A stretch of DNA of 64,000 nt, from the NCBI GenBank assembly GCA_031277915.1, contig JAITLL010000034.1, positions 62,001 through 126,000 on the forward strand, written 5' to 3'. This stretch comes from Acinetobacter sp. (lineage in GTDB: Bacteria; Pseudomonadota; Gammaproteobacteria; Pseudomonadales; Moraxellaceae). The position numbers and the translations under genes are program-made. Shown in pieces: positions 1 to 64,000 of this stretch. The notes beneath the pieces were generated by a model. It made no database searches. It had not been told where the DNA came from and saw only the letters and a program-made list of their open reading frames with translations. Every line of letters begins with the position of its first letter. Position 1 is the first letter of the stretch.

Positions 1-252
1 AAAAGTAAAGAGAGCTTTTTCACAAGGTGAGTTTGATATGATGTTTTTACTTTTTTCAATGGCATATTTTGTGATACAACTACTAAATTATGTCATATAA
101 ACAAATTTTTGAAAATGGTCATAGAAGTAGGATAGGTAAAAATGACTGCTAAGTCTTTTAAAAATAAATAGTTATATATACTAAAAGCTTATTTTTTGAT
201 TTTCTAGTGTTTATATGGAATTATCATTATTTAAATATTATTAAAAGTTGGA

Positions 253-495
253 ATGAGAGTGGGATTGTATACAATTAGATATGGTTATCGTAACAATAGT
301 TTTTTTATAGCTTCAAATGCTGCCGGGCAATTTATTGTAATTGATGCATTGGGAGCTGAGTTTCAGATCGGGCATCAAATTTCTTATGAAGATTCTAAAA
401 TAATAAATGAAACTTTAAATGATGAAACCGATGCAACAGTTCATTTGGAGAGTAGTGAAAAAGAAGCATATGAATATTTACGTGCTATGAAATAA
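253..495 (+). CDS. Hypothetical small protein (80 aa)
   Basis: I do not recognise this protein. It is 80 residues, acidic towards the C-terminus, with no signal peptide, membrane segment or clear motif. The ATG has only a weak GGA directly in front of it, so the start is uncertain. It is followed 115 bases later by another orphan small ORF in the same direction, and both sit in very AT-rich sequence, unlike the kynurenine genes further on. Small acidic orphan pairs like this are often immunity proteins or leftovers of contact-dependent toxin loci, but nothing in the window proves that. It may be a real gene or a remnant. Confidence 0.45.
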   Translation: MRVGLYTIRYGYRNNSFFIASNAAGQFIVIDALGAEFQIGHQISYEDSKIINETLNDETDATVHLESSEKEAYEYLRAMK

Positions 496-609
496 AAATC
501 TCGTTATTTTGATTTACATAGAATACGTAATGGCAAACATTTTATAAATTGAACCTTACCTATTTAAAGTTATATTAAAAATTATCCAAATAACAATTTC
601 GAGCAGGCA

Positions 610-903
610 ATGAAAATTGGATTTATTGGAGGAGCTAATGATGGCATAGTAATTAATGCTGCCAATGGGCTTGATACTTATAAATTAGAATGGCATTACA
701 AGGCTGAAAAACATTGTGAAGAGCAGCCATCTTTAGGGCTAAATGGTCCTGAATATGACTATTACAATTTATTAATTTTGAGAAAAAATAAAGAAGCTAA
801 GCTTTTCTATGTTTTAACAACAATGGATAAAGATGAGATAGCAGATAAAATTGATGAATATTGGGAACATTCCACTTCGGTAGGTTATGACTTTGATGAG
901 TAA
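610..903 (+). CDS. Hypothetical small acidic protein (97 aa)
   Basis: Unrecognised 97-residue protein, strongly acidic at the C-terminus, rich in Tyr and Asp/Glu, with no signal peptide or membrane segment. A GAGCAGG sequence just upstream of the ATG is a plausible ribosome binding site. The composition resembles small cytoplasmic immunity proteins, but that is an inference from charge and size only. It lies 115 bases after the preceding small ORF and faces the oppositely oriented acetyltransferase gene. Confidence 0.55.
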   Translation: MKIGFIGGANDGIVINAANGLDTYKLEWHYKAEKHCEEQPSLGLNGPEYDYYNLLILRKNKEAKLFYVLTTMDKDEIADKIDEYWEHSTSVGYDFDE

Positions 904-955
904 TTCTTATGACTAATTCATTGGAATGCTTGTAACATATCAATATTTAATTTCC

Positions 956-1492
956 TCATAACTCAAACTCAGGATTATATATTTCATAAAGAACATGTTC
1001 TTGTAAGGCATGTTTATCTGGAAGCTTGGGATGGTTAAAGTGTTTAACTTTATGCATTCCGAGCCTTTTCATCACGGTTTGAGATGGCTTATTCACCGTT
1101 GCTGTAAATGAAACCACTTTATTTAGATTAAGTACATTAAATGTATAGTTCAATGCTGCTTTTGCACCCTCAGTGGCATAACCTTGTTTCCAGAATTTTG
1201 TAGCAATCCTCCAACCAATTTCAGTACATGGTGAAAAATCAAATTGTTCTGGTTGATTGTGTAAGCCAATAAAACCGATAAACTCATGGCTTTCTTTTAA
1301 TTCTACTGCCCAAAATCCCCAGCCATTTTCATTAATGAGGGCTGACATTTTTTGAATTAAATCTATGCTTTCAGTAGCAGATAAAAGGTTTGGAAAAAAA
1401 TGCATAACATCTTTATCTAAGCCCATTTTGATAAAAGGATCAGCATCGGTTTCTTTCCATTGTCTTAATATTAAACGTTCAGTTTCAATCAT
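956..1492 (-). CDS. GNAT family N-acetyltransferase (RimJ/RimL type)
   Basis: A 178-residue GNAT acetyltransferase of the RimJ/RimL subgroup that transfers acetyl from acetyl-CoA to an amine, often a protein N-terminus or an antibiotic. The N-terminus begins with the typical IETERLILRQWKETD strand. The central part has WAVELKESHEFIGFIGLHN and EIGWRIATKFWKQGYATEGA, the latter being the acetyl-CoA binding strand-loop-helix, and the NKPSQTVMKRLGM segment is characteristic of the family. The substrate cannot be told from sequence. It is transcribed in the same direction as the Lrp-type regulator, 45 bases downstream of it. Confidence 0.85.
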   Translation of the reverse strand: MIETERLILRQWKETDADPFIKMGLDKDVMHFFPNLLSATESIDLIQKMSALINENGWGFWAVELKESHEFIGFIGLHNQPEQFDFSPCTEIGWRIATKFWKQGYATEGAKAALNYTFNVLNLNKVVSFTATVNKPSQTVMKRLGMHKVKHFNHPKLPDKHALQEHVLYEIYNPEFEL

Positions 1493-1537
1493 AATAAAAG
1501 CTCTTTAACTAAAAAATTTTAATTTTAAACCAATATT

Positions 1538-1987
1538 CTACAGCGGCTTTTGTATAATTTTCTGTAAGATAATCTTAGAGTTAATACTTACCACACCTTT
1601 AATTTTATTGAGTGTATTAATAACAAAATGAGAAAAAGAATTTAGATCTTTAGTGGCAACATGCAGAACATAATTAGATTCACCTGTAATGATATAGGCA
1701 TTAATCACTTCATCAAAATTCTTGATCTGGCTTAAAAAAAACTGGTGGTCATTTTCGGTGAGTTGAGCAAGTTTAATTTCAACTATCGCCTCAATTTTTA
1801 TACCTAATTTTTCGTAGTTAACTTTCGCTTGATATTTTTCAATGATTCCATTGGTTTCTAAAATCTTGACACGTCTGTGACAAGCCGATGCTGAAAGATT
1901 AACAAGATCAGCAAGTTCTTGGTTACTTAAACGTGCATTATCTTGTAAATACTTCAAAATTTTTAGATCGATTGCATCTATATTCAT
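1538..1987 (-). CDS. kynR: Lrp/AsnC family regulator, probable KynR
   Basis: A 149-residue Lrp/AsnC-type regulator. Residues 1-60 hold the winged helix-turn-helix (LKILKYLQDNARLSNQELA, then SASACHRRVKILE), and residues 65-145 the RAM ligand-binding domain. It is divergent from kynureninase with a 134-bp intergenic space, the same arrangement as kynR and kynU/kynB in Pseudomonas, where the Lrp-type protein activates the genes in response to kynurenine. The name is inferred from context. It could also serve as its own repressor. The shared upstream region is rich in TTCGAA and TATCGAAT-like half-sites. Confidence 0.75.
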   Translation of the reverse strand: MNIDAIDLKILKYLQDNARLSNQELADLVNLSASACHRRVKILETNGIIEKYQAKVNYEKLGIKIEAIVEIKLAQLTENDHQFFLSQIKNFDEVINAYIITGESNYVLHVATKDLNSFSHFVINTLNKIKGVVSINSKIILQKIIQKPL

Positions 1988-2121
1988 TTTCGAATTTCAT
2001 CCATATTTTTTAATTTTAATTAGAATTTTATACGAAAATAGCTGTTTTTGATCAAATATTATCGAATAAATCGTAAGAACTGACGTGATAAAATTCAAAT
2101 ACAAAGGAAATGTTGAAATAG
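1988..2121. promoter_or_regulatory. Divergent promoter region kynR / kynU
   Basis: 134 bases between the divergent regulator and kynureninase genes. It is very AT-rich and contains several short related elements around CGAAAAT and ATCGAAT that could be Lrp-type half-sites, spread over about 80 bases, as expected for a multimeric Lrp/AsnC regulator. No single operator can be defined by eye. Confidence 0.4.
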
Positions 2122-3384
2122 GTGCAATACCAAATGATTACTCGTGAACAGTGTTTGTATTGGGATCAGGATGATGAACTCAAAAAATTTAAAGATGAAT
2201 TTGCATTACCAGAAGGCGTAATTTATTTAGACGGTAATTCTTTAGGTGCTAGACCAAAGAAATCTTTGTCTGTGGCTCAGCATATTATTTCCCAAGAATG
2301 GGGAGAAGATCTGATCAATAGCTGGAATAAGGCAGACTGGTGGGGGCTACCGACTCGACTGGGTGATAAGGTATCTCAACTAATTGGTGCAGAACAAGGT
2401 GAAGTTGTTATTTCAGATTCAACTACCTTGAACCTATTTAAAGTTTTATCGGCTGCAGTAAAAATTCAAGCTGAGAAATTTCCTGAACGTAAAATTATCG
2501 TTGCGGAAAAAGATGCTTTCCCAACAGATATTTATATTATTGAAGGTTTCATTGACTTAATTCAACAAGGCTATCAAGTTGAATTGATTGAGGGCGTGGA
2601 AGATTTAGCTCGGGCTTTAGAGAAAGATGTTGCTGTAACGGTACTTTCACATGTGAATTACCGTAGTGGGTATTTCTACGATATGGCATCTATTAATGAG
2701 CAGATTCACTCTAAAGATGCTTTGGTCATTTGGGATTTATGCCACTCTATTGGTGCTGTTCCAATGGACCTGAACCAAACTGGTAGTGATTTCGCTATTG
2801 GTTGTACCTACAAATATTTAAATGGTGGTCCTGGTTCTCCTGCAATGTTGTGGGTAAATGAAAAACATCGTGATCAGTTCTGGCAACCTTTATCTGGTTG
2901 GTGGAGTCATAAAAAACCGTTCGATATGGCGCAGCATTATGAGCCAGCTAATAGCATTCGTCGCTATTTATGTGGAACACAGCCTATTATCTCTATGAGC
3001 CTTATTGAATGTGGCGTGGATATTTTCCTGAATGCCGATATGAAAAAAATTCGTGAGAAATCGCTGAAATTAACTGACTTATTTATTCAACTTATACAGC
3101 AAGAATGCTCTGAATTTGGTTTTGAACTCATTACACCTTTAGATCATAAATATCGTGGCAGTCATGTTAGTTATCGCCATGAATTCGGTTATGAAATTAT
3201 TCAAGCACTTATCGCACGTGGTGTGATTGGTGATTATCGCGAACCAGAGGTCTTAAGATTTGGTATTACACCTTTGTATCTGGGCTTTGAAGATATCTGG
3301 AATGCAGTACAGCATTTAAAAGAAACCATGCTGAATAGTGAATGGAAAAATAAGCGCTACTTATTTCGCGGTGAAGTGACCTGA
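2122..3384 (+). CDS. kynU: Kynureninase
   Basis: Kynureninase, a PLP enzyme of aminotransferase fold type I that cleaves L-kynurenine to anthranilate and alanine. The 420-residue length is normal. The PLP lysine is in the CTYKYLNGGPGSPA motif (Lys about 231), with the WDLCHS aspartate about 25 residues earlier and YLDGNSLG near the N-terminus. The start is a GTG about 11 bases after AAGGAAA; an ATG four codons later (2134) is an alternative. It opens an operon with a permease and a kynurenine formamidase. No tryptophan 2,3-dioxygenase gene is in the window, so the first step is encoded elsewhere or kynurenine is imported. Confidence 0.93.
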   Translation: MQYQMITREQCLYWDQDDELKKFKDEFALPEGVIYLDGNSLGARPKKSLSVAQHIISQEWGEDLINSWNKADWWGLPTRLGDKVSQLIGAEQGEVVISDSTTLNLFKVLSAAVKIQAEKFPERKIIVAEKDAFPTDIYIIEGFIDLIQQGYQVELIEGVEDLARALEKDVAVTVLSHVNYRSGYFYDMASINEQIHSKDALVIWDLCHSIGAVPMDLNQTGSDFAIGCTYKYLNGGPGSPAMLWVNEKHRDQFWQPLSGWWSHKKPFDMAQHYEPANSIRRYLCGTQPIISMSLIECGVDIFLNADMKKIREKSLKLTDLFIQLIQQECSEFGFELITPLDHKYRGSHVSYRHEFGYEIIQALIARGVIGDYREPEVLRFGITPLYLGFEDIWNAVQHLKETMLNSEWKNKRYLFRGEVT

Positions 3385-3424
3385 TTTTAGGGAATCAAAA
3401 TAAAACAAATGGCTAGGAGGGCCT

Positions 3425-4831
3425 ATGAGTAGTTTTGATGAAATACAAAATAGAGAAGCTGGGCTGCATAAAAAGTTGTCTGCAAAACAGATGGGGATGA
3501 TTGCTATTGGTGGAGCAATTGGAACTGGGCTGTTTATGGGAAGCAAATTTGCAATTAGCTTTGCAGGTCCAGCAGTCATAGTCAGCTATGCCATTGGTGG
3601 TTTAATTGCATTTGCACTTATGGCTTGTTTGGCTGAAATGACAGTTCAGTATCCTACTTCTGGCTCATTTGGTGCATATGCGGAATATTATATGAGTCCA
3701 CTCGCTGGCTTCTTAGTTCGCTACTGCTATTGGGCGTGTATTGTGTTGGCTGTAGGTACTGAAATTACCGCTGTAGCTGACTATATGAAGCTTTGGTTCC
3801 CCAATGTAGGTTCTTGGGTCTGGATTGGTTTTTTTTCACTGACCTTACTTGTCGTAAATGCCTATAGTGTTAAAGCCTTCGGATTGGTGGAGTACTGGTT
3901 TTCCACAATTAAAGTTTTTGCCATTATTGTATTTATTCTTTTATCTATTGGTATTTTGACCCAAAGCAATCAGGGCGTGAATCAAGTTGTAACTAATTTG
4001 ACAGGTCAAGGGGGATTTTTTCCAAATGGCTTTAGTGGGGTGTGGATGGGTGTCATTATTTCTATATTTAGTTATTTAAGTATAGAAATGATCGCTGTCG
4101 CAGCTGGTGAAGCAAAAGATCCTGAAAAAGCAGTAAAAAAGGCATTTAGAAGTACAGCACTGCGACTTATTTTGTTCTATTTATTATCGTTATTTCTCAT
4201 TGTTGCTTTTGTGCCATGGACGGTTTTGATTGGAGCAGATGCAACAAGTCCTTTTGTTATGGTCATGAAGATTGTCGGCATTCCATATGCAGATAGCATT
4301 TTAAACTTTATTGTAATTGTAGCGGCCTTATCTGCCATGAATAGCATGCTTTATATTTCAACCCGCATGTTGTTTAGCTTGTCACGGGCAGGTGATGCAC
4401 CAAAAGTTTTTGGTCGAATTAGTGGTAACGGTGTGCCAGTAAATGCACTGTTGTTATCAGCAGTAGGGATTGGTATTGCCAGTATTGTTTACACGATTAA
4501 TCCAGCGTCTGCGTTTCCGATTATGATTGCGCTATCAATGTTTGGTGCATTGTTCACCTGGGGCAGTATCTTTGTGACACACATGTTTTTTAGAAAACAT
4601 ATGGCTCAGCAAAACATACAGCTAAAATTTAAAATTCCGGCTAGTCGACTCATCTCACTATTTGGTTTTATTGCAATTTTGAGTATTACAGTAACCACTT
4701 GGTTTACCAATGAGTTTAAGTCTACTTTGCAGTTTGGCATACCTCTAGTACTTGTTTTGATATTTTGCTTTTACTTAAAACGTTCAACCTTAAAACTAAG
4801 TCTCAACTCTAGTGAAGAGACATTGAAGTAA
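3425..4831 (+). CDS. AAT-type amino acid permease, probable aromatic or kynurenine transporter
   Basis: A 468-residue member of the APC superfamily, AAT family (relatives AroP, ProY, GabP). It has about 12 hydrophobic helices and the N-terminal signature IGGAIGTGLFMGSK of the unwound helix that binds the amino-acid backbone. A strong AGGAGG precedes the ATG by five bases. It sits between kynU and kynB, so import of kynurenine or tryptophan is the most economical role, but the substrate is inferred only from context. Confidence 0.85.
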   Translation: MSSFDEIQNREAGLHKKLSAKQMGMIAIGGAIGTGLFMGSKFAISFAGPAVIVSYAIGGLIAFALMACLAEMTVQYPTSGSFGAYAEYYMSPLAGFLVRYCYWACIVLAVGTEITAVADYMKLWFPNVGSWVWIGFFSLTLLVVNAYSVKAFGLVEYWFSTIKVFAIIVFILLSIGILTQSNQGVNQVVTNLTGQGGFFPNGFSGVWMGVIISIFSYLSIEMIAVAAGEAKDPEKAVKKAFRSTALRLILFYLLSLFLIVAFVPWTVLIGADATSPFVMVMKIVGIPYADSILNFIVIVAALSAMNSMLYISTRMLFSLSRAGDAPKVFGRISGNGVPVNALLLSAVGIGIASIVYTINPASAFPIMIALSMFGALFTWGSIFVTHMFFRKHMAQQNIQLKFKIPASRLISLFGFIAILSITVTTWFTNEFKSTLQFGIPLVLVLIFCFYLKRSTLKLSLNSSEETLK

Positions 4832-4838
4832 TCGGTAT

Positions 4839-5585
4839 ATGAGACAATATGACAATGCTACAACGGTAGCAAATGAAGGTGAAATATTAGCAGGCTTCCA
4901 ATATAGAAGCTTGCTTAGCTATCAAACTTATCATCATATAAAAGATATACAATATGGTTCACAGAACCGATCAACAATTGATTTTTTCCCTTTAGAACAT
5001 GCGAATAAAACCGTGATTTTTATACACGGAGGTTATTGGCAGTGGTGTGATAAATCGGACTTTGCCTTTATAGCGCCGTATATACTGGCAAAAGGAGCAC
5101 AGTGTGTACTCTTAGAATATGACTTGGCTCCTCAAAGTCATATTTCACAAATAGTGGCTCAAACTCAAAAAGCTCTCGATTTTATTGCAGAGCAGAATTG
5201 GAAAACCAATGAAGTTTTATTAGTGGGGCATTCAGCAGGTGCACATCTTGGAGCATTATGTTTAAGCCATCCTTTACTATCTGAGGTGGCTTTATTAAGT
5301 GGGATATATGATTTAGCACCTATACAAGCGACTCATCTAAATCATGCATTAAAGTTATCACAAGACGATATTTTGAAATATAGTCCTATTTATCACAAAG
5401 AGAGTGTTGATATTCCTTGTATGGTTTTGTGTGGAGAGCTGGAGCTAAGTGAGTTGAGATGGCAAAGCCAAAATTATTTTAAATATAGACGTAGTCAAGG
5501 GCAGAGTTTAGTCTCATTTGATGTTTTGCCTGAGATTAATCACTACTCTATTTTAGATTACTATTTTAAATCTATATTTACGTAA
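4839..5585 (+). CDS. kynB: Kynurenine formamidase (alpha/beta hydrolase type)
   Basis: A 248-residue alpha/beta hydrolase. Residues 63-67 are HGGYW, the oxyanion-hole motif typical of eukaryotic-type arylformamidases, and Ser132 lies in GHSAGAH, the nucleophile elbow. A C-terminal NHYS offers the catalytic histidine. It would hydrolyse N-formylkynurenine to kynurenine. It is not related to the metal-dependent bacterial KynB fold, so the symbol is used for function. It starts 7 bases after the permease stop, without a strong ribosome binding site, suggesting translational coupling. Confidence 0.8.
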   Translation: MRQYDNATTVANEGEILAGFQYRSLLSYQTYHHIKDIQYGSQNRSTIDFFPLEHANKTVIFIHGGYWQWCDKSDFAFIAPYILAKGAQCVLLEYDLAPQSHISQIVAQTQKALDFIAEQNWKTNEVLLVGHSAGAHLGALCLSHPLLSEVALLSGIYDLAPIQATHLNHALKLSQDDILKYSPIYHKESVDIPCMVLCGELELSELRWQSQNYFKYRRSQGQSLVSFDVLPEINHYSILDYYFKSIFT

Positions 5586-5779
5586 GGGTATGGTGAATCA
5601 TAATTCTTATGAGATGGGCTATTGATTGGTCTACATCATGCTATGTAATAATATTCGTAATAGACTGAGTTAACAATAGGTTGAATAATATATGTTTATA
5701 TCAAATTTTAAAGATATATGGGTATGAATATAAATTTCATCACATGTATTTGGCTTTTATTACTTTCAAATAATTCAAT

Positions 5780-5808
5780 TTGACCTAGGCCAATACCTCG
5801 ATTAAATT
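5780..5808 (+). promoter_or_regulatory. Sigma70-type promoter for small RNA candidate 1
   Basis: TTGACC at 5780-5785 and TAAATT at 5803-5808 are separated by exactly 17 bases. This is a good housekeeping promoter with no ORF behind it. The predicted start lies near 5815, just ahead of a strongly folded sequence that ends in a T-run. Confidence 0.6.
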
Positions 5809-5814
5809 AAAAAG

Positions 5815-5902
5815 ATAGTGCTTTCTCTCTAATCGACAACTGTTTAACTGTTGCTCGGACGAGTTTTATAGTCCGTAGCTTCCCAAGAGACAGCCTTTTT
5901 TT
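5815..5902 (+). ncRNA. Candidate stand-alone structured small RNA 1
   Basis: A segment of about 88 bases folds as a three-way junction. The outer stem pairs 5820-5828 (GCTTTCTCT) with 5886-5894 (AGAGACAGC), eight pairs and one mismatch. Inside are a short CAAC/GTTG hairpin (5837-5853) and a longer stem pairing 5853-5860 (GCTCGGAC) with 5871-5879 (GTCCGTAGC) with one bulged T. A run of seven T follows at 5896-5902. A 17-spaced promoter lies directly upstream. There is no ORF inside. I do not recognise an Rfam family. It could also be a leader element, but the nearest downstream gene starts almost 1 kb away. Confidence 0.55.
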
Positions 5903-5996
5903 ATTTTTATATTCAATTTTTACCTAAATTTCGCATATTAAATCGGCATTTAGTTGCTTGCATATACTTAATTTAACTGAAAAAATTAAAGAGGTA

Positions 5997-6025
5997 TTGT
6001 AAATATATCTTTAAAGGTATATATT
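5997..6025 (+). promoter_or_regulatory. Possible promoter for small RNA candidate 2
   Basis: TTGTAA at 5997-6002 and TATATT at 6020-6025 are separated by 17 bases. In such AT-rich sequence this could arise by chance. Its position 40 bases before an otherwise unexplained strong terminator supports it. Confidence 0.4.
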
Positions 6026-6032
6026 TAGTACT

Positions 6033-6104
6033 GCATATACTGCGTCTGTAAAGTTGTTTATTTTTAATACCCTCATATTTTTAAAAACTATGAGGGTATT
6101 TTTT
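6033..6104 (+). ncRNA. Candidate small RNA 2 ending in a strong terminator
   Basis: A textbook intrinsic terminator at 6066-6104 has a perfect 12-bp stem (AATACCCTCATA with its complement) and a T-run. It lies about 480 bases after kynB and has no gene ahead of it except the first small-RNA candidate, which ends in its own T-run. With the 17-spaced promoter at 5997-6025 this would give a transcript of about 70 bases. Alternatively it is the distal terminator of the kyn operon. Confidence 0.4.
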
Positions 6105-6867
6105 AGTAAAATGAGGTTTAAAAACTTTCATTCTCTTCATATTTTAATTTTAAATGCTTATAAATAAAAATATTAAGATAAACATAGTGAAAAATGAATT
6201 TAATAAAGATTTTTCATAAATAAAATAATATTTATTTTATAAAATTATCATAAGACAGTGATGAGTTATTTGCGATTAAGAAGGGCAAATAAATTTAAGG
6301 TGGCGTAAGTGTCATGAATATAAAGAAATGTAGCTTTAAAAGAGATTTTTTTACATAGGGAGGCCATTCCTTCGCTATACCCGTTCATTTTGATGAGATA
6401 AGATAAGTGGAAAGTCATCATTTGAATAGACGTCAAATTCATAATCGAAAGTTGGTTCAAATCAGTTTAATTGATGAGCATGCTCTTTCTTAAGAGGCTT
6501 AAAATTTGCACACATGATATCCCTTACTTATAACGTTAGCCTGAAACTATAGATTGAATGTTTTAGCTTTTTATTCTGTATGTTTTTATAGTTTGAATTG
6601 TCTGTTTCAGTATTAATTTTTATTTTTCAATTACTTTATAAAAATTTGTTTTGATATAAAAAACTTTAGAGATGACATCAGTTAATTATTAGAGATCTTG
6701 TGGAACATTCTATTGTTTTGAATAGCTACTTTTATGCAACAGAGCCTTTCAGTAATTTGGATTTTAATAAGACGGTTATTCAGCATAATACAAAAAATAT
6801 CGAGAACGTATACAAATCAGTAGTTCTTGCGGTTTGCGTCACTCTTTAAAATTTATAAGGTGGAATT
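6105..6867. other. Gene-poor AT-rich spacer before gdhB
   Basis: About 760 bases with no convincing gene. A 64-codon open frame on the minus strand (6266-6460) and a frame of about 50 codons ending at 6849 on the plus strand have no recognisable motif, ribosome binding site or biased codon use, and may be decayed remnants. The gdhB promoter should be in the last 150 bases, but no clear -10/-35 pair stands out. Confidence 0.5.
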
Positions 6868-8310
6868 ATGAATAAACATTTATTAGCAAAAATCACTTTT
6901 TTAGGTGTTACACAACTATTTAGCCTTAATGCTGCATTTGCTGATATTCCTCTTACTCCAGCACAATTTGCTAAAGCTAAAACAGAAAATTTTGATAAAA
7001 AAGTTATTCTGTCTAACTTAAATAAACCACATGCTTTGTTATGGGGGCCAGACAATCAGATTTGGTTAACTGAACGTGCAACTGGTAAAATTTTAAGAGT
7101 AAATCCTGAGTCTGGTACTGCAAAAACAGTGTTTCAGGTCCCTGAAATTGTGAATGATGCTGATGGGCAGAATGGTTTATTAGGCTTTGCTTTTCATCCT
7201 GACTTTAAACATAACCCTTATATCTATATTTCGGGTACTTTTAAAAATCCAAAATCTACAGATAAAGAATTACCTAACCAAACGATTATTCGTAGGTATA
7301 CCTATAACAAAACAACAGATACATTTGAAAAACCTATCGATTTGATTGTAGGTTTACCCTCATCGAAAGACCATCAATCTGGCCGTCTTGTTATTGGTCC
7401 AGATCAAAAAATTTACTATACGATTGGTGACCAAGGTCGTAACCAGTTGGCTTATTTGTTCTTACCAAATCAGGCGCAGCATACCCCAACTCAACAAGAG
7501 CTGAATAGCAAAGATTATCATACCTATATGGGGAAAGTATTACGCTTAAATCTTGATGGAAGTATTCCTAAAGACAATCCAAGCTTTAACGGTGTGGTTA
7601 GTCATATTTACACATTAGGACACCGTAATCCACAAGGTTTGGCCTTTACTCCCAATGGAAAGCTTTTGCAGTCTGAGCAGGGTCCAAATTCTGATGATGA
7701 AATTAATCTCATTTTAAAAGGTGGAAACTATGGTTGGCCTAATGTAGCAGGCTATAAAGATGATAGTGGCTATGCTTATGCAAACTATTCGGCTGCGACC
7801 AATAAATCACAAATTAAAGATTTAGGACAAAATGGGGTAAAAGTAGCGACCGGCGTTCCTATTACCAAAGAGTCCGAATGGACGGGTAAAAACTTTATCC
7901 CACCTTTAAAAACGTTATATACCGTGCAAGATACATATAACTATAACGATCCAACATGTGGTGATATGACTTATGTTTGTTGGCCAACAGTTGCGCCGTC
8001 ATCGGCATATGTATATACGGGCGGTAAAAAAGCGATTCAGGGGTGGGAAAATACCTTATTGGTTCCTTCTTTAAAACGTGGTGTGATTTTCCGTATCAAG
8101 CTAGATCCGACATATAGTGCAACTTTAGATGATGCTATCCCAATGTTTAAAAGCAATAACCGCTATCGTGATGTCATTGCAAATCCGGAAGGAAACGTTT
8201 TATATGTATTGACTGATACATCTGGTAATGTGCAAAAAGATGATGGTTCTGTCACTAACATTTTAGAGAATCCGGGGTCTTTAATTAAATTTACCTATAA
8301 AGCCAAGTAA
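6868..8310 (+). CDS. gdhB: Soluble PQQ-dependent glucose dehydrogenase
   Basis: Periplasmic soluble quinoprotein glucose dehydrogenase, which oxidises glucose and other aldoses to lactones with PQQ and calcium as cofactors. It has a signal peptide of about 25 residues (cleavage after AAFA) and a mature six-bladed beta-propeller of about 455 residues. The sequence closely matches the known A. calcoaceticus enzyme. The catalytic His of SSKDHQSG (His144 in that enzyme) and the Arg in LGHRNPQG are present, and the TCGDMTYVCW segment keeps both cysteines. One extra residue is visible in the NKSQIKD loop relative to the A. calcoaceticus protein as I recall it. AAGGTGGA precedes the ATG. No PQQ synthesis genes are in the window. 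Confidence 0.95.
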   Translation: MNKHLLAKITFLGVTQLFSLNAAFADIPLTPAQFAKAKTENFDKKVILSNLNKPHALLWGPDNQIWLTERATGKILRVNPESGTAKTVFQVPEIVNDADGQNGLLGFAFHPDFKHNPYIYISGTFKNPKSTDKELPNQTIIRRYTYNKTTDTFEKPIDLIVGLPSSKDHQSGRLVIGPDQKIYYTIGDQGRNQLAYLFLPNQAQHTPTQQELNSKDYHTYMGKVLRLNLDGSIPKDNPSFNGVVSHIYTLGHRNPQGLAFTPNGKLLQSEQGPNSDDEINLILKGGNYGWPNVAGYKDDSGYAYANYSAATNKSQIKDLGQNGVKVATGVPITKESEWTGKNFIPPLKTLYTVQDTYNYNDPTCGDMTYVCWPTVAPSSAYVYTGGKKAIQGWENTLLVPSLKRGVIFRIKLDPTYSATLDDAIPMFKSNNRYRDVIANPEGNVLYVLTDTSGNVQKDDGSVTNILENPGSLIKFTYKAK

Positions 8311-8320
8311 TTTATTTGAA

Positions 8321-8346
8321 AAAACCCAGCTATACAGCTGGGTTTT
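8321..8346. terminator. Bidirectional terminator between gdhB and uspA-like gene
   Basis: AAAACCCAGC pairs with GCTGGGTTTT around a six-base loop, with T-runs on both strands, so it can serve the two convergent genes. Confidence 0.85.
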
Positions 8347-8362
8347 TTATGCAACTTTAGAT

Positions 8363-8806
8363 TTACTCAGTAGCAACTAATACAGGAATATGAATTTCTC
8401 CTAACAGTGCTTGAGTCACACTTCCCAAGAAGAACTTTTTAAAACCTTTTCGCCCATGAGAACCAATTACTAATAAATCAGCCTTTAGTTCAGTCGCTGC
8501 TTTAATGATTTCTGTATGAATTGTCTGACCTTCAACAATTTTTGTTTCAACAGAAATTCCATGTTGACTAAATTGTTCTTTAGCTTGGTCTAAAATGCCC
8601 TGAATCGAAGCTCTCGCCTTATTAAAGTAATCTTGCGCAATTTCTGTACTATCAATGATTTCAACCGAAATAAAAGGATCAATAGTGAGCGCATATACTA
8701 AAGTGACTTTGCTATTAAAGGCTTTAGCAATACTTGCAGCATGGTTAACCGCAATAAGTGAAGTAGGAGAACCATCGACTGGAACTAAAATATGGTGATA
8801 ACTCAT
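8363..8806 (-). CDS. Universal stress protein, UspA family
   Basis: A single-domain 147-residue universal stress protein. The N-terminal ILVPVDGS strand-loop and the ATP-binding motif G-x2-G-x9-G-S (starting at Gly115 in GSHGRKG) are intact, so it should be of the nucleotide-binding, FeS13-like or MJ0577-like class, not the UspA proper class that lacks ATP binding. Such proteins are cytoplasmic dimers induced under stress. It is monocistronic, with a shared terminator downstream. Confidence 0.9.
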   Translation of the reverse strand: MSYHHILVPVDGSPTSLIAVNHAASIAKAFNSKVTLVYALTIDPFISVEIIDSTEIAQDYFNKARASIQGILDQAKEQFSQHGISVETKIVEGQTIHTEIIKAATELKADLLVIGSHGRKGFKKFFLGSVTQALLGEIHIPVLVATE

Positions 8807-8953
8807 ATATTGCTCCTTATTGTCTTATGACAATATTTATTGTTGAAGAACCTAAGTTTGTTATCATTATGGTTATATTATCGCCAATTTTATCATTTTT
8901 ATTGTGTGTTTTTAGTGTGTAAAAGTGAGCAACGACTTTTTTTAATATACGGA

Positions 8954-11047
8954 TTAACTCATAGAATAATGGCTTTCTAAATAAGCCTGACCTTGTTTAA
9001 GAATCGATATAACTTGATTGGCATCAATAGCCTGTTCGAATAAAAAGCCTTGTCCTATGTTATAGCCAAATTGAAGAAGTAGTTCTTCTTGTTCTGGTGT
9101 CTCAATACCTTCTGCAATTAACCCGAGTGAGAGATTCGGAGCAAGTAAGCCAATGGCTTGGACAATTGCATAAATTGATGGATCATGTTGCATCTTTTGT
9201 ATAAAGCTACAGTCAACTTTTAGACAATCAATGGGGTAGTCTCGTATATGTGTTAAAGAAGAGAACCCTGTTCCGAAATCATCTAAAGCAATACGTACAC
9301 CATGTTGCTTTAGTTTATTGAGGGCACGAATAACATATTCAGAACCACGGTCTCCAAGCATATGCTCAGTAACTTCTATTTCAATTAAATGTGTAGGAAT
9401 TTCAAGTTGATTGATCTTTTTTAATAACCGTTCAGCGTAGTTATCTCTTAAGAATTCAACTGGTGCAGCATTTAGTGATACAGGAAGTGGCTGAAAGCCT
9501 AACTTTATCCATTTAGCTATATCATGCAAAACTTGTTGCTGCATAATTTCACCAATTTTACTGGCTAAATCATAATCTTTAAAAGCTTCAGCAATTTGGG
9601 ACGGTAAACCTCTTTGAGCCGAAGTCGTGTGCCAACGGAGTAATGCTTCAAAGCCCACTACAGCATGGGTTTTTAAATCAACTTTGGGTTGATAATAGGG
9701 TTGAATGGTATGGTGACGAATAAGTTGGCGGGCAATGTTGAGTTGAGAGGCGATCGCTTCGGTCAACTGCATCATACTCGGGTTATACATACGTATACCG
9801 CCACGGCCTCGAGCTTTTAAGTCATGTAATGCCATGTCTGCACAGCTTAATAAACTCGACTGATCAACAGCATCTTGAGGATAAATGGCGCAGCCAATGC
9901 TCATCCCGCCGTTTAGTACATTTCCAGCGTATGTAATGGGTTGATTGAGCTGTTGAAGCAATACTTCGGCAAGTTCTCGAATATCATTTTCATTTTTTAA
10001 ATGACTGACAATAACTGCGAACTCATCGCCACCTAATCTAGCCACAGAACATCGTTCATGGTCTACGCATTGATTAAAACGCTTAGAAAGTATTTTTAAT
10101 AAGTGATCACCAGCACTATGGCCTATGGTGTCATTAATGTGTTTGAAATGATCTAAATCAATTAAAAGTAACCCTACACTTGTTTGGGTTTCTCTTGAGT
10201 AGGATAGGGTGCGTTTTAGTTGAAGCTTAAATGAGCGTCTATTAAATAATCCGGTAAGTTCATCTCGTTCACTAATATCTCTAAGGCGGTTCTCAGTAAG
10301 ATATTGTTGAGTAACATTTCGAGAAACACACAATATTTGAATGATTTCGCCATTTGTATGTTGAATTGGGGTAAGCATGTTATCCCAATATTCAGGGTCC
10401 TGATTTGGTAAACAACTCATACCAGCGAAACGGGCTACTTTACCTTGTAAGGCCTTTTTTAGAGCAATTCTTCCGCGTTTACGAATATGAGGTGGTAAAA
10501 GATCTAACCAACGCATACCAAATTTTTTTTCATTTACAGGTACACCTAATGCAAGGCATCCTGATTTATTCATATGAGATACTGTACCGTCGGTATTTAA
10601 AACTTTAATACAATCGACACTGATATTGAGCATTTGATTCTGTATATCGATATCTTTGCGTAAGCTTTGTTGCTCTTGTATATCTTGGTCAATATCAAGA
10701 AAACTAATAAACCATTCATTTTCTTGATAGGATTCATGATATTTCGACAATTGAATAGAAAGTTTACACCATCGATAGTGATGGCTCTTATGCAAAAGAC
10801 GGCATTTAAATTCAACTCTTGATTGGAGTCGTATGGCATCCAACCATTTATTTTTAACATCTTCTAAATCGGCAGGGTACACGAAATCTAACCATTGTTG
10901 AAACAATGGTGGAGACGTATCGCGCCAGTATTTTGTACACTCCGTATTGCAATATAAAATTAAGCCTTTATCATCACTGACCCAAGTCGGTAGAGGAAAT
11001 TGCTCAACAATAAAGTGCTTTTGGGTAGTGTTCGACATTGAAGTCAT
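8954..11047 (-). CDS. PAS-PAS-GGDEF-EAL cyclic-di-GMP turnover protein
   Basis: A 697-residue cytoplasmic protein. Two PAS-like sensory regions (about 10-125 and 135-250, the second with IKVLNTDGTVSHMN and a PAC-like end) precede a GGDEF domain (about 255-425) and an EAL domain (435-690). The diguanylate cyclase motif RLGGDEF at 337-343 is intact. The EAL signature at 467-469 and the supporting ALDDFGTGFSSL, EVTEHML and AEGIETPEQ motifs are intact too, so both synthesis and hydrolysis of c-di-GMP are possible. There is no membrane segment, so the PAS domains sense a soluble signal or cofactor. ATG codons 1 and 4 are both usable. It is monocistronic. Confidence 0.92.
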   Translation of the reverse strand: MTSMSNTTQKHFIVEQFPLPTWVSDDKGLILYCNTECTKYWRDTSPPLFQQWLDFVYPADLEDVKNKWLDAIRLQSRVEFKCRLLHKSHHYRWCKLSIQLSKYHESYQENEWFISFLDIDQDIQEQQSLRKDIDIQNQMLNISVDCIKVLNTDGTVSHMNKSGCLALGVPVNEKKFGMRWLDLLPPHIRKRGRIALKKALQGKVARFAGMSCLPNQDPEYWDNMLTPIQHTNGEIIQILCVSRNVTQQYLTENRLRDISERDELTGLFNRRSFKLQLKRTLSYSRETQTSVGLLLIDLDHFKHINDTIGHSAGDHLLKILSKRFNQCVDHERCSVARLGGDEFAVIVSHLKNENDIRELAEVLLQQLNQPITYAGNVLNGGMSIGCAIYPQDAVDQSSLLSCADMALHDLKARGRGGIRMYNPSMMQLTEAIASQLNIARQLIRHHTIQPYYQPKVDLKTHAVVGFEALLRWHTTSAQRGLPSQIAEAFKDYDLASKIGEIMQQQVLHDIAKWIKLGFQPLPVSLNAAPVEFLRDNYAERLLKKINQLEIPTHLIEIEVTEHMLGDRGSEYVIRALNKLKQHGVRIALDDFGTGFSSLTHIRDYPIDCLKVDCSFIQKMQHDPSIYAIVQAIGLLAPNLSLGLIAEGIETPEQEELLLQFGYNIGQGFLFEQAIDANQVISILKQGQAYLESHYSMS

Positions 11048-11655
11048 AAGATGCCTAAAACTACTAAAGAGTTAAACTATTTATAAACTGTATTGTAATA
11101 GTTGTGTCGTCACCACAAAAGCTATAAAAACTTAATATTTGATGTTTTTTTCGACTTGAGTAAATGTTTTTCTAAAATAGAATTGTTATTACTTATGTAT
11201 GCATATGTTATTTATTAATTTTTAATTTTATTTAGATTTTGAAAAGTAGAGTTTTAGCTTTAAAAATTTATGCTTATTTTTGTAAAAAACTTGTTAAAAC
11301 AGGTGTTTATATATCGGAAAATAAAGAGTTTATGGAGAGACTCATATCAAATAAAATATTTTTAATGAGCAAAGGATAAATTCTTTTAAATATTTTACTT
11401 AAAAAATTATATAAAAAATCAGTTTAAATTATTAAGTGCTAATACAATAACCACCATTAACTTTACAAAAGTAATATAAAATAAGGGCTTATATTGTCGT
11501 AAAATCTTTCTTGTCGAAAAGGATATATAAATCCTTTTTGTGCATTTTATAGCCTACATTTTCCCCAAGATGTAGGTTTTTTTTATGGTAAAATTTTATT
11601 ATTTTAATATTGACTAATGCTTTGAATTATAAATAAAAAAAGCCGCGAAGGCTTT
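11048..11655. other. Long AT-rich spacer with terminator-like hairpins
   Basis: About 600 bases without a convincing ORF. The first 150 bases hold the promoter of the GGDEF-EAL gene. The remainder is extremely AT-rich until the tandem hairpins at 11517-11584. Confidence 0.5.
11517..11584 (+). terminator. Two adjacent terminator-like hairpins, possible 3' end of a small RNA
   Basis: AAAAGGAT/ATCCTTTT (11517-11538) is followed by a perfect CCTACAT/ATGTAGG hairpin (11553-11576) and eight T residues. Both point to termination on the plus strand, yet no plus-strand gene lies within several kilobases upstream. This suggests an unannotated short transcript starting roughly 11.45-11.5 kb. I could not pick a convincing promoter. 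Confidence 0.5.
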
Positions 11656-11657
11656 TT
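11635..11657 (-). terminator. Terminator of the 71-aa gene
   Basis: Hairpin AGCC/GGCT with flanking A and T runs, overlapping the stop codon of the small minus-strand gene. The T-run is on the minus strand. Confidence 0.6.
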
Positions 11658-11871
11658 ATGTGGTTTCAGGTTTTTTTAACTGCTGCTGAATATATAGATT
11701 CATATAGTATTGCTCTATATAATCATCTGCATAATTATTAGCTAAGGTTTTGGTAGCGACCTGTTCATGCTTAGAATAGCAATGAGTTTCTAAATCTTTT
11801 TCAAGTACCCACCATTGGCGGTTAATACGACGTACCTGAAACTTATCACTTTTATATTTTCTTTTAGCCAT
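11656..11871 (-). CDS. Hypothetical small basic/aromatic protein (71 aa)
   Basis: Unrecognised cytoplasmic protein of 71 residues. The N-terminus is Lys/Arg-rich (MAKRKYKSDKFQVRR) and followed by WWVLEKD, and the C-terminal half is Tyr- and Gln-rich (YADDYIEQYYMNLYIQQQ). An AGGAAA-like ribosome binding site precedes the ATG. It is monocistronic with its own terminator, which argues it is real. The basic start hints at nucleic-acid contact, but this is a guess. Confidence 0.65.
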   Translation of the reverse strand: MAKRKYKSDKFQVRRINRQWWVLEKDLETHCYSKHEQVATKTLANNYADDYIEQYYMNLYIQQQLKKPETT

Positions 11872-11995
11872 TTTTTCCTAAAATTACAACGTAGATATGA
11901 AAAGAAAGTTTCTACTGGAGTTGAGAGAACAAGTCAACAAGCGTAGTGTTTAATTGACTACTTTCTGAGGACTATATTTTACTTACTTGGTAGCA

Positions 11996-12020
11996 AATAA
12001 AAAGCCCTCAGAGAGAGCTT
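11996..12020 (-). terminator. Possible terminator of the marR-type gene
   Basis: On the minus strand an imperfect AAGC-CTC/GAG-GCTT hairpin is followed by a T-rich stretch, about 40 bases after the regulator stop codon. Confidence 0.5.
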
Positions 12021-12057
12021 GAAATTTAAACATGTTTAGAAAACAAAAATAGAGTAG

Positions 12058-12522
12058 TTATCGAGATAGATTTTTTAAAAGCATTTTTAAGCTTTCCATC
12101 ATTTTTTCTAGTTGTAGAGGGGTGATACCATCAAATGACTGCTCAAGTACAACACTTGTTAAGTCATTAATCTTACCAATCATTTCAGTACCACGCTCAG
12201 TAAGATATACACGTGTAATACGGCCATCTGTTTGACAAGAATATGTTTCTACAAGGCCTTCATCTTTTAAGCGATAAACAATTTTAGTAGTAGTCGACAT
12301 CTTTGAAATAATCATGTCAGATAACTCAGACACACTAGCATGTGGTTTACTGCTTAGCGCAAGCATAATGCGTCGACGAGAATTATCTAAGCCATATTTT
12401 TTAAGAGCATTATCAATATTTTGAACATATTGAGCATGGACTTGAGTAATCCAATAATAAGGAAAATCTTCAAGAGTAAAAGATTCTGTTGTAGGTAAAA
12501 AACGCGCATACTTCTTTGTCAT
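12058..12522 (-). CDS. MarR family transcriptional regulator
   Basis: A winged helix-turn-helix regulator of the MarR family. From the ATG at 12522 it is 154 residues. The frame runs open 24 codons further upstream, but GGGGAAAA ahead of 12522 marks the real start. The recognition region reads ASVSELSDMIISKMSTTTKIVYRLKDEGLVE, followed by the wing TDGRITRVYLTERG. The ligand and targets are unknown. It is monocistronic, and its promoter must lie in the long AT-rich spacer that contains a perfect 14-bp inverted repeat 100 bases upstream of the start. Confidence 0.85.
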   Translation of the reverse strand: MTKKYARFLPTTESFTLEDFPYYWITQVHAQYVQNIDNALKKYGLDNSRRRIMLALSSKPHASVSELSDMIISKMSTTTKIVYRLKDEGLVETYSCQTDGRITRVYLTERGTEMIGKINDLTSVVLEQSFDGITPLQLEKMMESLKMLLKNLSR

Positions 12523-13151
12523 TGACTTTTCCCCATACCTTGGTGAATCGCATTTTATGAAACTCATTTTAATAGTTGAAAAATATAGTTTCACTAAGCA
12601 AGTTATATCAGGACTTTAAGTCATGAGCAAAATTTATATCGCTTGATTTAATAAGGACAAACTATAAATTTTGCTCTTCTGATAAAACTTATTTTTACCG
12701 TTTATTTGAACTTGGCTGCTTGCTTGTTCGTAAAATGAACGATACCTGTTTGCATGAGAATCCTAGAAAAAAAAATATGTTTTGAATGTGACATTTCTAT
12801 AAAAATTTTTTGTCTACAAAGTCATAACTATAAAAAATAAATCCATTTAATTTTGAAATGTTTATTTTAATCAAATGTTTGTATTAGTATTGAAAGGTAA
12901 AAATTTACCATATATTAAATATGATTCATCTATTAATCTAAACTAATAAAATTTACACAAAATATTTAATTGATTAATAAAGATTTTTTATTTTACTGGG
13001 ATTCTTCATTTCTTACCTTTTTTATTAATTGTTTTAACTTGAATATTAGATTAATTGTTGAACTATTAAATTTTGCTCAATTGTTGTTTTTTTGTTTGTT
13101 TTTGGTATAGTGCGCGTTCAAATGAGAAATGAAAATCTTTGCGTATTAATC
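12523..13151. other. Very AT-rich divergent spacer between marR-type and lipoprotein genes
   Basis: About 630 bases with no ORF of note and strikingly low G+C, lower than the surrounding genes. It holds the 14-bp inverted repeat described separately and one further copy of its core AAATTTTGCTC at 13068-13078, close to the lipoprotein promoter. TTCGTAAAATGAAC near 12730 is a small imperfect dyad. Confidence 0.5.
12625..12676. repeat. Perfect 14-bp inverted repeat with 24-base spacer
   Basis: GAGCAAAATTTATA at 12625-12638 is repeated in inverted orientation at 12663-12676. The core 11-mer AAATTTTGCTC recurs at 13068-13078. It may be a regulator-binding element of the adjacent MarR protein or part of a transcript hairpin. 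Confidence 0.6.
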
Positions 13152-13658
13152 ATGAAAAAAATATTAGTTACTTCTATATTGGCTTTTACTGTGGGTTTGA
13201 ATGGCTGTGCGAGCATTATAACTGGTACTTCACAAGTAGTTACATTTACAAGTGTACCAGAGTCAGCATCTATTGAGATTAAAAATAGAAAAGGGATGAA
13301 AATCCATACAGGTCAAACACCCGTTACGGTTAGTTTGAAAAAGGGAGCAGGGTACTTTAAGCCTGAAAAATATGAAATAACTTTCAGTAAAGCTGGTTAT
13401 CAAACTAAAACTGTTGAAGTAACAGGAACTCTTAGTGGATGGTATTTGGGTAATATTCTTTTTGGTGGTTTAATTGGAATTCTAATTGTAGATCCATTCA
13501 CTGGAGCGATGTTTAGATTAGCTCCAAAAGATGTCAATGCAGTTTTGGAAGCTCAAAACTTAAAAGATGAGTCTAACCAAAAACCAACTCTTGCAGTGGT
13601 ATTAGCCCAAGATCTTCCAGAAGAAATTATGGCGCGAGCAGTTCAAATTCAACATTAA
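13152..13658 (+). CDS. Putative lipoprotein with PEGA-like domain
   Basis: From the ATG at 13152 this is a 168-residue protein with a lipoprotein signal: positive MKK, hydrophobic stretch, then LNGC as lipobox, so Cys about 19 of the mature numbering would be lipidated. The frame is open 20 codons further upstream, but those codons lack a signal-peptide layout. Residues 30-95 resemble a PEGA-type beta-sandwich (SVPESASIEIKN, HTGQTPVTVSL, KAGYQTKTVEV). A glycine-rich hydrophobic stretch (about 97-120) follows, of the sort seen in membrane-inserting lipoproteins. The function is unknown. Confidence 0.75.
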   Translation: MKKILVTSILAFTVGLNGCASIITGTSQVVTFTSVPESASIEIKNRKGMKIHTGQTPVTVSLKKGAGYFKPEKYEITFSKAGYQTKTVEVTGTLSGWYLGNILFGGLIGILIVDPFTGAMFRLAPKDVNAVLEAQNLKDESNQKPTLAVVLAQDLPEEIMARAVQIQH

Positions 13659-13673
13659 AAATTAGCTAGCAAT

Positions 13674-13703
13674 AAAAAGGGAGAATATTAATTCTCCCTT
13701 TTT
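13674..13703. terminator. Bidirectional terminator between lipoprotein gene and fru operon
   Basis: GGGAGAAT/ATTCTCCC stem flanked by A5 and T5, serving the convergent lipoprotein gene and fruA. Confidence 0.85.
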
Positions 13704-13709
13704 ATTAAC

Positions 13710-15428
13710 TTATGAGTTTGTTAATAGTTTTTCTTCTTGGTTTCTTTTTAGGATGGCATAACTTACACCTGTTACGATGCTTCCGGCTGCAATTGCTCCT
13801 AGATATAACCAAGCATGATTAATTGCATTTGGAATCAGAAGTACAAATACACCGCCGTGTGGCGTAACGAGTTCGCAGTGAAATAAAGCAACCAGTGCAC
13901 CAGTTACTGCGCCACCTAAAATGCAAGTTGGAATAACGCGCATAGGGTCTTTTGCTGCAAATGGAATTGCACCTTCTGAGATAAAGCATAACCCCAGTAC
14001 AAAAGCAGCTTTACCTGCATCTTTCTCACCTACACTAAATTTATTTCTAGCGAGGAAGGTGGCAATCGCCATACCTATTGCCGGAACCATACCGCCGGCC
14101 ATAGTTGCTGCCATTGGCATATATGTATTGGTTGTAAGTAAACCAACCGTAAAAGCATAAGCAGCTTTGTTAATTGGACCACCTAAATCAATACACATCA
14201 TGCTTGCTAGAATAATTCCCATTAATATGGCATTTGTTGTACCCATGTTGTTTAGGAAGTCTTTCATTAACTCGAAAATATGTGCTACAGGTTGACCAAC
14301 CACATAGAACATAATGAGGCCGACAAATAGTGTTCCGAGTAATGGAATAATCAAAATAGGTTTAAGCGACTCTAGGCTGGTTGGTAACTTAACTTTTTTG
14401 GCAATAAATAACGCGATATAACCAGCAAGAAAACCAGAAACAATACCTCCTAAAAAACCTGCTTGCAGTTGCGCTGCCAATAATCCACCAATTAAGCCAG
14501 GTGCAAGGCCAGGGCGATCTGCAATGGAATATGCAATGTAACCTGATAACATTGGAACCATTAGTGTAAATGCTGTTGCACCAATCTGTTTTAATATGGC
14601 AGGCAGGCTACCAGCTTGTTCTGCTGCATTCAGGCCAAAACATAAAGAAAGTGCAATTAATAAACCACCAGCAACAACCATAGGCAGCATATAAGAAACA
14701 CCGGTTAATAAGTGTTTATACACACCAACTTTTTCAGTTTTATCTTTATTTTCCGATGTAGCTTGTTGTTTACCTTGTTCTAAAACTTGTGCATTCGCAA
14801 TTGCTTCGGCAAAGGCCTTATCGGTTTGTTTTAAGGCAAAGCCAGTACTGCATCGATAAACACGTTTACCTACAAAACGATCTGTGTTGACTTCAATGTC
14901 AGTGGCTAGAATAACAATATCGGCGTCCGCAATCGCTTGTGCTGATAAAATATTCTTCGCACCCACAGAACCTTGAGTTTCTACATCGATTTGATATCCA
15001 AGTCTCTCTGCACCTTGCTGTAATGCTTCAGCTGCCATAAATGTATGGGCAACTCCAGTTGGACAAGCAGTAATTGCAACAAAGTGAGTTGCTGTATTAG
15101 AGGTTTGTTTAGGTTTCTGATTCCATTCATTTGCTGGTTTCGAGTGTTCTAGCGCTGTTAAAAGTGCTTTATCTGCATCATCTTTAATATCTTCAATAGA
15201 CACTAAAGACAAAGCACTTTGCTCAAAAATATTTAAGTTTTTAGGCTGTTGGCCAATAATAACAACATGATCAAAGTGATCACTTGATTCAAACTCATTG
15301 AGCGAAATAACGCTGTGTTTATACCCATGTTGCGTTGCGACTAAGGTAAGTTTACGAGCTAAAATCAAAGCATTGACTTGCTGTTGTGGATTATTAGTAA
15401 TAAATAATAAATGTTTAGCAGTTTGCAT
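13710..15428 (-). CDS. fruA: PTS fructose transporter, EIIBC component
   Basis: Fructose-specific permease of the phosphotransferase system. It imports fructose as fructose-1-phosphate. The layout is a degenerate N-terminal IIB' domain (1-105), a IIB domain (115-215) with the phosphorylated cysteine in the P-loop TACPTGVAHT (Cys about 125), and a IIC membrane domain of about 8-10 helices (230-560). The start is either the ATG at 15428 or an in-frame GTG at 15437, and both overlap the end of fruK, so translation is coupled. It is the last gene of fruBKA. Confidence 0.95.
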   Translation of the reverse strand: MQTAKHLLFITNNPQQQVNALILARKLTLVATQHGYKHSVISLNEFESSDHFDHVVIIGQQPKNLNIFEQSALSLVSIEDIKDDADKALLTALEHSKPANEWNQKPKQTSNTATHFVAITACPTGVAHTFMAAEALQQGAERLGYQIDVETQGSVGAKNILSAQAIADADIVILATDIEVNTDRFVGKRVYRCSTGFALKQTDKAFAEAIANAQVLEQGKQQATSENKDKTEKVGVYKHLLTGVSYMLPMVVAGGLLIALSLCFGLNAAEQAGSLPAILKQIGATAFTLMVPMLSGYIAYSIADRPGLAPGLIGGLLAAQLQAGFLGGIVSGFLAGYIALFIAKKVKLPTSLESLKPILIIPLLGTLFVGLIMFYVVGQPVAHIFELMKDFLNNMGTTNAILMGIILASMMCIDLGGPINKAAYAFTVGLLTTNTYMPMAATMAGGMVPAIGMAIATFLARNKFSVGEKDAGKAAFVLGLCFISEGAIPFAAKDPMRVIPTCILGGAVTGALVALFHCELVTPHGGVFVLLIPNAINHAWLYLGAIAAGSIVTGVSYAILKRNQEEKLLTNS

Positions 15429-16362
15429 CAGATTCACTCAATGAATTGATAGTAGTTTGTGCTTTTAATTGGTCTAGAACCTCTAGAGTAGGAATTCGAA
15501 AACCAATTTGTGTTACAGCATGGCTTGCAATTGCTGTCGCGGTTTTTAAAGTTTCTTCAGGAGATAGTTGGTTAACAAGTCCGTGGATCATACCTGCTAA
15601 CAGGGAGTCACCAGCACCGACCGTACTTTTTACAATAACTTTTGGTGCTTGGGCATGTAATGGGTGAGTGTCATGCAGCCAGTTTACTCCATCTTCACCC
15701 ATTGAAATAACCACATGCTCAATATCGGCTAAGTTGTCAAAAAGTTTTCTTTGTTCAGCATAGCTTGTTGTAGGGCATTGATAACTTTCTATAAGTTCAT
15801 CGGTATTAGGTTTGATCATCCAAGGTTGACTTGCAATTGCGGCAACCAATGCTTTACCACTGGTATCTAGTGCAACTTTTTTATTTTGCTTTTTGATAAT
15901 TTGAATAAGTTGTTGTAACTCATCAATACTAAAACCTTGGGGTAGGCTACCGGCTATTGCAACCACCTCAACTTGGGGTAAAAGAGCTTCAATCTTATTA
16001 AATAGGCTTTGTTTGTCTACTTCAAAAACAAAGAAACCTTTGCCATTTAAGTCGGTCATCCGCCCAGACTGCTCAGCAATTTTTATATTTTGACGTGTTT
16101 CGCCATCAATATAAATAAATTCGGATTGAAATTGAGCTTGGGTGAAATGAGTATCGAAAATTTGTCGATTATGTTCACCTAAAAAACCGGTTACGATGAC
16201 ATCGTGACCTAAGTCTTTTAATACTTGAGCAACATTAAGACCTTTACCAGCCGCATGAATTTCGACTGACTCTTGTCGGTTCACTTCACCTACCTGTAAC
16301 TCATTTAGTTGGATGGTTACATCAATTGCAGGGTTTAAAGTAACTGTTAAAATTTTAGCCAT
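15415..16362 (-). CDS. fruK: 1-phosphofructokinase
   Basis: PfkB-family kinase that phosphorylates fructose-1-phosphate to fructose-1,6-bisphosphate. The ATG at 16362 gives 315 residues beginning MAKILTVTLNPAIDVT. A TTG four codons upstream is less likely because it overlaps the GGGA ribosome binding sequence. The first PfkB signature is HAAGKGLNVAQVLKDLG, and the C-terminal STVGAGDSLLAG motif contains the catalytic Asp and anion hole. It lies between fruB and fruA in one operon, 14 bases after the fruB stop. Confidence 0.95.
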   Translation of the reverse strand: MAKILTVTLNPAIDVTIQLNELQVGEVNRQESVEIHAAGKGLNVAQVLKDLGHDVIVTGFLGEHNRQIFDTHFTQAQFQSEFIYIDGETRQNIKIAEQSGRMTDLNGKGFFVFEVDKQSLFNKIEALLPQVEVVAIAGSLPQGFSIDELQQLIQIIKKQNKKVALDTSGKALVAAIASQPWMIKPNTDELIESYQCPTTSYAEQRKLFDNLADIEHVVISMGEDGVNWLHDTHPLHAQAPKVIVKSTVGAGDSLLAGMIHGLVNQLSPEETLKTATAIASHAVTQIGFRIPTLEVLDQLKAQTTINSLSESDANC

Positions 16363-16376
16363 TACTATTCCCAATC

Positions 16377-19232
16377 TTATAAGTCTTGTTCAGATAGCTG
16401 GCGTACAGCAGGGGCGCTATCGCACAGTAAAGCTTGTTGCGCAAGTTTTTGAGCATGACTATAGCTCAGCGTACGAATTTGAGCTTTTACTAGTGGAATG
16501 CTATTTGGCGACATACTCAGTTCGTCTACACCTAATCCCATGAGAATAGGTACAGCTTTCGGGTCTGCTGCAAGCTCACCACAGATTCCCACCCATTTGC
16601 CGTGTTTGTGAGCAGCTTTCACCGTTTGATCAATCAAATTGAGAATACTTGGGTGCAATCCGTCTGCTTCCGCTGAGAGTATTGGGTGGCCTCGGTCAAT
16701 CGCTAAAGTATATTGGGTTAGGTCATTTGTACCGATACTGAAAAAGTCGACTTCTTGTGCAAGAATTGGGGCAAGCAAAGCAGCAGAAGGAACTTCAATC
16801 ATAATGCCGACTTGTAAATTGTCACATGGATGTTGAGCTTTTACTTCATCAAGAATCGCTTTTGCAGCACGCCATTCTTCAACGCGTCCAATCATAGGGA
16901 ACATAATTCGTAGTGGACGATTATCAGATGCTTTTAATAGAGCGGTTAATTGCTGTCTTAAAAGCTCAGGACGTCTTAAGGTTAAACGAACTCCCCTTAA
17001 TCCTAAGAATGGGTTTTCTTCCTCAGCAATTGGCAGGTAAGGTAAGGGCTTGTCACCACCTACGTCTAATGTACGTACCACAAGCGGACGGCCAGCAAGT
17101 GCATCTAATACCAAGCGGTAATCTGCTTCTTGAATAGTCTCATTAGGTGCACTGCTATGAGACATGAAAACCAGCTCTGTACGAAGTAATCCAATGGCTT
17201 CAGCACCGCATTCTATTGCTTGTGTTGTTGCTTGAACTTTACCTAAATTAGCTGCAATTTCGATTTGATGCTGATCTAGGGTAATTGCTGGCTCTTGGCT
17301 ATGACGTTCGGCTTCTTCACGAATTTGACGCTGTTGTTCACGCTCTTGCTTTGCTTGTTCGATTTGCGCCGTATCTGGATTTAAAACAAAAGTTCCCGTG
17401 TCACCATTAATGAGTAGGGTACTTTTGTGATCAACTTCCAAGACTTGTTCACCAGCACCAACAATAGCTGGAATACCTAAAGCACGTGCAACAATTGCAC
17501 TATGTGCACTTGCACCGCCTATGGCAGTCAAAATACCCACAACACGGTCTTTGTTGAGACGAGCAACATCGCTTGGCCCAACATCATGCATAATTAAAAT
17601 ATAAGGCTCGTTAGGTTCTTCAATAACCACTTCACCACATAGTTGTGTTAAAACTCGGTCGCCAATATCACGTAAGTCTGTTGCACGTTCGGCGAGTAAA
17701 CGGTCTGGTAGAGCTTCCTGTGCTTTGGCAGCAGCTTCAATATGCTCATACCAAGCAGCTGGTGCTGATAAATTCTGATTAATTTTTAGGTATACACCAT
17801 TAATCAAATCAGGATCATCAAGCATTTCTAAATGAGCTTGAAAGATTTTTTTAATTTCAGAAGCTTCAGCTTTAGCAATGACTTGATGAATATTGTTTTT
17901 TACAGCATGTAATGCAATATCTAAATTTTCTTTCTCAGCTTTTACACTTAAACCCATACGCTCATATTGATAAACCTTTGGTTTAACTACATGTACTGGT
18001 CCAAATGCTAAACCGCTTGATGCTGCAATGCCTATATTTGTACCTAAGATGGTGGCTGCTGATATGACCGTTGGAGCATGTTGATCTGTGACTTCATTTG
18101 TTACGGATATTGCTTCAACTTCTTCACCTAAGCCTTGCTGTACTGCAAAAACAACTTTATCTAAGGCATCTACTGCATCAGTTTCTGGCTCTGCAATAAA
18201 ATGTAGAGTTTGACCACGTTTACAGCCTAAAGCTAAAAGGCGAGTCAAACTTTTCGCAGAAACAAAGTTACCATCACCTACAGCAACTTGAATGTCACCT
18301 TGAAAGGTTTTGGTGAGATTGACTAAATATGTAGCTGGTCGAGCATGTAAGCCGTGAGCATTTGCTAATACAACTGAGCGTTGAGGCCAGTCTGGAATAA
18401 CTTCAGCCCCAATAATTTTTGCAATTTCATTTGGCGTTTGAGTTTTATCTAGCTTGGCAACTTGCTCAGGGCTAAATAAGATATCAATTAAACGATTAAA
18501 TCTTTCATTATCGAGCTGATCATTCGCTGCAATACAAACTAGTGTATTCAGTTTTTTGCCATTTAGTTCTAAAACCTTTGATGGCTTAATAATGCTAATA
18601 GCGGGTTGCTGAACAAATTGATTGCTTGCAATAGACCAAATTTGATCTTGTAATTGAATTGCTTGTTCTGGATCAAGTGAGCTTAAAAAACCACATTTTA
18701 CGAAACTATGCTTTTTGAGTGTTTGAGAAGCTGTCCAGAATAGGTCTTCGATATCTTGTGCATCGATTTTAGTTTGAATAAGATTTTCATGAAGTGCTAA
18801 AGATAATGGCTGAGCTTGTAGTAATTCTATAATTTGTTCAGGTTTTGAAGCATTTTTTACTTGCTCCGTGACATCATGCATTAATGCGCGGGTCAGAGTT
18901 TGTAAAACTTGCAAATGTTCATCAGATGTTGCTGCAATAACGACAGCTAAATAGATTTTATTTTCTCCATCCCAGATCACGCCTTCGGGAAAATGAGCTA
19001 AACGAATACCTGTTTTTAAAATGTATGCACGTGATTGAGGTGTACCGTGTGGAATAGCAATACCTTGGCCTAAATAAGTCGCGCTTTGTTGCTCACGATT
19101 GATAAGTCCTGTTATATATTCAGGGGTAACTAAGTCATCTTTTTCTAATATATCTACTAGACACTTTAATGCATGTGTTTTATCAACAGCATGTTGATTC
19201 ATATGAATATGTTGAGGCTCTAGTGCTAGCAT
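16377..19232 (-). CDS. fruB: Fused fructose PTS phosphoryl-transfer protein EIIA-HPr-EI
   Basis: A 951-residue cytoplasmic multiphosphoryl transfer protein. EIIA(Fru) occupies about 1-145 with the phospho-His in IAIPHGTP (His62). A second, degenerate IIA-like linker domain spans 150-280. HPr covers 285-370 with the phospho-His in HGLHARPA (His296). Enzyme I follows at 395-951 with the active His in GGASAHSAIVARA (about 577), the PEP-binding and the GICGELAAD cysteine motif. It carries phosphate from PEP to FruA in a single chain, so no separate EI or HPr is required for fructose. It is the first gene of fruBKA. Confidence 0.95.
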   Translation of the reverse strand: MLALEPQHIHMNQHAVDKTHALKCLVDILEKDDLVTPEYITGLINREQQSATYLGQGIAIPHGTPQSRAYILKTGIRLAHFPEGVIWDGENKIYLAVVIAATSDEHLQVLQTLTRALMHDVTEQVKNASKPEQIIELLQAQPLSLALHENLIQTKIDAQDIEDLFWTASQTLKKHSFVKCGFLSSLDPEQAIQLQDQIWSIASNQFVQQPAISIIKPSKVLELNGKKLNTLVCIAANDQLDNERFNRLIDILFSPEQVAKLDKTQTPNEIAKIIGAEVIPDWPQRSVVLANAHGLHARPATYLVNLTKTFQGDIQVAVGDGNFVSAKSLTRLLALGCKRGQTLHFIAEPETDAVDALDKVVFAVQQGLGEEVEAISVTNEVTDQHAPTVISAATILGTNIGIAASSGLAFGPVHVVKPKVYQYERMGLSVKAEKENLDIALHAVKNNIHQVIAKAEASEIKKIFQAHLEMLDDPDLINGVYLKINQNLSAPAAWYEHIEAAAKAQEALPDRLLAERATDLRDIGDRVLTQLCGEVVIEEPNEPYILIMHDVGPSDVARLNKDRVVGILTAIGGASAHSAIVARALGIPAIVGAGEQVLEVDHKSTLLINGDTGTFVLNPDTAQIEQAKQEREQQRQIREEAERHSQEPAITLDQHQIEIAANLGKVQATTQAIECGAEAIGLLRTELVFMSHSSAPNETIQEADYRLVLDALAGRPLVVRTLDVGGDKPLPYLPIAEEENPFLGLRGVRLTLRRPELLRQQLTALLKASDNRPLRIMFPMIGRVEEWRAAKAILDEVKAQHPCDNLQVGIMIEVPSAALLAPILAQEVDFFSIGTNDLTQYTLAIDRGHPILSAEADGLHPSILNLIDQTVKAAHKHGKWVGICGELAADPKAVPILMGLGVDELSMSPNSIPLVKAQIRTLSYSHAQKLAQQALLCDSAPAVRQLSEQDL

Positions 19233-19400
19233 AATTATCCTTGAACAATTTCTTTGGCTTTAGCTAAAACAGAAAAAAAGAAGCTGTATGTATTAAATAA
19301 GTAAATATACCTATTTTTGACAACAGCTTCAGATGAGTTACCTTAGCAGAACTTTAAATGTAGATCGACGCATTGAGGTAAAAAGGAGTTCGTTTTTAAT
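19233..19400 (-). promoter_or_regulatory. Promoter region of the fruBKA operon
   Basis: About 170 bases ahead of fruB. It contains an 8-bp inverted repeat, GAAGCTGT at 19280-19287 and ACAGCTTC at 19323-19330, bracketing an AT-rich stretch with a TTGTCA and TATA-like elements on the minus strand. A LacI-type FruR operator would be expected here, but the dyad does not match the enteric Cra consensus. Confidence 0.4.
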
Positions 19401-19402
19401 AC

Positions 19403-19437
19403 AAAAAAACCTCTAAGCAGGATTACTGACTTAGAGG
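19403..19437 (-). terminator. Terminator of the alpha/beta hydrolase gene
   Basis: CCTCTAAG/CTTAGAGG hairpin with a seven-T tract on the minus strand, 18 bases after the hydrolase stop. It insulates the fru promoter. Confidence 0.85.
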
Positions 19438-19455
19438 TGAAAATAAAAGCAGTGA

Positions 19456-20316
19456 TTAATGATTAATTTCTTGTTCTAAAATAGACCAAAGTTTTTGATG
19501 TGATTTTTTGAATAACAGCATATGGCCAATTGATTTATATCCTAAATCTTTTGGATTAAGTTCAATCATTTTTTTATTCGCATTTGGATATAGACTTAAT
19601 AATTCTTTTACGTTACGTTTGGTCGCAATCTCATCATCATCAGCCCAAATAGCAGTAATTGAGCACTGAATATCTGAATGAAAGTCGTGAAAAATGGTTT
19701 TCCCTATGGCATTTTTTACATAACCAGGATGGCTGCAAAACTCTCGCCATTGTTGAGCCACTTTTTTAGGCAAGTTTTCGCCCATGCCAATAAATTGAGT
19801 TGCACCATAACCCTTAATAACACTAGAAATAGGAAAGATAAGATTAAACATAACTGGCGCTAATAACTTGGTTTTTCCCTTAAGGCCTTTTACGTGTCCG
19901 GTTGAACCTGCAACAGCTATCACTTTTACGACTTTATTGTAGTTAGGTACAACTCCTAATAGTTGTCCGCCAGCACTGTGTCCAATAAGAATGACTCGCT
20001 CTGCTTTAGTTTTTATTAATAAAGCATCAATTGCTGACGGAATATCCAGTGTTCCCCAATCAGTAATACTTGCGTTACTTTGTTTTAAAGCTCCATGTAA
20101 TGACTCACCAATACCACGAAAGTCAAAACTCAATACATCATGGCCTTGTTGACTTAACCATGCTGCAAAAGAATGATAAAAGTTTTTAGTAATACCTGTT
20201 GCTGGACAAATAAGGATAGGGTAGTCAGCTTTCTTTTCTTGAGCAGGATAAAATTGTGCTGCAAGTTGATAGCCATCTTTACAGGTAATCCAAAAAGATT
20301 CAAAAGTTTTATCCAT
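19456..20316 (-). CDS. Alpha/beta hydrolase
   Basis: A 286-residue cytoplasmic alpha/beta hydrolase. The nucleophile elbow is GHSAGGQ (Ser about 115), FDFRGIGES is the strand-4 region, and an acidic WADDDEIAT plus a C-terminal GH (KSIGHMLLF) complete the triad. The length and opening, ESFWITCKDGYQLAAQFYPA, resemble uncharacterised proteobacterial hydrolases annotated as alpha/beta fold family proteins. The substrate is unknown. It is monocistronic. Confidence 0.8.
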   Translation of the reverse strand: MDKTFESFWITCKDGYQLAAQFYPAQEKKADYPILICPATGITKNFYHSFAAWLSQQGHDVLSFDFRGIGESLHGALKQSNASITDWGTLDIPSAIDALLIKTKAERVILIGHSAGGQLLGVVPNYNKVVKVIAVAGSTGHVKGLKGKTKLLAPVMFNLIFPISSVIKGYGATQFIGMGENLPKKVAQQWREFCSHPGYVKNAIGKTIFHDFHSDIQCSITAIWADDDEIATKRNVKELLSLYPNANKKMIELNPKDLGYKSIGHMLLFKKSHQKLWSILEQEINH

Positions 20317-20453
20317 AGATTTAAAGTTAATTATCTAATCATTCATCTTAATGTACATGAGTTCTGAAAAGGCACTTGCTTAAAATGTGACTATAAAGTC
20401 AAGATTTATGTTATACAACTCATCAAATCTTAATAAAACCAATAAAGGAAAAT

Positions 20454-20909
20454 ATGGATTTATCGAAAGCTGTGCAGTTGGCTATTGTGTTTAGTGGCGT
20501 GTTTTTATGGGTAGGAATGTTAACAGGGGTGTGGAAATATTGGCAAATACGCTGTTCAGAATTAAGTCGCGCACATTATTATGTAGATATTGCTCATCGA
20601 AGTAGCTTGCTTTATGCCGCGGCTACACTCATTTTGGCTACACTGAGCTATTTTACAATTTTAAATGAAAATATTGTTTTATGGTGTGTATTGGCAAATA
20701 TTTTGTTTTTTAGTTTTTCAATTTTAGTTTATATCATTCACGGGTTTTTGCAGGATACGACTAACCAGTTTAAACAACCTCATCGGTTAGGGCACTTTAG
20801 TTTGCCGACATGGTTGATGACATTTATGATGATCGCTTTAATTGTGACTGAGCTATTAGCGACTGCTATTTTAGTTATAGGGACTATTTTATTATTTTTA
20901 GGTCAATAA
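20454..20909 (+). CDS. Hypothetical four-helix membrane protein (151 aa)
   Basis: An inner-membrane protein with four predicted hydrophobic helices (about 8-28, 50-70, 78-100 and 122-148). The ATG follows AAAGGAAA by a few bases. The topology is reminiscent of small YeaQ- or TMEM205-like proteins, but I do not recognise the family. It shares a terminator with the convergent 82-residue membrane protein. Confidence 0.65.
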   Translation: MDLSKAVQLAIVFSGVFLWVGMLTGVWKYWQIRCSELSRAHYYVDIAHRSSLLYAAATLILATLSYFTILNENIVLWCVLANILFFSFSILVYIIHGFLQDTTNQFKQPHRLGHFSLPTWLMTFMMIALIVTELLATAILVIGTILLFLGQ

Positions 20910-20937
20910 AAAATGGATGATCACTCATCCATTTTTT
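20908..20937. terminator. Bidirectional terminator
   Basis: AAAAAATGGATGA/TCATCCATTTTTT, a 13-bp perfect stem with a four-base loop between two convergent membrane-protein genes. Confidence 0.85.
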
Positions 20938-20945
20938 GAATTCTA

Positions 20946-21191
20946 TTATTTCTGTCGACTCATTCGTCTTTTAGCTAGTTTTCGCATTTTGTGATCGACA
21001 AAGGCCCATACACAAAATACAAAAGAAACAACCATGGCATACATAAAGTATTCGGGTTTCAGATTCCCTTTAATCATACCTTGAAACAGTAAAGTCAGCA
21101 TAAGAGCAAACGTGGTTACTCCATACACAACTGAATCTTTACTGTTCAGAGTGTTAATGAAGATTTGTTTGTTGAAATGTAATGATAACAT
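20946..21191 (-). CDS. Hypothetical small membrane protein (82 aa)
   Basis: A small protein with two hydrophobic helices and a very basic tail (HKMRKLAKRRMSRQK), so probably inner membrane with the C-terminus inside. The start is decided by the ribosome binding site: AAGGAGGG sits directly on an upstream ATG but seven bases ahead of the ATG at 21191. The open frame extends 11 codons further to a TTG, but that stretch contains a 7-bp inverted repeat (CTAAAAC/GTTTTAG, 21215-21233) that looks regulatory. The family is not recognised. Confidence 0.6.
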   Translation of the reverse strand: MLSLHFNKQIFINTLNSKDSVVYGVTTFALMLTLLFQGMIKGNLKPEYFMYAMVVSFVFCVWAFVDHKMRKLAKRRMSRQK

Positions 21192-21391
21192 CTCCATCCC
21201 TCCTTGTGGTTGCGCTAAAACCAAATGTTTTAGTCAAGAATAAGTTTAATGTTGTACTTGTATTTTTAGTTTAATTCAATAGTCAATAGAAAGTTTTTTA
21301 AGCAGTTTTATAAAAACTTCTATATTTATAAATAGTTAAGGTATTAAAAAAGTAAATATTAAATATTTTTGTATAAAATACTTACTTTTTT

Positions 21392-21438
21392 AGAAAAGAG
21401 AAATTTTTAAGTGAAAAGTGTAATAATTTCTCTTTTCT
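21392..21438. repeat. 14-bp stem hairpin downstream of the HbpS-like gene
   Basis: AGAAAAGAGAAATT at 21392-21405 pairs perfectly with AATTTCTCTTTTCT at 21425-21438. There is no T-run on the minus strand after it, so it is more likely a 3' stabilising or processing hairpin than a simple terminator. Confidence 0.5.
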
Positions 21439-21449
21439 TCTAAGTTATT

Positions 21450-21869
21450 TTAGTTACTTTGTTTTTTTAAAAAAGCATCAATGGCATATTGAGCAATTTC
21501 GGCATCTTCAAAAGATTGCACACCAGAAACACCAATTGCACCTAAAATATGACCCTCATAAATAATAGCCTTTCCACCTTCTAGCATTCCTTTAGCACTA
21601 GGTATACTTAAAAAACCAAGACGACCGTTTTGTAGAAGTTCTTCATAAAACTTAGAAGGGCGACCGCTCATTGAAGAACATTTTGCTTTGTCTAGACTAA
21701 GATGAGTGGTTAATGGGGAAGCACCATCTAGGCGTTTCATGAGTAATAATGAGCTTGTTTCATCCACAATGGATATACTGACTTTAAAGTTGTGTTCAGT
21801 TGCATATTTTTGAGCTTCTTCCATTAAAAACTCTGCATCTGCTAATGTTAGATAATATTTACTTTTCAT
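21450..21869 (-). CDS. GlcG/HbpS family heme-binding-like protein
   Basis: A 139-residue protein of the GlcG/HbpS (DUF336) family. The family pattern is visible: TLADAEFLMEEAQKYA, VSISIVDETSSLLLMKRLDGA, the LDKAKCSS helix, and the C-terminal GHILGAIGVSGV with its Gly-rich strand. Members form oligomers, some bind heme or corrinoids, and GlcG sits in glycolate operons. Here no glycolate genes are adjacent, so the role is open. No signal peptide is seen, so it is cytoplasmic. Confidence 0.85.
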   Translation of the reverse strand: MKSKYYLTLADAEFLMEEAQKYATEHNFKVSISIVDETSSLLLMKRLDGASPLTTHLSLDKAKCSSMSGRPSKFYEELLQNGRLGFLSIPSAKGMLEGGKAIIYEGHILGAIGVSGVQSFEDAEIAQYAIDAFLKKQSN

Positions 21870-21973
21870 TTATGCTCTTCCTTCCTGAGTAAGCTAAAAA
21901 TTATTTTAGTGTAATATTACAGTAAAAATTAATTATATCTATAGTGGAATTGTCACTAAATCCTGGTGTTGGA

Positions 21974-22009
21974 AATAAAATGCTGGTTGGGTAAACACAG
22001 CATTTTATT
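21974..22009 (-). terminator. Terminator of brnQ
   Basis: AATAAAATGCTG/CAGCATTTTATT, a 12-bp stem located about 50 bases after the brnQ stop on the minus strand. Confidence 0.65.
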
Positions 22010-22060
22010 CGATATATAAAATCATGTTTGGGTAAAACTCGATTTCAAAAAAACACCAGA

Positions 22061-23362
22061 TTAAATGTTTTTATGTTTAACTTTGTCGATAAGGGTAGTG
22101 ACCACGAGAACAACTAAAGATGGGATCAACCATGCCAAGTTTTGTTCATTTAATGGTAAATGTTGAAGGAGGTTTGGAAGGTTATCTCCAAAACCTGCAA
22201 CTTTCAGCCCATCAATAATACCGAAAATTAAAGCAATGCTCGTTACTGAACCGACAATAAAAGATGGTTTATGCCAAAATTTCCAGAAGAAACTAAGCAT
22301 AATCACAACAATGGCAGGTGGGTAAATCGCACTTAAAACAGGTACTGATATAGCAATTAGTTTGGTTAATCCAAGATTAGAAATAATGAAAGAGAAACCA
22401 ACTAAAATGAAAACTAAAAGCTTATATGGCAACTTGGTGAGCTGAGCAAAATATTCACCACATGCACAAGTTAAACCAATTGCAGTCACCATACAGGCCA
22501 ATGAAATTAGAGCAGTTAAGAATAGTGAGCCCATATTTCCAAAAGCATGTTGAACATATGCATGTAAGATTACAGCACCATTCGCGGCATTTGGTGCAAC
22601 TTCATGGCTACCTAAACCTAATTTAAATAAGCTTAAATAAACTAAAGTAAGACCTACACCCGAAATAAGGCTGGCAATAATTGCATACTTAGTCACTAGC
22701 TTGTTATCGGTAACACCACGTGAATAAATCGCTTGAATAATTACGATACCAAATACTAAAGCACCTAAAGTATCCATAGTGAGATAACCATTTACGAAAC
22801 CTTCTGAAACAGGAGAGTTAACATAATGATTAATTGGTGCAGGAACATAGCCAGCAGGAATCATAACTGCGGCGATACCCAAAATTGCTAAAGCAATAAT
22901 TTTTAAAGGAGCCAGAACATGCCCGACAGTATCTAAAAGTTTATTTGGGTATAACGAAACTAAAGTTACAAATATAAAATAGATCGCACTATAAATAAGA
23001 AGGCTGCTGCTTGATGTTCCAAAATAAGAAGAGAAACCAATTTCATAGGAAACAGTTGCAGTACGCGGGGTGGCAAATAAAGGACCAACTGACAAATAAC
23101 ACACTACAGTTAGAATTAGACTTGCTATTCGACCTAAAGGCGAGCTAATGATTTCAATGGAACCCTTCATACGAGAGAGTGCCATAATCGTAATTACGGG
23201 TAAGCCAACCGCAGTAACCAAAAATCCTATGGCTGCTAACCATACATGATCACCCGCTTGTTGAGCGACAATGGGAGGAAAGATAATGTTACCAGCCCCA
23301 ATAAAGAGAGCAAAGGTCATAAAACCTAAGGCAATAATATCTCCAGTACGAAGTTGTTGCAT
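22061..23362 (-). CDS. brnQ: Branched-chain amino acid transporter, LIVCS family
   Basis: A 433-residue Na+ or H+ coupled carrier for Leu, Ile and Val. It has about 12 hydrophobic helices and the typical BrnQ N-terminus, GDIIALGFMTFALFIGAGNI, followed by FPPIVAQQAG and the conserved FATPRTATVSYE segment. It is monocistronic and divergent from map with a 352-bp spacer. Confidence 0.95.
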   Translation of the reverse strand: MQQLRTGDIIALGFMTFALFIGAGNIIFPPIVAQQAGDHVWLAAIGFLVTAVGLPVITIMALSRMKGSIEIISSPLGRIASLILTVVCYLSVGPLFATPRTATVSYEIGFSSYFGTSSSSLLIYSAIYFIFVTLVSLYPNKLLDTVGHVLAPLKIIALAILGIAAVMIPAGYVPAPINHYVNSPVSEGFVNGYLTMDTLGALVFGIVIIQAIYSRGVTDNKLVTKYAIIASLISGVGLTLVYLSLFKLGLGSHEVAPNAANGAVILHAYVQHAFGNMGSLFLTALISLACMVTAIGLTCACGEYFAQLTKLPYKLLVFILVGFSFIISNLGLTKLIAISVPVLSAIYPPAIVVIMLSFFWKFWHKPSFIVGSVTSIALIFGIIDGLKVAGFGDNLPNLLQHLPLNEQNLAWLIPSLVVLVVTTLIDKVKHKNI

Positions 23363-23714
23363 AAATTAAATTTAATGAAAAAGAAAGAATTTTAGAGCAA
23401 ACGAGAGCATGATCAAGCGCTATTTTATGTGAAAAAGCTTTTTTTCTGGTCTTATAAATCATTAAGAGATATGAAAAATATCAACTGGTTAAGTTATGTG
23501 TTTGAAAAACCATTGAAAGAAATAAAGAAAATATTTTTTATGTCTGACTTTTTTAAAAAATTATGTAAAAATAAAAAAAACAATTTCTATTATGAATGTT
23601 GAATATTTGGGCATTTAAAGCTTCCAGCGTATCCTATATCCATTCTAAAATATTCTAAATTAACTTACATTTTTGTAGGTAATGTAAAAGCAGTGCCTAC
23701 GAGGATAAAATTGA
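23363..23714. promoter_or_regulatory. Divergent spacer brnQ / map with hairpin in the map leader
   Basis: 352 bases without an ORF. Just ahead of map, GTAGGTA (23675-23681) pairs with TGCCTAC (23694-23700), and the GAGGATA ribosome binding site follows immediately, so the hairpin lies in the leader and could affect translation. No clear promoter was identified by eye. Confidence 0.45.
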
Positions 23715-24509
23715 ATGAGAGCTTCTACCGTTACAATTAAAACTGAACAAGATCTAGAAAAGTTAAGAGTTTCTGGGCGTTTGGCTGCGCAAGTTTTAGA
23801 AATGATAGGGAAGTATATCAAGCCCGGTGTAACTACTGAATATTTAGATAATATTTGTAATGACTACATCGTAAATACTTTAAAAGTCATACCTGCAAAT
23901 GTGGGTTACCATGGATTCACAAAAACAATATGTACCTCAGTAAATGAAGTAGTTTGTCATGGTATTCCTTCACTGAATAAAGTTTTAAAAGATGGTGACA
24001 TTATTAATATTGATGTTGCGATTATTAAAGATGGTTATTTTGGTGATACCAGCCGCATGTACTATGTAGGTAATGTAAACCCGCATGCTAAAAAATTAGT
24101 TGAAACAACTTATGAAGCAATGGTAGCTGGTATTCATACCGTTAAACCTGGAGCAACTTTAGGTGATATTGGATATGCTATTCAGTCCGTTGCCCATCGC
24201 GAAGGTTATAGTATCGTTCGTGAATATTGTGGGCATGGCATTGGCAAGGTGTATCATGAGCAACCTAATATTTTGCACTATGGGCAACGAGGCCAAGGAT
24301 TGGTTTTGAAAAAAGGTATGGTCTTTACGATTGAACCTATGATTAATGCTGGTAAACCACAAGTGAAAGAATTAAAAGATGGGTGGACAGTAATTACCCA
24401 AGACCTTTCTTTATCTGCACAATGGGAACATATGGTTGCCGTTACAGAGACAGGTTTTGAATTGCTAACACCATGGCCAGAAGGTGTAGGAATTTATCCA
24501 AAAATTTAA
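23715..24509 (+). CDS. map: Type I methionine aminopeptidase
   Basis: A 264-residue methionine aminopeptidase that removes N-terminal Met from nascent proteins. All five metal ligands are present: Asp100 (NIDVA), Asp111 (FGDTSR), His174 (CGHGIG), Glu207 (IEPM) and Glu238 (WEHM). The substrate-pocket histidine of CHGIP is also there. It stands alone, away from rpsB where the housekeeping map usually lies in related genomes, so this is likely a second paralogue. That is inferred, since the rest of the genome is not visible. Confidence 0.95.
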   Translation: MRASTVTIKTEQDLEKLRVSGRLAAQVLEMIGKYIKPGVTTEYLDNICNDYIVNTLKVIPANVGYHGFTKTICTSVNEVVCHGIPSLNKVLKDGDIINIDVAIIKDGYFGDTSRMYYVGNVNPHAKKLVETTYEAMVAGIHTVKPGATLGDIGYAIQSVAHREGYSIVREYCGHGIGKVYHEQPNILHYGQRGQGLVLKKGMVFTIEPMINAGKPQVKELKDGWTVITQDLSLSAQWEHMVAVTETGFELLTPWPEGVGIYPKI

Positions 24510-24521
24510 TGGTTATAAAAT

Positions 24522-24552
24522 AAAAAAGTTCGATAAATCATCGAACTTTTTT
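24522..24552. terminator. Bidirectional terminator map / LysR gene
   Basis: GTTCGAT/ATCGAAC stem with A6 and T6 flanks between two convergent genes. Confidence 0.85.
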
Positions 24553-24564
24553 ATAGATATTCGC

Positions 24565-25467
24565 TTATGAATGTTCTGATAGATGTTCTACAAGATAATC
24601 AATAAATACACGCACTGCTGGTAGTAAACCTCTACGAGATGGATAAACAGCATGGAATACACCGTGAGCCGCTTTCCAATCAGGCAAAATTTGTATGAGC
24701 TGCCCAGATTTTACAAAATCTTCAGCCGCTGTGTCAGGTAGTAATGCAATACCGCAATTTTGGCTTGCAAGCTGAGCAAGCATATAAAGATTTGTTCCCA
24801 TTACGATAGGGCTGACCTTCACTTTTTTCAGCTGATTATCTGGACCATGTAATGTAAATTGTTGATCTAAGTGCTCTTCAGATAAGCTTAGAATTCGGTG
24901 ATCACTTAATTGTTCAGGTATCTTAATATTACCAAATTCATTTAAATAGGCTTGGCTCGCAAAGAGACTTTGTTCTATAAGTGAAAATTGTCTCAAGACA
25001 AGGCTTGGGTCATCATCTAGTTTTGATCTTACACGTAGTGCGACGTCAATGCCTTCATTAATGACATCAACTCGGCGGTTACTCACAATAAGCTGTAAAC
25101 GAATTTCAGGATATTTTTTTAAAAATGCAGGTAAAATTTTAGGCAATTGATTTTGTGCAATATCTACTGGCACACTTACTTTTACCACACCTCTAGGTTG
25201 AATACTTAAGTGATCAACCAAATCATGGGCTGCTTGAGCAGCATTCATCATTACTTGGGCATGTCTATAGATATCCATTCCGATATCGGTGACCGCGAAA
25301 TGGCGAGAACTACGTTGAATTAAACGAACCCCTAAATTTTCCTCTAAGTTATAAACACGACGACTTAATTTTGATTTTGGTATATCCGTAACACGTTCAG
25401 CGGCACTAAAACCACCATGCTCAACAACAAGGGCAAAACAATAAAAATCATCAAGATCTGTGAGCAT
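24565..25467 (-). CDS. LysR family transcriptional regulator
   Basis: A 300-residue LysR-type regulator. Residues 1-60 are the helix-turn-helix (FYCFALVVEHGGFSAAERV, PKSKLSRRVYNLEENLGVRL), and residues 90-295 the periplasmic-binding-like effector domain. It resembles the large DsdC/AaeR-like subgroup often named after its adjacent operon, but no divergent target gene is adjacent here. The only upstream neighbour is a small unknown protein gene. The effector is unknown. Confidence 0.9.
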   Translation of the reverse strand: MLTDLDDFYCFALVVEHGGFSAAERVTDIPKSKLSRRVYNLEENLGVRLIQRSSRHFAVTDIGMDIYRHAQVMMNAAQAAHDLVDHLSIQPRGVVKVSVPVDIAQNQLPKILPAFLKKYPEIRLQLIVSNRRVDVINEGIDVALRVRSKLDDDPSLVLRQFSLIEQSLFASQAYLNEFGNIKIPEQLSDHRILSLSEEHLDQQFTLHGPDNQLKKVKVSPIVMGTNLYMLAQLASQNCGIALLPDTAAEDFVKSGQLIQILPDWKAAHGVFHAVYPSRRGLLPAVRVFIDYLVEHLSEHS

Positions 25468-25720
25468 TAAAATATCCTATTTATGCAACACTAAAGATTT
25501 TACATTAATATTTTTGCAACGATAAAATTTGATTTTAGTTTTTTGTAAAAAGCTCATCTATGGGTTCAAAAAAAGCTGGATTGAAAAAATGTTAATTATG
25601 AAATTTCATTGTAATTACATTGGGATGATTTTGTTATTTCGATTTCTAAAAAAATTAAGCAAATATAGCGCTTATGTTTTAATTTTCATAAAATATATTT
25701 TTCTCGATTTTTTTTAAAGT

Positions 25721-26044
25721 ATGTCTTACCAGCTAGTTGAATTAGAGAATACGACAGCAAATATTCTTTGCCCAATTTGTAAGCTTGCAGTGATTGATTG
25801 GACACAAGAGCAATATGTTCAACCGTGTGAACATACCTTATTTATCGCAATGGATTTAGGGTTTGAGTTTGTGGCTGATCATTTTGAGGAATGTATGATT
25901 CAAAATGTGGATGAGTTACATGAAGATCCGGATATGAATATTTTTGAGGCCATCACTACAACGTCATATAAGAATTTAACTATCTTAAAAGCAGATCTTG
26001 GTGTTGAAGGTTTATTTCGTTATATTGGTATAAGTGATTGTTAA
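25721..26044 (+). CDS. Hypothetical acidic protein with CPIC motif (107 aa)
   Basis: Unrecognised 107-residue acidic cytoplasmic protein. It carries one CPIC pair near residue 17 and a later CEH at about 36, which could form a zinc site together with further Cys residues (CMIQN, terminal SDC). No signal peptide is present. The ribosome binding site is poor: a long T-rich stretch precedes the ATG. A shared terminator follows. Confidence 0.6.
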   Translation: MSYQLVELENTTANILCPICKLAVIDWTQEQYVQPCEHTLFIAMDLGFEFVADHFEECMIQNVDELHEDPDMNIFEAITTTSYKNLTILKADLGVEGLFRYIGISDC

Positions 26045-26056
26045 ATTCACAAGTAT

Positions 26057-26086
26057 AAAAAAGCCAATCTTTCGATTGGCTTTTTT
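26057..26086. terminator. Bidirectional terminator
   Basis: AAAAAAGCCAATC/GATTGGCTTTTTT between the CPIC protein gene and grxD, which are convergent. Confidence 0.9.
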
Positions 26087-26090
26087 ATTA

Positions 26091-26432
26091 TTAAGCTTCA
26101 GGAGCTGCGCTGTATTGTTCGACTAATGGTTTTAATTCGCCATTTTGGAACATTTCAAGCATGATATCACTACCACCGATAAGCTCACCGTTTACCCATA
26201 ATTGTGGGAACGTAGGCCAGTTCGCAATTTTAGGTAAAATTGCACGAATATCAGGGTTTTCTAAGATGTTCACATATGCAAATGGACGACCAATTTGACT
26301 GAGCGCCTCTACTGCACGTGCAGAGAAACCACATTGTGGGAACTGTGGAGTGCCTTTCATGTAAAGTAAAACGGGATGCTTCGCAATTTGATCGCGAATT
26401 AACGCTTCAGTATCACGTGCTTGTTCAGTCAT
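26091..26432 (-). CDS. grxD: Monothiol glutaredoxin, Grx4 family
   Basis: A 113-residue monothiol glutaredoxin. The single active-site cysteine is in the CGFS motif (Cys34), with WPTFPQLWVNGELIGG for glutathione binding. Such proteins bind a 2Fe-2S cluster with glutathione and pass it to targets together with BolA. The open frame continues 56 codons upstream, but AGGATC ahead of the ATG at 26432 and the family length fix the start there. It is divergent from argD. Confidence 0.95.
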   Translation of the reverse strand: MTEQARDTEALIRDQIAKHPVLLYMKGTPQFPQCGFSARAVEALSQIGRPFAYVNILENPDIRAILPKIANWPTFPQLWVNGELIGGSDIMLEMFQNGELKPLVEQYSAAPEA

Positions 26433-26659
26433 AAGTAGATCCTCAACTAATCTTGCAGCATTATAGGGGGTGTTCACATCGCTTTGCAAACAGCCTTGTT
26501 GTCTAAAGTTGCATAGAATATTTAATATTTTATTGTATAAACCGAAGTGATCGTAAAAAGCTGACGAAATTTTAGATAAATGAGTGATGAGACTTTTCAT
26601 CAGGGCAAGTTTTTGTTTATATAAACTCTTCTTAAAACCTCATACAGACAGAGTTCGTG

Positions 26660-27868
26660 ATGAATGATATTACCCTAGCTCCAGTGCAACCTGATCAGCC
26701 TACACACTTAATGGCTACTTACGGACGCCAAGCGATCAGTTTTGTTCGAGGTCGAGGAGCATATCTTTATACACAAGACGGTACAGAATATTTAGATGCA
26801 TTAACTGGTATTGCTGTATGTGGTTTAGGGCATGCCCATCCTGCCATTGCAGAGGCGATTGCAGAGCAAGCAGCCACTCTCGTGCATACAAGTAATTTAT
26901 TTGAAATTCCTTGGCAAACTGCGGCAGCTCAAAAGCTTGCTGAAGTTTCGGGTATGGAAGAAATTTTCTTTTCGAACAGTGGTGCTGAGTCAAACGAAGG
27001 TGCTATTAAAATTGCTCGTAAATTTGGTACCCAACAAGGTATAAGCTTGCCGAAAATTATTGTTGCCGAACAATCATTTCACGGTCGTACATTAGCGACA
27101 CTTTCTGCAACTGGCAATAAAAAAGTACAAGATGGTTTTGCTCCTTTAGTAGAAGGCTTTATTCGAGTGCCATTTGGTGATATTGAAGCCATTCAAGAAG
27201 CAGCCTTACAACATCCAGACATCGTTGCTATTTTGATTGAGCCGATTCAGGGCGAAGGTGGTATTAATACTGCACCACAAGGCTTTAGCTACTTAGAAGA
27301 GGTTCGCCATATTTGTAATCAGCACAATTGGTTAATGATGCTTGATGAAATCCAAACTGGTAATGGACGTACAGGTAAATATTTTGCATATCAACATACC
27401 AATATTATTCCAGATGTTTTAACTACTGCCAAAGGGTTAGGTAACGGTTTCCCAGTAGGTGCTGTAATGACTCAAGGTAAAGCTGTGGGATTGTTAGGAC
27501 CAGGCAGTCATGGCTCTACTTATGGTGGTACTGTGTTAGGTTCACGCGTGGTTTATACGGTAATTGATACGATCCAAAAGGAAAATGCAGTAGAAAATGC
27601 GGCAGTCGTTGGTAACTATATCGTTGAGCAATTACGTACCAAATTGGCTAGCAAAAACGTACAAGTACGTGGTTTTGGTATGATGATTGGTATTCAATTA
27701 CCGAAAGAATGTGCTGAACTTGTCTCGATTGCTCGTGATGAATACAAGCTTATTATTAATGTTACCGCAGGAACGGTCGTTCGTTTATTGCCTCCTATCA
27801 ACATGACACAAGCTCAAGCTGATATTTTGTTAGAGCGTTTAGTTGCCTTAATTACGAATTATCTTTAA
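26660..27868 (+). CDS. argD: Acetylornithine / succinyldiaminopimelate aminotransferase
   Basis: A class III PLP aminotransferase that converts N-acetylglutamate semialdehyde to N-acetylornithine in arginine synthesis and often also serves lysine synthesis. The PLP lysine is in TTAKGLGNGFPVGA (about 259 from the GTG one codon earlier), the SNSGAESNEGA phosphate-binding loop and LDEIQTGNGRTG are intact. A GTG lies one codon before the ATG at 26660, and either is possible. About 402 residues, normal length. It is monocistronic. argC lies 26 kb away in the same window. Confidence 0.93.
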   Translation: MNDITLAPVQPDQPTHLMATYGRQAISFVRGRGAYLYTQDGTEYLDALTGIAVCGLGHAHPAIAEAIAEQAATLVHTSNLFEIPWQTAAAQKLAEVSGMEEIFFSNSGAESNEGAIKIARKFGTQQGISLPKIIVAEQSFHGRTLATLSATGNKKVQDGFAPLVEGFIRVPFGDIEAIQEAALQHPDIVAILIEPIQGEGGINTAPQGFSYLEEVRHICNQHNWLMMLDEIQTGNGRTGKYFAYQHTNIIPDVLTTAKGLGNGFPVGAVMTQGKAVGLLGPGSHGSTYGGTVLGSRVVYTVIDTIQKENAVENAAVVGNYIVEQLRTKLASKNVQVRGFGMMIGIQLPKECAELVSIARDEYKLIINVTAGTVVRLLPPINMTQAQADILLERLVALITNYL

Positions 27869-27883
27869 GTTTTGAAAAACTAT

Positions 27884-27912
27884 AAAAAAATGGGCGTTTA
27901 ACGCCCATTTTT
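27884..27912. terminator. Bidirectional terminator argD / CBS gene
   Basis: TGGGCGT/ACGCCCA stem with A7 and T5 flanks, three-base loop. Confidence 0.85.
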
Positions 27913-27922
27913 ATTTGTCTAT

Positions 27923-28354
27923 TTAACCTGAAATATATTGCTTTAATTGTTCAATCAAAACTTTTTGGTCTTCCATAGCTGCTTTAACCAAGTCACCAAT
28001 TGAAATAAAACCGACCAGTTTTTCATTGTCTAATACTGGTAAATGACGTAAATGGCGATCGGTCATGAGATGTAAACATTCTTCAACTGTGTTATTTAGA
28101 CCTACAGTAATCACTTTTGCCGTCATAATTTCAGCTACTGTTGTACTATAAGATGAGCGCTCCATAAGCGTCACTTTTCTTGTGTAATCACGTTCAGATA
28201 ATATTCCAACAACCTTTTCACCATCTGCGACAACTAAAGCACCAATACCTTTTTCAGCCATAATGGTGATTGCTTCGAGGACAGTTGCTTCGGGTGAAAT
28301 TGTAAAAATAGCTCGTTCAGATTTGTTCTTAATTACTTGTGCAACGATAGTCAT
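27923..28354 (-). CDS. CBS domain pair protein
   Basis: A 143-residue protein made of two CBS domains (about 10-65 and 75-130), a stand-alone Bateman module. Motifs such as GALVVADGEKVVGILSERDY and RHLPVLDNEKLVGFISIGDLV are clear. Such proteins bind adenine nucleotides and act as regulatory partners. The partner is unknown. It is monocistronic. Confidence 0.9.
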   Translation of the reverse strand: MTIVAQVIKNKSERAIFTISPEATVLEAITIMAEKGIGALVVADGEKVVGILSERDYTRKVTLMERSSYSTTVAEIMTAKVITVGLNNTVEECLHLMTDRHLRHLPVLDNEKLVGFISIGDLVKAAMEDQKVLIEQLKQYISG

Positions 28355-28479
28355 TTCTTCTGTCCTGTTGTTTTATCATTTTGATTTAAATTAGCTCGAT
28401 TTTAGAAAATTGCAAAGACTTGCGAGTCATTCAAATACAAGTTTTATGCTCAAGCGTTCAAAAAGCACTCTATATTAGG

Positions 28480-28503
28480 TAGCTTAAAAAAACTTTAAGC
28501 TAC
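28480..28503 (-). other. Hairpin overlapping the stop codon of the DUF2750 gene
   Basis: AGGTAGCTTAAA and TTTAAGCTACCT form a strong stem whose one arm contains the last codons and stop of the DUF2750 protein gene. There is no T-run after it on the minus strand, so it may protect the 3' end and not terminate. Confidence 0.5.
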
Positions 28504-28869
28504 CTGCCATTTAGGATGATTAAAAAAGAAATGATGCATTTGTTGAGTAGATAACTTCAACTTGCGATGAGATGAATTAAATAAAGCTGGAGTAACTTTT
28601 AACCGTGTTAAAGTAGGTAGTAAAGATTCATGAAAGTCTTTAGGGGTGATTTTTCTTGGCTTGTAATTAGGCCAATGAGTTTTAGCATATCGATGGGCCT
28701 GCACTCCATTTAGCCAAAACGGGAAAATAAAATCTTCCTGATCTGATTTAATAGCCCAGCCTTCATCAAATAGTCCCCAAAGAACCCCACAGTACATCAT
28801 GGTTCTTAAAATATAAATCTTGATCATCAAGTCTTTAGAAACCGGTTGTAGATTACTTAAATTATTCAT
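28495..28869 (-). CDS. DUF2750 domain protein
   Basis: A DUF2750-type protein. The family pattern of an N-terminal GVLWGLFDEGWAI stretch, FPFWLNGVQAHRYAKTHWPNYKPRKI and a C-terminal ESLLPTLTRL segment is visible, about 124 residues from the ATG at 28869. The frame is open to an ATG at 28920, and neither start has a good ribosome binding site. The function of the family is unknown. The stop codon is inside a hairpin. Confidence 0.7.
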   Translation of the reverse strand: MNNLSNLQPVSKDLMIKIYILRTMMYCGVLWGLFDEGWAIKSDQEDFIFPFWLNGVQAHRYAKTHWPNYKPRKITPKDFHESLLPTLTRLKVTPALFNSSHRKLKLSTQQMHHFFFNHPKWQVA

Positions 28870-29277
28870 TTTCAATTTAAAGGTTTTTAACTTGTCTTGC
28901 TTATTATAAGAAAACCACATGACATTTCAGTTTAAACAGGTGTCAAATCGTAAACAAATATTGATGAGTAGAAATATTGATAGTAAATGCCGAGTAAAAA
29001 TATTGTCTTAGCTATGATAGAAGCAGCTTAGTAAGCTTACAGATACATTCTTAAAATTATTTTATTCATGAAAAAACCATCTAAATAAGCCAAACCGCTT
29101 GAAGCTTTCAAGTGGTTTTCAAGATAAATAAAAGATGTAATTTAATCATGTGAACTTTTCACAGGTATAAAAAAACGCCACCTGAGCCACGACTGAAGTG
29201 GCGAAGTAAGGCCGTATATAAATAGATAACTTTGGTTTTTTACAGGGATAAAAAAACGCCACCTAAGTGACGTTTCT
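28870..29277. other. Spacer with several hairpins and duplicated terminator-like elements
   Basis: No ORF. It contains a 12-bp hairpin with a GCT loop (29092-29119, AAACCGCTTGAA arm) with TTTT after it on the plus strand, and two copies of a 23-base sequence (29161-29183 and 29242-29264, one mismatch) each forming a hairpin with an A/T-run. On the minus strand these act as terminators of the downstream-oriented Sel1-like gene. The first hairpin has no gene to serve. Confidence 0.5.
29161..29264 (-). repeat. Duplicated 23-base terminator element
   Basis: The sequence around ATAAAAAAACGCCACCT occurs twice, 81 bases apart, with one mismatch in 23. Each copy forms a stem with a downstream GTGGCG or GTGACG, giving two tandem terminators for the minus-strand gene that ends at 29278. 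Confidence 0.65.
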
Positions 29278-29511
29278 TTATGCTTGCATCGTGGCTAACT
29301 TCTGCCAATATTGTGCTTTCAGGGAATCACGCTCAACACGGAAACCTTGGTAGTATAATTCTGCTAAGAATAGTGCAGCTTTACCATGTCCAGCACGAGC
29401 AACTTCTTCTAACTGTGCAACAGCATCTTGGAAATTCATTTGAGAGTGAATTGTGTTAACCGCAGTTGCATATACATGTTCTAAATCATGATGAGAGATA
29501 CGTTGAATCAT
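29278..29511 (-). CDS. Small Sel1-like repeat protein (77 aa)
   Basis: A 77-residue protein whose second half matches one Sel1-like repeat: GHGKAALFLAELYYQG followed by DSLKAQYWQKLA. Sel1 repeats are protein-protein interaction hairpins, and one repeat of this length suggests a small adaptor. AAGGAG precedes the ATG by seven bases. It is monocistronic, with tandem terminators. Confidence 0.75.
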   Translation of the reverse strand: MIQRISHHDLEHVYATAVNTIHSQMNFQDAVAQLEEVARAGHGKAALFLAELYYQGFRVERDSLKAQYWQKLATMQA

Positions 29512-29726
29512 ATAAAACTCCTTATTGTAATTATGATTACTTTTTCTAAAGGTCGTTGCCTTTAAACTAATTTAACTTAGAATTGTTAAACTAATATTAC
29601 AAATTGATTGATTTGTCAACCATTCATGGGCATTAATTAGTTCACTATTAGGATACATGATTAAACATTATTCACAAATAATTTTGAGTAAAATCAATAT
29701 GAGAATAAAAGACAAGGAGAATAACT

Positions 29727-30086
29727 ATGACAAATACAATTGATGGCTTTGTTTTTGATACTCCTCCTAGAGAGGAGCAAATCATAGAGCTTGCTCATTA
29801 TCATCGTAAATTATTAGACGAAGCAATTTTTCATCAAGAAATCCATTTAGGTGATTATTGTTTGGCGCAGAGGAAACGTGTTTTTGATTATGCTAGTCAA
29901 TTAGATCCTAATCAAAAAGCTCAGTTCTATAATATTTATGATGGTGAGCTTAGAAAAATTGCAGATGAAGATGAATTGCACCCAGCAGATGCAGAGGAAG
30001 GCTTGAGCATTTTTGCTATGTTCCTTGTTTTGGTGATTATTGCTGCAATTTTATATTTCTCTGTAATTCGATCTTTAATAAGCTAA
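29727..30086 (+). CDS. Hypothetical protein with C-terminal membrane anchor (119 aa)
   Basis: Unrecognised protein. The soluble first 90 residues are acidic and helical, and residues 95-117 form a single hydrophobic helix at the extreme C-terminus, so it is tail-anchored in the inner membrane. AAGGAGA precedes the ATG. The next gene, also a one-helix protein, starts about 100 bases later in the same direction. Confidence 0.65.
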   Translation: MTNTIDGFVFDTPPREEQIIELAHYHRKLLDEAIFHQEIHLGDYCLAQRKRVFDYASQLDPNQKAQFYNIYDGELRKIADEDELHPADAEEGLSIFAMFLVLVIIAAILYFSVIRSLIS

Positions 30087-30185
30087 AGTTTACGATCCAG
30101 TAAGGATAAAGAATACCACCTTACTGGATTTTGACCTTGTGCTGAAGTGCATTGAACCCTACACTACATCAATTAGAGGTAGGTC

Positions 30186-30512
30186 ATGCTCACATTCAAA
30201 CAAAATTTTCTTAAATTAAAGTCTGAGTTAAAGGCAGACCAATGTTTTAATCTGGTAGTGATTATTATCATTGGCTGTATTTTTATGCTGTCTTATTTAG
30301 CATTACTTCGTCCTGTGAATTCAGAACAGTACCAAAGAATTGTACAACTTTCCCGGCAGGCAACTTATCCAAGAACCCAAGATATGGCCGAGTTGATTAT
30401 GGCTCAATCCGAAATTCATCGAGCAGAGTATTTAAAGTTAATGCATGCTTATCAGTTTGAACATGATCATATCAAGGAATATCCTGCGTTAGCGCAAGAA
30501 GATACTCAATAA
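30186..30512 (+). CDS. Hypothetical protein with one transmembrane helix (108 aa)
   Basis: Unrecognised protein with an N-terminal cytoplasmic segment (1-22), one hydrophobic helix (about 23-42) and a soluble, probably periplasmic, helical C-terminal half. AGAGGTAGG precedes the ATG. It is followed by ftsY 106 bases later; any functional link is not shown by sequence. Confidence 0.65.
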   Translation: MLTFKQNFLKLKSELKADQCFNLVVIIIIGCIFMLSYLALLRPVNSEQYQRIVQLSRQATYPRTQDMAELIMAQSEIHRAEYLKLMHAYQFEHDHIKEYPALAQEDTQ

Positions 30513-30618
30513 GTTTTGCTTTATTTTAAAAAGGTTTTGCACGCTATTGGAGCAGGCAAAAATTGGAATTTATGCTAAACTTTCTGTTTTTTAACACGCT
30601 GCTTTTCAAGGAATCGGC

Positions 30619-31725
30619 ATGCAACAACAATCGAATATGCAAAATAAATTCTTGATAGATGCTGAGATCGGGGATGACGATGTCACATTGCCTAATTTAC
30701 CTGCTATCGATGTTCCTATCGTTGAATCACCTGTTAAGCAAGAAGTAAAAGTTGAAGAAGCTGTTGAAGGTGTACCTTCTTTAGAGTCAGAAAAGCCAAA
30801 ATCTGGTTTCTTTGGGCGAATGAAAGATGGTTTGACTAAAACTCGTCGTAATTTCACTGATGGTATGGTCAACATCTTAATTGGTGGTAAAGAAATTGAT
30901 GATGAGCTGCTTGAAGAAGTAGAAGAACAGTTGTTAGTTGCTGATATTGGTGTTGAAGCAACAAAAACGATTATTACCAATTTAACTGAGCGTACAGCCC
31001 GTGGTGATTTGATTTATTCACATTCACTTTATAAAGCTCTACAAGAAGAATTGGTTGCTTTGCTTGCTCCACGTGTAAAGCCCCTACATATTGATCCAAA
31101 TAAATCACCGTATGTGATTTTAATGGTCGGGGTGAATGGTGTTGGAAAAACAACGACCATTGGTAAATTGGCGAAGCGGTTACAAGGTGAAGGTAAAAAA
31201 GTGATGTTAGCAGCAGGCGACACATTCCGTGCAGCTGCTACTGAACAATTGCAAATTTGGGGTGAGCGTAACGATATTTCTGTTGTTGCTCAAGGTCATG
31301 GTGCGGACAGTGCTTCGGTTATTTTTGATGCTTTTGAAAGTGCGCGTGCGAAAGGTATTGATGTACTAATTGCTGATACAGCTGGTCGTTTGCATAACAA
31401 AAGCAACTTGATGGAAGAGCTTAAAAAAGTTAAGCGTGTTATGCAAAAAATTGATGCAACTGCACCGCATGAAATTATGCTAGTAGTAGATGCTGGTACA
31501 GGACAAAATGCAATTAACCAAGTACAAGAATTTGACCAAGCAGTGGGATTAACAGGTATTACCATTACTAAGTTAGATGGTACTGCCAAAGGTGGTGTAC
31601 TGTTCAATATCGCAAGCCGTACTCATGTCCCAATTCGTTTCATTGGTGTTGGTGAAAAAATTGATGATTTAAGACCTTTCTCTGCGAAATCATTTGTAGC
31701 AGCATTATTTGAAACAGAAAAATAA
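30619..31725 (+). CDS. ftsY: Signal recognition particle receptor FtsY
   Basis: The SRP receptor GTPase that docks ribosome-nascent chain-SRP complexes at the inner membrane. After an acidic A-region of about 65 residues come the N domain (about 70-150) and the G domain: P-loop GVNGVGKTTT, the DTFRAAA insertion, DTAGRLHNKSNLM and TKLDGTAKGG. It is 368 residues; the acidic A domain is much shorter than in E. coli but normal for Acinetobacter-type FtsY. AAGGAA precedes the ATG. Confidence 0.97.
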   Translation: MQQQSNMQNKFLIDAEIGDDDVTLPNLPAIDVPIVESPVKQEVKVEEAVEGVPSLESEKPKSGFFGRMKDGLTKTRRNFTDGMVNILIGGKEIDDELLEEVEEQLLVADIGVEATKTIITNLTERTARGDLIYSHSLYKALQEELVALLAPRVKPLHIDPNKSPYVILMVGVNGVGKTTTIGKLAKRLQGEGKKVMLAAGDTFRAAATEQLQIWGERNDISVVAQGHGADSASVIFDAFESARAKGIDVLIADTAGRLHNKSNLMEELKKVKRVMQKIDATAPHEIMLVVDAGTGQNAINQVQEFDQAVGLTGITITKLDGTAKGGVLFNIASRTHVPIRFIGVGEKIDDLRPFSAKSFVAALFETEK

Positions 31726-31746
31726 TGTCGAGTTAAGTTGATAAGG

Positions 31747-31771
31747 CCTCACAAAATAGTGAGGTTTTTTT
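31747..31771 (+). terminator. Terminator of ftsY
   Basis: CCTCAC/GTGAGG with a six-base loop and T7, 22 bases after the ftsY stop. Confidence 0.85.
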
Positions 31772-31912
31772 ATATTTATATCTTTTTTTATTGTTGCGAA
31801 AATAAAACGAACTGTCATATTTTTAATGCTGATTATAAGAAATGATTTTCATAGACTATATTCATTCCCAAACAACGGCCAATGGTCAATCAAATAGGTA
31901 GGAAATAACAAA

Positions 31913-32509
31913 ATGTCTACTTTCTTAGATAAAATTAAAAACCGTCGTACTATTTATGCAATTGGTAAAAATGTTGCATTAGATCGCACTAAAATTGAAG
32001 AAACAATTCGTGAAGCGGTTAAACATAGTCCATCATCATTCAACTCACAATCTTCACGTGTAGTGACACTTTATGGTGAATCACATACTAAATTTTGGAA
32101 TTTAGTTCGTGAAGCATTACGTAAAATTGTTCCTGCAGATTCTTTTGCTGGTACAAATGCAAAAATTGATAGCTTTGTTGCTGGTGTTGGTACAGTATTA
32201 TTTTATGAAGATCAAGCTGTTATTAAAAACCTGCAAGAGCAATTTGAATTATATGCAGACAACTTCCCAGTTTGGTCTGAACATTCAACTGCAATTGCTC
32301 AGTTCGCGACTTGGACAGCACTTTCAGAGCTAGGCTTAGGTGCTTCTTTACAGCACTATAACCCAATTGTTGACGCAGATGCTGCTGCTGCATTTGATGT
32401 ACCTGCAAATTGGAAATTACGTGCTCAGCTAGTATTTGGTTCTGTTGAAGCACCTGCTGGTGAGAAAGCATTTATTAACGATGAAGATCGTTTTAAAACA
32501 TTCAACTAA
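31913..32509 (+). CDS. Nitroreductase family protein
   Basis: A 198-residue FMN-dependent nitroreductase-fold oxidoreductase. NRRTIYAIG and SPSSFNSQSSRVV near the N-terminus and the EHSTAIAQFATWTALSELGLGASLQHYNP segment place it in the Hbn1/FRP-like subgroup. It would reduce nitro or quinone compounds with NAD(P)H. It is monocistronic, with clear terminators before and after. Confidence 0.9.
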   Translation: MSTFLDKIKNRRTIYAIGKNVALDRTKIEETIREAVKHSPSSFNSQSSRVVTLYGESHTKFWNLVREALRKIVPADSFAGTNAKIDSFVAGVGTVLFYEDQAVIKNLQEQFELYADNFPVWSEHSTAIAQFATWTALSELGLGASLQHYNPIVDADAAAAFDVPANWKLRAQLVFGSVEAPAGEKAFINDEDRFKTFN

Positions 32510-32524
32510 GTTTAGTTGATGAGA

Positions 32525-32551
32525 AGAGTACCTTTTAGGTACTCTTTTTTT
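32525..32551 (+). terminator. Terminator of nitroreductase gene
   Basis: AGAGTACC/GGTACTCT with five-base loop and T7. Confidence 0.85.
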
Positions 32552-32731
32552 ATGCTTTTAAAATGGGTTGCAACTTAGTTTTAAAATAGATAATTATTAA
32601 AATTCAATAATATATTTTAAGAAAATTAAGGTTAAGTTTGTATAAACAAAGCTTGTCATAAAATGGTCATAATCATGTTGCATATTGCTCATGTTTTTAC
32701 AAACTATTAAATATTATAGAGACGTGAACAG

Positions 32732-33391
32732 ATGACTTTAAGATTAAGTGTTGCTGCGATTGGTTTATTACTCAGCGGTTCAGTATTTTCAGCAGTTACA
32801 ATTACAGCACCAGAGGAGATTGTAATCCTTGCGGTGAATGGTCAAGAAGTCAACTCTGGATTATTTCGTTTTTCTAAAAATAGTTATAAAGTCGATGCCG
32901 GTGAAACAAATTTAAGTGTACGTTATCAAGAATATTTTGAACATTTAAATGGTGAGCACGATATTGTTAAGTCGGGTGTGGTTACAATTCAAACACCAAC
33001 ACTAAAAGATGGCCAAACTTATAAGCTGGCTATGGTTGATGTGCCAAAAGAATATGAGCAAGCAAAGAAATATGCTGAGCAACCAACAGTTGCTTTATAT
33101 AATTCAAATAATGAACTAGTTGTTCAGCAAACTGGTGCAAACAACGAAGCAAAACCTTGGTTTGCAACTGGTTTGTTGGGTAAAGTAGCAGACTTCACGA
33201 CAAAACCTTCTAAACCACAGCCTGAAGCTGTGTATGCTGCCGAAAAACCAGCTACAACTCAAGTTGCTGGAACGGTTCCTTCGACAGGCGCTGCACAAAG
33301 TAATGATCAGCGGTTGGTTGAATTGTGGCAGAAATCTTCAAAAGCTGAGCGTCAAAAATTTATGGCTTGGTTAGCTGAACAATCAAATTAA
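32732..33391 (+). CDS. DUF2057 family exported protein
   Basis: A 219-residue exported protein. The signal peptide is about 20 residues (cleavage after SVFSA). The DUF2057/YccT pattern is visible: ITAPEEIVILAVNGQEV, then FRFSKNSYKVDAGETNLSVRYQEYF. The C-terminal third is low-complexity and ends in a conserved RLVELWQKSSKAERQKFMAW helix, unlike the shorter YccT of enteric bacteria, where the protein inhibits curli assembly. The role here is unknown. Confidence 0.82.
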   Translation: MTLRLSVAAIGLLLSGSVFSAVTITAPEEIVILAVNGQEVNSGLFRFSKNSYKVDAGETNLSVRYQEYFEHLNGEHDIVKSGVVTIQTPTLKDGQTYKLAMVDVPKEYEQAKKYAEQPTVALYNSNNELVVQQTGANNEAKPWFATGLLGKVADFTTKPSKPQPEAVYAAEKPATTQVAGTVPSTGAAQSNDQRLVELWQKSSKAERQKFMAWLAEQSN

Positions 33392-33406
33392 AGAATTGCT
33401 ATTCAA

Positions 33407-33439
33407 AATAAAGCCGATTTAATATCGGCTTTATTTTTT
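33407..33439 (+). terminator. Terminator of DUF2057 gene
   Basis: AATAAAGCCGAT/ATCGGCTTTATT, 12-bp stem followed by T6. Confidence 0.85.
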
Positions 33440-33468
33440 ATAATATTTTAAATAGCCTAAGTGTATTT

Positions 33469-33993
33469 ATGATGAATTTAAATTTCCGTTTAGCAGAATT
33501 AGGTGACATTCCATCACTAGTTGATTTAATTAATCAATCGTATAGAGAGCAACAAGGTAGGAGCTGGACAACTGAAGTTGAATTTGTAAAAGGGCAACGT
33601 ATTAGTCAAGAGCAATTGGAACAGCAATTAGAATTGTCTAATTCATTACTAATAGTTGCAGAAACAGATTCTTCAAAAACTGTTGCATGTATTGGGTTAA
33701 ATTTTCAGAATAATAAAGTTGAGATTGGAACGTTCTGTACAGATCCTAATCTGCAGAATATGAAAGTAGGTCGCTGTGTTTTGGAGTATGCTGAGCAGTT
33801 CGCTTTGCAAAAATCTCCTGAATTGGACAGTGCAATTATGTATGTTTTAAATGTACGTTCAGAACTGATTGCTTATTATGAAAGACGCGGATATACAAAA
33901 ACAGGTCATGTAGAACCATATCCGATTGAAGCAGACGTTGGAGTTCCACTTGTACCAATTAAACTGATTGAAATGAAAAAGGACCTCAAATGA
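33469..33993 (+). CDS. GNAT family N-acetyltransferase
   Basis: A 174-residue GNAT acetyltransferase. FRLAELGDIPSLVDLINQSYR opens the fold, VEIGTFCTDPNLQNMKVGR covers the acetyl-CoA loop, and YYERRGYTKTGH is the typical C-terminal motif. The substrate is unknown. The start is either of two consecutive ATGs. The stop codon is inside the loop of the terminator. Confidence 0.85.
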   Translation: MMNLNFRLAELGDIPSLVDLINQSYREQQGRSWTTEVEFVKGQRISQEQLEQQLELSNSLLIVAETDSSKTVACIGLNFQNNKVEIGTFCTDPNLQNMKVGRCVLEYAEQFALQKSPELDSAIMYVLNVRSELIAYYERRGYTKTGHVEPYPIEADVGVPLVPIKLIEMKKDLK

Positions 33994-34005
33994 AGGTCCT
34001 TTTTT
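33976..34005. terminator. Bidirectional terminator GNAT gene / cyd operon
   Basis: AAAAAGGACCT/AGGTCCTTTTTT. The GNAT stop codon lies in the loop; on the other strand it ends the cyd operon. Confidence 0.85.
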
Positions 34006-34007
34006 GT

Positions 34008-34304
34008 TCAGGTTAGAAACCAGATGTAATAGCCTAACAACATGAGAGGCCAAGCTATCCATGGACTAAATAACCATTTCCATAACCAGAAGTGTGGGAC
34101 AAAACCAACACCATATATGAAGCCTCCGGAAATACCCACCATAACCAGCATGAGTTGGCTATGATTATAGTGTCCGTTTGCATCTAGCATCAGTGAAGGA
34201 TGAACCAATAAAATTGCAGCAAGCGGCAATGCCAACAGAAATGAAATGGCCATTGCAAATGCTTGAGCTTTTCGTTGATTTGGTGCTGTCATTGCGTTTG
34301 CCAT
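34008..34304 (-). CDS. cydE: Cyd operon membrane protein, YbgE/CydE type
   Basis: A 98-residue inner-membrane protein with three hydrophobic helices. Its position directly after cydX and its size match the YbgE/CydE proteins of cyd operons. The start lies 3 bases after the cydX stop, so the genes are co-translated. The role in assembly or quinol-oxidase activity is inferred from context. Confidence 0.75.
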   Translation of the reverse strand: MANAMTAPNQRKAQAFAMAISFLLALPLAAILLVHPSLMLDANGHYNHSQLMLVMVGISGGFIYGVGFVPHFWLWKWLFSPWIAWPLMLLGYYIWFLT

Positions 34305-34307
34305 GAT

Positions 34308-34409
34308 TTATTCCTCATCTAAATCTTGATGATGTTCTATATAAAGAGCGCTCAATACACCCGCAAAACATGCCATCAAAATTCCAAGAATCCATGCGAA
34401 ATACCACAT
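34308..34409 (-). CDS. cydX: Cytochrome bd small subunit CydX
   Basis: A 33-residue single-helix peptide, MWYFAWILGILMACFAGV then a short acidic tail ending HHQDLDEE. This is the CydX/CbdX signature (aromatic N-terminus, WILG, LMACFAG, acidic end). It packs on CydA and stabilises haem binding in bd oxidase. It is preceded by AAGGAGA seven bases upstream and lies 13 bases after cydB. Confidence 0.92.
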   Translation of the reverse strand: MWYFAWILGILMACFAGVLSALYIEHHQDLDEE

Positions 34410-34422
34410 ATGCTTCTCCTTA

Positions 34423-35568
34423 TTAGTACAAGCTGTGCGAGTTTGACTCGATATGCTTATTGGTAATCACGCCCCACATTTTGTAATACGACCAAGTGGT
34501 ATAAATCAAAATGATGGGGACAAAGATACATGCAGCAACTGTCATAACGCCTAAAGTTCGATGGCTTGATACGGCATCCCACATTGTCAAGCTAGAGTTT
34601 GGACTAACACTAGAAGGTAATAAGAATGGGAATAGAGCAAAGCCAGCGGTTAAGATCGCACCTACAATCATTAAGCTTGTACCAGCAAAACTTAAACCAG
34701 CTTTTGCTTTTGATGCTGTAAAAAACGCAAGGATTGCTCCTAAAATTGCAAGAACTGGAGCTACCTTTGTAATTGGGTAGGTGCTGTAGTTATTCATCCA
34801 ACCAGGGTTATTATTTGTGACCACTTCTTTAGCTAAAGGATTAAGGGCAGCATTTGGATCAATTGCGGCTGCATAGCTATAACCCGGTACTTGACCAAAG
34901 TATAACCATGCTCCAATCACAAGGAAACAAACCAAGAATACTGCTGCCATAATTTGAGTTGCTTTAGCAGAACGTTGTTTCAAAGCACCGTCTGTACGCA
35001 GCATAAGCCAAGCACCACCATGCGCACAGAGCATGGAAAGACTGACAATACCGCAAACTAAGGCAAACGGATTCAGAAGGCCAAAGAAGCTACCTGAATA
35101 TTCAGAGCGCAATGTGCTATCTAAACTAAAGGGAATACCTAAGAACAAATTACCGAAGGCTACACCGAAAACGAGAGCTGGTACGGCACCACCGATACAT
35201 AGTCCCCAGTCCCATGAGTTACGCCATTGTGTATTTTTAAGTTTAGAACGATAGTCAAAACCTACAGGGCGTAAGAATAGGGCAAATAACACAAGTAATA
35301 AGGCCCAATACATTCCTGAGAATGCAACTGCGTAAACCATTGGCCATGCCGCAAATAATGCACCACCTGCGGTAATAAACCAGACCTGATTGCCATCCCA
35401 GTGCGGAGCAATAGTGTTAATAGCTGCACGGCGTTCACTATCAGTTTTACCAACAAAAGGCATAAGTGCCATTGAACCCATATCGAAGCCATCGGTTAAA
35501 GCAAACCCGATAAGCAAGACTCCAACGAGTACCCACCATATAATTTTTAGGAGTTCATATTCAATCAT
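34423..35568 (-). CDS. cydB: Cytochrome bd ubiquinol oxidase subunit II
   Basis: Subunit II of cytochrome bd oxidase, 381 residues with about nine helices. The N-terminus, [25 protein letters not shown], and [22 protein letters not shown] are conserved family segments. It overlaps the cydA stop by four bases (ATGA), so translation is coupled. It shares structure with CydA but carries no haem. Confidence 0.95.
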
Positions 35569-37154
35569 GATAAAACCTCCCCATTAACAGATGCTTTTTG
35601 CTCTTGTTTTTCAAAATGATATTTACCAGTGTGGAGAGAACTTGGTCCTAAGCGAGCAAATTTAATCATTAAGTACATTTCAATAATGAGCAGTACAGTA
35701 TAGAACGCTGCTAACGCGAGGATTGAGCCCCATACATCACCTGTACTTAAACTCGAAGTTGATAAGTGAGTTGGTAGAATTTCACCAATAGACCAAGGTT
35801 GACGACCACCCTCAGCGACATACCAGCCTGTTTGAGCCGCAACCCACGGAAGTGGTAAGGCAAACAATGCATATTTAAGTAACCAAGGCTTATTCTCAGC
35901 ATTTCTTTTTGCTACAGCCCAAGTTGCTAAAATGAAAAGAAGGAGCATCAAGAAACCAGAAGCCACCATTGCACGGAATGAGAAGAATAAAGCAGTCACA
36001 TTTGGAACAGTGTCTTTGACAGCGGCTTGAATGTTTTGCTCACTCGCATCTACTACATTTGGTGCGTATTTCTTAAGAAGTAAGCCATAGCCTAAGTCTT
36101 TTTGATTTTTTTCAAATGAAGCTAATAACTCTGGTGAGCGATCACCAGCACGTAATTTTTCAAGTTCAGCATAAGCAAGCATACCGTTACGAATGCGGAC
36201 TTCGTGCTGTTGCATTAAATCTTTTAAACCAGTGACTTCTTTAGTTGTTGAACGAGTTGCGATTAAACCTAATGCATAGGGAATTTTAACTGCATAGTCT
36301 GTTCGCATTTCTTTATGGTTTGGCACACCAAATAAAGTAAATGGAGCTGGGGCAGGGTGAGTATCCCATTCGGCTTCAATTGCCGCGAGTTTAGTTTTTT
36401 GTACATCACCTAGCTCATAACCAGACTCATCACCAAGTAAAATCACTGAAAGTGTAGATGCAAGACCGAAAATTGCAGCAATTGCAAATGAACGGCGAGC
36501 AAAAGGGAGGTCACGGTTTTTAAGCAAGTAGTAGCTTGAGATCGCGAGTACAAAAATTGAGCCTGTCACATATCCTGCAGAAACAGTATGTACAAACTTA
36601 ACCTGTGCAACAGGGTTAAAAATAAGTGCACCGAAGTCCACAAGCTCCATACGCATTGTTTCAAAGTTAAATGCTGCACCTACAGGGTTTTGCATCCAAC
36701 CATTAGCGACTAAAATCCAGAGTGCTGACATGTTAGAGCCAAGAGCAACTAACCAAGTTACGCCTAAATGCTGTACTTTGCTTAGACGATCCCATCCAAA
36801 AAAGAATAGACCAATAAATGTTGATTCGAGAAAGAATGCCATTAGGCCTTCAATTGCTAATGGTGCACCGAAAATATCACCTACATAATGTGAGTAATAT
36901 GCCCAGTTTGTCCCGAATTGGAACTCCATGGTTAGGCCTGTAGTCACACCTAATGCAAAGTTAATACCAAATAGTTTTCCCCAAAACTTAGTCATATCCT
37001 TGTAAATTTCTTTACCAGATATAACGTAAGTGGTTTCCATAATAGCTAGAATGAATGCCAAGCCTAGGGTCAAAGGTACGAAAAGAAAGTGATACATTGC
37101 GGTCATAGCAAATTGGAACCGCGAAAGATCAACCACGCTTTCAGAAATCATCAA
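35565..37154 (-). CDS. cydA: Cytochrome bd ubiquinol oxidase subunit I
   Basis: The catalytic subunit of the high-affinity quinol oxidase, 529 residues with about nine helices. The haem ligands are visible: His22 in AMYHFLF, the His of [10 protein letters not shown] (b558) and Met of FRAMVASG. The Q-loop is of the long type, as in E. coli, running roughly from residue 250 to 390. GWMQNPVG is conserved. The start overlaps the cydP stop (ATGA). Confidence 0.97.
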
Positions 37155-37345
37155 CGTGTCTCCTTAATGTGGGAAGTATTATCGCCAGCAATATGCTCGG
37201 CGACCTGATTGTCGAAATTTTTGGGGATGGTGGGAGCATCAAACCAAATGTGTTTGATTGTTAAGAGAAGCGCGACTTTAATTATTAGAATAATCGTGAT
37301 TTCTCTAATTAATCGTCTGTTAATGTCTAGATTTTTAAGGCTCAT
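37151..37345 (-). CDS. cydP: Cytochrome oxidase putative small subunit CydP
   Basis: A 64-residue protein with one transmembrane helix (about 14-33). The pattern [18 protein letters not shown] followed by IWFDAP matches the CydP proteins that precede cydA in several gammaproteobacteria. It opens the cyd operon and overlaps cydA by four bases. Its function is inferred from association. Confidence 0.8.
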
Positions 37346-37706
37346 GAAATAAACCTCGATACATATTAAATTTATTATTAATCAAAACATATTAAAAATA
37401 AACAATAAATATATTTAAAATAAACTTTTAAATATTTAAATTATAAAAAACAATGATTTATATATTTAAATATTTCTAAATAAAATATCTTACTAAAATG
37501 GTTTGAATTAATTATTAAATCCAACTAGAACACTTGTAAATAATAAAATTAAATCCAACTAAAACACTTGGTTATTTTTTATTCTGACTATTTTGGTTGG
37601 TTTAAAATAAAAAATGAACAAATAGAAAGAAATGGATATGACTTAGCTGAGAAGGAGTATCTATGAAAATATTGTTTTGATGAATCTTAAGAGGGAATAT
37701 TTAAAA
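37346..37706 (-). promoter_or_regulatory. Upstream region of the cyd operon with direct repeats
   Basis: 361 bases, extremely AT-rich. A 23-base sequence around AAATCCAACTARAACACTTG occurs twice at 37514-37536 and 37548-37570, 34 bases apart with one mismatch. No canonical FNR dyad was found by eye. On the opposite strand a strong AAGGAG ribosome binding site (37652-37657) leads into a five-codon frame MKILF (37663-37680), probably a gene remnant. Confidence 0.5.
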
Positions 37707-38315
37707 TTAGTCTGATGTAAATAAGTCGTTAGACATCGAAATTTTTTTTGCAAGATAATGGCTTTTTTGAACTCTAACTAAAATTACTTGTGAATATAGT
37801 TCTAACTCACCATATTCAGGTTCAACTTGAACATAGTGTAGTTGACCAAATTCATCTCGTACGCGTGCTTGAGCCGAAAACCCTGGTCTAGCACTGCCAC
37901 TAGAAATTGTTGCTAGTCGTCCTAACAGATTGTAATTGGTATGGGTAAGCTTTGGTTTAATAACTTGGTCAAGGCAATGAATCATAAAGACAGTAAAAAA
38001 GATTGCGATAACCAATGCAGGGATGATTAAGTAAAAAGGGGGGATGAAGTAGTGCTGTATTGCAAAAAAAGAGAGCTGTAAAAAGTAACCTGCAAAGCTG
38101 AAATTAATCAGGAGGAATACAAAAATAAGTGCTTTAGAAAACTTAACATTTAGTAGAGGCGAGTTGGTAAGCCATTCGGGGGCAATTTTCTTAAGTAGTT
38201 GGCTTGGTCGTAAGCCAATATACATACCAATAGTTTCTACCACGCTGAGTAATATCAAAGCCACGACACTTAAATGAAATGGCATAAGATAATAATTAAA
38301 AAAGAAATCAGCCAT
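37707..38315 (-). CDS. OB-fold membrane protein, YqiJ-like
   Basis: A 202-residue inner-membrane protein. It has three hydrophobic helices (about 12-32, 60-80 and 88-112), followed by a soluble OB-fold domain (LLGRLATISSGSARPGFSAQARVRDEFGQ, VQVEP). This layout is that of YqiJ, which works with the flotillin YqiK in membrane microdomains. No flotillin gene is next to it, so any partner is elsewhere. It lies 25 bases after the Rieske gene in the same direction. Confidence 0.8.
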   Translation of the reverse strand: MADFFFNYYLMPFHLSVVALILLSVVETIGMYIGLRPSQLLKKIAPEWLTNSPLLNVKFSKALIFVFLLINFSFAGYFLQLSFFAIQHYFIPPFYLIIPALVIAIFFTVFMIHCLDQVIKPKLTHTNYNLLGRLATISSGSARPGFSAQARVRDEFGQLHYVQVEPEYGELELYSQVILVRVQKSHYLAKKISMSNDLFTSD

Positions 38316-38340
38316 GATAGAAACTCTAATGTTGATGACC

Positions 38341-38649
38341 TCAGTCTACGATATAAATACCGCCATCTGAATGTACTGTAATTTCAACTTTATTTAAAAA
38401 ATCACCTAAACAAGGACCTGAAATACATTCACCTGTTTCCACGTTAAATAAGGCGCCGTGTGTAGAACATTGAATATATTCTTGGTCTTGGTCTAGAAAT
38501 TGATTTTCTAGATATTCAAGTTCGGTTTGCAAATGAGGGCATAAATTTTGATAAGCGTAGAATGAGCCATCACGCTGTGTAATGAAAATAGTAGTTCCTT
38601 GTAAAGTGTCAAAAGCTCTAGCTTCACGCTCAGGAACTTCTTCTGTCAT
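38341..38649 (-). CDS. Rieske 2Fe-2S protein
   Basis: A small cytoplasmic Rieske ferredoxin of about 102 residues. The cluster ligands are CPH and CSTH, separated by 24-26 residues, with GPCLGDFLNK after them. It resembles ferredoxin components of dioxygenases or nitrite-reductase NirD-like proteins, but no oxygenase is nearby. ATG codons at 38649 and 38664 are possible; GGAAAG favours 38649. The upstream kinase gene ends at 38666, so the two are co-transcribed. Confidence 0.85.
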   Translation of the reverse strand: MTEEVPEREARAFDTLQGTTIFITQRDGSFYAYQNLCPHLQTELEYLENQFLDQDQEYIQCSTHGALFNVETGECISGPCLGDFLNKVEITVHSDGGIYIVD

Positions 38650-38665
38650 ACAGATTCTTTCCATT

Positions 38666-39670
38666 TCAGGCACATTCCTTCTGAAAATTTTCGAGAAGTT
38701 TAGCATAGTCATTAATGGCTAAACGAGGACCAAATTGAGACACAACTTCACTCGAAACTAAGATAGCAAGCTGTGCAGCAACAGTTAAATCTTCATGATG
38801 GTTTAATGCATAAAGAAATGCACCTGCAAAAGCATCACCAGCGCCATTTGTATCTACAGCTTCTACGTGACGACCTGCTACGTGAAAATGTTGGGTAGCG
38901 TTTGCAACTAAAGCACCTTTGGCACTTTGTGTAATCACAACAGTATGGTTTTTAAAACGTAACTGTGTGAGTGCCTCTTCAACAGTAGTGGTATTGCTAT
39001 ACATTAAAGCTTCTTGTTCATTACAGAACAATAAATCTACACCATCATCCATAAGTTCTTCTAAGCCTTCACGGGCATATTGAACCATTGCAGGATCTGA
39101 CAAAGATAAAGCGATTTTAACGCCGTTAGCTTTGGCAATTTCTCGAGCTTGTTTTACCGCTTTGCGAGCTGTCTCACTTGTAGAAAGATAACCTTCAATA
39201 TAAAGCCATTTTGCTGTTTTTAACGGCTCAAAATCGATTTGACCTTGAGATAGTTCAGCTGTGATACCTAAATAGGTATGCATAGTACGCTCAGAGTCTG
39301 GACTAATGAGTACCATACATGTGCCGGTAACACCTTCACTGATTGACTTTGCTGTAGTTTGAATGCCAGCATCATTTAGACCTTGTAGGTAAATTTCACC
39401 TAATTGGTCATGACCAACGCGGCAACCATAAAAAGCGCTACCACCTAATGCACTAAAGGCTACAGTTGTATTTGCAGCAGAGCCACCACTTGCTTGACCT
39501 TTGTAATCTTGAGTTTGCTTTAATTTCTCATATAAAGCAGATTGTGTTTCACCGTCAGACAACTGCATTGTGCCTTTTTGTAATCTTTGCTGACTAAGAA
39601 AATCATCAGACACTTTAAATTCTTGGTCGATTAATGCATTACCAATTGCAAAAAGATCTACAGTTGCCAT
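38666..39670 (-). CDS. PfkB-family carbohydrate/nucleoside kinase
   Basis: A 334-residue sugar or nucleoside kinase of the ribokinase (PfkB) family. The first signature ASGGSAANTTVAFSALGG and the second DTNGAGDAFAGAFLYAL (catalytic Asp and anion hole) are intact. The N-terminal DLFAIGNALIDQEF resembles adenosine-kinase-like bacterial members (AdoK). An ATG four codons upstream (39682) is a possible alternative start. It shares an operon with the Rieske and OB-fold genes; the functional link is unclear. Confidence 0.88.
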   Translation of the reverse strand: MATVDLFAIGNALIDQEFKVSDDFLSQQRLQKGTMQLSDGETQSALYEKLKQTQDYKGQASGGSAANTTVAFSALGGSAFYGCRVGHDQLGEIYLQGLNDAGIQTTAKSISEGVTGTCMVLISPDSERTMHTYLGITAELSQGQIDFEPLKTAKWLYIEGYLSTSETARKAVKQAREIAKANGVKIALSLSDPAMVQYAREGLEELMDDGVDLLFCNEQEALMYSNTTTVEEALTQLRFKNHTVVITQSAKGALVANATQHFHVAGRHVEAVDTNGAGDAFAGAFLYALNHHEDLTVAAQLAILVSSEVVSQFGPRLAINDYAKLLENFQKECA

Positions 39671-39747
39671 ATGTGTTGTCACAGAATAAAAAAATCAGAT
39701 CGATAAGTTTACACCATTGCCCACATTTGCTGTAGTTTGTTGAATAA

Positions 39748-39870
39748 AATTCAGGTAATTCAGGTAATTCAGGTAATTCAGGTAATTCAGGTAATTCAGG
39801 TAATTCAGGTAATTCAGGTAATTCAGGTAATTCAGGTAATTCAGGTAATTCAGGTAATTCAGGTAATTCA
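39748..39870. repeat. 9-bp tandem repeat, 13 copies plus a partial
   Basis: AATTCAGGT is repeated perfectly 13 times in a row and followed by a partial AATTCA. All copies are identical. It lies between divergent genes, about 147 bases before the receptor start. Confidence 0.97.
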
Positions 39871-39936
39871 ACGATTAGTAAGGTTTCTTTGTTTGGCTAA
39901 GCTATTGAAATAATATTTTTAATAAATATTATCAAT

Positions 39937-39951
39937 TAATAATGATTCTTA
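39937..39951 (+). promoter_or_regulatory. Probable Fur box
   Basis: TAATAAT-g-ATTCTTA matches the 7-1-7 Fur pattern TGATAAT-n-ATTATCA at 11 of 14 positions and lies 66 bases before the receptor gene. Iron repression of the receptor is the expected outcome. Confidence 0.6.
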
Positions 39952-40016
39952 ATAGTATTTACAAACGTATCGTATTTCATTGAAACTTCGCGTGAAATTA
40001 TTCATAGCGAATTTAC

Positions 40017-42110
40017 ATGAAGCATTCTATTTTATTTATTTCATCATTTGGGGTTATAACAGGCCATGTATATGCTGCAGAGGCAGAATCACGGGCTGTA
40101 ACCAACCTTCCAACAATTTCAGTAAAAGCTGAGAAGGAAAACAGTTTAAAACAAGAAGTAGGACAAGCATCGAGTGCAACTAAAGGCATCATGCAATTAA
40201 AAGATGTTCCTCAAATTGTAAATGTTGTGCCTAAACAAATTTTAAGAGAGCAAACAGTGACCTCTATGCAAGGGGCCTTGCAAAATGTTGCTGGTTTGAG
40301 TTTTAGCGTGGGCGATGGGCAGCGTGATCAGGTCATGATTCGTGGTTTTTCTGCTATTACAGATAACTATGTGGATGGTATCCGTGATGACGCATTGTAT
40401 TTTCGCGATATGTCGAATGTTGAACGTATTGAGGTATTAAAAGGGCCTGCTTCTGTACTTTATGGACGTGGTTCAGCAGGTGGTTTGGTCAATAAAATTA
40501 ATAAAAAACCGATGGATGAGTCTTTACGTGAAGTGAGCTTGATTGGTGGCACGACAGGGCAACGCCGTGCAGAAGTCGATGTAAATGAAAAAGTAGCAGA
40601 GAATGTTAAGGTCCGCTTAACTGGTGCTGTTGAAAATTCAGATGGTTATCGTGATCAGGCCTTTTTAAAACGTCAGGCAGTCGCGCCATCTGTACAGTGG
40701 GATATTAGCGATAAAACTAAACTCTTACTTCAGGCAGACTATTTGCATGATGACCGTTTAGCTGATCAAGGTTTCCCGACAGATCCAATTACAGGTAAAC
40801 CAGTTAAAACAAATCCTAAAACTTTTTATGGTGCATTAAACGGTAAAGAAGTTGGCGATGTTGACACTGAAATCTCAAGTCAAACCATAAGTTTGGATCA
40901 TGAGTTTAATGATCAACTCAAATATCATGGCGCAGTTCGCCACTATAACTATTCATTAGATCGTCAATATAGTGTTGATACACATCCTACTGATAAATCA
41001 CAAATTACTTTGACTCAAAATAAGCGTTTACGTAATGAGGATGGGGTGTATGTTCAACAAGAGTTGAGTGCTTTATTTAATACAGGTTTCTTAAAGCACA
41101 ATACATTAATTGGTGCTGAATATAGTAAGCAGCATAAAGATGAAATACTCTGGCAAGGAGCTAAAACGACAACGGATTTATATAACCCGAAATTACAATA
41201 CTGGGCACCTATTAATACTGGAACAACAGTTGCACGTAATAACAATAGTAATACCTTTGAAAACTACGGCGTGTATCTGCAAGACTTAATGACTGTTACA
41301 GACCAGCTTAAAGTTTTAGTTGGTTTACGTTATGACAATCTATCTCAAGATCGTGATGATAAAACCAGTGCAAATTTAGACTTAAACCGTACTGATAATA
41401 CCTATTCACCGCGAATTGGAATTGTCTATCAGCCAGTAAACAATCTTTCACTCTACACTTCTTATAATCGCTCGTTCCAGCCTCTGGCTGATGCATTTGT
41501 TTTTTATAAAAACAGTGATGATTTAAAGCCGACAAAAACTGAAAACTATGAGATTGGTGCCAAGTGGGATGTAAATGATCAATTGAATTTAACTTTGGCT
41601 TTATTTGAAATGAGCCAAACAAATATTCAAAACCAAGATCCAGCAAACCCAAATCAGGCATTGTTAGCGGGTGAGCAAAAAACTAAGGGTATTGAGCTTT
41701 CATTAACAGGTCAATTAACTGATCAATTATCGGTACTAGCTGGCTATTCTTATATGGATGGTAAGATTGAAAAATCGACGATTGGATTTACGGGGAATCA
41801 ATCAGCGCTTACACCAAATAACACTGCCAACCTTTGGTTAAAATATCAAATAAATGATCATTGGTATGCGGCTGTAGGTGGTCGTGGTGAATCATCACGT
41901 TTTAGTGCGCCAGATAACAAAAACGTTTTACCGGGTTATGCTGTAGTAAATGCGGCCTTAGGTTATCAAAGTGAGCGTTATGACGTGAACTTCAACTTAA
42001 ATAATCTATTTGATCGTGATTACTTTGTTTCAGGTCATAGTGGAGCAAATGATTCAAACATGATGGGTGATCCGCTAAATGCTCAAGTTGCACTTCGTTA
42101 TCGTTTTTAA
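40017..42110 (+). CDS. TonB-dependent siderophore receptor
   Basis: A 697-residue outer-membrane receptor. It starts with a signal peptide of about 20 residues (HVYAA), then a TonB-box-like PTISVKAE, a plug domain (about 50-160, DVPQIVNVVPK, MIRGFSAITDNYVDGI, VERIEVLKGPASVLYGRGSAGG) and a 22-strand barrel ending in RYRF. It belongs to the ferric-catecholate/hydroxamate group of receptors related to Fiu and FhuE. The exact siderophore cannot be told. Fur-like box and tandem repeats lie upstream. Confidence 0.9.
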   Translation: MKHSILFISSFGVITGHVYAAEAESRAVTNLPTISVKAEKENSLKQEVGQASSATKGIMQLKDVPQIVNVVPKQILREQTVTSMQGALQNVAGLSFSVGDGQRDQVMIRGFSAITDNYVDGIRDDALYFRDMSNVERIEVLKGPASVLYGRGSAGGLVNKINKKPMDESLREVSLIGGTTGQRRAEVDVNEKVAENVKVRLTGAVENSDGYRDQAFLKRQAVAPSVQWDISDKTKLLLQADYLHDDRLADQGFPTDPITGKPVKTNPKTFYGALNGKEVGDVDTEISSQTISLDHEFNDQLKYHGAVRHYNYSLDRQYSVDTHPTDKSQITLTQNKRLRNEDGVYVQQELSALFNTGFLKHNTLIGAEYSKQHKDEILWQGAKTTTDLYNPKLQYWAPINTGTTVARNNNSNTFENYGVYLQDLMTVTDQLKVLVGLRYDNLSQDRDDKTSANLDLNRTDNTYSPRIGIVYQPVNNLSLYTSYNRSFQPLADAFVFYKNSDDLKPTKTENYEIGAKWDVNDQLNLTLALFEMSQTNIQNQDPANPNQALLAGEQKTKGIELSLTGQLTDQLSVLAGYSYMDGKIEKSTIGFTGNQSALTPNNTANLWLKYQINDHWYAAVGGRGESSRFSAPDNKNVLPGYAVVNAALGYQSERYDVNFNLNNLFDRDYFVSGHSGANDSNMMGDPLNAQVALRYRF

Positions 42111-42123
42111 TTAACAAATATCA

Positions 42124-42154
42124 AAAAAAGCTCATCGAAATGATGAGCTTTTTT
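42124..42154 (+). terminator. Terminator of the TonB receptor gene
   Basis: AAAAAAGCTCATC/GATGAGCTTTTTT, 13 bases after the stop codon. Confidence 0.88.
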
Positions 42155-42362
42155 GTTTGTTGTGTAGGATATAGATAGTATTAAAAGGTTTTGTTCTGCT
42201 AGGATACAACCACGTGGGCTATGTGCTTGATATCAAAGCTATGCCTATGAAAACTAATACTCAACAAAAACATAGTATTTTACTTGGCTTTTGTTCGCCA
42301 ATCTCAAGCCGACTCAGGCTATAATGAGACTTATTCACTTATCCGATATGTTAGGAGATCAC

Positions 42363-45302
42363 ATGACTGTAGATGTCACTGAAACCATTTCTCAAACTGT
42401 TCACCCTGCGTTTCAGTTGCTACGTCAGCACCATGTTGAAGCATTAGATATTTTAGTGTCTGAATATAAGCATAAAGTCACAGGTGCGGTGCATTATCAC
42501 TTGGCGACTGATTATGATGAAAATGTATTCCTTGTTGCGTTCAGAACACAACCTATGGACTCTAAAGGAACAGCACATATTTTAGAGCATACTGCTTTAT
42601 GTGGTTCTGAAAAGTTTCCTGTTCGTGACCCATTCTTTTTAATGATTCGCCGTTCATTAAATACATTTATGAACGCGTTTACAGCAGCAGATTGGACAGC
42701 ATATCCGTTTGCAACTCAAAATAAGAAAGATTTCCAAAACTTACTCTCTGTTTATCTTGATGCAGCTTTCTCTGCAAACTTGAATCCTCTTGATTTTGCT
42801 CAAGAAGGTATTCGCATTGAACTTGAAAATGATCAGCCTGTATATAAAGGCGTAGTTTTTAACGAAATGAAAGGTGCGATGAGTGCACCGTCTGATCAGC
42901 TTTATCACCAGTTGGCTCATCATTTATTTCCTGAAACTACATATCACTACAACTCGGGTGGTGATCCAAAAGACATTCCTGATTTAACGTATGAACAGTT
43001 AGTTGAATTTTATAAAACTCATTACCATCCAAGTAATGCGGTATTTATGACCTTTGGTAACCAAACTGCGTATGAGTTACAAGAGCAATTTGAAAAACTA
43101 GCTCTACATAAGTTTGCTGCGGGTACAACTTTATACTCAAAACCAGAAAAACGTTTAACGGCACCTGTTGAAGTGACAGAAAACTATGCTGTTGATGGCG
43201 ATGATTTAAAAGATAAAACTTACCATGTATTGTCTTGGTTATTACCACAAGCGAGTGATATCAAACTCCGTCTAGGTATGCGTTTGGTAGAAGGTGTTTT
43301 ACTAGAAAACTCAGCTTCACCACTTCGTCATTATTTAGAAACTTGTGGTTATGCTCAGTCGACTGGACCTTTAATGGGCGTAGATGACAGTAATTTTGAA
43401 ATGACCTTCTATTGTGGCATTCAAGGTTCAAATCCTGAGCATGCAGAAAGCTTTAGAGCTGGTGTTTTAAATATTCTACGTGAAGTGGCTGCAAAACCAA
43501 TTGATTCGGCTTTGGTTGATGCGATTTTGCATCAAATCGAGTTGCATCAACGTGAAATTAATGGTGACGGTACACCATATGGCTTAAGCCTAATCTTAAA
43601 CGGTTTAAGTGGTGCTATCCACCATAATGACCCAATTCAAATTTGGGATGTCGATAGTGCCATTGCTCAGGTCAAAGAAGAACTACAAGACCCAATGTGG
43701 TTATCTAACTTGATTCAATCGCATTTGCTGGATAATCCGCACCGTGTACAAATGACTTTAGTACCTGATGCAACCAAGTCAGTAAAAGAGCAAGAAGCTG
43801 AAAAAGCACGTTTAGCTGCGATTGGTGAAAAACTCACTGCAGAAGACAAAGCAGAGATCGTTGCTAAAACTAAAGCATTACAAGAGCGTCAAGATACACC
43901 AGACAATCTTGAGTTGTTACCAAAAGTAGGTCTAGAAGACGTTCCTGCTGACTTGCATATTGTACAAGGTCAATTGCGTGAAATTATCTGTAATCGAATG
44001 GATACACCGTTGAATTTGTATCATGCCGGAACGAATGGCATTTACTATCAACAAGTACTCATTCAGATTCCTGATGATGTTGTTAGCTCACCATATTTCA
44101 ATTTGCTCTCTATTTTAATGGGTGAAGTTGGTGCAGGTGAGTATGACTATCTTGAACTACAAAACTTACAAACAGCTGTAAGTGGTGGTTTAGGAATGGG
44201 GGCTTCGTTACGCAGTAAAGTTGATGATAAAGATAAAATTAGTGCTTGGTTAACTTTAACGACAAAATCTTTAACTCAGAAGTTCGATGCAATTCATTTA
44301 TTAAAATTAGCATTTGAACAGCTACGCTTTGATGAAAAAGAGCGAATTATTGAGTTGTTGCAACAACGTAAGACGCGCTGGCAGTCTCGTTTGTCGGGTG
44401 CTGGTCATAGCTATGCGATGCAGATCGCTTCTCGTAACATGAGTGCATTAGCTCAACGTGACTATCAAAACACTGGTTTGGGTGCATTGAACTGGTTAGG
44501 CGAGCTTGTGACTAAAATTACGCAAGATGCTGCTGCTTATGATGGGCTAATTACTGAGTTGAAGCGTATTCATACCAAATTATTGCAAGCGCCTAAACAG
44601 TTCTTGTTGGTATGTGAAGAGCATCAGTCTGAGCGTTTGGTTGAAGAAATCCAAAATGTCTGGGATAAACTGAATGTTGATTCAACAACTAGTGAACTAA
44701 CTGAAGTTGCTCAAGAAAATACGAATGAACATGAGGCATGGGTAATTCAGGCTAATGTTCAGTTCTGTGCATCTGCATATCAAGCTGTTGACGTATCTCA
44801 TCCAGATGCGGCACCTTTAATGGTATTGGCAGCATATTTGCGTAATGGTTTCTTGCACAGTGCTATTCGTGAAAAAGGTGGTGCTTATGGTGGTGGTGCT
44901 AGCTATGATGGAAATGCTTGTTCATTCCGTTTCTTTAGTTATCGTGACCCACGTTTAGCTGAGACGTTTAAAGACTTTGAAGCGAGTGTACAATGGTTAT
45001 TAAATACAGAGCAACAACCTCATCAGCTTGAAGAAGCAATTCTAGGTTTGGTGGCAAGTATGGATAAACCGGGTTCACCAGCAGGTGAAGCAATTACAGC
45101 TTGCTATGCATTGTTACATGCTAGAACACCAACTTTCCGCCGTACCTTACGTGAAAGACTATTACATGTAACTTTAGAAGATTTACAGCGTGTTGCGCGT
45201 CAATATTTAATTGAACAAACACCTGTGAAAGCTGTCGTTGCACCTTTTGCAAAACGTGATGAATTGCAACAACTGGGCTTTACCATTCAACAAGTTAATT
45301 AA
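42363..45302 (+). CDS. M16 family metallopeptidase, presequence protease (PreP)-like
   Basis: A 979-residue zinc protease of the insulinase M16C type. The inverted zinc motif HILEH is at residues 72-76 and the distal Glu is in VVFNEMKGAMS. PreP-like proteins digest short peptides in a closed chamber. There is no signal peptide, so it is cytoplasmic. Open frame extends 24 codons upstream, but AGGAGATC before the ATG at 42363 fixes the start. It is followed 20 bases later by pldA. Confidence 0.9.
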   Translation: MTVDVTETISQTVHPAFQLLRQHHVEALDILVSEYKHKVTGAVHYHLATDYDENVFLVAFRTQPMDSKGTAHILEHTALCGSEKFPVRDPFFLMIRRSLNTFMNAFTAADWTAYPFATQNKKDFQNLLSVYLDAAFSANLNPLDFAQEGIRIELENDQPVYKGVVFNEMKGAMSAPSDQLYHQLAHHLFPETTYHYNSGGDPKDIPDLTYEQLVEFYKTHYHPSNAVFMTFGNQTAYELQEQFEKLALHKFAAGTTLYSKPEKRLTAPVEVTENYAVDGDDLKDKTYHVLSWLLPQASDIKLRLGMRLVEGVLLENSASPLRHYLETCGYAQSTGPLMGVDDSNFEMTFYCGIQGSNPEHAESFRAGVLNILREVAAKPIDSALVDAILHQIELHQREINGDGTPYGLSLILNGLSGAIHHNDPIQIWDVDSAIAQVKEELQDPMWLSNLIQSHLLDNPHRVQMTLVPDATKSVKEQEAEKARLAAIGEKLTAEDKAEIVAKTKALQERQDTPDNLELLPKVGLEDVPADLHIVQGQLREIICNRMDTPLNLYHAGTNGIYYQQVLIQIPDDVVSSPYFNLLSILMGEVGAGEYDYLELQNLQTAVSGGLGMGASLRSKVDDKDKISAWLTLTTKSLTQKFDAIHLLKLAFEQLRFDEKERIIELLQQRKTRWQSRLSGAGHSYAMQIASRNMSALAQRDYQNTGLGALNWLGELVTKITQDAAAYDGLITELKRIHTKLLQAPKQFLLVCEEHQSERLVEEIQNVWDKLNVDSTTSELTEVAQENTNEHEAWVIQANVQFCASAYQAVDVSHPDAAPLMVLAAYLRNGFLHSAIREKGGAYGGGASYDGNACSFRFFSYRDPRLAETFKDFEASVQWLLNTEQQPHQLEEAILGLVASMDKPGSPAGEAITACYALLHARTPTFRRTLRERLLHVTLEDLQRVARQYLIEQTPVKAVVAPFAKRDELQQLGFTIQQVN

Positions 45303-45322
45303 AATAAAAATTGGAGATGAAT

Positions 45323-46474
45323 ATGGCGTTCAGACAATTTGAACGCACATCATTACAGCTAAGTATGGGAACTCTGCTTAGCTGTTTATGTGCGTCGGTG
45401 GTATATGCTGACACCTTAGCCCCTGTAAAACCTGCGACCGTAGATGCATGTGTTGCCCTTGCTTCAAATGCCGATCGCCTAGCTTGTTATGACTCTGTCT
45501 TTAAACCATCGGAGTTACCAGTTGTTCAAGCCGCAGCAGTGCCAGAGCCTGTTAAAAAAGTTGATCAGCCTGCTGTTCAACCTGAAACATTTAAAGAGAA
45601 GGTTGTAGATACGGTTAGTAATATTAAAATAATAGGGAAGGCTCCAAAAATTGAACCTACTACTTCTTTGCTAGATCAACGATGGGAGTTGTCTGAAAAA
45701 AGTAAACTGGGTGTCTGGAACATCCGTGCTTATCAGCCGGTCTATTTGCTGCCTGTATTTTGGACTAGTGATAAAAATGAATTTCCAAGTAGCCCAAACC
45801 CCAATAACACCGTTAAAGAAGCTCAAGATCTGAAATCGACGGAGACTAAATTTCAGATTTCTTTAAAAACTAAAGCTTGGGAAAATATTTTTGGCAATAA
45901 TGGTGATTTGTGGGTGGGTTATACACAATCATCACGTTGGCAGACTTTTAACGCTAAAGAGTCTCGTCCTTTCCGTGAAACGAATTATGAGCCTGAAGCA
46001 AGCTTAATGTTTAGAACAAATTACGAGCTGCTTGGATTGGATGGTCGTTTACTTGGTGTGACTTTAAATCACCAATCAAATGGTCGTTCAGATCCGTTAT
46101 CTCGTAGCTGGAACCGTGTCATCTTTAATGTAGGGTTAGAGCGTGGTAACTTTGCCGTAATGCTTCGTCCTTGGGTGCGTATTAATGAAGCTGCCAAAGA
46201 TGATAACAATCCTGATATTGAAGATTATGTTGGACGTGGCGATTTGACTGCTTTTTATAAGTGGAAAGATAATGATTTCTCGTTAATGTTGCGTCATTCT
46301 TTAAAAGGTGGGGACGACTCTCATGGTGCAGTTCAGTTTGACTGGGCTTTTCCAATTAATGGTAAATTGCGTGGTCATTTCCAGTTATTTAATGGGTATG
46401 GGGAAAGCTTGATTGACTATAACCACCGTGCAACTTATGCAGGTTTGGGTGTTTCACTCATGAACTGGTATTAA
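45323..46474 (+). CDS. pldA: Outer-membrane phospholipase A
   Basis: OMPLA, an outer-membrane calcium-dependent phospholipase of 383 residues. A signal peptide (about 30 residues), a Pro/Val-rich periplasmic linker with two Cys (ACVALA, RLACY), then the 12-stranded barrel. The active-site motif NHQSNGRSDPLSRSWNR carries the His-Ser pair and the Asn. GGAG seven bases before the ATG at 45323 decides between three near starts. It helps keep outer-membrane asymmetry. Confidence 0.92.
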   Translation: MAFRQFERTSLQLSMGTLLSCLCASVVYADTLAPVKPATVDACVALASNADRLACYDSVFKPSELPVVQAAAVPEPVKKVDQPAVQPETFKEKVVDTVSNIKIIGKAPKIEPTTSLLDQRWELSEKSKLGVWNIRAYQPVYLLPVFWTSDKNEFPSSPNPNNTVKEAQDLKSTETKFQISLKTKAWENIFGNNGDLWVGYTQSSRWQTFNAKESRPFRETNYEPEASLMFRTNYELLGLDGRLLGVTLNHQSNGRSDPLSRSWNRVIFNVGLERGNFAVMLRPWVRINEAAKDDNNPDIEDYVGRGDLTAFYKWKDNDFSLMLRHSLKGGDDSHGAVQFDWAFPINGKLRGHFQLFNGYGESLIDYNHRATYAGLGVSLMNWY

Positions 46475-46483
46475 AGTTCACTA

Positions 46484-46514
46484 AAAAAATGCCGCTGTAG
46501 AAGCGGCATTTTTT
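46484..46514. terminator. Bidirectional terminator pldA / ktrB
   Basis: ATGCCGC/GCGGCAT stem with A and T runs on each side. It touches the ktrB stop codon. Confidence 0.88.
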
Positions 46515-47850
46515 AACCAATTTGAATGTTGGCTTGAGGGTGTTTGAGACGGCTTTTTTTAGGGGTCGCAATTAAATATGCAAGTGTTAAAGGACCCAAG
46601 CGACCAGCAAACATAAGTAAGCTTAAGATAAACAGACTACCATTGTGTAAATCTGGTGTAATACCACGGGAAAGCCCAACTGTGCAGGCTGCCGACACCA
46701 CTTCAAATAATAAGTTCATAAAGTCAGCTTTAGGTTCTAAAAGCAAAAGAATAAAGAACCCAATAAATATAAGTATGCTGGTAATCGCAGTAACAGCGAG
46801 AGCTTTATAAGTGGTTTCATGAGAAACAGAATGATTGAAGACTCTAATTTCATCTGTACGTCTTAAAAAGGAAAGTACGCTTAAAACCAATATCGCAAAG
46901 GTACCAACCTTTATACCACCAGCAGTACTCAATGAGCCTCCGCCAATAAACATGAGGAGCATCATCAGCAAAGAGCTACTATTAGTCATTGCACCAGTAT
47001 CAATGGTGTTAAACCCTGAAGAGCGTGGAACAGTTGCTTGGAACCAAGCATGTAAAGCTTGATCGCCTATATTCAGCATTCCTAGCGTATGAGGATTTTG
47101 TGCTTCTAAAGCCCAAATTAAGATAAACGCCACTACATTAATAATGGCAATAGTCGTAAGGATGAGTTTGCTATTCGGACTTAGTTTTTTCCACTTTTTA
47201 TTCTGCTTAATATCCATCAGAACTAAAAAACCAAGCCCACCTAAGATATAAAGTACACTCACTGTGAGGCAAATTACATAGTTATTTTGGAATCCCATTA
47301 AACTATTATTAAATAATGAGAAACCTGCATTGTTAAAGGAAGAGATACTATAAAAAATTGCATAATACAAACCGCGAGCAAAACCAAAAGCTGGTGTGAA
47401 TGCAGTCGTTAGAATTATTGCTCCAATCAACTCAAAAAGAAGGGTATAGGTTACAACGCCTTTTGCAACAAAAGTCACTTTTGAGAGGCTGGTTTGACCA
47501 AGGCTGTCTTGAGCCATCATTTGCTGCTTAAGGCCAAGTTTAGGCGACAAACTTAATGCGGCCAAAATAGCAAAAGTCATGAAACCTAAACCACCTGACT
47601 GAATCAGTAATAAAATAATAACTTGACCGAAAAGTGTAAAAGATTGATGAATATTTAAAACAGATAACCCCGTAATGGTGACCGCTGAGGTTGCTGTAAA
47701 TAAGGCATCCATCCAGCTTACATGTCCGTTGTTGGCAATAGGAAGCTTAAGCAATAATGTACCAAAGACAATAAAGCCCAAAAAACCGAGCGCTAACAGA
47801 GAAGGAGGGCTTAAATTTAGTGTTTTATGTGGCTTAGGTTTAAGAGACAT
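46513..47850 (-). CDS. ktrB: Potassium uptake protein KtrB (TrkH family)
   Basis: A 445-residue ion-conducting subunit of a Ktr-type potassium uptake system. It has about eight membrane helices and four pore-loop repeats with the glycine filter positions (TSAVTITGLS, SSFNNAGFSLF, PRSSGFNTID, VSAACTVGLSRG). It lies 18 bases after ktrA, which encodes the cytosolic ring. Sodium coupling is usual for the family. Confidence 0.92.
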   Translation of the reverse strand: MSLKPKPHKTLNLSPPSLLALGFLGFIVFGTLLLKLPIANNGHVSWMDALFTATSAVTITGLSVLNIHQSFTLFGQVIILLLIQSGGLGFMTFAILAALSLSPKLGLKQQMMAQDSLGQTSLSKVTFVAKGVVTYTLLFELIGAIILTTAFTPAFGFARGLYYAIFYSISSFNNAGFSLFNNSLMGFQNNYVICLTVSVLYILGGLGFLVLMDIKQNKKWKKLSPNSKLILTTIAIINVVAFILIWALEAQNPHTLGMLNIGDQALHAWFQATVPRSSGFNTIDTGAMTNSSSLLMMLLMFIGGGSLSTAGGIKVGTFAILVLSVLSFLRRTDEIRVFNHSVSHETTYKALAVTAITSILIFIGFFILLLLEPKADFMNLLFEVVSAACTVGLSRGITPDLHNGSLFILSLLMFAGRLGPLTLAYLIATPKKSRLKHPQANIQIG

Positions 47851-47868
47851 ATTTTCTAGTTCGTTTTC

Positions 47869-48519
47869 TTATAAGAAACAATGTGAGAGTTTTTTAAGTT
47901 GCTGTAAATGACCTTCTAAAATAAGAATATCATGCGTTTGTAAGGTGAAAGTCTCTTCAGTTTCAAATAAAATCTGCTGCTGTCGTTTTACAAGTAAGGT
48001 TTTAACTTGTGGTGCTTGCTGCATAATTCCATACAAATTAATGCCATTTAATTTTTCGGGAATATTGATTTTTACAATATAGTGATCATCATCTAAAGAC
48101 ATATAACGACTTACCATTGGGTAGTTTAATGCTTGTGCAACACGTACTCCCATGTCTTCTTCAGGATGAATAATTTTATTGATATTGAGATGAGACAAAA
48201 TTGTATGGTGAGCTTTAGTTTTTGCTTTTACCCAAATTTTGTCGATACCAAGATTTTTTAAATTAAGTACACATAAGATACTGGCTTCGATATCTTCACC
48301 AATTGCAACAACAACCGCATCACAATTTTGAATGTTTAATTCATCCAATACATGTTCATCTGTAGCATCGGCAATGACAGCATGAGTTAAAACATCGGCA
48401 AGGTTCTCAACATTTTTTTTGACTGTATCAATGCCAATAACATCATGATTTAATTTTGTGAGTTCTTGAGCAACTGTTGCTCCGAAGCTTCCTAAGCCAA
48501 TGACCGCGAACTGTGCCAT
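47869..48519 (-). CDS. ktrA: Potassium uptake regulator KtrA (TrkA-N/TrkA-C)
   Basis: The cytosolic RCK subunit of KtrAB, 216 residues. The N-terminal Rossmann motif is VIGLGSFGATVA with an acidic end at strand 2 (VIGID), so it binds NAD(H) or ATP/ADP. The TrkA-C domain covers about 135-215. The open frame extends 38 codons upstream, but AAGG eight bases before the ATG at 48519 and the family N-terminus MAQFAVIGLG decide the start. Confidence 0.92.
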   Translation of the reverse strand: MAQFAVIGLGSFGATVAQELTKLNHDVIGIDTVKKNVENLADVLTHAVIADATDEHVLDELNIQNCDAVVVAIGEDIEASILCVLNLKNLGIDKIWVKAKTKAHHTILSHLNINKIIHPEEDMGVRVAQALNYPMVSRYMSLDDDHYIVKINIPEKLNGINLYGIMQQAPQVKTLLVKRQQQILFETEETFTLQTHDILILEGHLQQLKKLSHCFL

Positions 48520-48619
48520 AAATAACCTTTTATACTTAATTAGGGCTTTATTTTTAATGATATTTTCTTTGAGATAAAGAGAAGCAATGTAAATATAATA
48601 GTTATTAAGCTTAAATGAT

Positions 48620-48649
48620 AAAAAAGCCGACAAAATTGTCAGCTTTTTT
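48620..48649 (-). terminator. Terminator of ilvA
   Basis: AAAAAGC-GACAA/TTGTC-GCTTTTTT with one internal mismatch, directly after the ilvA stop on the minus strand. Confidence 0.75.
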
Positions 48650-48663
48650 ATTAAAATCAGAGA

Positions 48664-50205
48664 TTATTTTAAGAAACGCTTATAGCCAACATTGTCAGTA
48701 ATTTCTGCATATGGATAGCTAATTTGTTCAAGAGTTTCAATTAAACCATCTGGGTTTTGTTTTGCATCTGTCGCTTGTAGACCAACTAATACACGACCTT
48801 CAGCAGCGCCATGGTTACGGTAATGGAAGAGTGTAATGTTATGCGTTGGGCCTAAACGGGTTAAGAAGGTGAGTAGTGCACCTGGACGTTCAGGGAACTC
48901 GACACGGAACAGTCTTTCATTATCTAGATTGGCATGGCCACCAATCAAGTAACGAATATGTAATTTAGCAACTTCATCATCAGATAAATCATCTACAACA
49001 TAATTTTGCTGTTTCAGTTGTTCTAAAATTTCATGGCGTTCAGCATCACCGCCTTTTAAGCTAATACCCACAAAAACTTGTGCTTCTTCTGTGTTATTTG
49101 CACGGTAGTTAAATTCAGTAATATTACGACCTTGCAAGGCACGGCAGAAACCTAAGAATGCGCCTTTTTCCTCAGAAAGAGTCACCGCATAAATTGCTTC
49201 ACGTTGCTCACCAAGTTCCGTACGTTCCGCGATATAACGTAAGCGGTCAAAGTTCATATTGGCACCACAAACAATTGATACCATGTTTTTGCCACTAATT
49301 TTATGTTCAGCGACATATTTTTTAATACCAGCGAGTGCCATCGCACCTGATGGCTCAACAATGCTGCGGTTTTCATCAAAAGTATCTTTAATTGCAGCAC
49401 AAATCTCATCTGTATTTACAGTGACAATGTCAGATTCAACAATTGGGCCAGAATTATCAGATTTACGTAAACGAACGATATCAAATGGTAGTGCACCAAT
49501 TTGAGCGACTGCTGTTCCGTCTGCAAATAAGCCAACATGAGGTAAAATAACACGCTCATTTGCTTCTAAAGCTGCTTTTAAGCATGCAGACTCTTCATAT
49601 TCAACACCAATGATTTTTACATGCGGAGCAACTTCACCTAAGTAAGCGGCTACACCTGCAATTAAGCCACCACCACCAACAGCAACGAAAACATATTCTA
49701 CATCGCGCCATTGGCGTAAAATTTCATTTGCAATGGTGCCTTGGCCTGCAATAACAAGCTCATCATCATAAGGTGGAACAAAAACTAATCCTTCTGCTTC
49801 AGCGCGTTGCTGAGCGTATTTATTCGCGATATCAAAGCTATCACCATGCAATACAACTTGACCACCTAAGCGTTTAACTGCTTGAACCTTAATATCAGGG
49901 GTTGTACTTGGCATGACAATAATTGCAGGAATTCCTAAGCGTTGACCAGACAAAGCTACGCCTTGTGCATGGTTACCTGCAGATGCACAAATCACACCAC
50001 GTTCAAGTTGTTCTTTCGGTAGTTGGCTAATGCGGTTATAAGCACCGCGTAATTTAAAAGAAAAAACGGGTTGTAAATCTTCACGCTTAAAACGAATTGT
50101 ATTATTTAATTTTTGACTAATTCGTGGAGCTGCTTCGAGAGGTGTTTCAATTGCAACATCATAAACCGTTGCTTGTAAAATTTGTCGTACCACACGAGAC
50201 AGCAT
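48664..50205 (-). CDS. ilvA: Threonine ammonia-lyase (threonine deaminase), biosynthetic
   Basis: PLP enzyme that deaminates threonine to 2-oxobutyrate, the first step to isoleucine. The PLP lysine is in FSFKLRGAYN (about residue 53 from the upstream ATG). The C-terminal part (about 330-515) has two ACT-like regulatory domains that give feedback inhibition by isoleucine. GGGAAG six bases before the ATG at 50205 favours that start over the ATG at 50211. It is monocistronic and divergent from rpiA. Confidence 0.95.
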   Translation of the reverse strand: MLSRVVRQILQATVYDVAIETPLEAAPRISQKLNNTIRFKREDLQPVFSFKLRGAYNRISQLPKEQLERGVICASAGNHAQGVALSGQRLGIPAIIVMPSTTPDIKVQAVKRLGGQVVLHGDSFDIANKYAQQRAEAEGLVFVPPYDDELVIAGQGTIANEILRQWRDVEYVFVAVGGGGLIAGVAAYLGEVAPHVKIIGVEYEESACLKAALEANERVILPHVGLFADGTAVAQIGALPFDIVRLRKSDNSGPIVESDIVTVNTDEICAAIKDTFDENRSIVEPSGAMALAGIKKYVAEHKISGKNMVSIVCGANMNFDRLRYIAERTELGEQREAIYAVTLSEEKGAFLGFCRALQGRNITEFNYRANNTEEAQVFVGISLKGGDAERHEILEQLKQQNYVVDDLSDDEVAKLHIRYLIGGHANLDNERLFRVEFPERPGALLTFLTRLGPTHNITLFHYRNHGAAEGRVLVGLQATDAKQNPDGLIETLEQISYPYAEITDNVGYKRFLK

Positions 50206-50312
50206 GTTCATCTTCCCTATAACAGTTTAAAATAGAAAATTATTGTAGCAAACCATTGTGCATTTGCGCCGTTTATTGGTGCATAAATGTCAAAAAATAG
50301 TTGAGTGATGTA

Positions 50313-50984
50313 ATGAGCCTATATGCAACCCAAGATGAAAAGAAACAAGCTGCTGCGAAAGCTGCTTTAAAACACTTACCCAAAGGTGGCATTTTAGGGG
50401 TAGGAACTGGAAGTACGGTAAATTTTCTAATTGATTTATTACCTGAATTACAACTAGAAGCGGCAGTAGCAAGTTCTCAAGCAACAGCAGACCGTCTTAA
50501 AAAACTAGGCATCGAAGTTGTAGACATGAACCATGTAGGTAGCCTTGATGCCTATGTTGATGGTGCAGATGAAATTGACCGTCATATGCATATGATTAAA
50601 GGCGGTGGTGCAGCTTTAACTCGTGAAAAAATTGTAGCCTCAATTGCGAGAAAATTTGTATGTATCGTTGATGATTCGAAATGGGTTGATCAACTTGGAC
50701 GTGATTTCCCGTTACCAGTCGAAGTTATTCCAATGGCGCGCTCTGCTGTAGCTCGTAAATTGGTCAGTTTAGGTGGAGATCCGGTTTACCGTGAAGGTGT
50801 GCTAACAGATAACGGTAATGTTATTTTGGATGTATTTAATTTAAATATCTTAAACGCAATTGATTTGGAAAAAACGATCAATAATATCCCGGGTGTTGTG
50901 ACTAACGGTATTTTTGCATTAAACCCTGCAACCATTGCAATTGTTGCGACAAATAATGGTATTGAAGAGCGTACTGCACAGTAA
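50313..50984 (+). CDS. rpiA: Ribose-5-phosphate isomerase A
   Basis: Interconverts ribose-5-phosphate and ribulose-5-phosphate in the pentose phosphate pathway. 223 residues from the ATG at 50313. The [15 protein letters not shown] phosphate site, DGADEID and [12 protein letters not shown] motifs are intact. A TTG four codons upstream is an unlikely start. Its TAA overlaps the next gene start (TAATG), so the YgjP-like protease gene is translationally coupled. Confidence 0.96.
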
Positions 50985-51664
50985 TGTCTGTGGAAATGCC
51001 AGAAATTAAAATTGTTCGTCACGTAAGGGCAAGAAAATTGCGCTTACGTGTTGAGCCTGCGTCTATACGACTGACTGTGCCGTTATTTTGCAGTAAGAAG
51101 CAAATTCAGCAGTTTTTAGCGCAGTCGGAACAATGGTTAATCGAGACGTGGGATAAGCAAAATCAAGCTCAATCTGCCTCGTTTGAAATTCCTTCGGAAA
51201 TTTATTTTTTTAACCAAGAACAACCATTTCAAATTGTTGTACAAAAGCAACATCGTATTTTTCAGTTTGATTGGGAAAATCATCGTTTATTGATTAAAGA
51301 CCAACAAGCTTACCAAGCTTTACAAAATGCCGTGATTGCTTATGCCAAGCAAGAGTTACCACTTCTTTTATCAGAACTGAGTCAAAAAACACGGCTGAGT
51401 TATGCAGAGTGCGCAATTCGACGTCCTAAAACACGTTGGGGCAGCTGTAGTAGTCAGCATAATATTATGTTGCATGCAGGATTAGTGCTTATGCCTGTTC
51501 AAATTACGCGGTATGTATGTATTCATGAGCTAGCACACACCAAACACTTCGATCATAGTCCTGCATTTTGGGCCGAAGTTGCTAAGTTCGACCCTAACTA
51601 TATACAGCATCGCAGACAACTAAAGGGTAATCCATTGCCTGCGTGGTGGTATGTCACAGTTTAA
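50984..51664 (+). CDS. YgjP-like metallopeptidase domain protein
   Basis: A 226-residue protein of the YgjP/M48-like metallopeptidase family. The zinc motif is HELAH followed by a third ligand in HSPAFW, and RRPKTRWGSCSSQHNIMLHAGL is the typical segment before it. Such proteins are cytoplasmic; the E. coli relative is called UTP pyrophosphatase in some annotations, so activity is uncertain. The start overlaps the rpiA stop by one base. Its last bases overlap the convergent lipoprotein gene end by four bases. Confidence 0.85.
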   Translation: MSVEMPEIKIVRHVRARKLRLRVEPASIRLTVPLFCSKKQIQQFLAQSEQWLIETWDKQNQAQSASFEIPSEIYFFNQEQPFQIVVQKQHRIFQFDWENHRLLIKDQQAYQALQNAVIAYAKQELPLLLSELSQKTRLSYAECAIRRPKTRWGSCSSQHNIMLHAGLVLMPVQITRYVCIHELAHTKHFDHSPAFWAEVAKFDPNYIQHRRQLKGNPLPAWWYVTV

Positions 51665-53181
51665 CTAAAGCTACATTCTAATTGAGTTGTTTGTAATACG
51701 TCGGGTGCTTTGCGGCTATCGAGACCAGCTTGGGCACTCACTATTTTATTTGCCTTAATGTGTAACTGTATAAAGTTATATTGCTGTGTTGAATTGTTCG
51801 GTTCAGATGAACTGGAATTAAGCAAGTAACTATAACTTGCAGCGTCAGTCTGCAATAAGTTATCGGTACTATCTGCACTTAAAGCAGAACGATAAATTTG
51901 AGAACCTTGAATTAATTCAATTTGACCATTGGCACGGAAATTAAGTTGGCAGCCTGATGCGCTGTTTTCATAGTGGCCGACTAAATAATCTGTAGCAGGG
52001 AGTTTAGGGTCAGAAATATTAATACTAGTTAAACCTTGTTTACATGGATAAGCAGAACCATTACAAGTCGCCGTAATACCACTAAAACCGACAGCACGTC
52101 GATAATCACCAGCACCATCTATGCGGAAAAAATCAGTTGTATTGCCAGAAGGTACAACGCCGGAATAGAGTTTCTTTTGTAAAAGAGCATATCCTGTTTG
52201 ATCTAAACTAGATTGGCTTTGTGAATCTGCTAATTGCAATGTGGCAACTTTTAAATTAGTCGCAAAATAATCGCGAGTTACTTTTTGATTGGCTGCCATA
52301 TCTAACAGGGTGTTTTTTGATGGGTCAATATTATCGGGTGATGGAATAAAAATAGGTGTCATGGTCGTATTGTCACCGATAAGCTTTTTACCGTCTAAAT
52401 ATCCATCTTTTAAATCAGTCGCAAGGCTATTTGTGAGTTCTTGATATGCATTGGTACTGCCATGAATCGTATTCCAATATTGTAAATAGCCAAGGCTAAG
52501 ATAGCTATCAACATAGGTAGTTGGTTGCTTGGTGGAGTACTGTAATAAATTTAGAACAGTCAGAGGGCTGGCAGGACTCAAACTTGGGATGGCAGCATCT
52601 TTAAAAGCGCTAATAAGAGCCGTATAAACATCTTGAGAAGCCAAATCAACATGTGATTGTTCAATACGAGTCGGATCTATAGTTTCTTGAGGAAGTTGTC
52701 CTGATCTGATGACAGCACGTTGGTAAATTGCTTCAGAACTTGGACTAATGAACTGAGTTTTATTGCTGATTGAACTTGGAGTAATAAAAGCGTGATAGAC
52801 CCCAGAAATATTCTGGTATGTAGACTTAATTGGATCAAATACCTGAGATGAGCTTTGCGTTATGACTTCAATGCGATAAAGGCGATTCAATTTAGTACTT
52901 GGAAGTTTAATATTATAACTCGTTAAGCTGGCAACTTGAGTATCAATCAAAATACTATTGTCAGTGTTATCATATACCTTGAGTTGAACATTGCGCAGTT
53001 CGACAGGGGTTTTCAATATAAAATCGGTCATGACTTCGGGAGTGGGCGTAGTCGGTGTTGGAGTGCTAGATGAGCCTCCACTGCTACTGCCACCTCCACA
53101 TCCAACGAGCACTGCGCTTAAAATTAAAGTACTCAGGCCGAGGTACGTGCACAACTTTATTTTTCTTGATTGATCAAGCAT
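51661..53181 (-). CDS. Large putative lipoprotein (506 aa)
   Basis: A 506-residue secreted lipoprotein of unknown function. The lipobox is LVGC (Cys about 28), followed by a Gly/Ser run and a Thr/Pro-rich tether (TPTPTTPTPEV). The rest is a soluble domain that I do not recognise, with scattered Cys pairs (TCNGSAYPCKQG and a C-terminal LECSFS) that may form disulfides. It is probably outer-membrane anchored. The stop overlaps the end of the convergent protease gene by four bases. Confidence 0.8.
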   Translation of the reverse strand: MLDQSRKIKLCTYLGLSTLILSAVLVGCGGGSSSGGSSSTPTPTTPTPEVMTDFILKTPVELRNVQLKVYDNTDNSILIDTQVASLTSYNIKLPSTKLNRLYRIEVITQSSSQVFDPIKSTYQNISGVYHAFITPSSISNKTQFISPSSEAIYQRAVIRSGQLPQETIDPTRIEQSHVDLASQDVYTALISAFKDAAIPSLSPASPLTVLNLLQYSTKQPTTYVDSYLSLGYLQYWNTIHGSTNAYQELTNSLATDLKDGYLDGKKLIGDNTTMTPIFIPSPDNIDPSKNTLLDMAANQKVTRDYFATNLKVATLQLADSQSQSSLDQTGYALLQKKLYSGVVPSGNTTDFFRIDGAGDYRRAVGFSGITATCNGSAYPCKQGLTSINISDPKLPATDYLVGHYENSASGCQLNFRANGQIELIQGSQIYRSALSADSTDNLLQTDAASYSYLLNSSSSEPNNSTQQYNFIQLHIKANKIVSAQAGLDSRKAPDVLQTTQLECSFS

Positions 53182-53369
53182 CCTAGCTCTCCAAAAATGA
53201 ATCTGGTCGTTATTTACTGATATTTGTTTGGTTCTGACAGACCAGCAAGCGCTATGTAATTAACGCTAAAAATAAAAAAATTAAAATTACCAAGCATGAA
53301 ATGGTTTTGTAAGCTTGGACATCCTGTCATACTACCGCAAGTATAGATTCAAAATTTGAGGTAATGCAC

Positions 53370-54419
53370 GTGATTTCTGTCGGAATTGTTGGTGGAACTG
53401 GTTATACAGGCGTTGAACTATTACGTATTTTATTACGACACCCAAAAGCGCAGGTTCGAGTTCTGACTTCACGTACAGAAGCAGGTAAACCAGTTGCTGA
53501 TATGTTCCCAAATTTACGTGGGCATACAGATCTTCAATTTTCAGATTTAAATATCGATGCACTAAAAGAGTGTGATGTTGTATTTTTTGCGACCCCACAC
53601 GGTGTTGCTATGCAGCATGCTAAGGATTTGATCGCGGCAGGAACAAAAGTTATTGATTTAGCGGCAGACTTTCGTTTACAGAATCTTGAACAGTTTGAAA
53701 AATGGTATGGCATGGAACATGCGTGCCCAGATGTATTAAAAGATTCTGTTTATGGTTTAACTGAACTAAACCGTGAAAAAATTAAACAGGCTCAAGTCAT
53801 TGGTAACCCAGGTTGTTATCCAACTACGGTTCAATTAGGTTTGGCTCCGCTTTTAAAATCAGCACAAGCACTTATTGAAACAAAAAATATTATTATTGAT
53901 GCAAAATCAGGTGTTTCAGGTGCAGGCCGTAAAGCAAGTTTGGGCATGATTTATAGTGAAAACGCAGATAACTTTAAAGCTTATGGCATTGCAGGTCATC
54001 GTCATCATCCAGAAATTGTAGAAGCACTAGAAAATATTTCAGGGCAAAAAGATGGGTTCGACGGTCTTTTATTTGTTCCCCATCTAGTTCCGATGATTCG
54101 CGGTATGCTAAGTACAATTTATGTAGACTTAACTGAAGCGGGTAAACAAACGGATTTACAAGCATTGTATGAAAGCTTCTATGCAAATGAAAAATTTGTA
54201 GATGTTATGCCTGCAAATAGTTCACCTGAAACACGTAGTGTGCGTGGAGCAAATGAATTACGTATTGCTTTGTATAAACCACAACCAAATAAACTCATTA
54301 TTTTGGCGGCTCAAGATAACCTTGTGAAAGGTGCATCTGGTCAAGCTGTACAAAATATGAACCTTATGTTTGGCTTTAATGAAGACGAAGGCTTACAAGG
54401 GATTGGTTTATTACCATAA
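53370..54419 (+). CDS. argC: N-acetyl-gamma-glutamyl-phosphate reductase
   Basis: NADPH enzyme of arginine synthesis that reduces N-acetylglutamyl phosphate to the semialdehyde used by ArgD. The nucleotide-binding [10 protein letters not shown] and the active-site cysteine in [10 protein letters not shown] (about residue 150) are intact. Start: GAGG lies 8 bases before a GTG at 53370 but only 2 before an ATG at 53364, so GTG is favoured, giving 349 residues. It is monocistronic. Confidence 0.93.
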
Positions 54420-54494
54420 AAAACTCTTTTGTGCTTCACACACATTTAAATTTCGATTTAAATGTGTGTCTTGACTCTGATCTTAAACACTGAG

Positions 54495-55253
54495 ATGACG
54501 ATGCAAAACTCGGAACAGACGACTTCAGCAGAAAGTTCGTTGCAAAAGAAAAAATTTTTAAACACCAACAGACCTTTGTTTATTGGTGCAGCTATTTTAA
54601 TGAGTGGTTGTTTTGCGCTCGGCTATACAATTGGACACCGTCAAGGTTTAACTGTTGTAGGTTATGATGCAGATGCAGAGCAATTGGTTGAGGTAGTGCA
54701 AAAACAAAAAACAGCATTAGATGCAGTTAACAAAAGTCTGAATGCTGCTGTACAAGAGCGTGATGTTGCCGTTACAAATGCAAATGACTTGTTTACAGCA
54801 CTTAATCAAGCCAATGCTGATAAGACTCAACAAGAAGGTATGAGTAATATCTACCGCGATATTTTAAGGCAGCGTGGTGGTTTAAGCTTAACGATCCAGA
54901 ATTTAGCAATTAAGCCGTTACCAGAAAACGCTTATGAATATCAGCTTGATCTGGTGCAAGTCAGTCCAAGCAAGCACCATGCTTCTGGTTCAGTCGAGAT
55001 CAGACTGATTAAAGATACAGAAGTTTTGGTTGTGCCACTTGAAGATAAAAACTTTAACTTCAGCGATTTTGAGCGTTTAACTGGCCGTTGGACGATGCCT
55101 AAGGGTTTTACACCTCAATTTATTGAAGTGCGTTTAACAGGTGGTTCTGATACACCAGTGATTAAGCGTTTTAGTTGGCAGCGTGGTAAACCTGTCGAAA
55201 CACCTTCTGCTTTTGTTGCAGAAATTCCCCAAGCTGAAGCAAATTCACAATAG
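54495..55253 (+). CDS. Membrane-anchored periplasmic protein, DUF6776-like
   Basis: A protein of about 252 residues. One hydrophobic helix near residues 30-48, then a coiled coil rich in Ala, Gln and Val heptads (about 60-115), then a beta-rich domain ending FSWQRGKPVE. This layout matches the DUF6776 family of gammaproteobacteria. Starts at 54495 and 54501 are equally possible; the frame is open to an ATG at 54462. The function is unknown. It is followed 9 bases later by clpS. Confidence 0.7.
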   Translation: MTMQNSEQTTSAESSLQKKKFLNTNRPLFIGAAILMSGCFALGYTIGHRQGLTVVGYDADAEQLVEVVQKQKTALDAVNKSLNAAVQERDVAVTNANDLFTALNQANADKTQQEGMSNIYRDILRQRGGLSLTIQNLAIKPLPENAYEYQLDLVQVSPSKHHASGSVEIRLIKDTEVLVVPLEDKNFNFSDFERLTGRWTMPKGFTPQFIEVRLTGGSDTPVIKRFSWQRGKPVETPSAFVAEIPQAEANSQ

Positions 55254-55262
55254 TAACATTAT

Positions 55263-55676
55263 ATGCGAACAAATAAGCGTCAAACAAATTTAAAAGATAT
55301 TAAGGCTTCTTTTCAGCAGTCTGGCTATGTCGATTGGCACTTCAATCCACGCTTAAGTGATTCGCAAAACGAAGATCATGATGGAGAGGTTGTTGTTCAA
55401 ACAGCACCTCCTGAACTCAAGCGCCCCCCATTATATGCAGTTGTATTATTGAACGACGATTACACGCCAATGGACTTTGTAATTGAAATTTTACAACAAT
55501 ACTTTGCAATGAATCTTGACCAAGCAACTCAAGTAATGCTAACAGTACACTATGAAGGTAAAGGTACTGCCGGAGTATATCCAAGAGACATCGCGGAAAC
55601 CAAGGCAAACCTTGTTAATAATTACGCTCGATCGCAAGGTCATCCATTACTTTGCCAGATTGAGCCTAAAGCATAA
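55263..55676 (+). CDS. clpS: ATP-dependent Clp protease adaptor ClpS
   Basis: The N-degron adaptor that delivers substrates with bulky N-terminal residues to ClpAP. The core is at about 55-135 with [19 protein letters not shown] (the N-end pocket with the Asp-Asp pair), [19 protein letters not shown]. The N-terminal extension of about 50 residues is longer than in E. coli (106 residues total), and may be an actual tail. No strong ribosome binding site precedes the ATG. clpA starts 9 bases after the stop. Confidence 0.95.
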
Positions 55677-55685
55677 GGGGGTCAC

Positions 55686-57962
55686 ATGCTCAGTCGTCAA
55701 TTAGAAGTATCATTACGTTTGGCTGTTAGCATGGCTCGTCAAAAGAGACATGAGTTTCTTACAGTTGAACACTTACTATTAGCCTTACTCGATAACGATT
55801 CGGCCGTAAATGCATTAAAGGCATGCGGGGCTGATATTGTTTCTTTACGTAAAGAATTAGAAGAATATGTAGAACAGCATACTCCTAAGCTTGGCGAAAA
55901 TAGCGAGCAAGCTCCACATCCAACAGAAAGTTTCGACCGTATTTTGCAACGTGCGATTTTCCACGTGCAATCAAGTGGTGGTGACCGTACTGTTGAAGGT
56001 GCGGACGTTTTGGTCGCAATGTACTCAGAGCGTGATTCTTTTGCTGTTTACTTGCTTAAACGTCATCAAATCAACCGATTGACTTTGACTCAATATTTGT
56101 CTCATGGGACACGTAAAGAAGAAGTTCAGGTTGAAGAAGAAGTTGAAGACATTGAAGGTGAAAGCAACTCAGGCAATGCTGGGCCATTGGAACTTTATAC
56201 GCTCAATTTAAATGTTGAAGCGCAAAAAGGAAAAACTGACCCACTCATTGGTCGTGAAAAAGAAATTGAGCGTACAGCACAAATTCTTTGTCGCCGTCGC
56301 AAAAATAACCCCTTACTAGTGGGCGATCCGGGAGTAGGTAAAACCTCAATTGCAGAAGGTCTTGCATGGCTCATTGTCAATGGTAAAGCGCCAAAACCAC
56401 TGAGCAATGCAGAAATTTATAGTCTCGATATTGGTGCATTGGTCGCTGGCACGAAATATCGTGGTGACTTTGAAAAACGCTTAAAACAGTTGTTAAATGC
56501 TTTGAAGAAAAATCCAAATGCGATTTTATTCATTGATGAAATCCATATGATCATTGGTGCAGGTTCAAGTATGGGCAGCACAATGGATGCATCGAATCTC
56601 ATTAAACCCGCATTGGCAAATGGTACTTTACGTTGCATCGGTTCGACGACTTTCCAAGAATATCGTCAGGTATTTGAAAAGGATCATGCATTATCTCGCC
56701 GTTTCCAGAAAATTGACGTAAATGAACCGAGCATTTCTGAGACTATTGATATTTTACGTGGCTTGAAAACTAAATTTGAAGATTTTCACCACGTACAATA
56801 TGACGATAAAGCTTTGGTTTCTGCGGTTGAACTTTCTGCAAAATTTATTAATGACCGTTTTTTGCCAGATAAAGCAATTGATGTGATTGATGAAGCAGGT
56901 GCACAGCGCCGTTTAAAAGCAGAAAGTGAAGATAGTTTAATTACTGTAGAAAACATTGAAGACATCGTTTCTAAAATTGCGCGTATTCCGCCTAAGACAG
57001 TGTCTAAAGATGATAAATCAGTGCTTGAAAATCTTGAGCGTGATCTAAAACGTGTTGTATTTGGTCAAGATGAGGCAATCACTGCATTAGCTTCTGCAAT
57101 CAAGTTATCACGTGCTGGTTTGAAATCGCCAGATAAGCCTGTCGGTAGCTTCGTGTTTGCTGGCCCAACAGGTGTAGGTAAAACTGAAGTTACAAAGCAA
57201 TTAGCAAAAATATTAGGTGTTGAGCTGGTTCGTTTCGATATGTCTGAGTATATGGAACGTCATGCGGTTTCTCGCTTAATTGGTGCTCCTCCGGGCTATG
57301 TAGGTTATGACCAGGGTGGTTTGTTAACAGACGCGATCCATAAAAATCCGCATTGTGTTTTATTGTTGGATGAAATTGAGAAAGCACATCCTGATGTGTT
57401 TAATCTCTTATTACAAATCATGGACCATGGTGCATTGACTGACAATAATGGCCGTAAGTCAGACTTTAGAAATGTCATTATTGTACTGACTACGAACATT
57501 GGTGCAGAAAGTATTTCACGTGCAAGTATTGGATTTACTGAGCAAGACCATAGTTCAGACAACCAAGAAGCAATGAAACGGGCATTTTCTCCAGAGTTTC
57601 GTAACCGCCTAGATAGTGTTATTCAGTTCAAGGCTTTACCAACCACAGTAATTGAATCTGTAGTTGATAAATTCTTAACAGAATTGCAAGCTCAACTAGA
57701 TGACAAACAAGTAGTACTTGATGTTGATCAAAGTGCACGTGATTGGTTAGCAACGAATGGTTATGACCGTTTAATGGGCGCACGTCCAATGCAACGTCTC
57801 ATTCAAGAACACTTGAAGAAACCATTGGCTGAAATGATTCTGTTTGGTGAACTTGCAGATCATGGCGGTAATGTGGCGGTATCAGTGAAACAAGAAGATG
57901 GTAAAGCGGTTGGCTTAAAACTTGAAGTTTTTGAAGATCACCATACGGCAGAACCAGCTTAA
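55686..57962 (+). CDS. clpA: ATP-dependent Clp protease ATP-binding subunit ClpA
   Basis: The AAA+ unfoldase of the ClpAP protease, 758 residues. The Clp-N double repeat is at 1-145, the first AAA+ module has GDPGVGKTS and [13 protein letters not shown], and the second has GPTGVGKTE and [15 protein letters not shown]. The C-terminal IGF-like loop for ClpP docking lies in the second module (SIGFTEQ). AGGGGG precedes the ATG. Confidence 0.97.
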
Positions 57963-57965
57963 TCT

Positions 57966-58328
57966 ATGTTAGTTGATAGTCTTTCTATAACCCGAATACT
58001 CAGCGTTTTCGGGTTATTTATTATTACTGCAATCGCTGAAATTTTGGGTTGCTACTTTCCTTATCTTATTTTAAAAGAAGGAAAGTCGGCATGGTTATGG
58101 TTACCTACAGTGCTGAGTTTGGCGGTGTTTGTGTGGTTGCTCACCTTACATCCTGCGGCTTCTGGGCGAATTTATGCCGCCTATGGTGGTATTTATATTT
58201 TTACTGCACTGATGTGGCTTCGTTTTGTCGATCAGGTCGCTTTAACACGCTGGGATCTTTTAGGAGGGGTAATTGTACTTTGCGGAGCAAGTTTGATTAT
58301 TTTGCAGCCTCAGGGACTAATTCGTTAA
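57966..58328 (+). CDS. YnfA family membrane protein (UPF0060)
   Basis: A 120-residue inner-membrane protein with four helices, of the YnfA/UPF0060 small multidrug resistance-like family. [18 protein letters not shown] and [15 protein letters not shown] are the family segments. E. coli YnfA affects efflux of some dyes, but the role is poorly known. It starts three bases after the clpA stop, so translation is coupled, though there is no known functional link to ClpA. Confidence 0.9.
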
Positions 58329-58387
58329 CCATGAAAGTAGATAGTTAAATTTTAAATGTAAAATAAGAAATTTTTCTCAAAAACTAC

Positions 58388-58416
58388 TTGTCAAACTCAT
58401 CAACAATGCGTATTTT
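58388..58416 (+). promoter_or_regulatory. Promoter of the DAHP synthase leader transcript
   Basis: TTGTCA at 58388-58393 and TATTTT at 58411-58416 with a 17-base spacer. The transcript would start near 58423, about 30 bases before the first leader ORF. Confidence 0.7.
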
Positions 58417-58452
58417 AGAGTTAAGGAACATTTTTTAATATTTGAGATAAAG

Positions 58453-58509
58453 ATGTTAAATCAATCTGTGAATTCTAACGCTTACTTTTATTTCTGGCAA
58501 TTTAGTTAG
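58453..58509 (+). CDS. Aromatic leader peptide 1 (18 aa)
   Basis: An 18-codon ORF whose peptide is MLNQSVNSNAYFYFWQFS. Six of the last eight residues are aromatic (Tyr, Phe, Tyr, Phe, Trp, Phe). GAGATAAAG precedes the ATG. It lies directly ahead of the attenuator, and such a run of regulatory codons is the hallmark of ribosome-mediated transcription attenuation of aromatic genes. All three aromatic amino acids are sampled. Confidence 0.85.
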   Translation: MLNQSVNSNAYFYFWQFS

Positions 58510-58510
58510 T

Positions 58511-58585
58511 TGCCTGAGCGTATTCGGGCACGAAAGTTGCCCATCACAGTTAATACCTGATCGGCAACCCCGATCAGGTTTTTTT
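58511..58585 (+). promoter_or_regulatory. Transcription attenuator with mutually exclusive hairpins and terminator
   Basis: Five segments alternate. 58511-58518 pairs with 58523-58530 (TGCCTGAG with TTCGGGCA, with wobbles). 58526-58530 also pairs with 58538-58542 (GGGCA with TGCCC). 58536-58546 pairs with 58558-58568 (GTTGCCCATCA, 10 of 11 pairs) as an antiterminator. The terminator is a perfect 9-bp stem, 58556-58564 with 58570-58578, followed by T7. A ribosome at the leader stop would block the first hairpin, allow the second and so permit termination. A ribosome stalled on the aromatic codons allows the first hairpin, which frees the antiterminator. Confidence 0.8.
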
Positions 58586-58618
58586 ATGCTTTATCTTTTT
58601 CAAATCGAGGAACTCAAA

Positions 58619-58711
58619 ATGAACAATATGACTTATTCATACTTTAGCAACTTTTATTGGTTTTACTTTTGCCTACCTTTGCCAACGAATAGATCCAAAA
58701 CGCTCAAATAA
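58619..58711 (+). CDS. Aromatic leader peptide 2 (30 aa)
   Basis: A 30-codon ORF with a good GAGGAA ribosome binding site six bases upstream of its ATG. Residues 6-17 are YSYFSNFYWFYF, nine aromatic of twelve: four Tyr, four Phe, one Trp. The tail is CLPLPTNRSKTLK. The stop lies 41 bases before the synthase ATG. CCTTTG at 58676-58681 inside this ORF is complementary to CAAAGG at 58738-58743, which overlaps the synthase ribosome binding site. Confidence 0.8.
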   Translation: MNNMTYSYFSNFYWFYFCLPLPTNRSKTLK

Positions 58712-58717
58712 ATGATC

Positions 58718-58738
58718 GGACTGATTCGGTTTCAGTCC
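58718..58738 (+). promoter_or_regulatory. Hairpin abutting the DAHP synthase ribosome binding site
   Basis: GGACTGA (58718-58724) pairs perfectly with TCAGTCC (58732-58738), seven-base loop. The AAAGGAAAAG ribosome binding site begins at 58739. There is no T-run, so it does not terminate. It is placed to influence translation initiation of the synthase together with leader peptide 2. Confidence 0.7.
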
Positions 58739-58752
58739 AAAGGAAAAGACCA

Positions 58753-59808
58753 ATGAATGCTTTAAATACTTTACTAACTCAAAGTAATACAAAAGAAACA
58801 CCAGTTAGTTTGCCTCTCCAGTTAAAAGCCAAATATCCGCTTGTGCAGACCTTCGCACGCCAAGTTGCAGAACACCGCCAAATTATTCAAAATATTCTTG
58901 CTGGTAAAGATCAGCGTTTAATGGTTATTACAGGACCATGTTCAATTCATGATCCAGTTGCGGTTCTTGAATACGCAGAAAAATTACAAAAACTACAAGA
59001 AAAAGTAAAAGACCAAATTTTTATAGTGATGCGTACTTATATTGAAAAGCCTCGTACAACTGTGGGGTGGAAGGGCTTTATGTATGACCCAAATCTAGAT
59101 GGTTCATCTAACCTACAATTAGGTTTAGAAAAATCACGTGAGCTTTATTTGCAAATTATTGAAAAAGGCTTGCCGATTGCCAGTGAAATTTTAAGTCCAA
59201 TGGCAACCGGTTATTTCGATGATTTATTGGCTTGGGGTGCAATAGGTGCTCGTACAAGTGAGTCTCAGATTCACCGTGAAATTTCAAGTCATATGCCATA
59301 CAGCATTGGTTTCAAGAATGGTACAGATGGTTCAATTCAGATTGCATTAGATGCGATTCAGTCAGCACAAAATGAGCATCAATTTTTAGGCATGAACCAA
59401 CAAGGCTTGCCTTCAGTGATTCAGAGTGCTGGAAATCCATTGCCACATTTGATTTTGCGTGGAGCAAATCATGGCCCTAACTATGATTTAGCTTCAATTC
59501 AGGCAATACGTGAAAAATACAAACAAAATCTTCCTGCATTAGTCATTGACTGTAGTCATGGTAACAGTGGTAAAGATCCTTTACGTCAGCCAGAGGTTTT
59601 GCAGAAAATCGTTGCTGAGCGTTTAAAAACTCAGGTAAAGGGTGTCATGATTGAAAGTCATTTGGTTGATGGTAGCCAAAAGATTTCTTGTGATATGACT
59701 TATGGACAGTCAGTAACTGATGGTTGTTTAGGGTGGGACAAAACTGAACAACTTTTGTTAGGTGTTGCTGAGCAATTAAAAGCGAGTGAATTAGCACATT
59801 CTGCTTAA
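58753..59808 (+). CDS. aroG: 3-deoxy-7-phosphoheptulonate synthase (DAHP synthase, class I)
   Basis: The first enzyme of the shikimate pathway, 351 residues, condensing PEP and erythrose-4-phosphate. Family motifs are TGPCSIHDPVAVLEYAEKL, the KPRTTVGWKG phosphate-binding loop, the ARTSESQIHRE region and IDCSHGNSGKDP with metal-binding residues. Which amino acid inhibits it cannot be read with certainty. Expression appears controlled by the dual leader just upstream. The ribosome binding site is AAGGAAAAG. The symbol could equally be aroF or aroH. Confidence 0.93.
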   Translation: MNALNTLLTQSNTKETPVSLPLQLKAKYPLVQTFARQVAEHRQIIQNILAGKDQRLMVITGPCSIHDPVAVLEYAEKLQKLQEKVKDQIFIVMRTYIEKPRTTVGWKGFMYDPNLDGSSNLQLGLEKSRELYLQIIEKGLPIASEILSPMATGYFDDLLAWGAIGARTSESQIHREISSHMPYSIGFKNGTDGSIQIALDAIQSAQNEHQFLGMNQQGLPSVIQSAGNPLPHLILRGANHGPNYDLASIQAIREKYKQNLPALVIDCSHGNSGKDPLRQPEVLQKIVAERLKTQVKGVMIESHLVDGSQKISCDMTYGQSVTDGCLGWDKTEQLLLGVAEQLKASELAHSA

Positions 59809-59821
59809 TGATTTAGCATTT

Positions 59822-59856
59822 AAAAAGGATCTGTTCTGTTTTAGCAGATCCTTTTT
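59822..59856. terminator. Terminator between aroG and the hydrolase gene
   Basis: AAAAAGGATCTG/CAGATCCTTTTT stem with an 11-base loop, usable from both sides. Confidence 0.85.
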
Positions 59857-59857
59857 A

Positions 59858-60775
59858 TTAAGAAGCTTGTTTAAGTTCGGACAAGAAGGTAGTAATTTCA
59901 TGACCGAATTTTTTTGGTTCTGTTAATAAGGGGGTATGGCCTGAATGTTCAAAATAAATTGCTTTTGCATGTTCAACGCTGTGTGCAATAAGTGTTTGCC
60001 CAGTTTCTGGATAAAGTGTCGAGTTACGACCAATAAAGAAGGTTGTTGGGCATTGTAATTGTTGAATGGCTTCACGATAATCTTCATTGTGATAAAGATA
60101 ATTTTCGACATACCAAAATAAATAATCTAGACGTTGAATTGGTAATAAATATTTTTGTAGAAAAGGTTGTTTGAGCGCTGTTTTAAAAACTAATGGGCTA
60201 AATGGATTGCTACTTTGTAACTCAATAAAATCTACCCAAAGACGAACTAGTTCTTGTCGATCTGGAAGTGCTAATTCATAAAGATATTTAGCATTTTTGT
60301 GCTTTGATAATAATTGATAGATATCATTTAATAATTGTTTGAACTGGGGGTGCAGAGGGCCGAAGAGACCATATTCCCATGTTGAATCGACAGATATTTT
60401 TGGTGTTTGGTCGATATGTAAGTAGGCTTTTAACTGCTGAGCCAGATGAGCATGCTTCATACCATGCATGGCTGTCGTGGCACCCATTGAATAACCCATC
60501 AAGATGAAGTTATCGAGTTTTAATTGTTCTATTAAATGGGCGACATCTTGCCAGTGGCTAGAAATTGCATCTTGTTCAGGGATTGCACAGTTCTTTGAAC
60601 CCCCAAAACCACGCCAGTCAGGAATAATAAACTCATATTCTTTACGGTTTGCATAAATAAAAGGGAGCCATTGCCAGCTTTGCATGCCAAGACCAGATAA
60701 AACCAAAACTGGTTCACCACGACCAACACGGCGTACAAATAAGTTTTCCTGATCGAGCATGGTGTAATAAGGCAT
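59858..60775 (-). CDS. Alpha/beta hydrolase
   Basis: A 305-residue cytoplasmic alpha/beta hydrolase. RGEPVLVLSGLGMQSWQWLP holds the oxyanion region, the nucleophile elbow is GYSMGATTA (Ser about 96), and the C-terminal EHSGHTPLL provides the catalytic His. It is close to the epoxide-hydrolase/lactonase/haloperoxidase-like subgroup. The substrate is unknown. The start is 2 bases from the PadR regulator stop, so the two genes form an operon. Confidence 0.85.
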   Translation of the reverse strand: MPYYTMLDQENLFVRRVGRGEPVLVLSGLGMQSWQWLPFIYANRKEYEFIIPDWRGFGGSKNCAIPEQDAISSHWQDVAHLIEQLKLDNFILMGYSMGATTAMHGMKHAHLAQQLKAYLHIDQTPKISVDSTWEYGLFGPLHPQFKQLLNDIYQLLSKHKNAKYLYELALPDRQELVRLWVDFIELQSSNPFSPLVFKTALKQPFLQKYLLPIQRLDYLFWYVENYLYHNEDYREAIQQLQCPTTFFIGRNSTLYPETGQTLIAHSVEHAKAIYFEHSGHTPLLTEPKKFGHEITTFLSELKQAS

Positions 60776-60777
60776 GG

Positions 60778-61338
60778 TTATTCTCCAGATACGTTATCTT
60801 GAGTAAAAAAATTTAATTGAGGGATGACCTGCTCTGACCATTTGATCCACTCGGTTTCCATAGTAATACCGAGTTCTAATATCATTTTGTGAATATATAA
60901 CACTCGGTTATCTAAACCATCGCTGTCTTTAAAATCTTTATCATAGATACTTTGGTAAAGCTTGAGCTTTTCTTGGTGTAAACCAAGATGTCTTAACAGT
61001 TCAGGTAATATCTGATTATTGCCTAATTGTGCTTCGGCACGCAATCTAACCATTAAGTCATCTCTAAGCTGCGCGGGTTCACTCTGCTGGGTCATCCATG
61101 AAGCAAGCTCTATACGTCCAAGCTGTTCGACCTGATAAGTTTTCTTTCGACCACTATCCATCTCATTTTCTAAAGTAGAAACCCAGCCTTTTTTAAGCAT
61201 GTTATTGAGTTCACGATAAATTTGCTGATGTGTGGCATTCCAGAAAAAACCGATTGAACGATCAAACCGGCGGGCAAGTTCGAACCCTGTACTTGGTCGT
61301 TCAAGCAAACTGGTTAATAAAACATGAGGAAGTGACAT
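60778..61338 (-). CDS. PadR family transcriptional regulator
   Basis: A PadR-type regulator, 186 residues from the ATG at 61338. The N-terminal winged helix-turn-helix is MSLPHVLLTSLLERPSTGFELARRFDRS, with HQQIYRELNNMLKKGWVST for recognition, and the C-terminal helical dimerisation domain (Vir_act_alpha_C type) is at 95-180. The frame is open 18 codons further, but GGAT before 61338 and the family N-terminus decide the start. Two perfect 16-bp palindromes sit between it and the divergent reductase gene, the likely operators. Confidence 0.88.
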   Translation of the reverse strand: MSLPHVLLTSLLERPSTGFELARRFDRSIGFFWNATHQQIYRELNNMLKKGWVSTLENEMDSGRKKTYQVEQLGRIELASWMTQQSEPAQLRDDLMVRLRAEAQLGNNQILPELLRHLGLHQEKLKLYQSIYDKDFKDSDGLDNRVLYIHKMILELGITMETEWIKWSEQVIPQLNFFTQDNVSGE

Positions 61339-61383
61339 AGCAATCCGGTTTGTAAGCAAAAGTAAAGTGTGACTGATGAGATT

Positions 61384-61399
61384 ATGCAACATGTTGCAT
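61384..61399. promoter_or_regulatory. Operator 1, perfect palindrome
   Basis: ATGCAACATGTTGCAT is a 16-base perfect palindrome, of the PadR-like ATGNAAC...GTTNCAT type, 45 bases before the padR ATG. Confidence 0.8.
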
Positions 61400-61401
61400 A
61401 A

Positions 61402-63498
<2,097 letters not shown>

Positions 63499-63506
63499 AT
63501 TTTGTG

Positions 63507-63534
63507 GGGGCATTTCTTTATAAGGAAATGCCCC
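63507..63534 (+). other. Hairpin between reductase and NTF2-like gene
   Basis: GGGGCATTTC pairs perfectly with GAAATGCCCC around an eight-base loop with no T-run. It may attenuate or stabilise the transcript between the two genes, not terminate it. Confidence 0.55.
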
Positions 63535-63569
63535 TAACTTCATTGGTTTAATTATGGGATAAAACAACA

Positions 63570-63977
63570 ATGACACTTCAAACAACAAAACAGTCTCTAG
63601 AAAAATGGCATCACATGATTCAGGCAGGTAACTTGTCCGATCTAAATGATTTACTGGCAGATGAGGTGGTTTTTCGTTCACCAGTTGCCTATAAACCTTA
63701 CGAAGGAAAGCAGGTCGTTTTCTTCATTCTTACTAATGTTATTCAGGTGTTCGAAAACTTTATATATCATCGTGAGTTTTATACAGAAGATGGCGAGAAT
63801 GTAGTGCTTGAGTTCAGTGCCAATGTCAGCGGCAAGTCATTAAAAGGTATTGATATGATTCGTTTTAATGAACAAGGTAAAATTATTGATTTTGAAGTTA
63901 TGATTCGTCCAATGAGTGGTTTAGCTGCATTGGCTGAGCAGATGGGTGCAAGAATTACTCAATTCAAACCGCAATAA
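63570..63977 (+). CDS. NTF2-like / SnoaL-like domain protein
   Basis: A 135-residue single-domain cytoplasmic protein of the NTF2-like (SnoaL) superfamily. The opening LEKWHHMIQAGNLSDLNDLLADEVVFRSP and the FNEQGKIIDFEVMIRP strand pair are typical of ketosteroid-isomerase-like folds. It is 72 bases after the reductase gene in the same direction, so a role in the same pathway (isomerase or binding protein) is plausible. No clear ribosome binding site is seen. Confidence 0.8.
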   Translation: MTLQTTKQSLEKWHHMIQAGNLSDLNDLLADEVVFRSPVAYKPYEGKQVVFFILTNVIQVFENFIYHREFYTEDGENVVLEFSANVSGKSLKGIDMIRFNEQGKIIDFEVMIRPMSGLAALAEQMGARITQFKPQ

Positions 63978-64000
63978 TTTTATTAAATAGCCTAAGTAAG

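Follow-up and report, generated by a model that had tools for sequence, protein, structure and literature searches.

The 64-kb stretch of DNA analysed here (hereafter the window) encodes a type I DAHP synthase of the aroFGH family, which is referred to as aroG; the AroG-specific NCBI cut-off is missed by this protein (351.2 vs 568). The synthase is 97% identical to those of A. nosocomialis and A. seifertii, from which the genome was judged to belong to the calcoaceticus-baumannii group. Upstream of the gene, a first leader ORF (L1), an intrinsic terminator, a second leader ORF (L2), a hairpin (H) and the SD of the synthase follow one another in 5' to 3' order (Table 1). No Rfam family was found at the gathering threshold in the window.

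Table 1. Features of the aroG upstream region and their positions in the window
Feature	Position	Strand	Remarks
Leader 1 (L1), MLNQSVNSNAYFYFWQFS	58453-58509	+	L1-type ORF in 151/151 distinct sequences
Antiterminator arm GTTGCC	58536-58541	+	Complementary to GGCAAC at 58563-58568 (terminator 5' arm)
Intrinsic terminator of the attenuator with T-run	58555-58585	+	
SD of L2, GAGGAA	58607-58612	+	
Leader 2 (L2), MNNMTYSYFSNFYWFYFCLPLPTNRSKTLK	58619-58711	+	30 codons
Aromatic cluster of L2, Tyr6 to Phe17	58634-58669	+	Putative stall region
P1 5' arm TTTAGC	58643-58648	+	Partner: GCTCAAA at the end of L2 (58702-58708), with a single bulged C
TTTATTGGTTTT (Tyr-Trp-Phe codons)	58653-58664	+	Predicted to form 12 bp with AAGACCAATGAA at the synthase start (58746-58757)
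P2 3' arm AGATC in the L2 tail	58691-58695	+	Alternative partner of GGTTT (58659-58663, Trp-Phe codons)
Hairpin H, GGACTGA-loop-TCAGTCC	58718-58738	+	7 bp; arms 58718-58724 and 58732-58738
SD of the synthase, AAAGGA	58739-58744	+	Touched by the 3' arm of H
Type I DAHP synthase, aroFGH family (aroG)	58753-59808	+	TIGR00034 415.8 bits, PF00793 254.8 bits

Synthase genes were searched for in 299 Moraxellaceae genomes, one per species. Of the 126 genomes of the same genus, 124 (hand count) encode the synthase type of the window, and the remaining two (G101 and G119) contain only a ~50% paralogue. Among the matches listed, all those with at least 55% synthase identity belong to Acinetobacter, and other genera of the Moraxellaceae reach only paralogue-level scores. 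With 73 extra loci from a second collection, whose genomes partly overlap with the first, the sample comprised 197 upstream regions, 151 of them distinct; the divergence of species was gauged from synthase identity.

An L1-type ORF, defined by at least four aromatics per nine codons, is present in 151/151 distinct Acinetobacter upstream sequences and contains Trp in every one, and a terminator-like hairpin with a T-run was likewise identified in 151/151. The motif GTTGCC occurs between L1 and the terminator in 150/151 sequences and GGCAAC within the terminator in 144/151. Proteobacterial transcription attenuators of the trp/pheA type consist of a leader with regulatory codons, a terminator and a complementary antiterminator arm, and operate in a single stage. 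The region shares with them a leader ORF rich in product codons, a terminator and, by motif, a competing arm, and L1 and the terminator would by their anatomy constitute a classical ribosome-mediated transcription attenuator. Unlike in these single-stage systems, a second leader follows the terminator. Furthermore, the 7-mer TGATCGG located after the L2 stop (58713-58719) repeats the terminator 5' arm at 58558-58564 and forms the complement of CCGATCA in the terminator 3' arm (58570-58576). A freed terminator arm could in principle contact H via this 7-mer, which differs between species by eye.

A second aromatic-rich leader ORF

A preliminary description of the region had proposed a second aromatic ORF with its own GAGGAA after the terminator, and this ORF was recovered as L2, located 3' of the attenuator terminator and 5' of the DAHP-synthase gene. 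Residues 6-17 (YSYFSNFYWFYF) include nine aromatics in 12 codons. Among 138 small start-to-stop ORFs of the window (15-60 aa with an SD-like motif; 76 on the plus and 62 on the minus strand, alternative starts counted separately), L2 is the only one with at least seven aromatics in 12 codons, and dinucleotide shuffles of positions 58586-58752 yielded nine aromatics in 0/5000 and seven in 2/5000 cases. No L2-like ORF was found when six regions upstream of the paralogous synthase were tested alike.

Intact L2 ORFs were defined by an SD-like motif, at least five aromatics per 12 codons and an end near the synthase start, with only the top-scoring ORF kept. By this definition, the survey for tandem aromatic ORFs before aroG in Moraxellaceae that the preliminary description had suggested identified both leaders in Acinetobacter, with L2 intact in 150 of the 151 distinct upstream sequences. 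Counted per species-level genome, 123 of the 124 with the synthase type of the window encode an intact L2; 113 of these genomes are of a hairpin type, six of an abutting type and four of an overlapping type, and in one L2 is frameshifted. The frameshift was found in Acinetobacter sp. WU_MDCI_Axc73 (L072 and L119, same genome), which retains L1, the hairpin and the SD, and whose relatives keep an intact L2; this broken L2 represents a natural test case. All 150 L2 ORFs encode both Phe and Tyr, and 141 also encode Trp. Trp is absent from L032 and eight further distinct sequences (A. baylyi motif SNVDYFYF), and a second sensor in these nine would therefore read Phe and Tyr only.

A profile search of the genome's own sequence with L2 yielded no second copy below an E-value of 1. 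Against 293 order-level genomes, five matches were obtained at E <=0.01 with a profile that is short and a first pass that is fast, so that divergent copies could escape; two of these matches belong to the window's genus (G000 and G015). The other three (G057, G384 and G567; E 6e-4 to 0.005) have no adjoining DAHP synthase by eye and were taken as chance. In the window, the L2 stop is immediately followed by ATG, which opens a 14-codon frame (58712-58756) overlapping the synthase ATG at its end. This frame was set aside as a candidate third mini-ORF (TAAATG...), as many species have TAAAAG instead.

In 1042 pairs with a divergence below 25%, drawn from 118 distinct ORFs, L2 evolves like a protein-coding sequence: its pN/pS is 0.434 in frame, vs 1.16 and 0.89 when the frame is shifted. 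Its core reads SYFSNxYWFYFSQ, and its length is 27-35 codons, or 40 or 55 codons in the overlap type. Codon usage is highly restricted: L2 uses Arg AGA in 96/99, Pro CCC in 59/60 and Leu CTC in 93/100 cases, codons that each account for ~5% in synthase genes, and the third base preceding CTC is G in 107/113 cases (22 expected). In addition, Ser AGC (90/96) and Asn AAC (67/77) each account for 17% in synthase genes, and Ser TCA is used in 83/89 cases vs 30% in synthase genes. The restricted Ser and Asn codons next to the aromatics point to a putative RNA role of those positions. Protein-like evolution combined with strong synonymous constraint thus marks L2 as a coding and cis-acting element, and the sequence comparison shows that it evolves as a conserved coding ORF with RNA-level constraint. 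The aromatic runs common to L1 and L2 would also be compatible with L2 as the remnant of an L1 duplication, or as a small peptide whose function does not lie in cis. We consider this hardly tenable, as L2 is kept intact almost throughout while its tail varies, and as the constraint acts at the codon level on otherwise rare codons.

Hairpin and junction with the synthase gene

The preliminary description was also right about a perfect 7-bp hairpin at the ribosome binding site of the synthase. A corresponding hairpin was identified in 140 of the 150 L2 sequences, 6 nt past the L2 stop in 124/140, and its stem ends 0-3 nt 5' of the SD 5-mer in 137/140 (2 nt in 100); its position is nearly fixed and its loop measures 3-11 nt. 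In divergent species, apparently compensatory versions occur (GGGCTG/CAGCCC, AGACGC/GCGTCT, GGATTG/CAATCC and GGGT/ACCC). As judged from the aligned sequences, H is conserved, with some compensatory changes. A function as plus-strand terminator was rejected, as the stem is followed by AAAGG and no T-run, and a terminator-like site was flagged on the minus strand only.

A consensus fold yielded two helices within L2, P1 and P2, and in 62 sequences they are paired in 98.4% and 92.6% of the cells, respectively, vs 97.8% for H; the P2 arm reads AGACC in many species. These consensus-fold partners account for part of the codon constraint on L2. Sliding the partners reduced pairing of H, P1 and P2 together from 96.5% to at most 50.9%. 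Five cells with double-sided changes were observed, a number reached in 0/500 shuffles, and two pairs with double-sided change, a number equalled in 87/500. The P1, P2 and H columns are highly conserved, and compensatory change is consequently visible for the hairpin only. Native L2 sequences form no more internal pairs than their recodings (13.3 vs 14.4 expected pairs, 57 ORFs), and P1 and P2 are therefore not visibly selected for stability.

The distance between the L2 stop and the synthase ATG is 41 nt in the window with the hairpin left in. With the hairpin looped out, the L2 stop lies 8 nt from the synthase SD in 96 of 140 sequences, and in the six hairpin-less sequences this distance is 6 nt in five, with the SD overlapping the stop in the sixth. 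In four divergent sequences, L2 extends over the synthase start and ends within the gene. These long L2 ORFs (L195-L198, synthases 55-58% identical) have a stop codon beginning 22 nt into the synthase gene. The last aromatic codon precedes the L2 stop by 11-17 codons in 146/150 ORFs and by 25-26 codons in the four overlap types. Due to this aromatic-free tail, a ribosome stalled on the cluster would stand clear of the synthase ribosome binding site in all designs. All junction designs would thus have in common that the synthase initiation region is reached by a ribosome finishing L2 but not by one that stalls.

This geometry resembles that of the anti-TRAP (AT) operon of Bacillus subtilis, where a leader with regulatory codons ends near the SD of its target, and where stalling reportedly occurs on a leader peptide just before rtpA. 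The entire effect of L2 could be steric, as for rtpA: the ribosome finishing L2 would cover the SD, a stall upstream would free it, the pairing of L2 with the synthase start would be incidental, and the hairpin would loop out the extra RNA and keep the SD and the L2 stop adjacent. The short stop-to-SD distances, the four overlapping L2 ORFs and the near-constant position of the hairpin despite its variable loop speak for such an arrangement. However, the base of the hairpin may melt under a ribosome at the stop, and it is left unexplained why synonymous sites far upstream in L2 are so strongly constrained, so that we regard a steric effect alone as unlikely. The short stop-to-start distances, and stops that overlap or abut the SD in divergent species, would also suit translational coupling, the main rival of opposite sign, in which completion of L2 delivers ribosomes to the synthase start and stalling lowers synthesis. 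The L2 SD is recognisable, as coupling would require, although the search itself called for one. With a sign contrary to that of L1 and to end-product logic, a stop 22 nt inside the synthase gene in the overlap type that would be awkward for re-initiation, and no need for nine aromatic codons, coupling appears distinctly improbable.

Predicted masking of the start codon

In the minimum-energy fold of the window, the helix between TTTATTGGTTTT and AAGACCAATGAA closes the start codon of the synthase. Ribosome footprints were modelled as masked RNA in two variants, in which either the flanks may pair or only downstream RNA is considered. The predicted unpaired probability of the window AUG is 0.002 with L2 empty or a ribosome at its stop, vs 0.67 and 0.89 with the A site at Trp. 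The AUG is freed by modelled A sites from Phe9 to Pro20 only; it stays closed upon a stall at Tyr6 or Tyr8 and with a ribosome in the tail or at the stop. Across 113 hairpin-type ORFs, the median unpaired probabilities are 0.022 with free L2 and 0.024 with a ribosome at the stop, and they rise to 0.307 (flanks pairing) and 0.625 (downstream RNA only) with a ribosome at Trp. The predicted AUG opening exceeds 0.05 in the right direction in 58/113 ORFs with the permissive mask and in 94/113 with downstream RNA only, and changes of this size in the wrong direction occur in 22/113 and 8/113, respectively.

Native L2 sequences close the AUG tighter than the mean of eight synonymous recodings in 92/113 ORFs when free and in 99/113 with a ribosome at the stop, the former of which is also left unexplained by a purely steric effect. 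The contrast between stall and stop lies above the mean of the recodings in 83/113 (mask) and 90/113 (downstream only). For the window, shuffles of codon order reduce the mean contrast to 0.075 vs 0.664 for the native sequence, which is matched by 5/300. Synonymous recodings equal or exceed the native contrast in 143/300 cases, and only 1/300 closes the AUG as tightly; since recoded versions of the window L2 retain a similar contrast, codon choice would mainly tighten the closed state.

The predicted opening is not specific to aromatic codons. In 107 ORFs, its median falls from 0.27 at Trp to ~0.02 from ten codons on, through the stop. Ribosomes up to 11 codons before Trp likewise open the AUG (medians 0.13-0.54), and the mean is 0.30 at aromatic vs 0.21 at other A sites. 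Furthermore, a start-codon helix of at least 9 bp is present in only 41 of the 113 distinct ORFs. In a fixed alignment, the helix is paired in 77% of cells without covariation beyond that of shuffles, and an alternative masking helix, TTCAT:ATGAA, is 93% paired and cannot covary. None of the six hairpin-less distinct sequences exhibits a predicted threefold AUG switch (0/6). The window does not stand out in its folding stability (z -1.40; 18/200 shuffles equally good). According to these models, the switch would be weak or absent in part of the species.

The preliminary description had assigned the release of the ribosome binding site to another element, a pairing of CCTTTG with CAAAGG. Both hexamers are present in the window (58676-58681 and 58738-58743), but CCTTTG occurs in only 6/150 L2 ORFs, and the minimum-energy fold of the window pairs CAAAGG with CTTTTG at 58666-58671, inside the aromatic codons; the pair was rejected as a regulatory element. 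Upon stalling, release is predicted for the start codon, but the openness of the SD does not change in a consistent direction when L2 is stalled instead of empty (twofold increase in 58 and decrease in 47 of 150). A hairpin lock of the SD was rejected on these grounds and because the stem ends ahead of the SD 5-mer in the 137 sequences mentioned above, and masking of the SD by a hairpin in the uninduced state, as in erm/cat-type systems, was not found. Moving the modelled ribosome from the stop to Trp opens the SD by more than 0.05 in 86/113 ORFs. The mean difference is 0.143, and as recoded L2 sequences give an equal one (0.137), it is not a property of the L2 codons. The lower openness of the SD in the stop position is expected if a ribosome placed there removes the 5' arm of the hairpin.

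As a further possibility, L2 could act via mRNA stability or Rho-dependent polarity instead of initiation. A translated leader 3' of the terminator would protect the RNA, and the hairpin just 5' of the gene could be taken to point in the same direction, but neither the junction geometry nor the masking of the start codon is predicted by such an effect, which we consider very improbable.

Proposed two-stage sensing and its precedents

We consider it probable, with some reservation, that the region is a two-stage sensor read by ribosomes, in which transcription attenuation at L1 is followed by translational attenuation at L2 with masking of the start codon. In the first stage, L1 and the terminator would attenuate transcription, and only read-through RNA would contain L2. 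In the second stage, the Tyr-Trp-Phe codons of L2 in the window species would form a helix with the spacer and the synthase start codon, and the latter would stay closed as long as L2 is empty or its ribosome has reached the tail or the stop. With a ribosome stalled on the aromatics from Phe9 onward, the complement would be occupied and the start codon freed. Masking and unmasking of the start codon are predictions of the folding models, and we infer stalling on uncharged tRNA, the direction of regulation and the effect at the protein level. In addition, a ribosome finishing L2 near the synthase SD (mostly 6 nt in hairpin-less sequences and 8 nt with the hairpin looped out) could sterically block initiation, and this component may be both older and shared. 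In the window species, L2 would act by unmasking; steric release probably contributes as well, or is the sole mode in divergent species.

The two-tier control suggested in the preliminary description is supported by a conserved second leader and a predicted release of the start upon an aromatic stall, but the CCTTTG:CAAAGG pair and a hairpin lock of the SD were not retained. As the Tyr-Trp-Phe sensor codons are themselves the strand predicted to seal the start codon, sensing and release would be one event. A more specific and tentative form of this proposal, to which we give a chance somewhat short of even, is that a single aromatic-tRNA signal must stall ribosomes twice, once for the polymerase to pass and once for the AUG to be unmasked, with the sensor codons serving as the sealing strand and the two-leader layout persisting in Acinetobacter through three junction designs.

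In erm systems, of which ermC is a translational attenuator, translation of a leader controls initiation of the next gene, as is proposed here. L2 likewise is a leader ORF with its own SD directly upstream of the gene, its translation being suggested by codon evolution. Unlike in drug-triggered erm systems, the regulatory codons correspond to pathway products, and they are predicted to mask the start codon and not the SD. Two leaders have also been reported for ermB (PMC8274638). The AT operon offers a precedent for double sensing: as described in PMC11255114, citing Chen & Yanofsky 2003 and 2004, uncharged tRNA-Trp controls transcription and ribosome stalling controls translation, so that tRNA charging would be read twice and in the same succession in both systems. 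In contrast to the AT operon, the first tier would be a leader peptide and not a T-box (with no Rfam match in the window), three amino acids would be read, and the target is a biosynthetic enzyme instead of a regulator.

The assertion that tandem sensing is undescribed was too broad in view of this B. subtilis anti-TRAP (rtpA) precedent (PMC11255114). With double tRNA reading known from the AT operon and two leaders from ermB, the locus is a variant and its principle not new. Among the matches listed from the openly readable literature, no description of a second leader preceding aroG or a DAHP synthase in Acinetobacter was found; the main texts of two A. baumannii RNA-interactome papers do not contain 'aroG', 'DAHP' or 'leader peptide', and the main text of a survey of terminator-based attenuators (PMC2965389) does not mention Acinetobacter, aroG or aroF. 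Double sensing thus has a precedent, and no two-leader form preceding a DAHP synthase came up in the literature searched.

If the proposed mechanism is correct, one tRNA signal would control a biosynthetic gene at two successive steps through two leader peptides, and this tandem control would multiply the dynamic range and filter the noise of imperfect termination. Hairpin, abutting and overlapping versions, spread over more than 120 species, would provide a natural set for deriving and testing the rules of translational attenuation. The arrangement would also make it worthwhile to look elsewhere for second leaders that lie between the terminator of an attenuator and the gene it controls.
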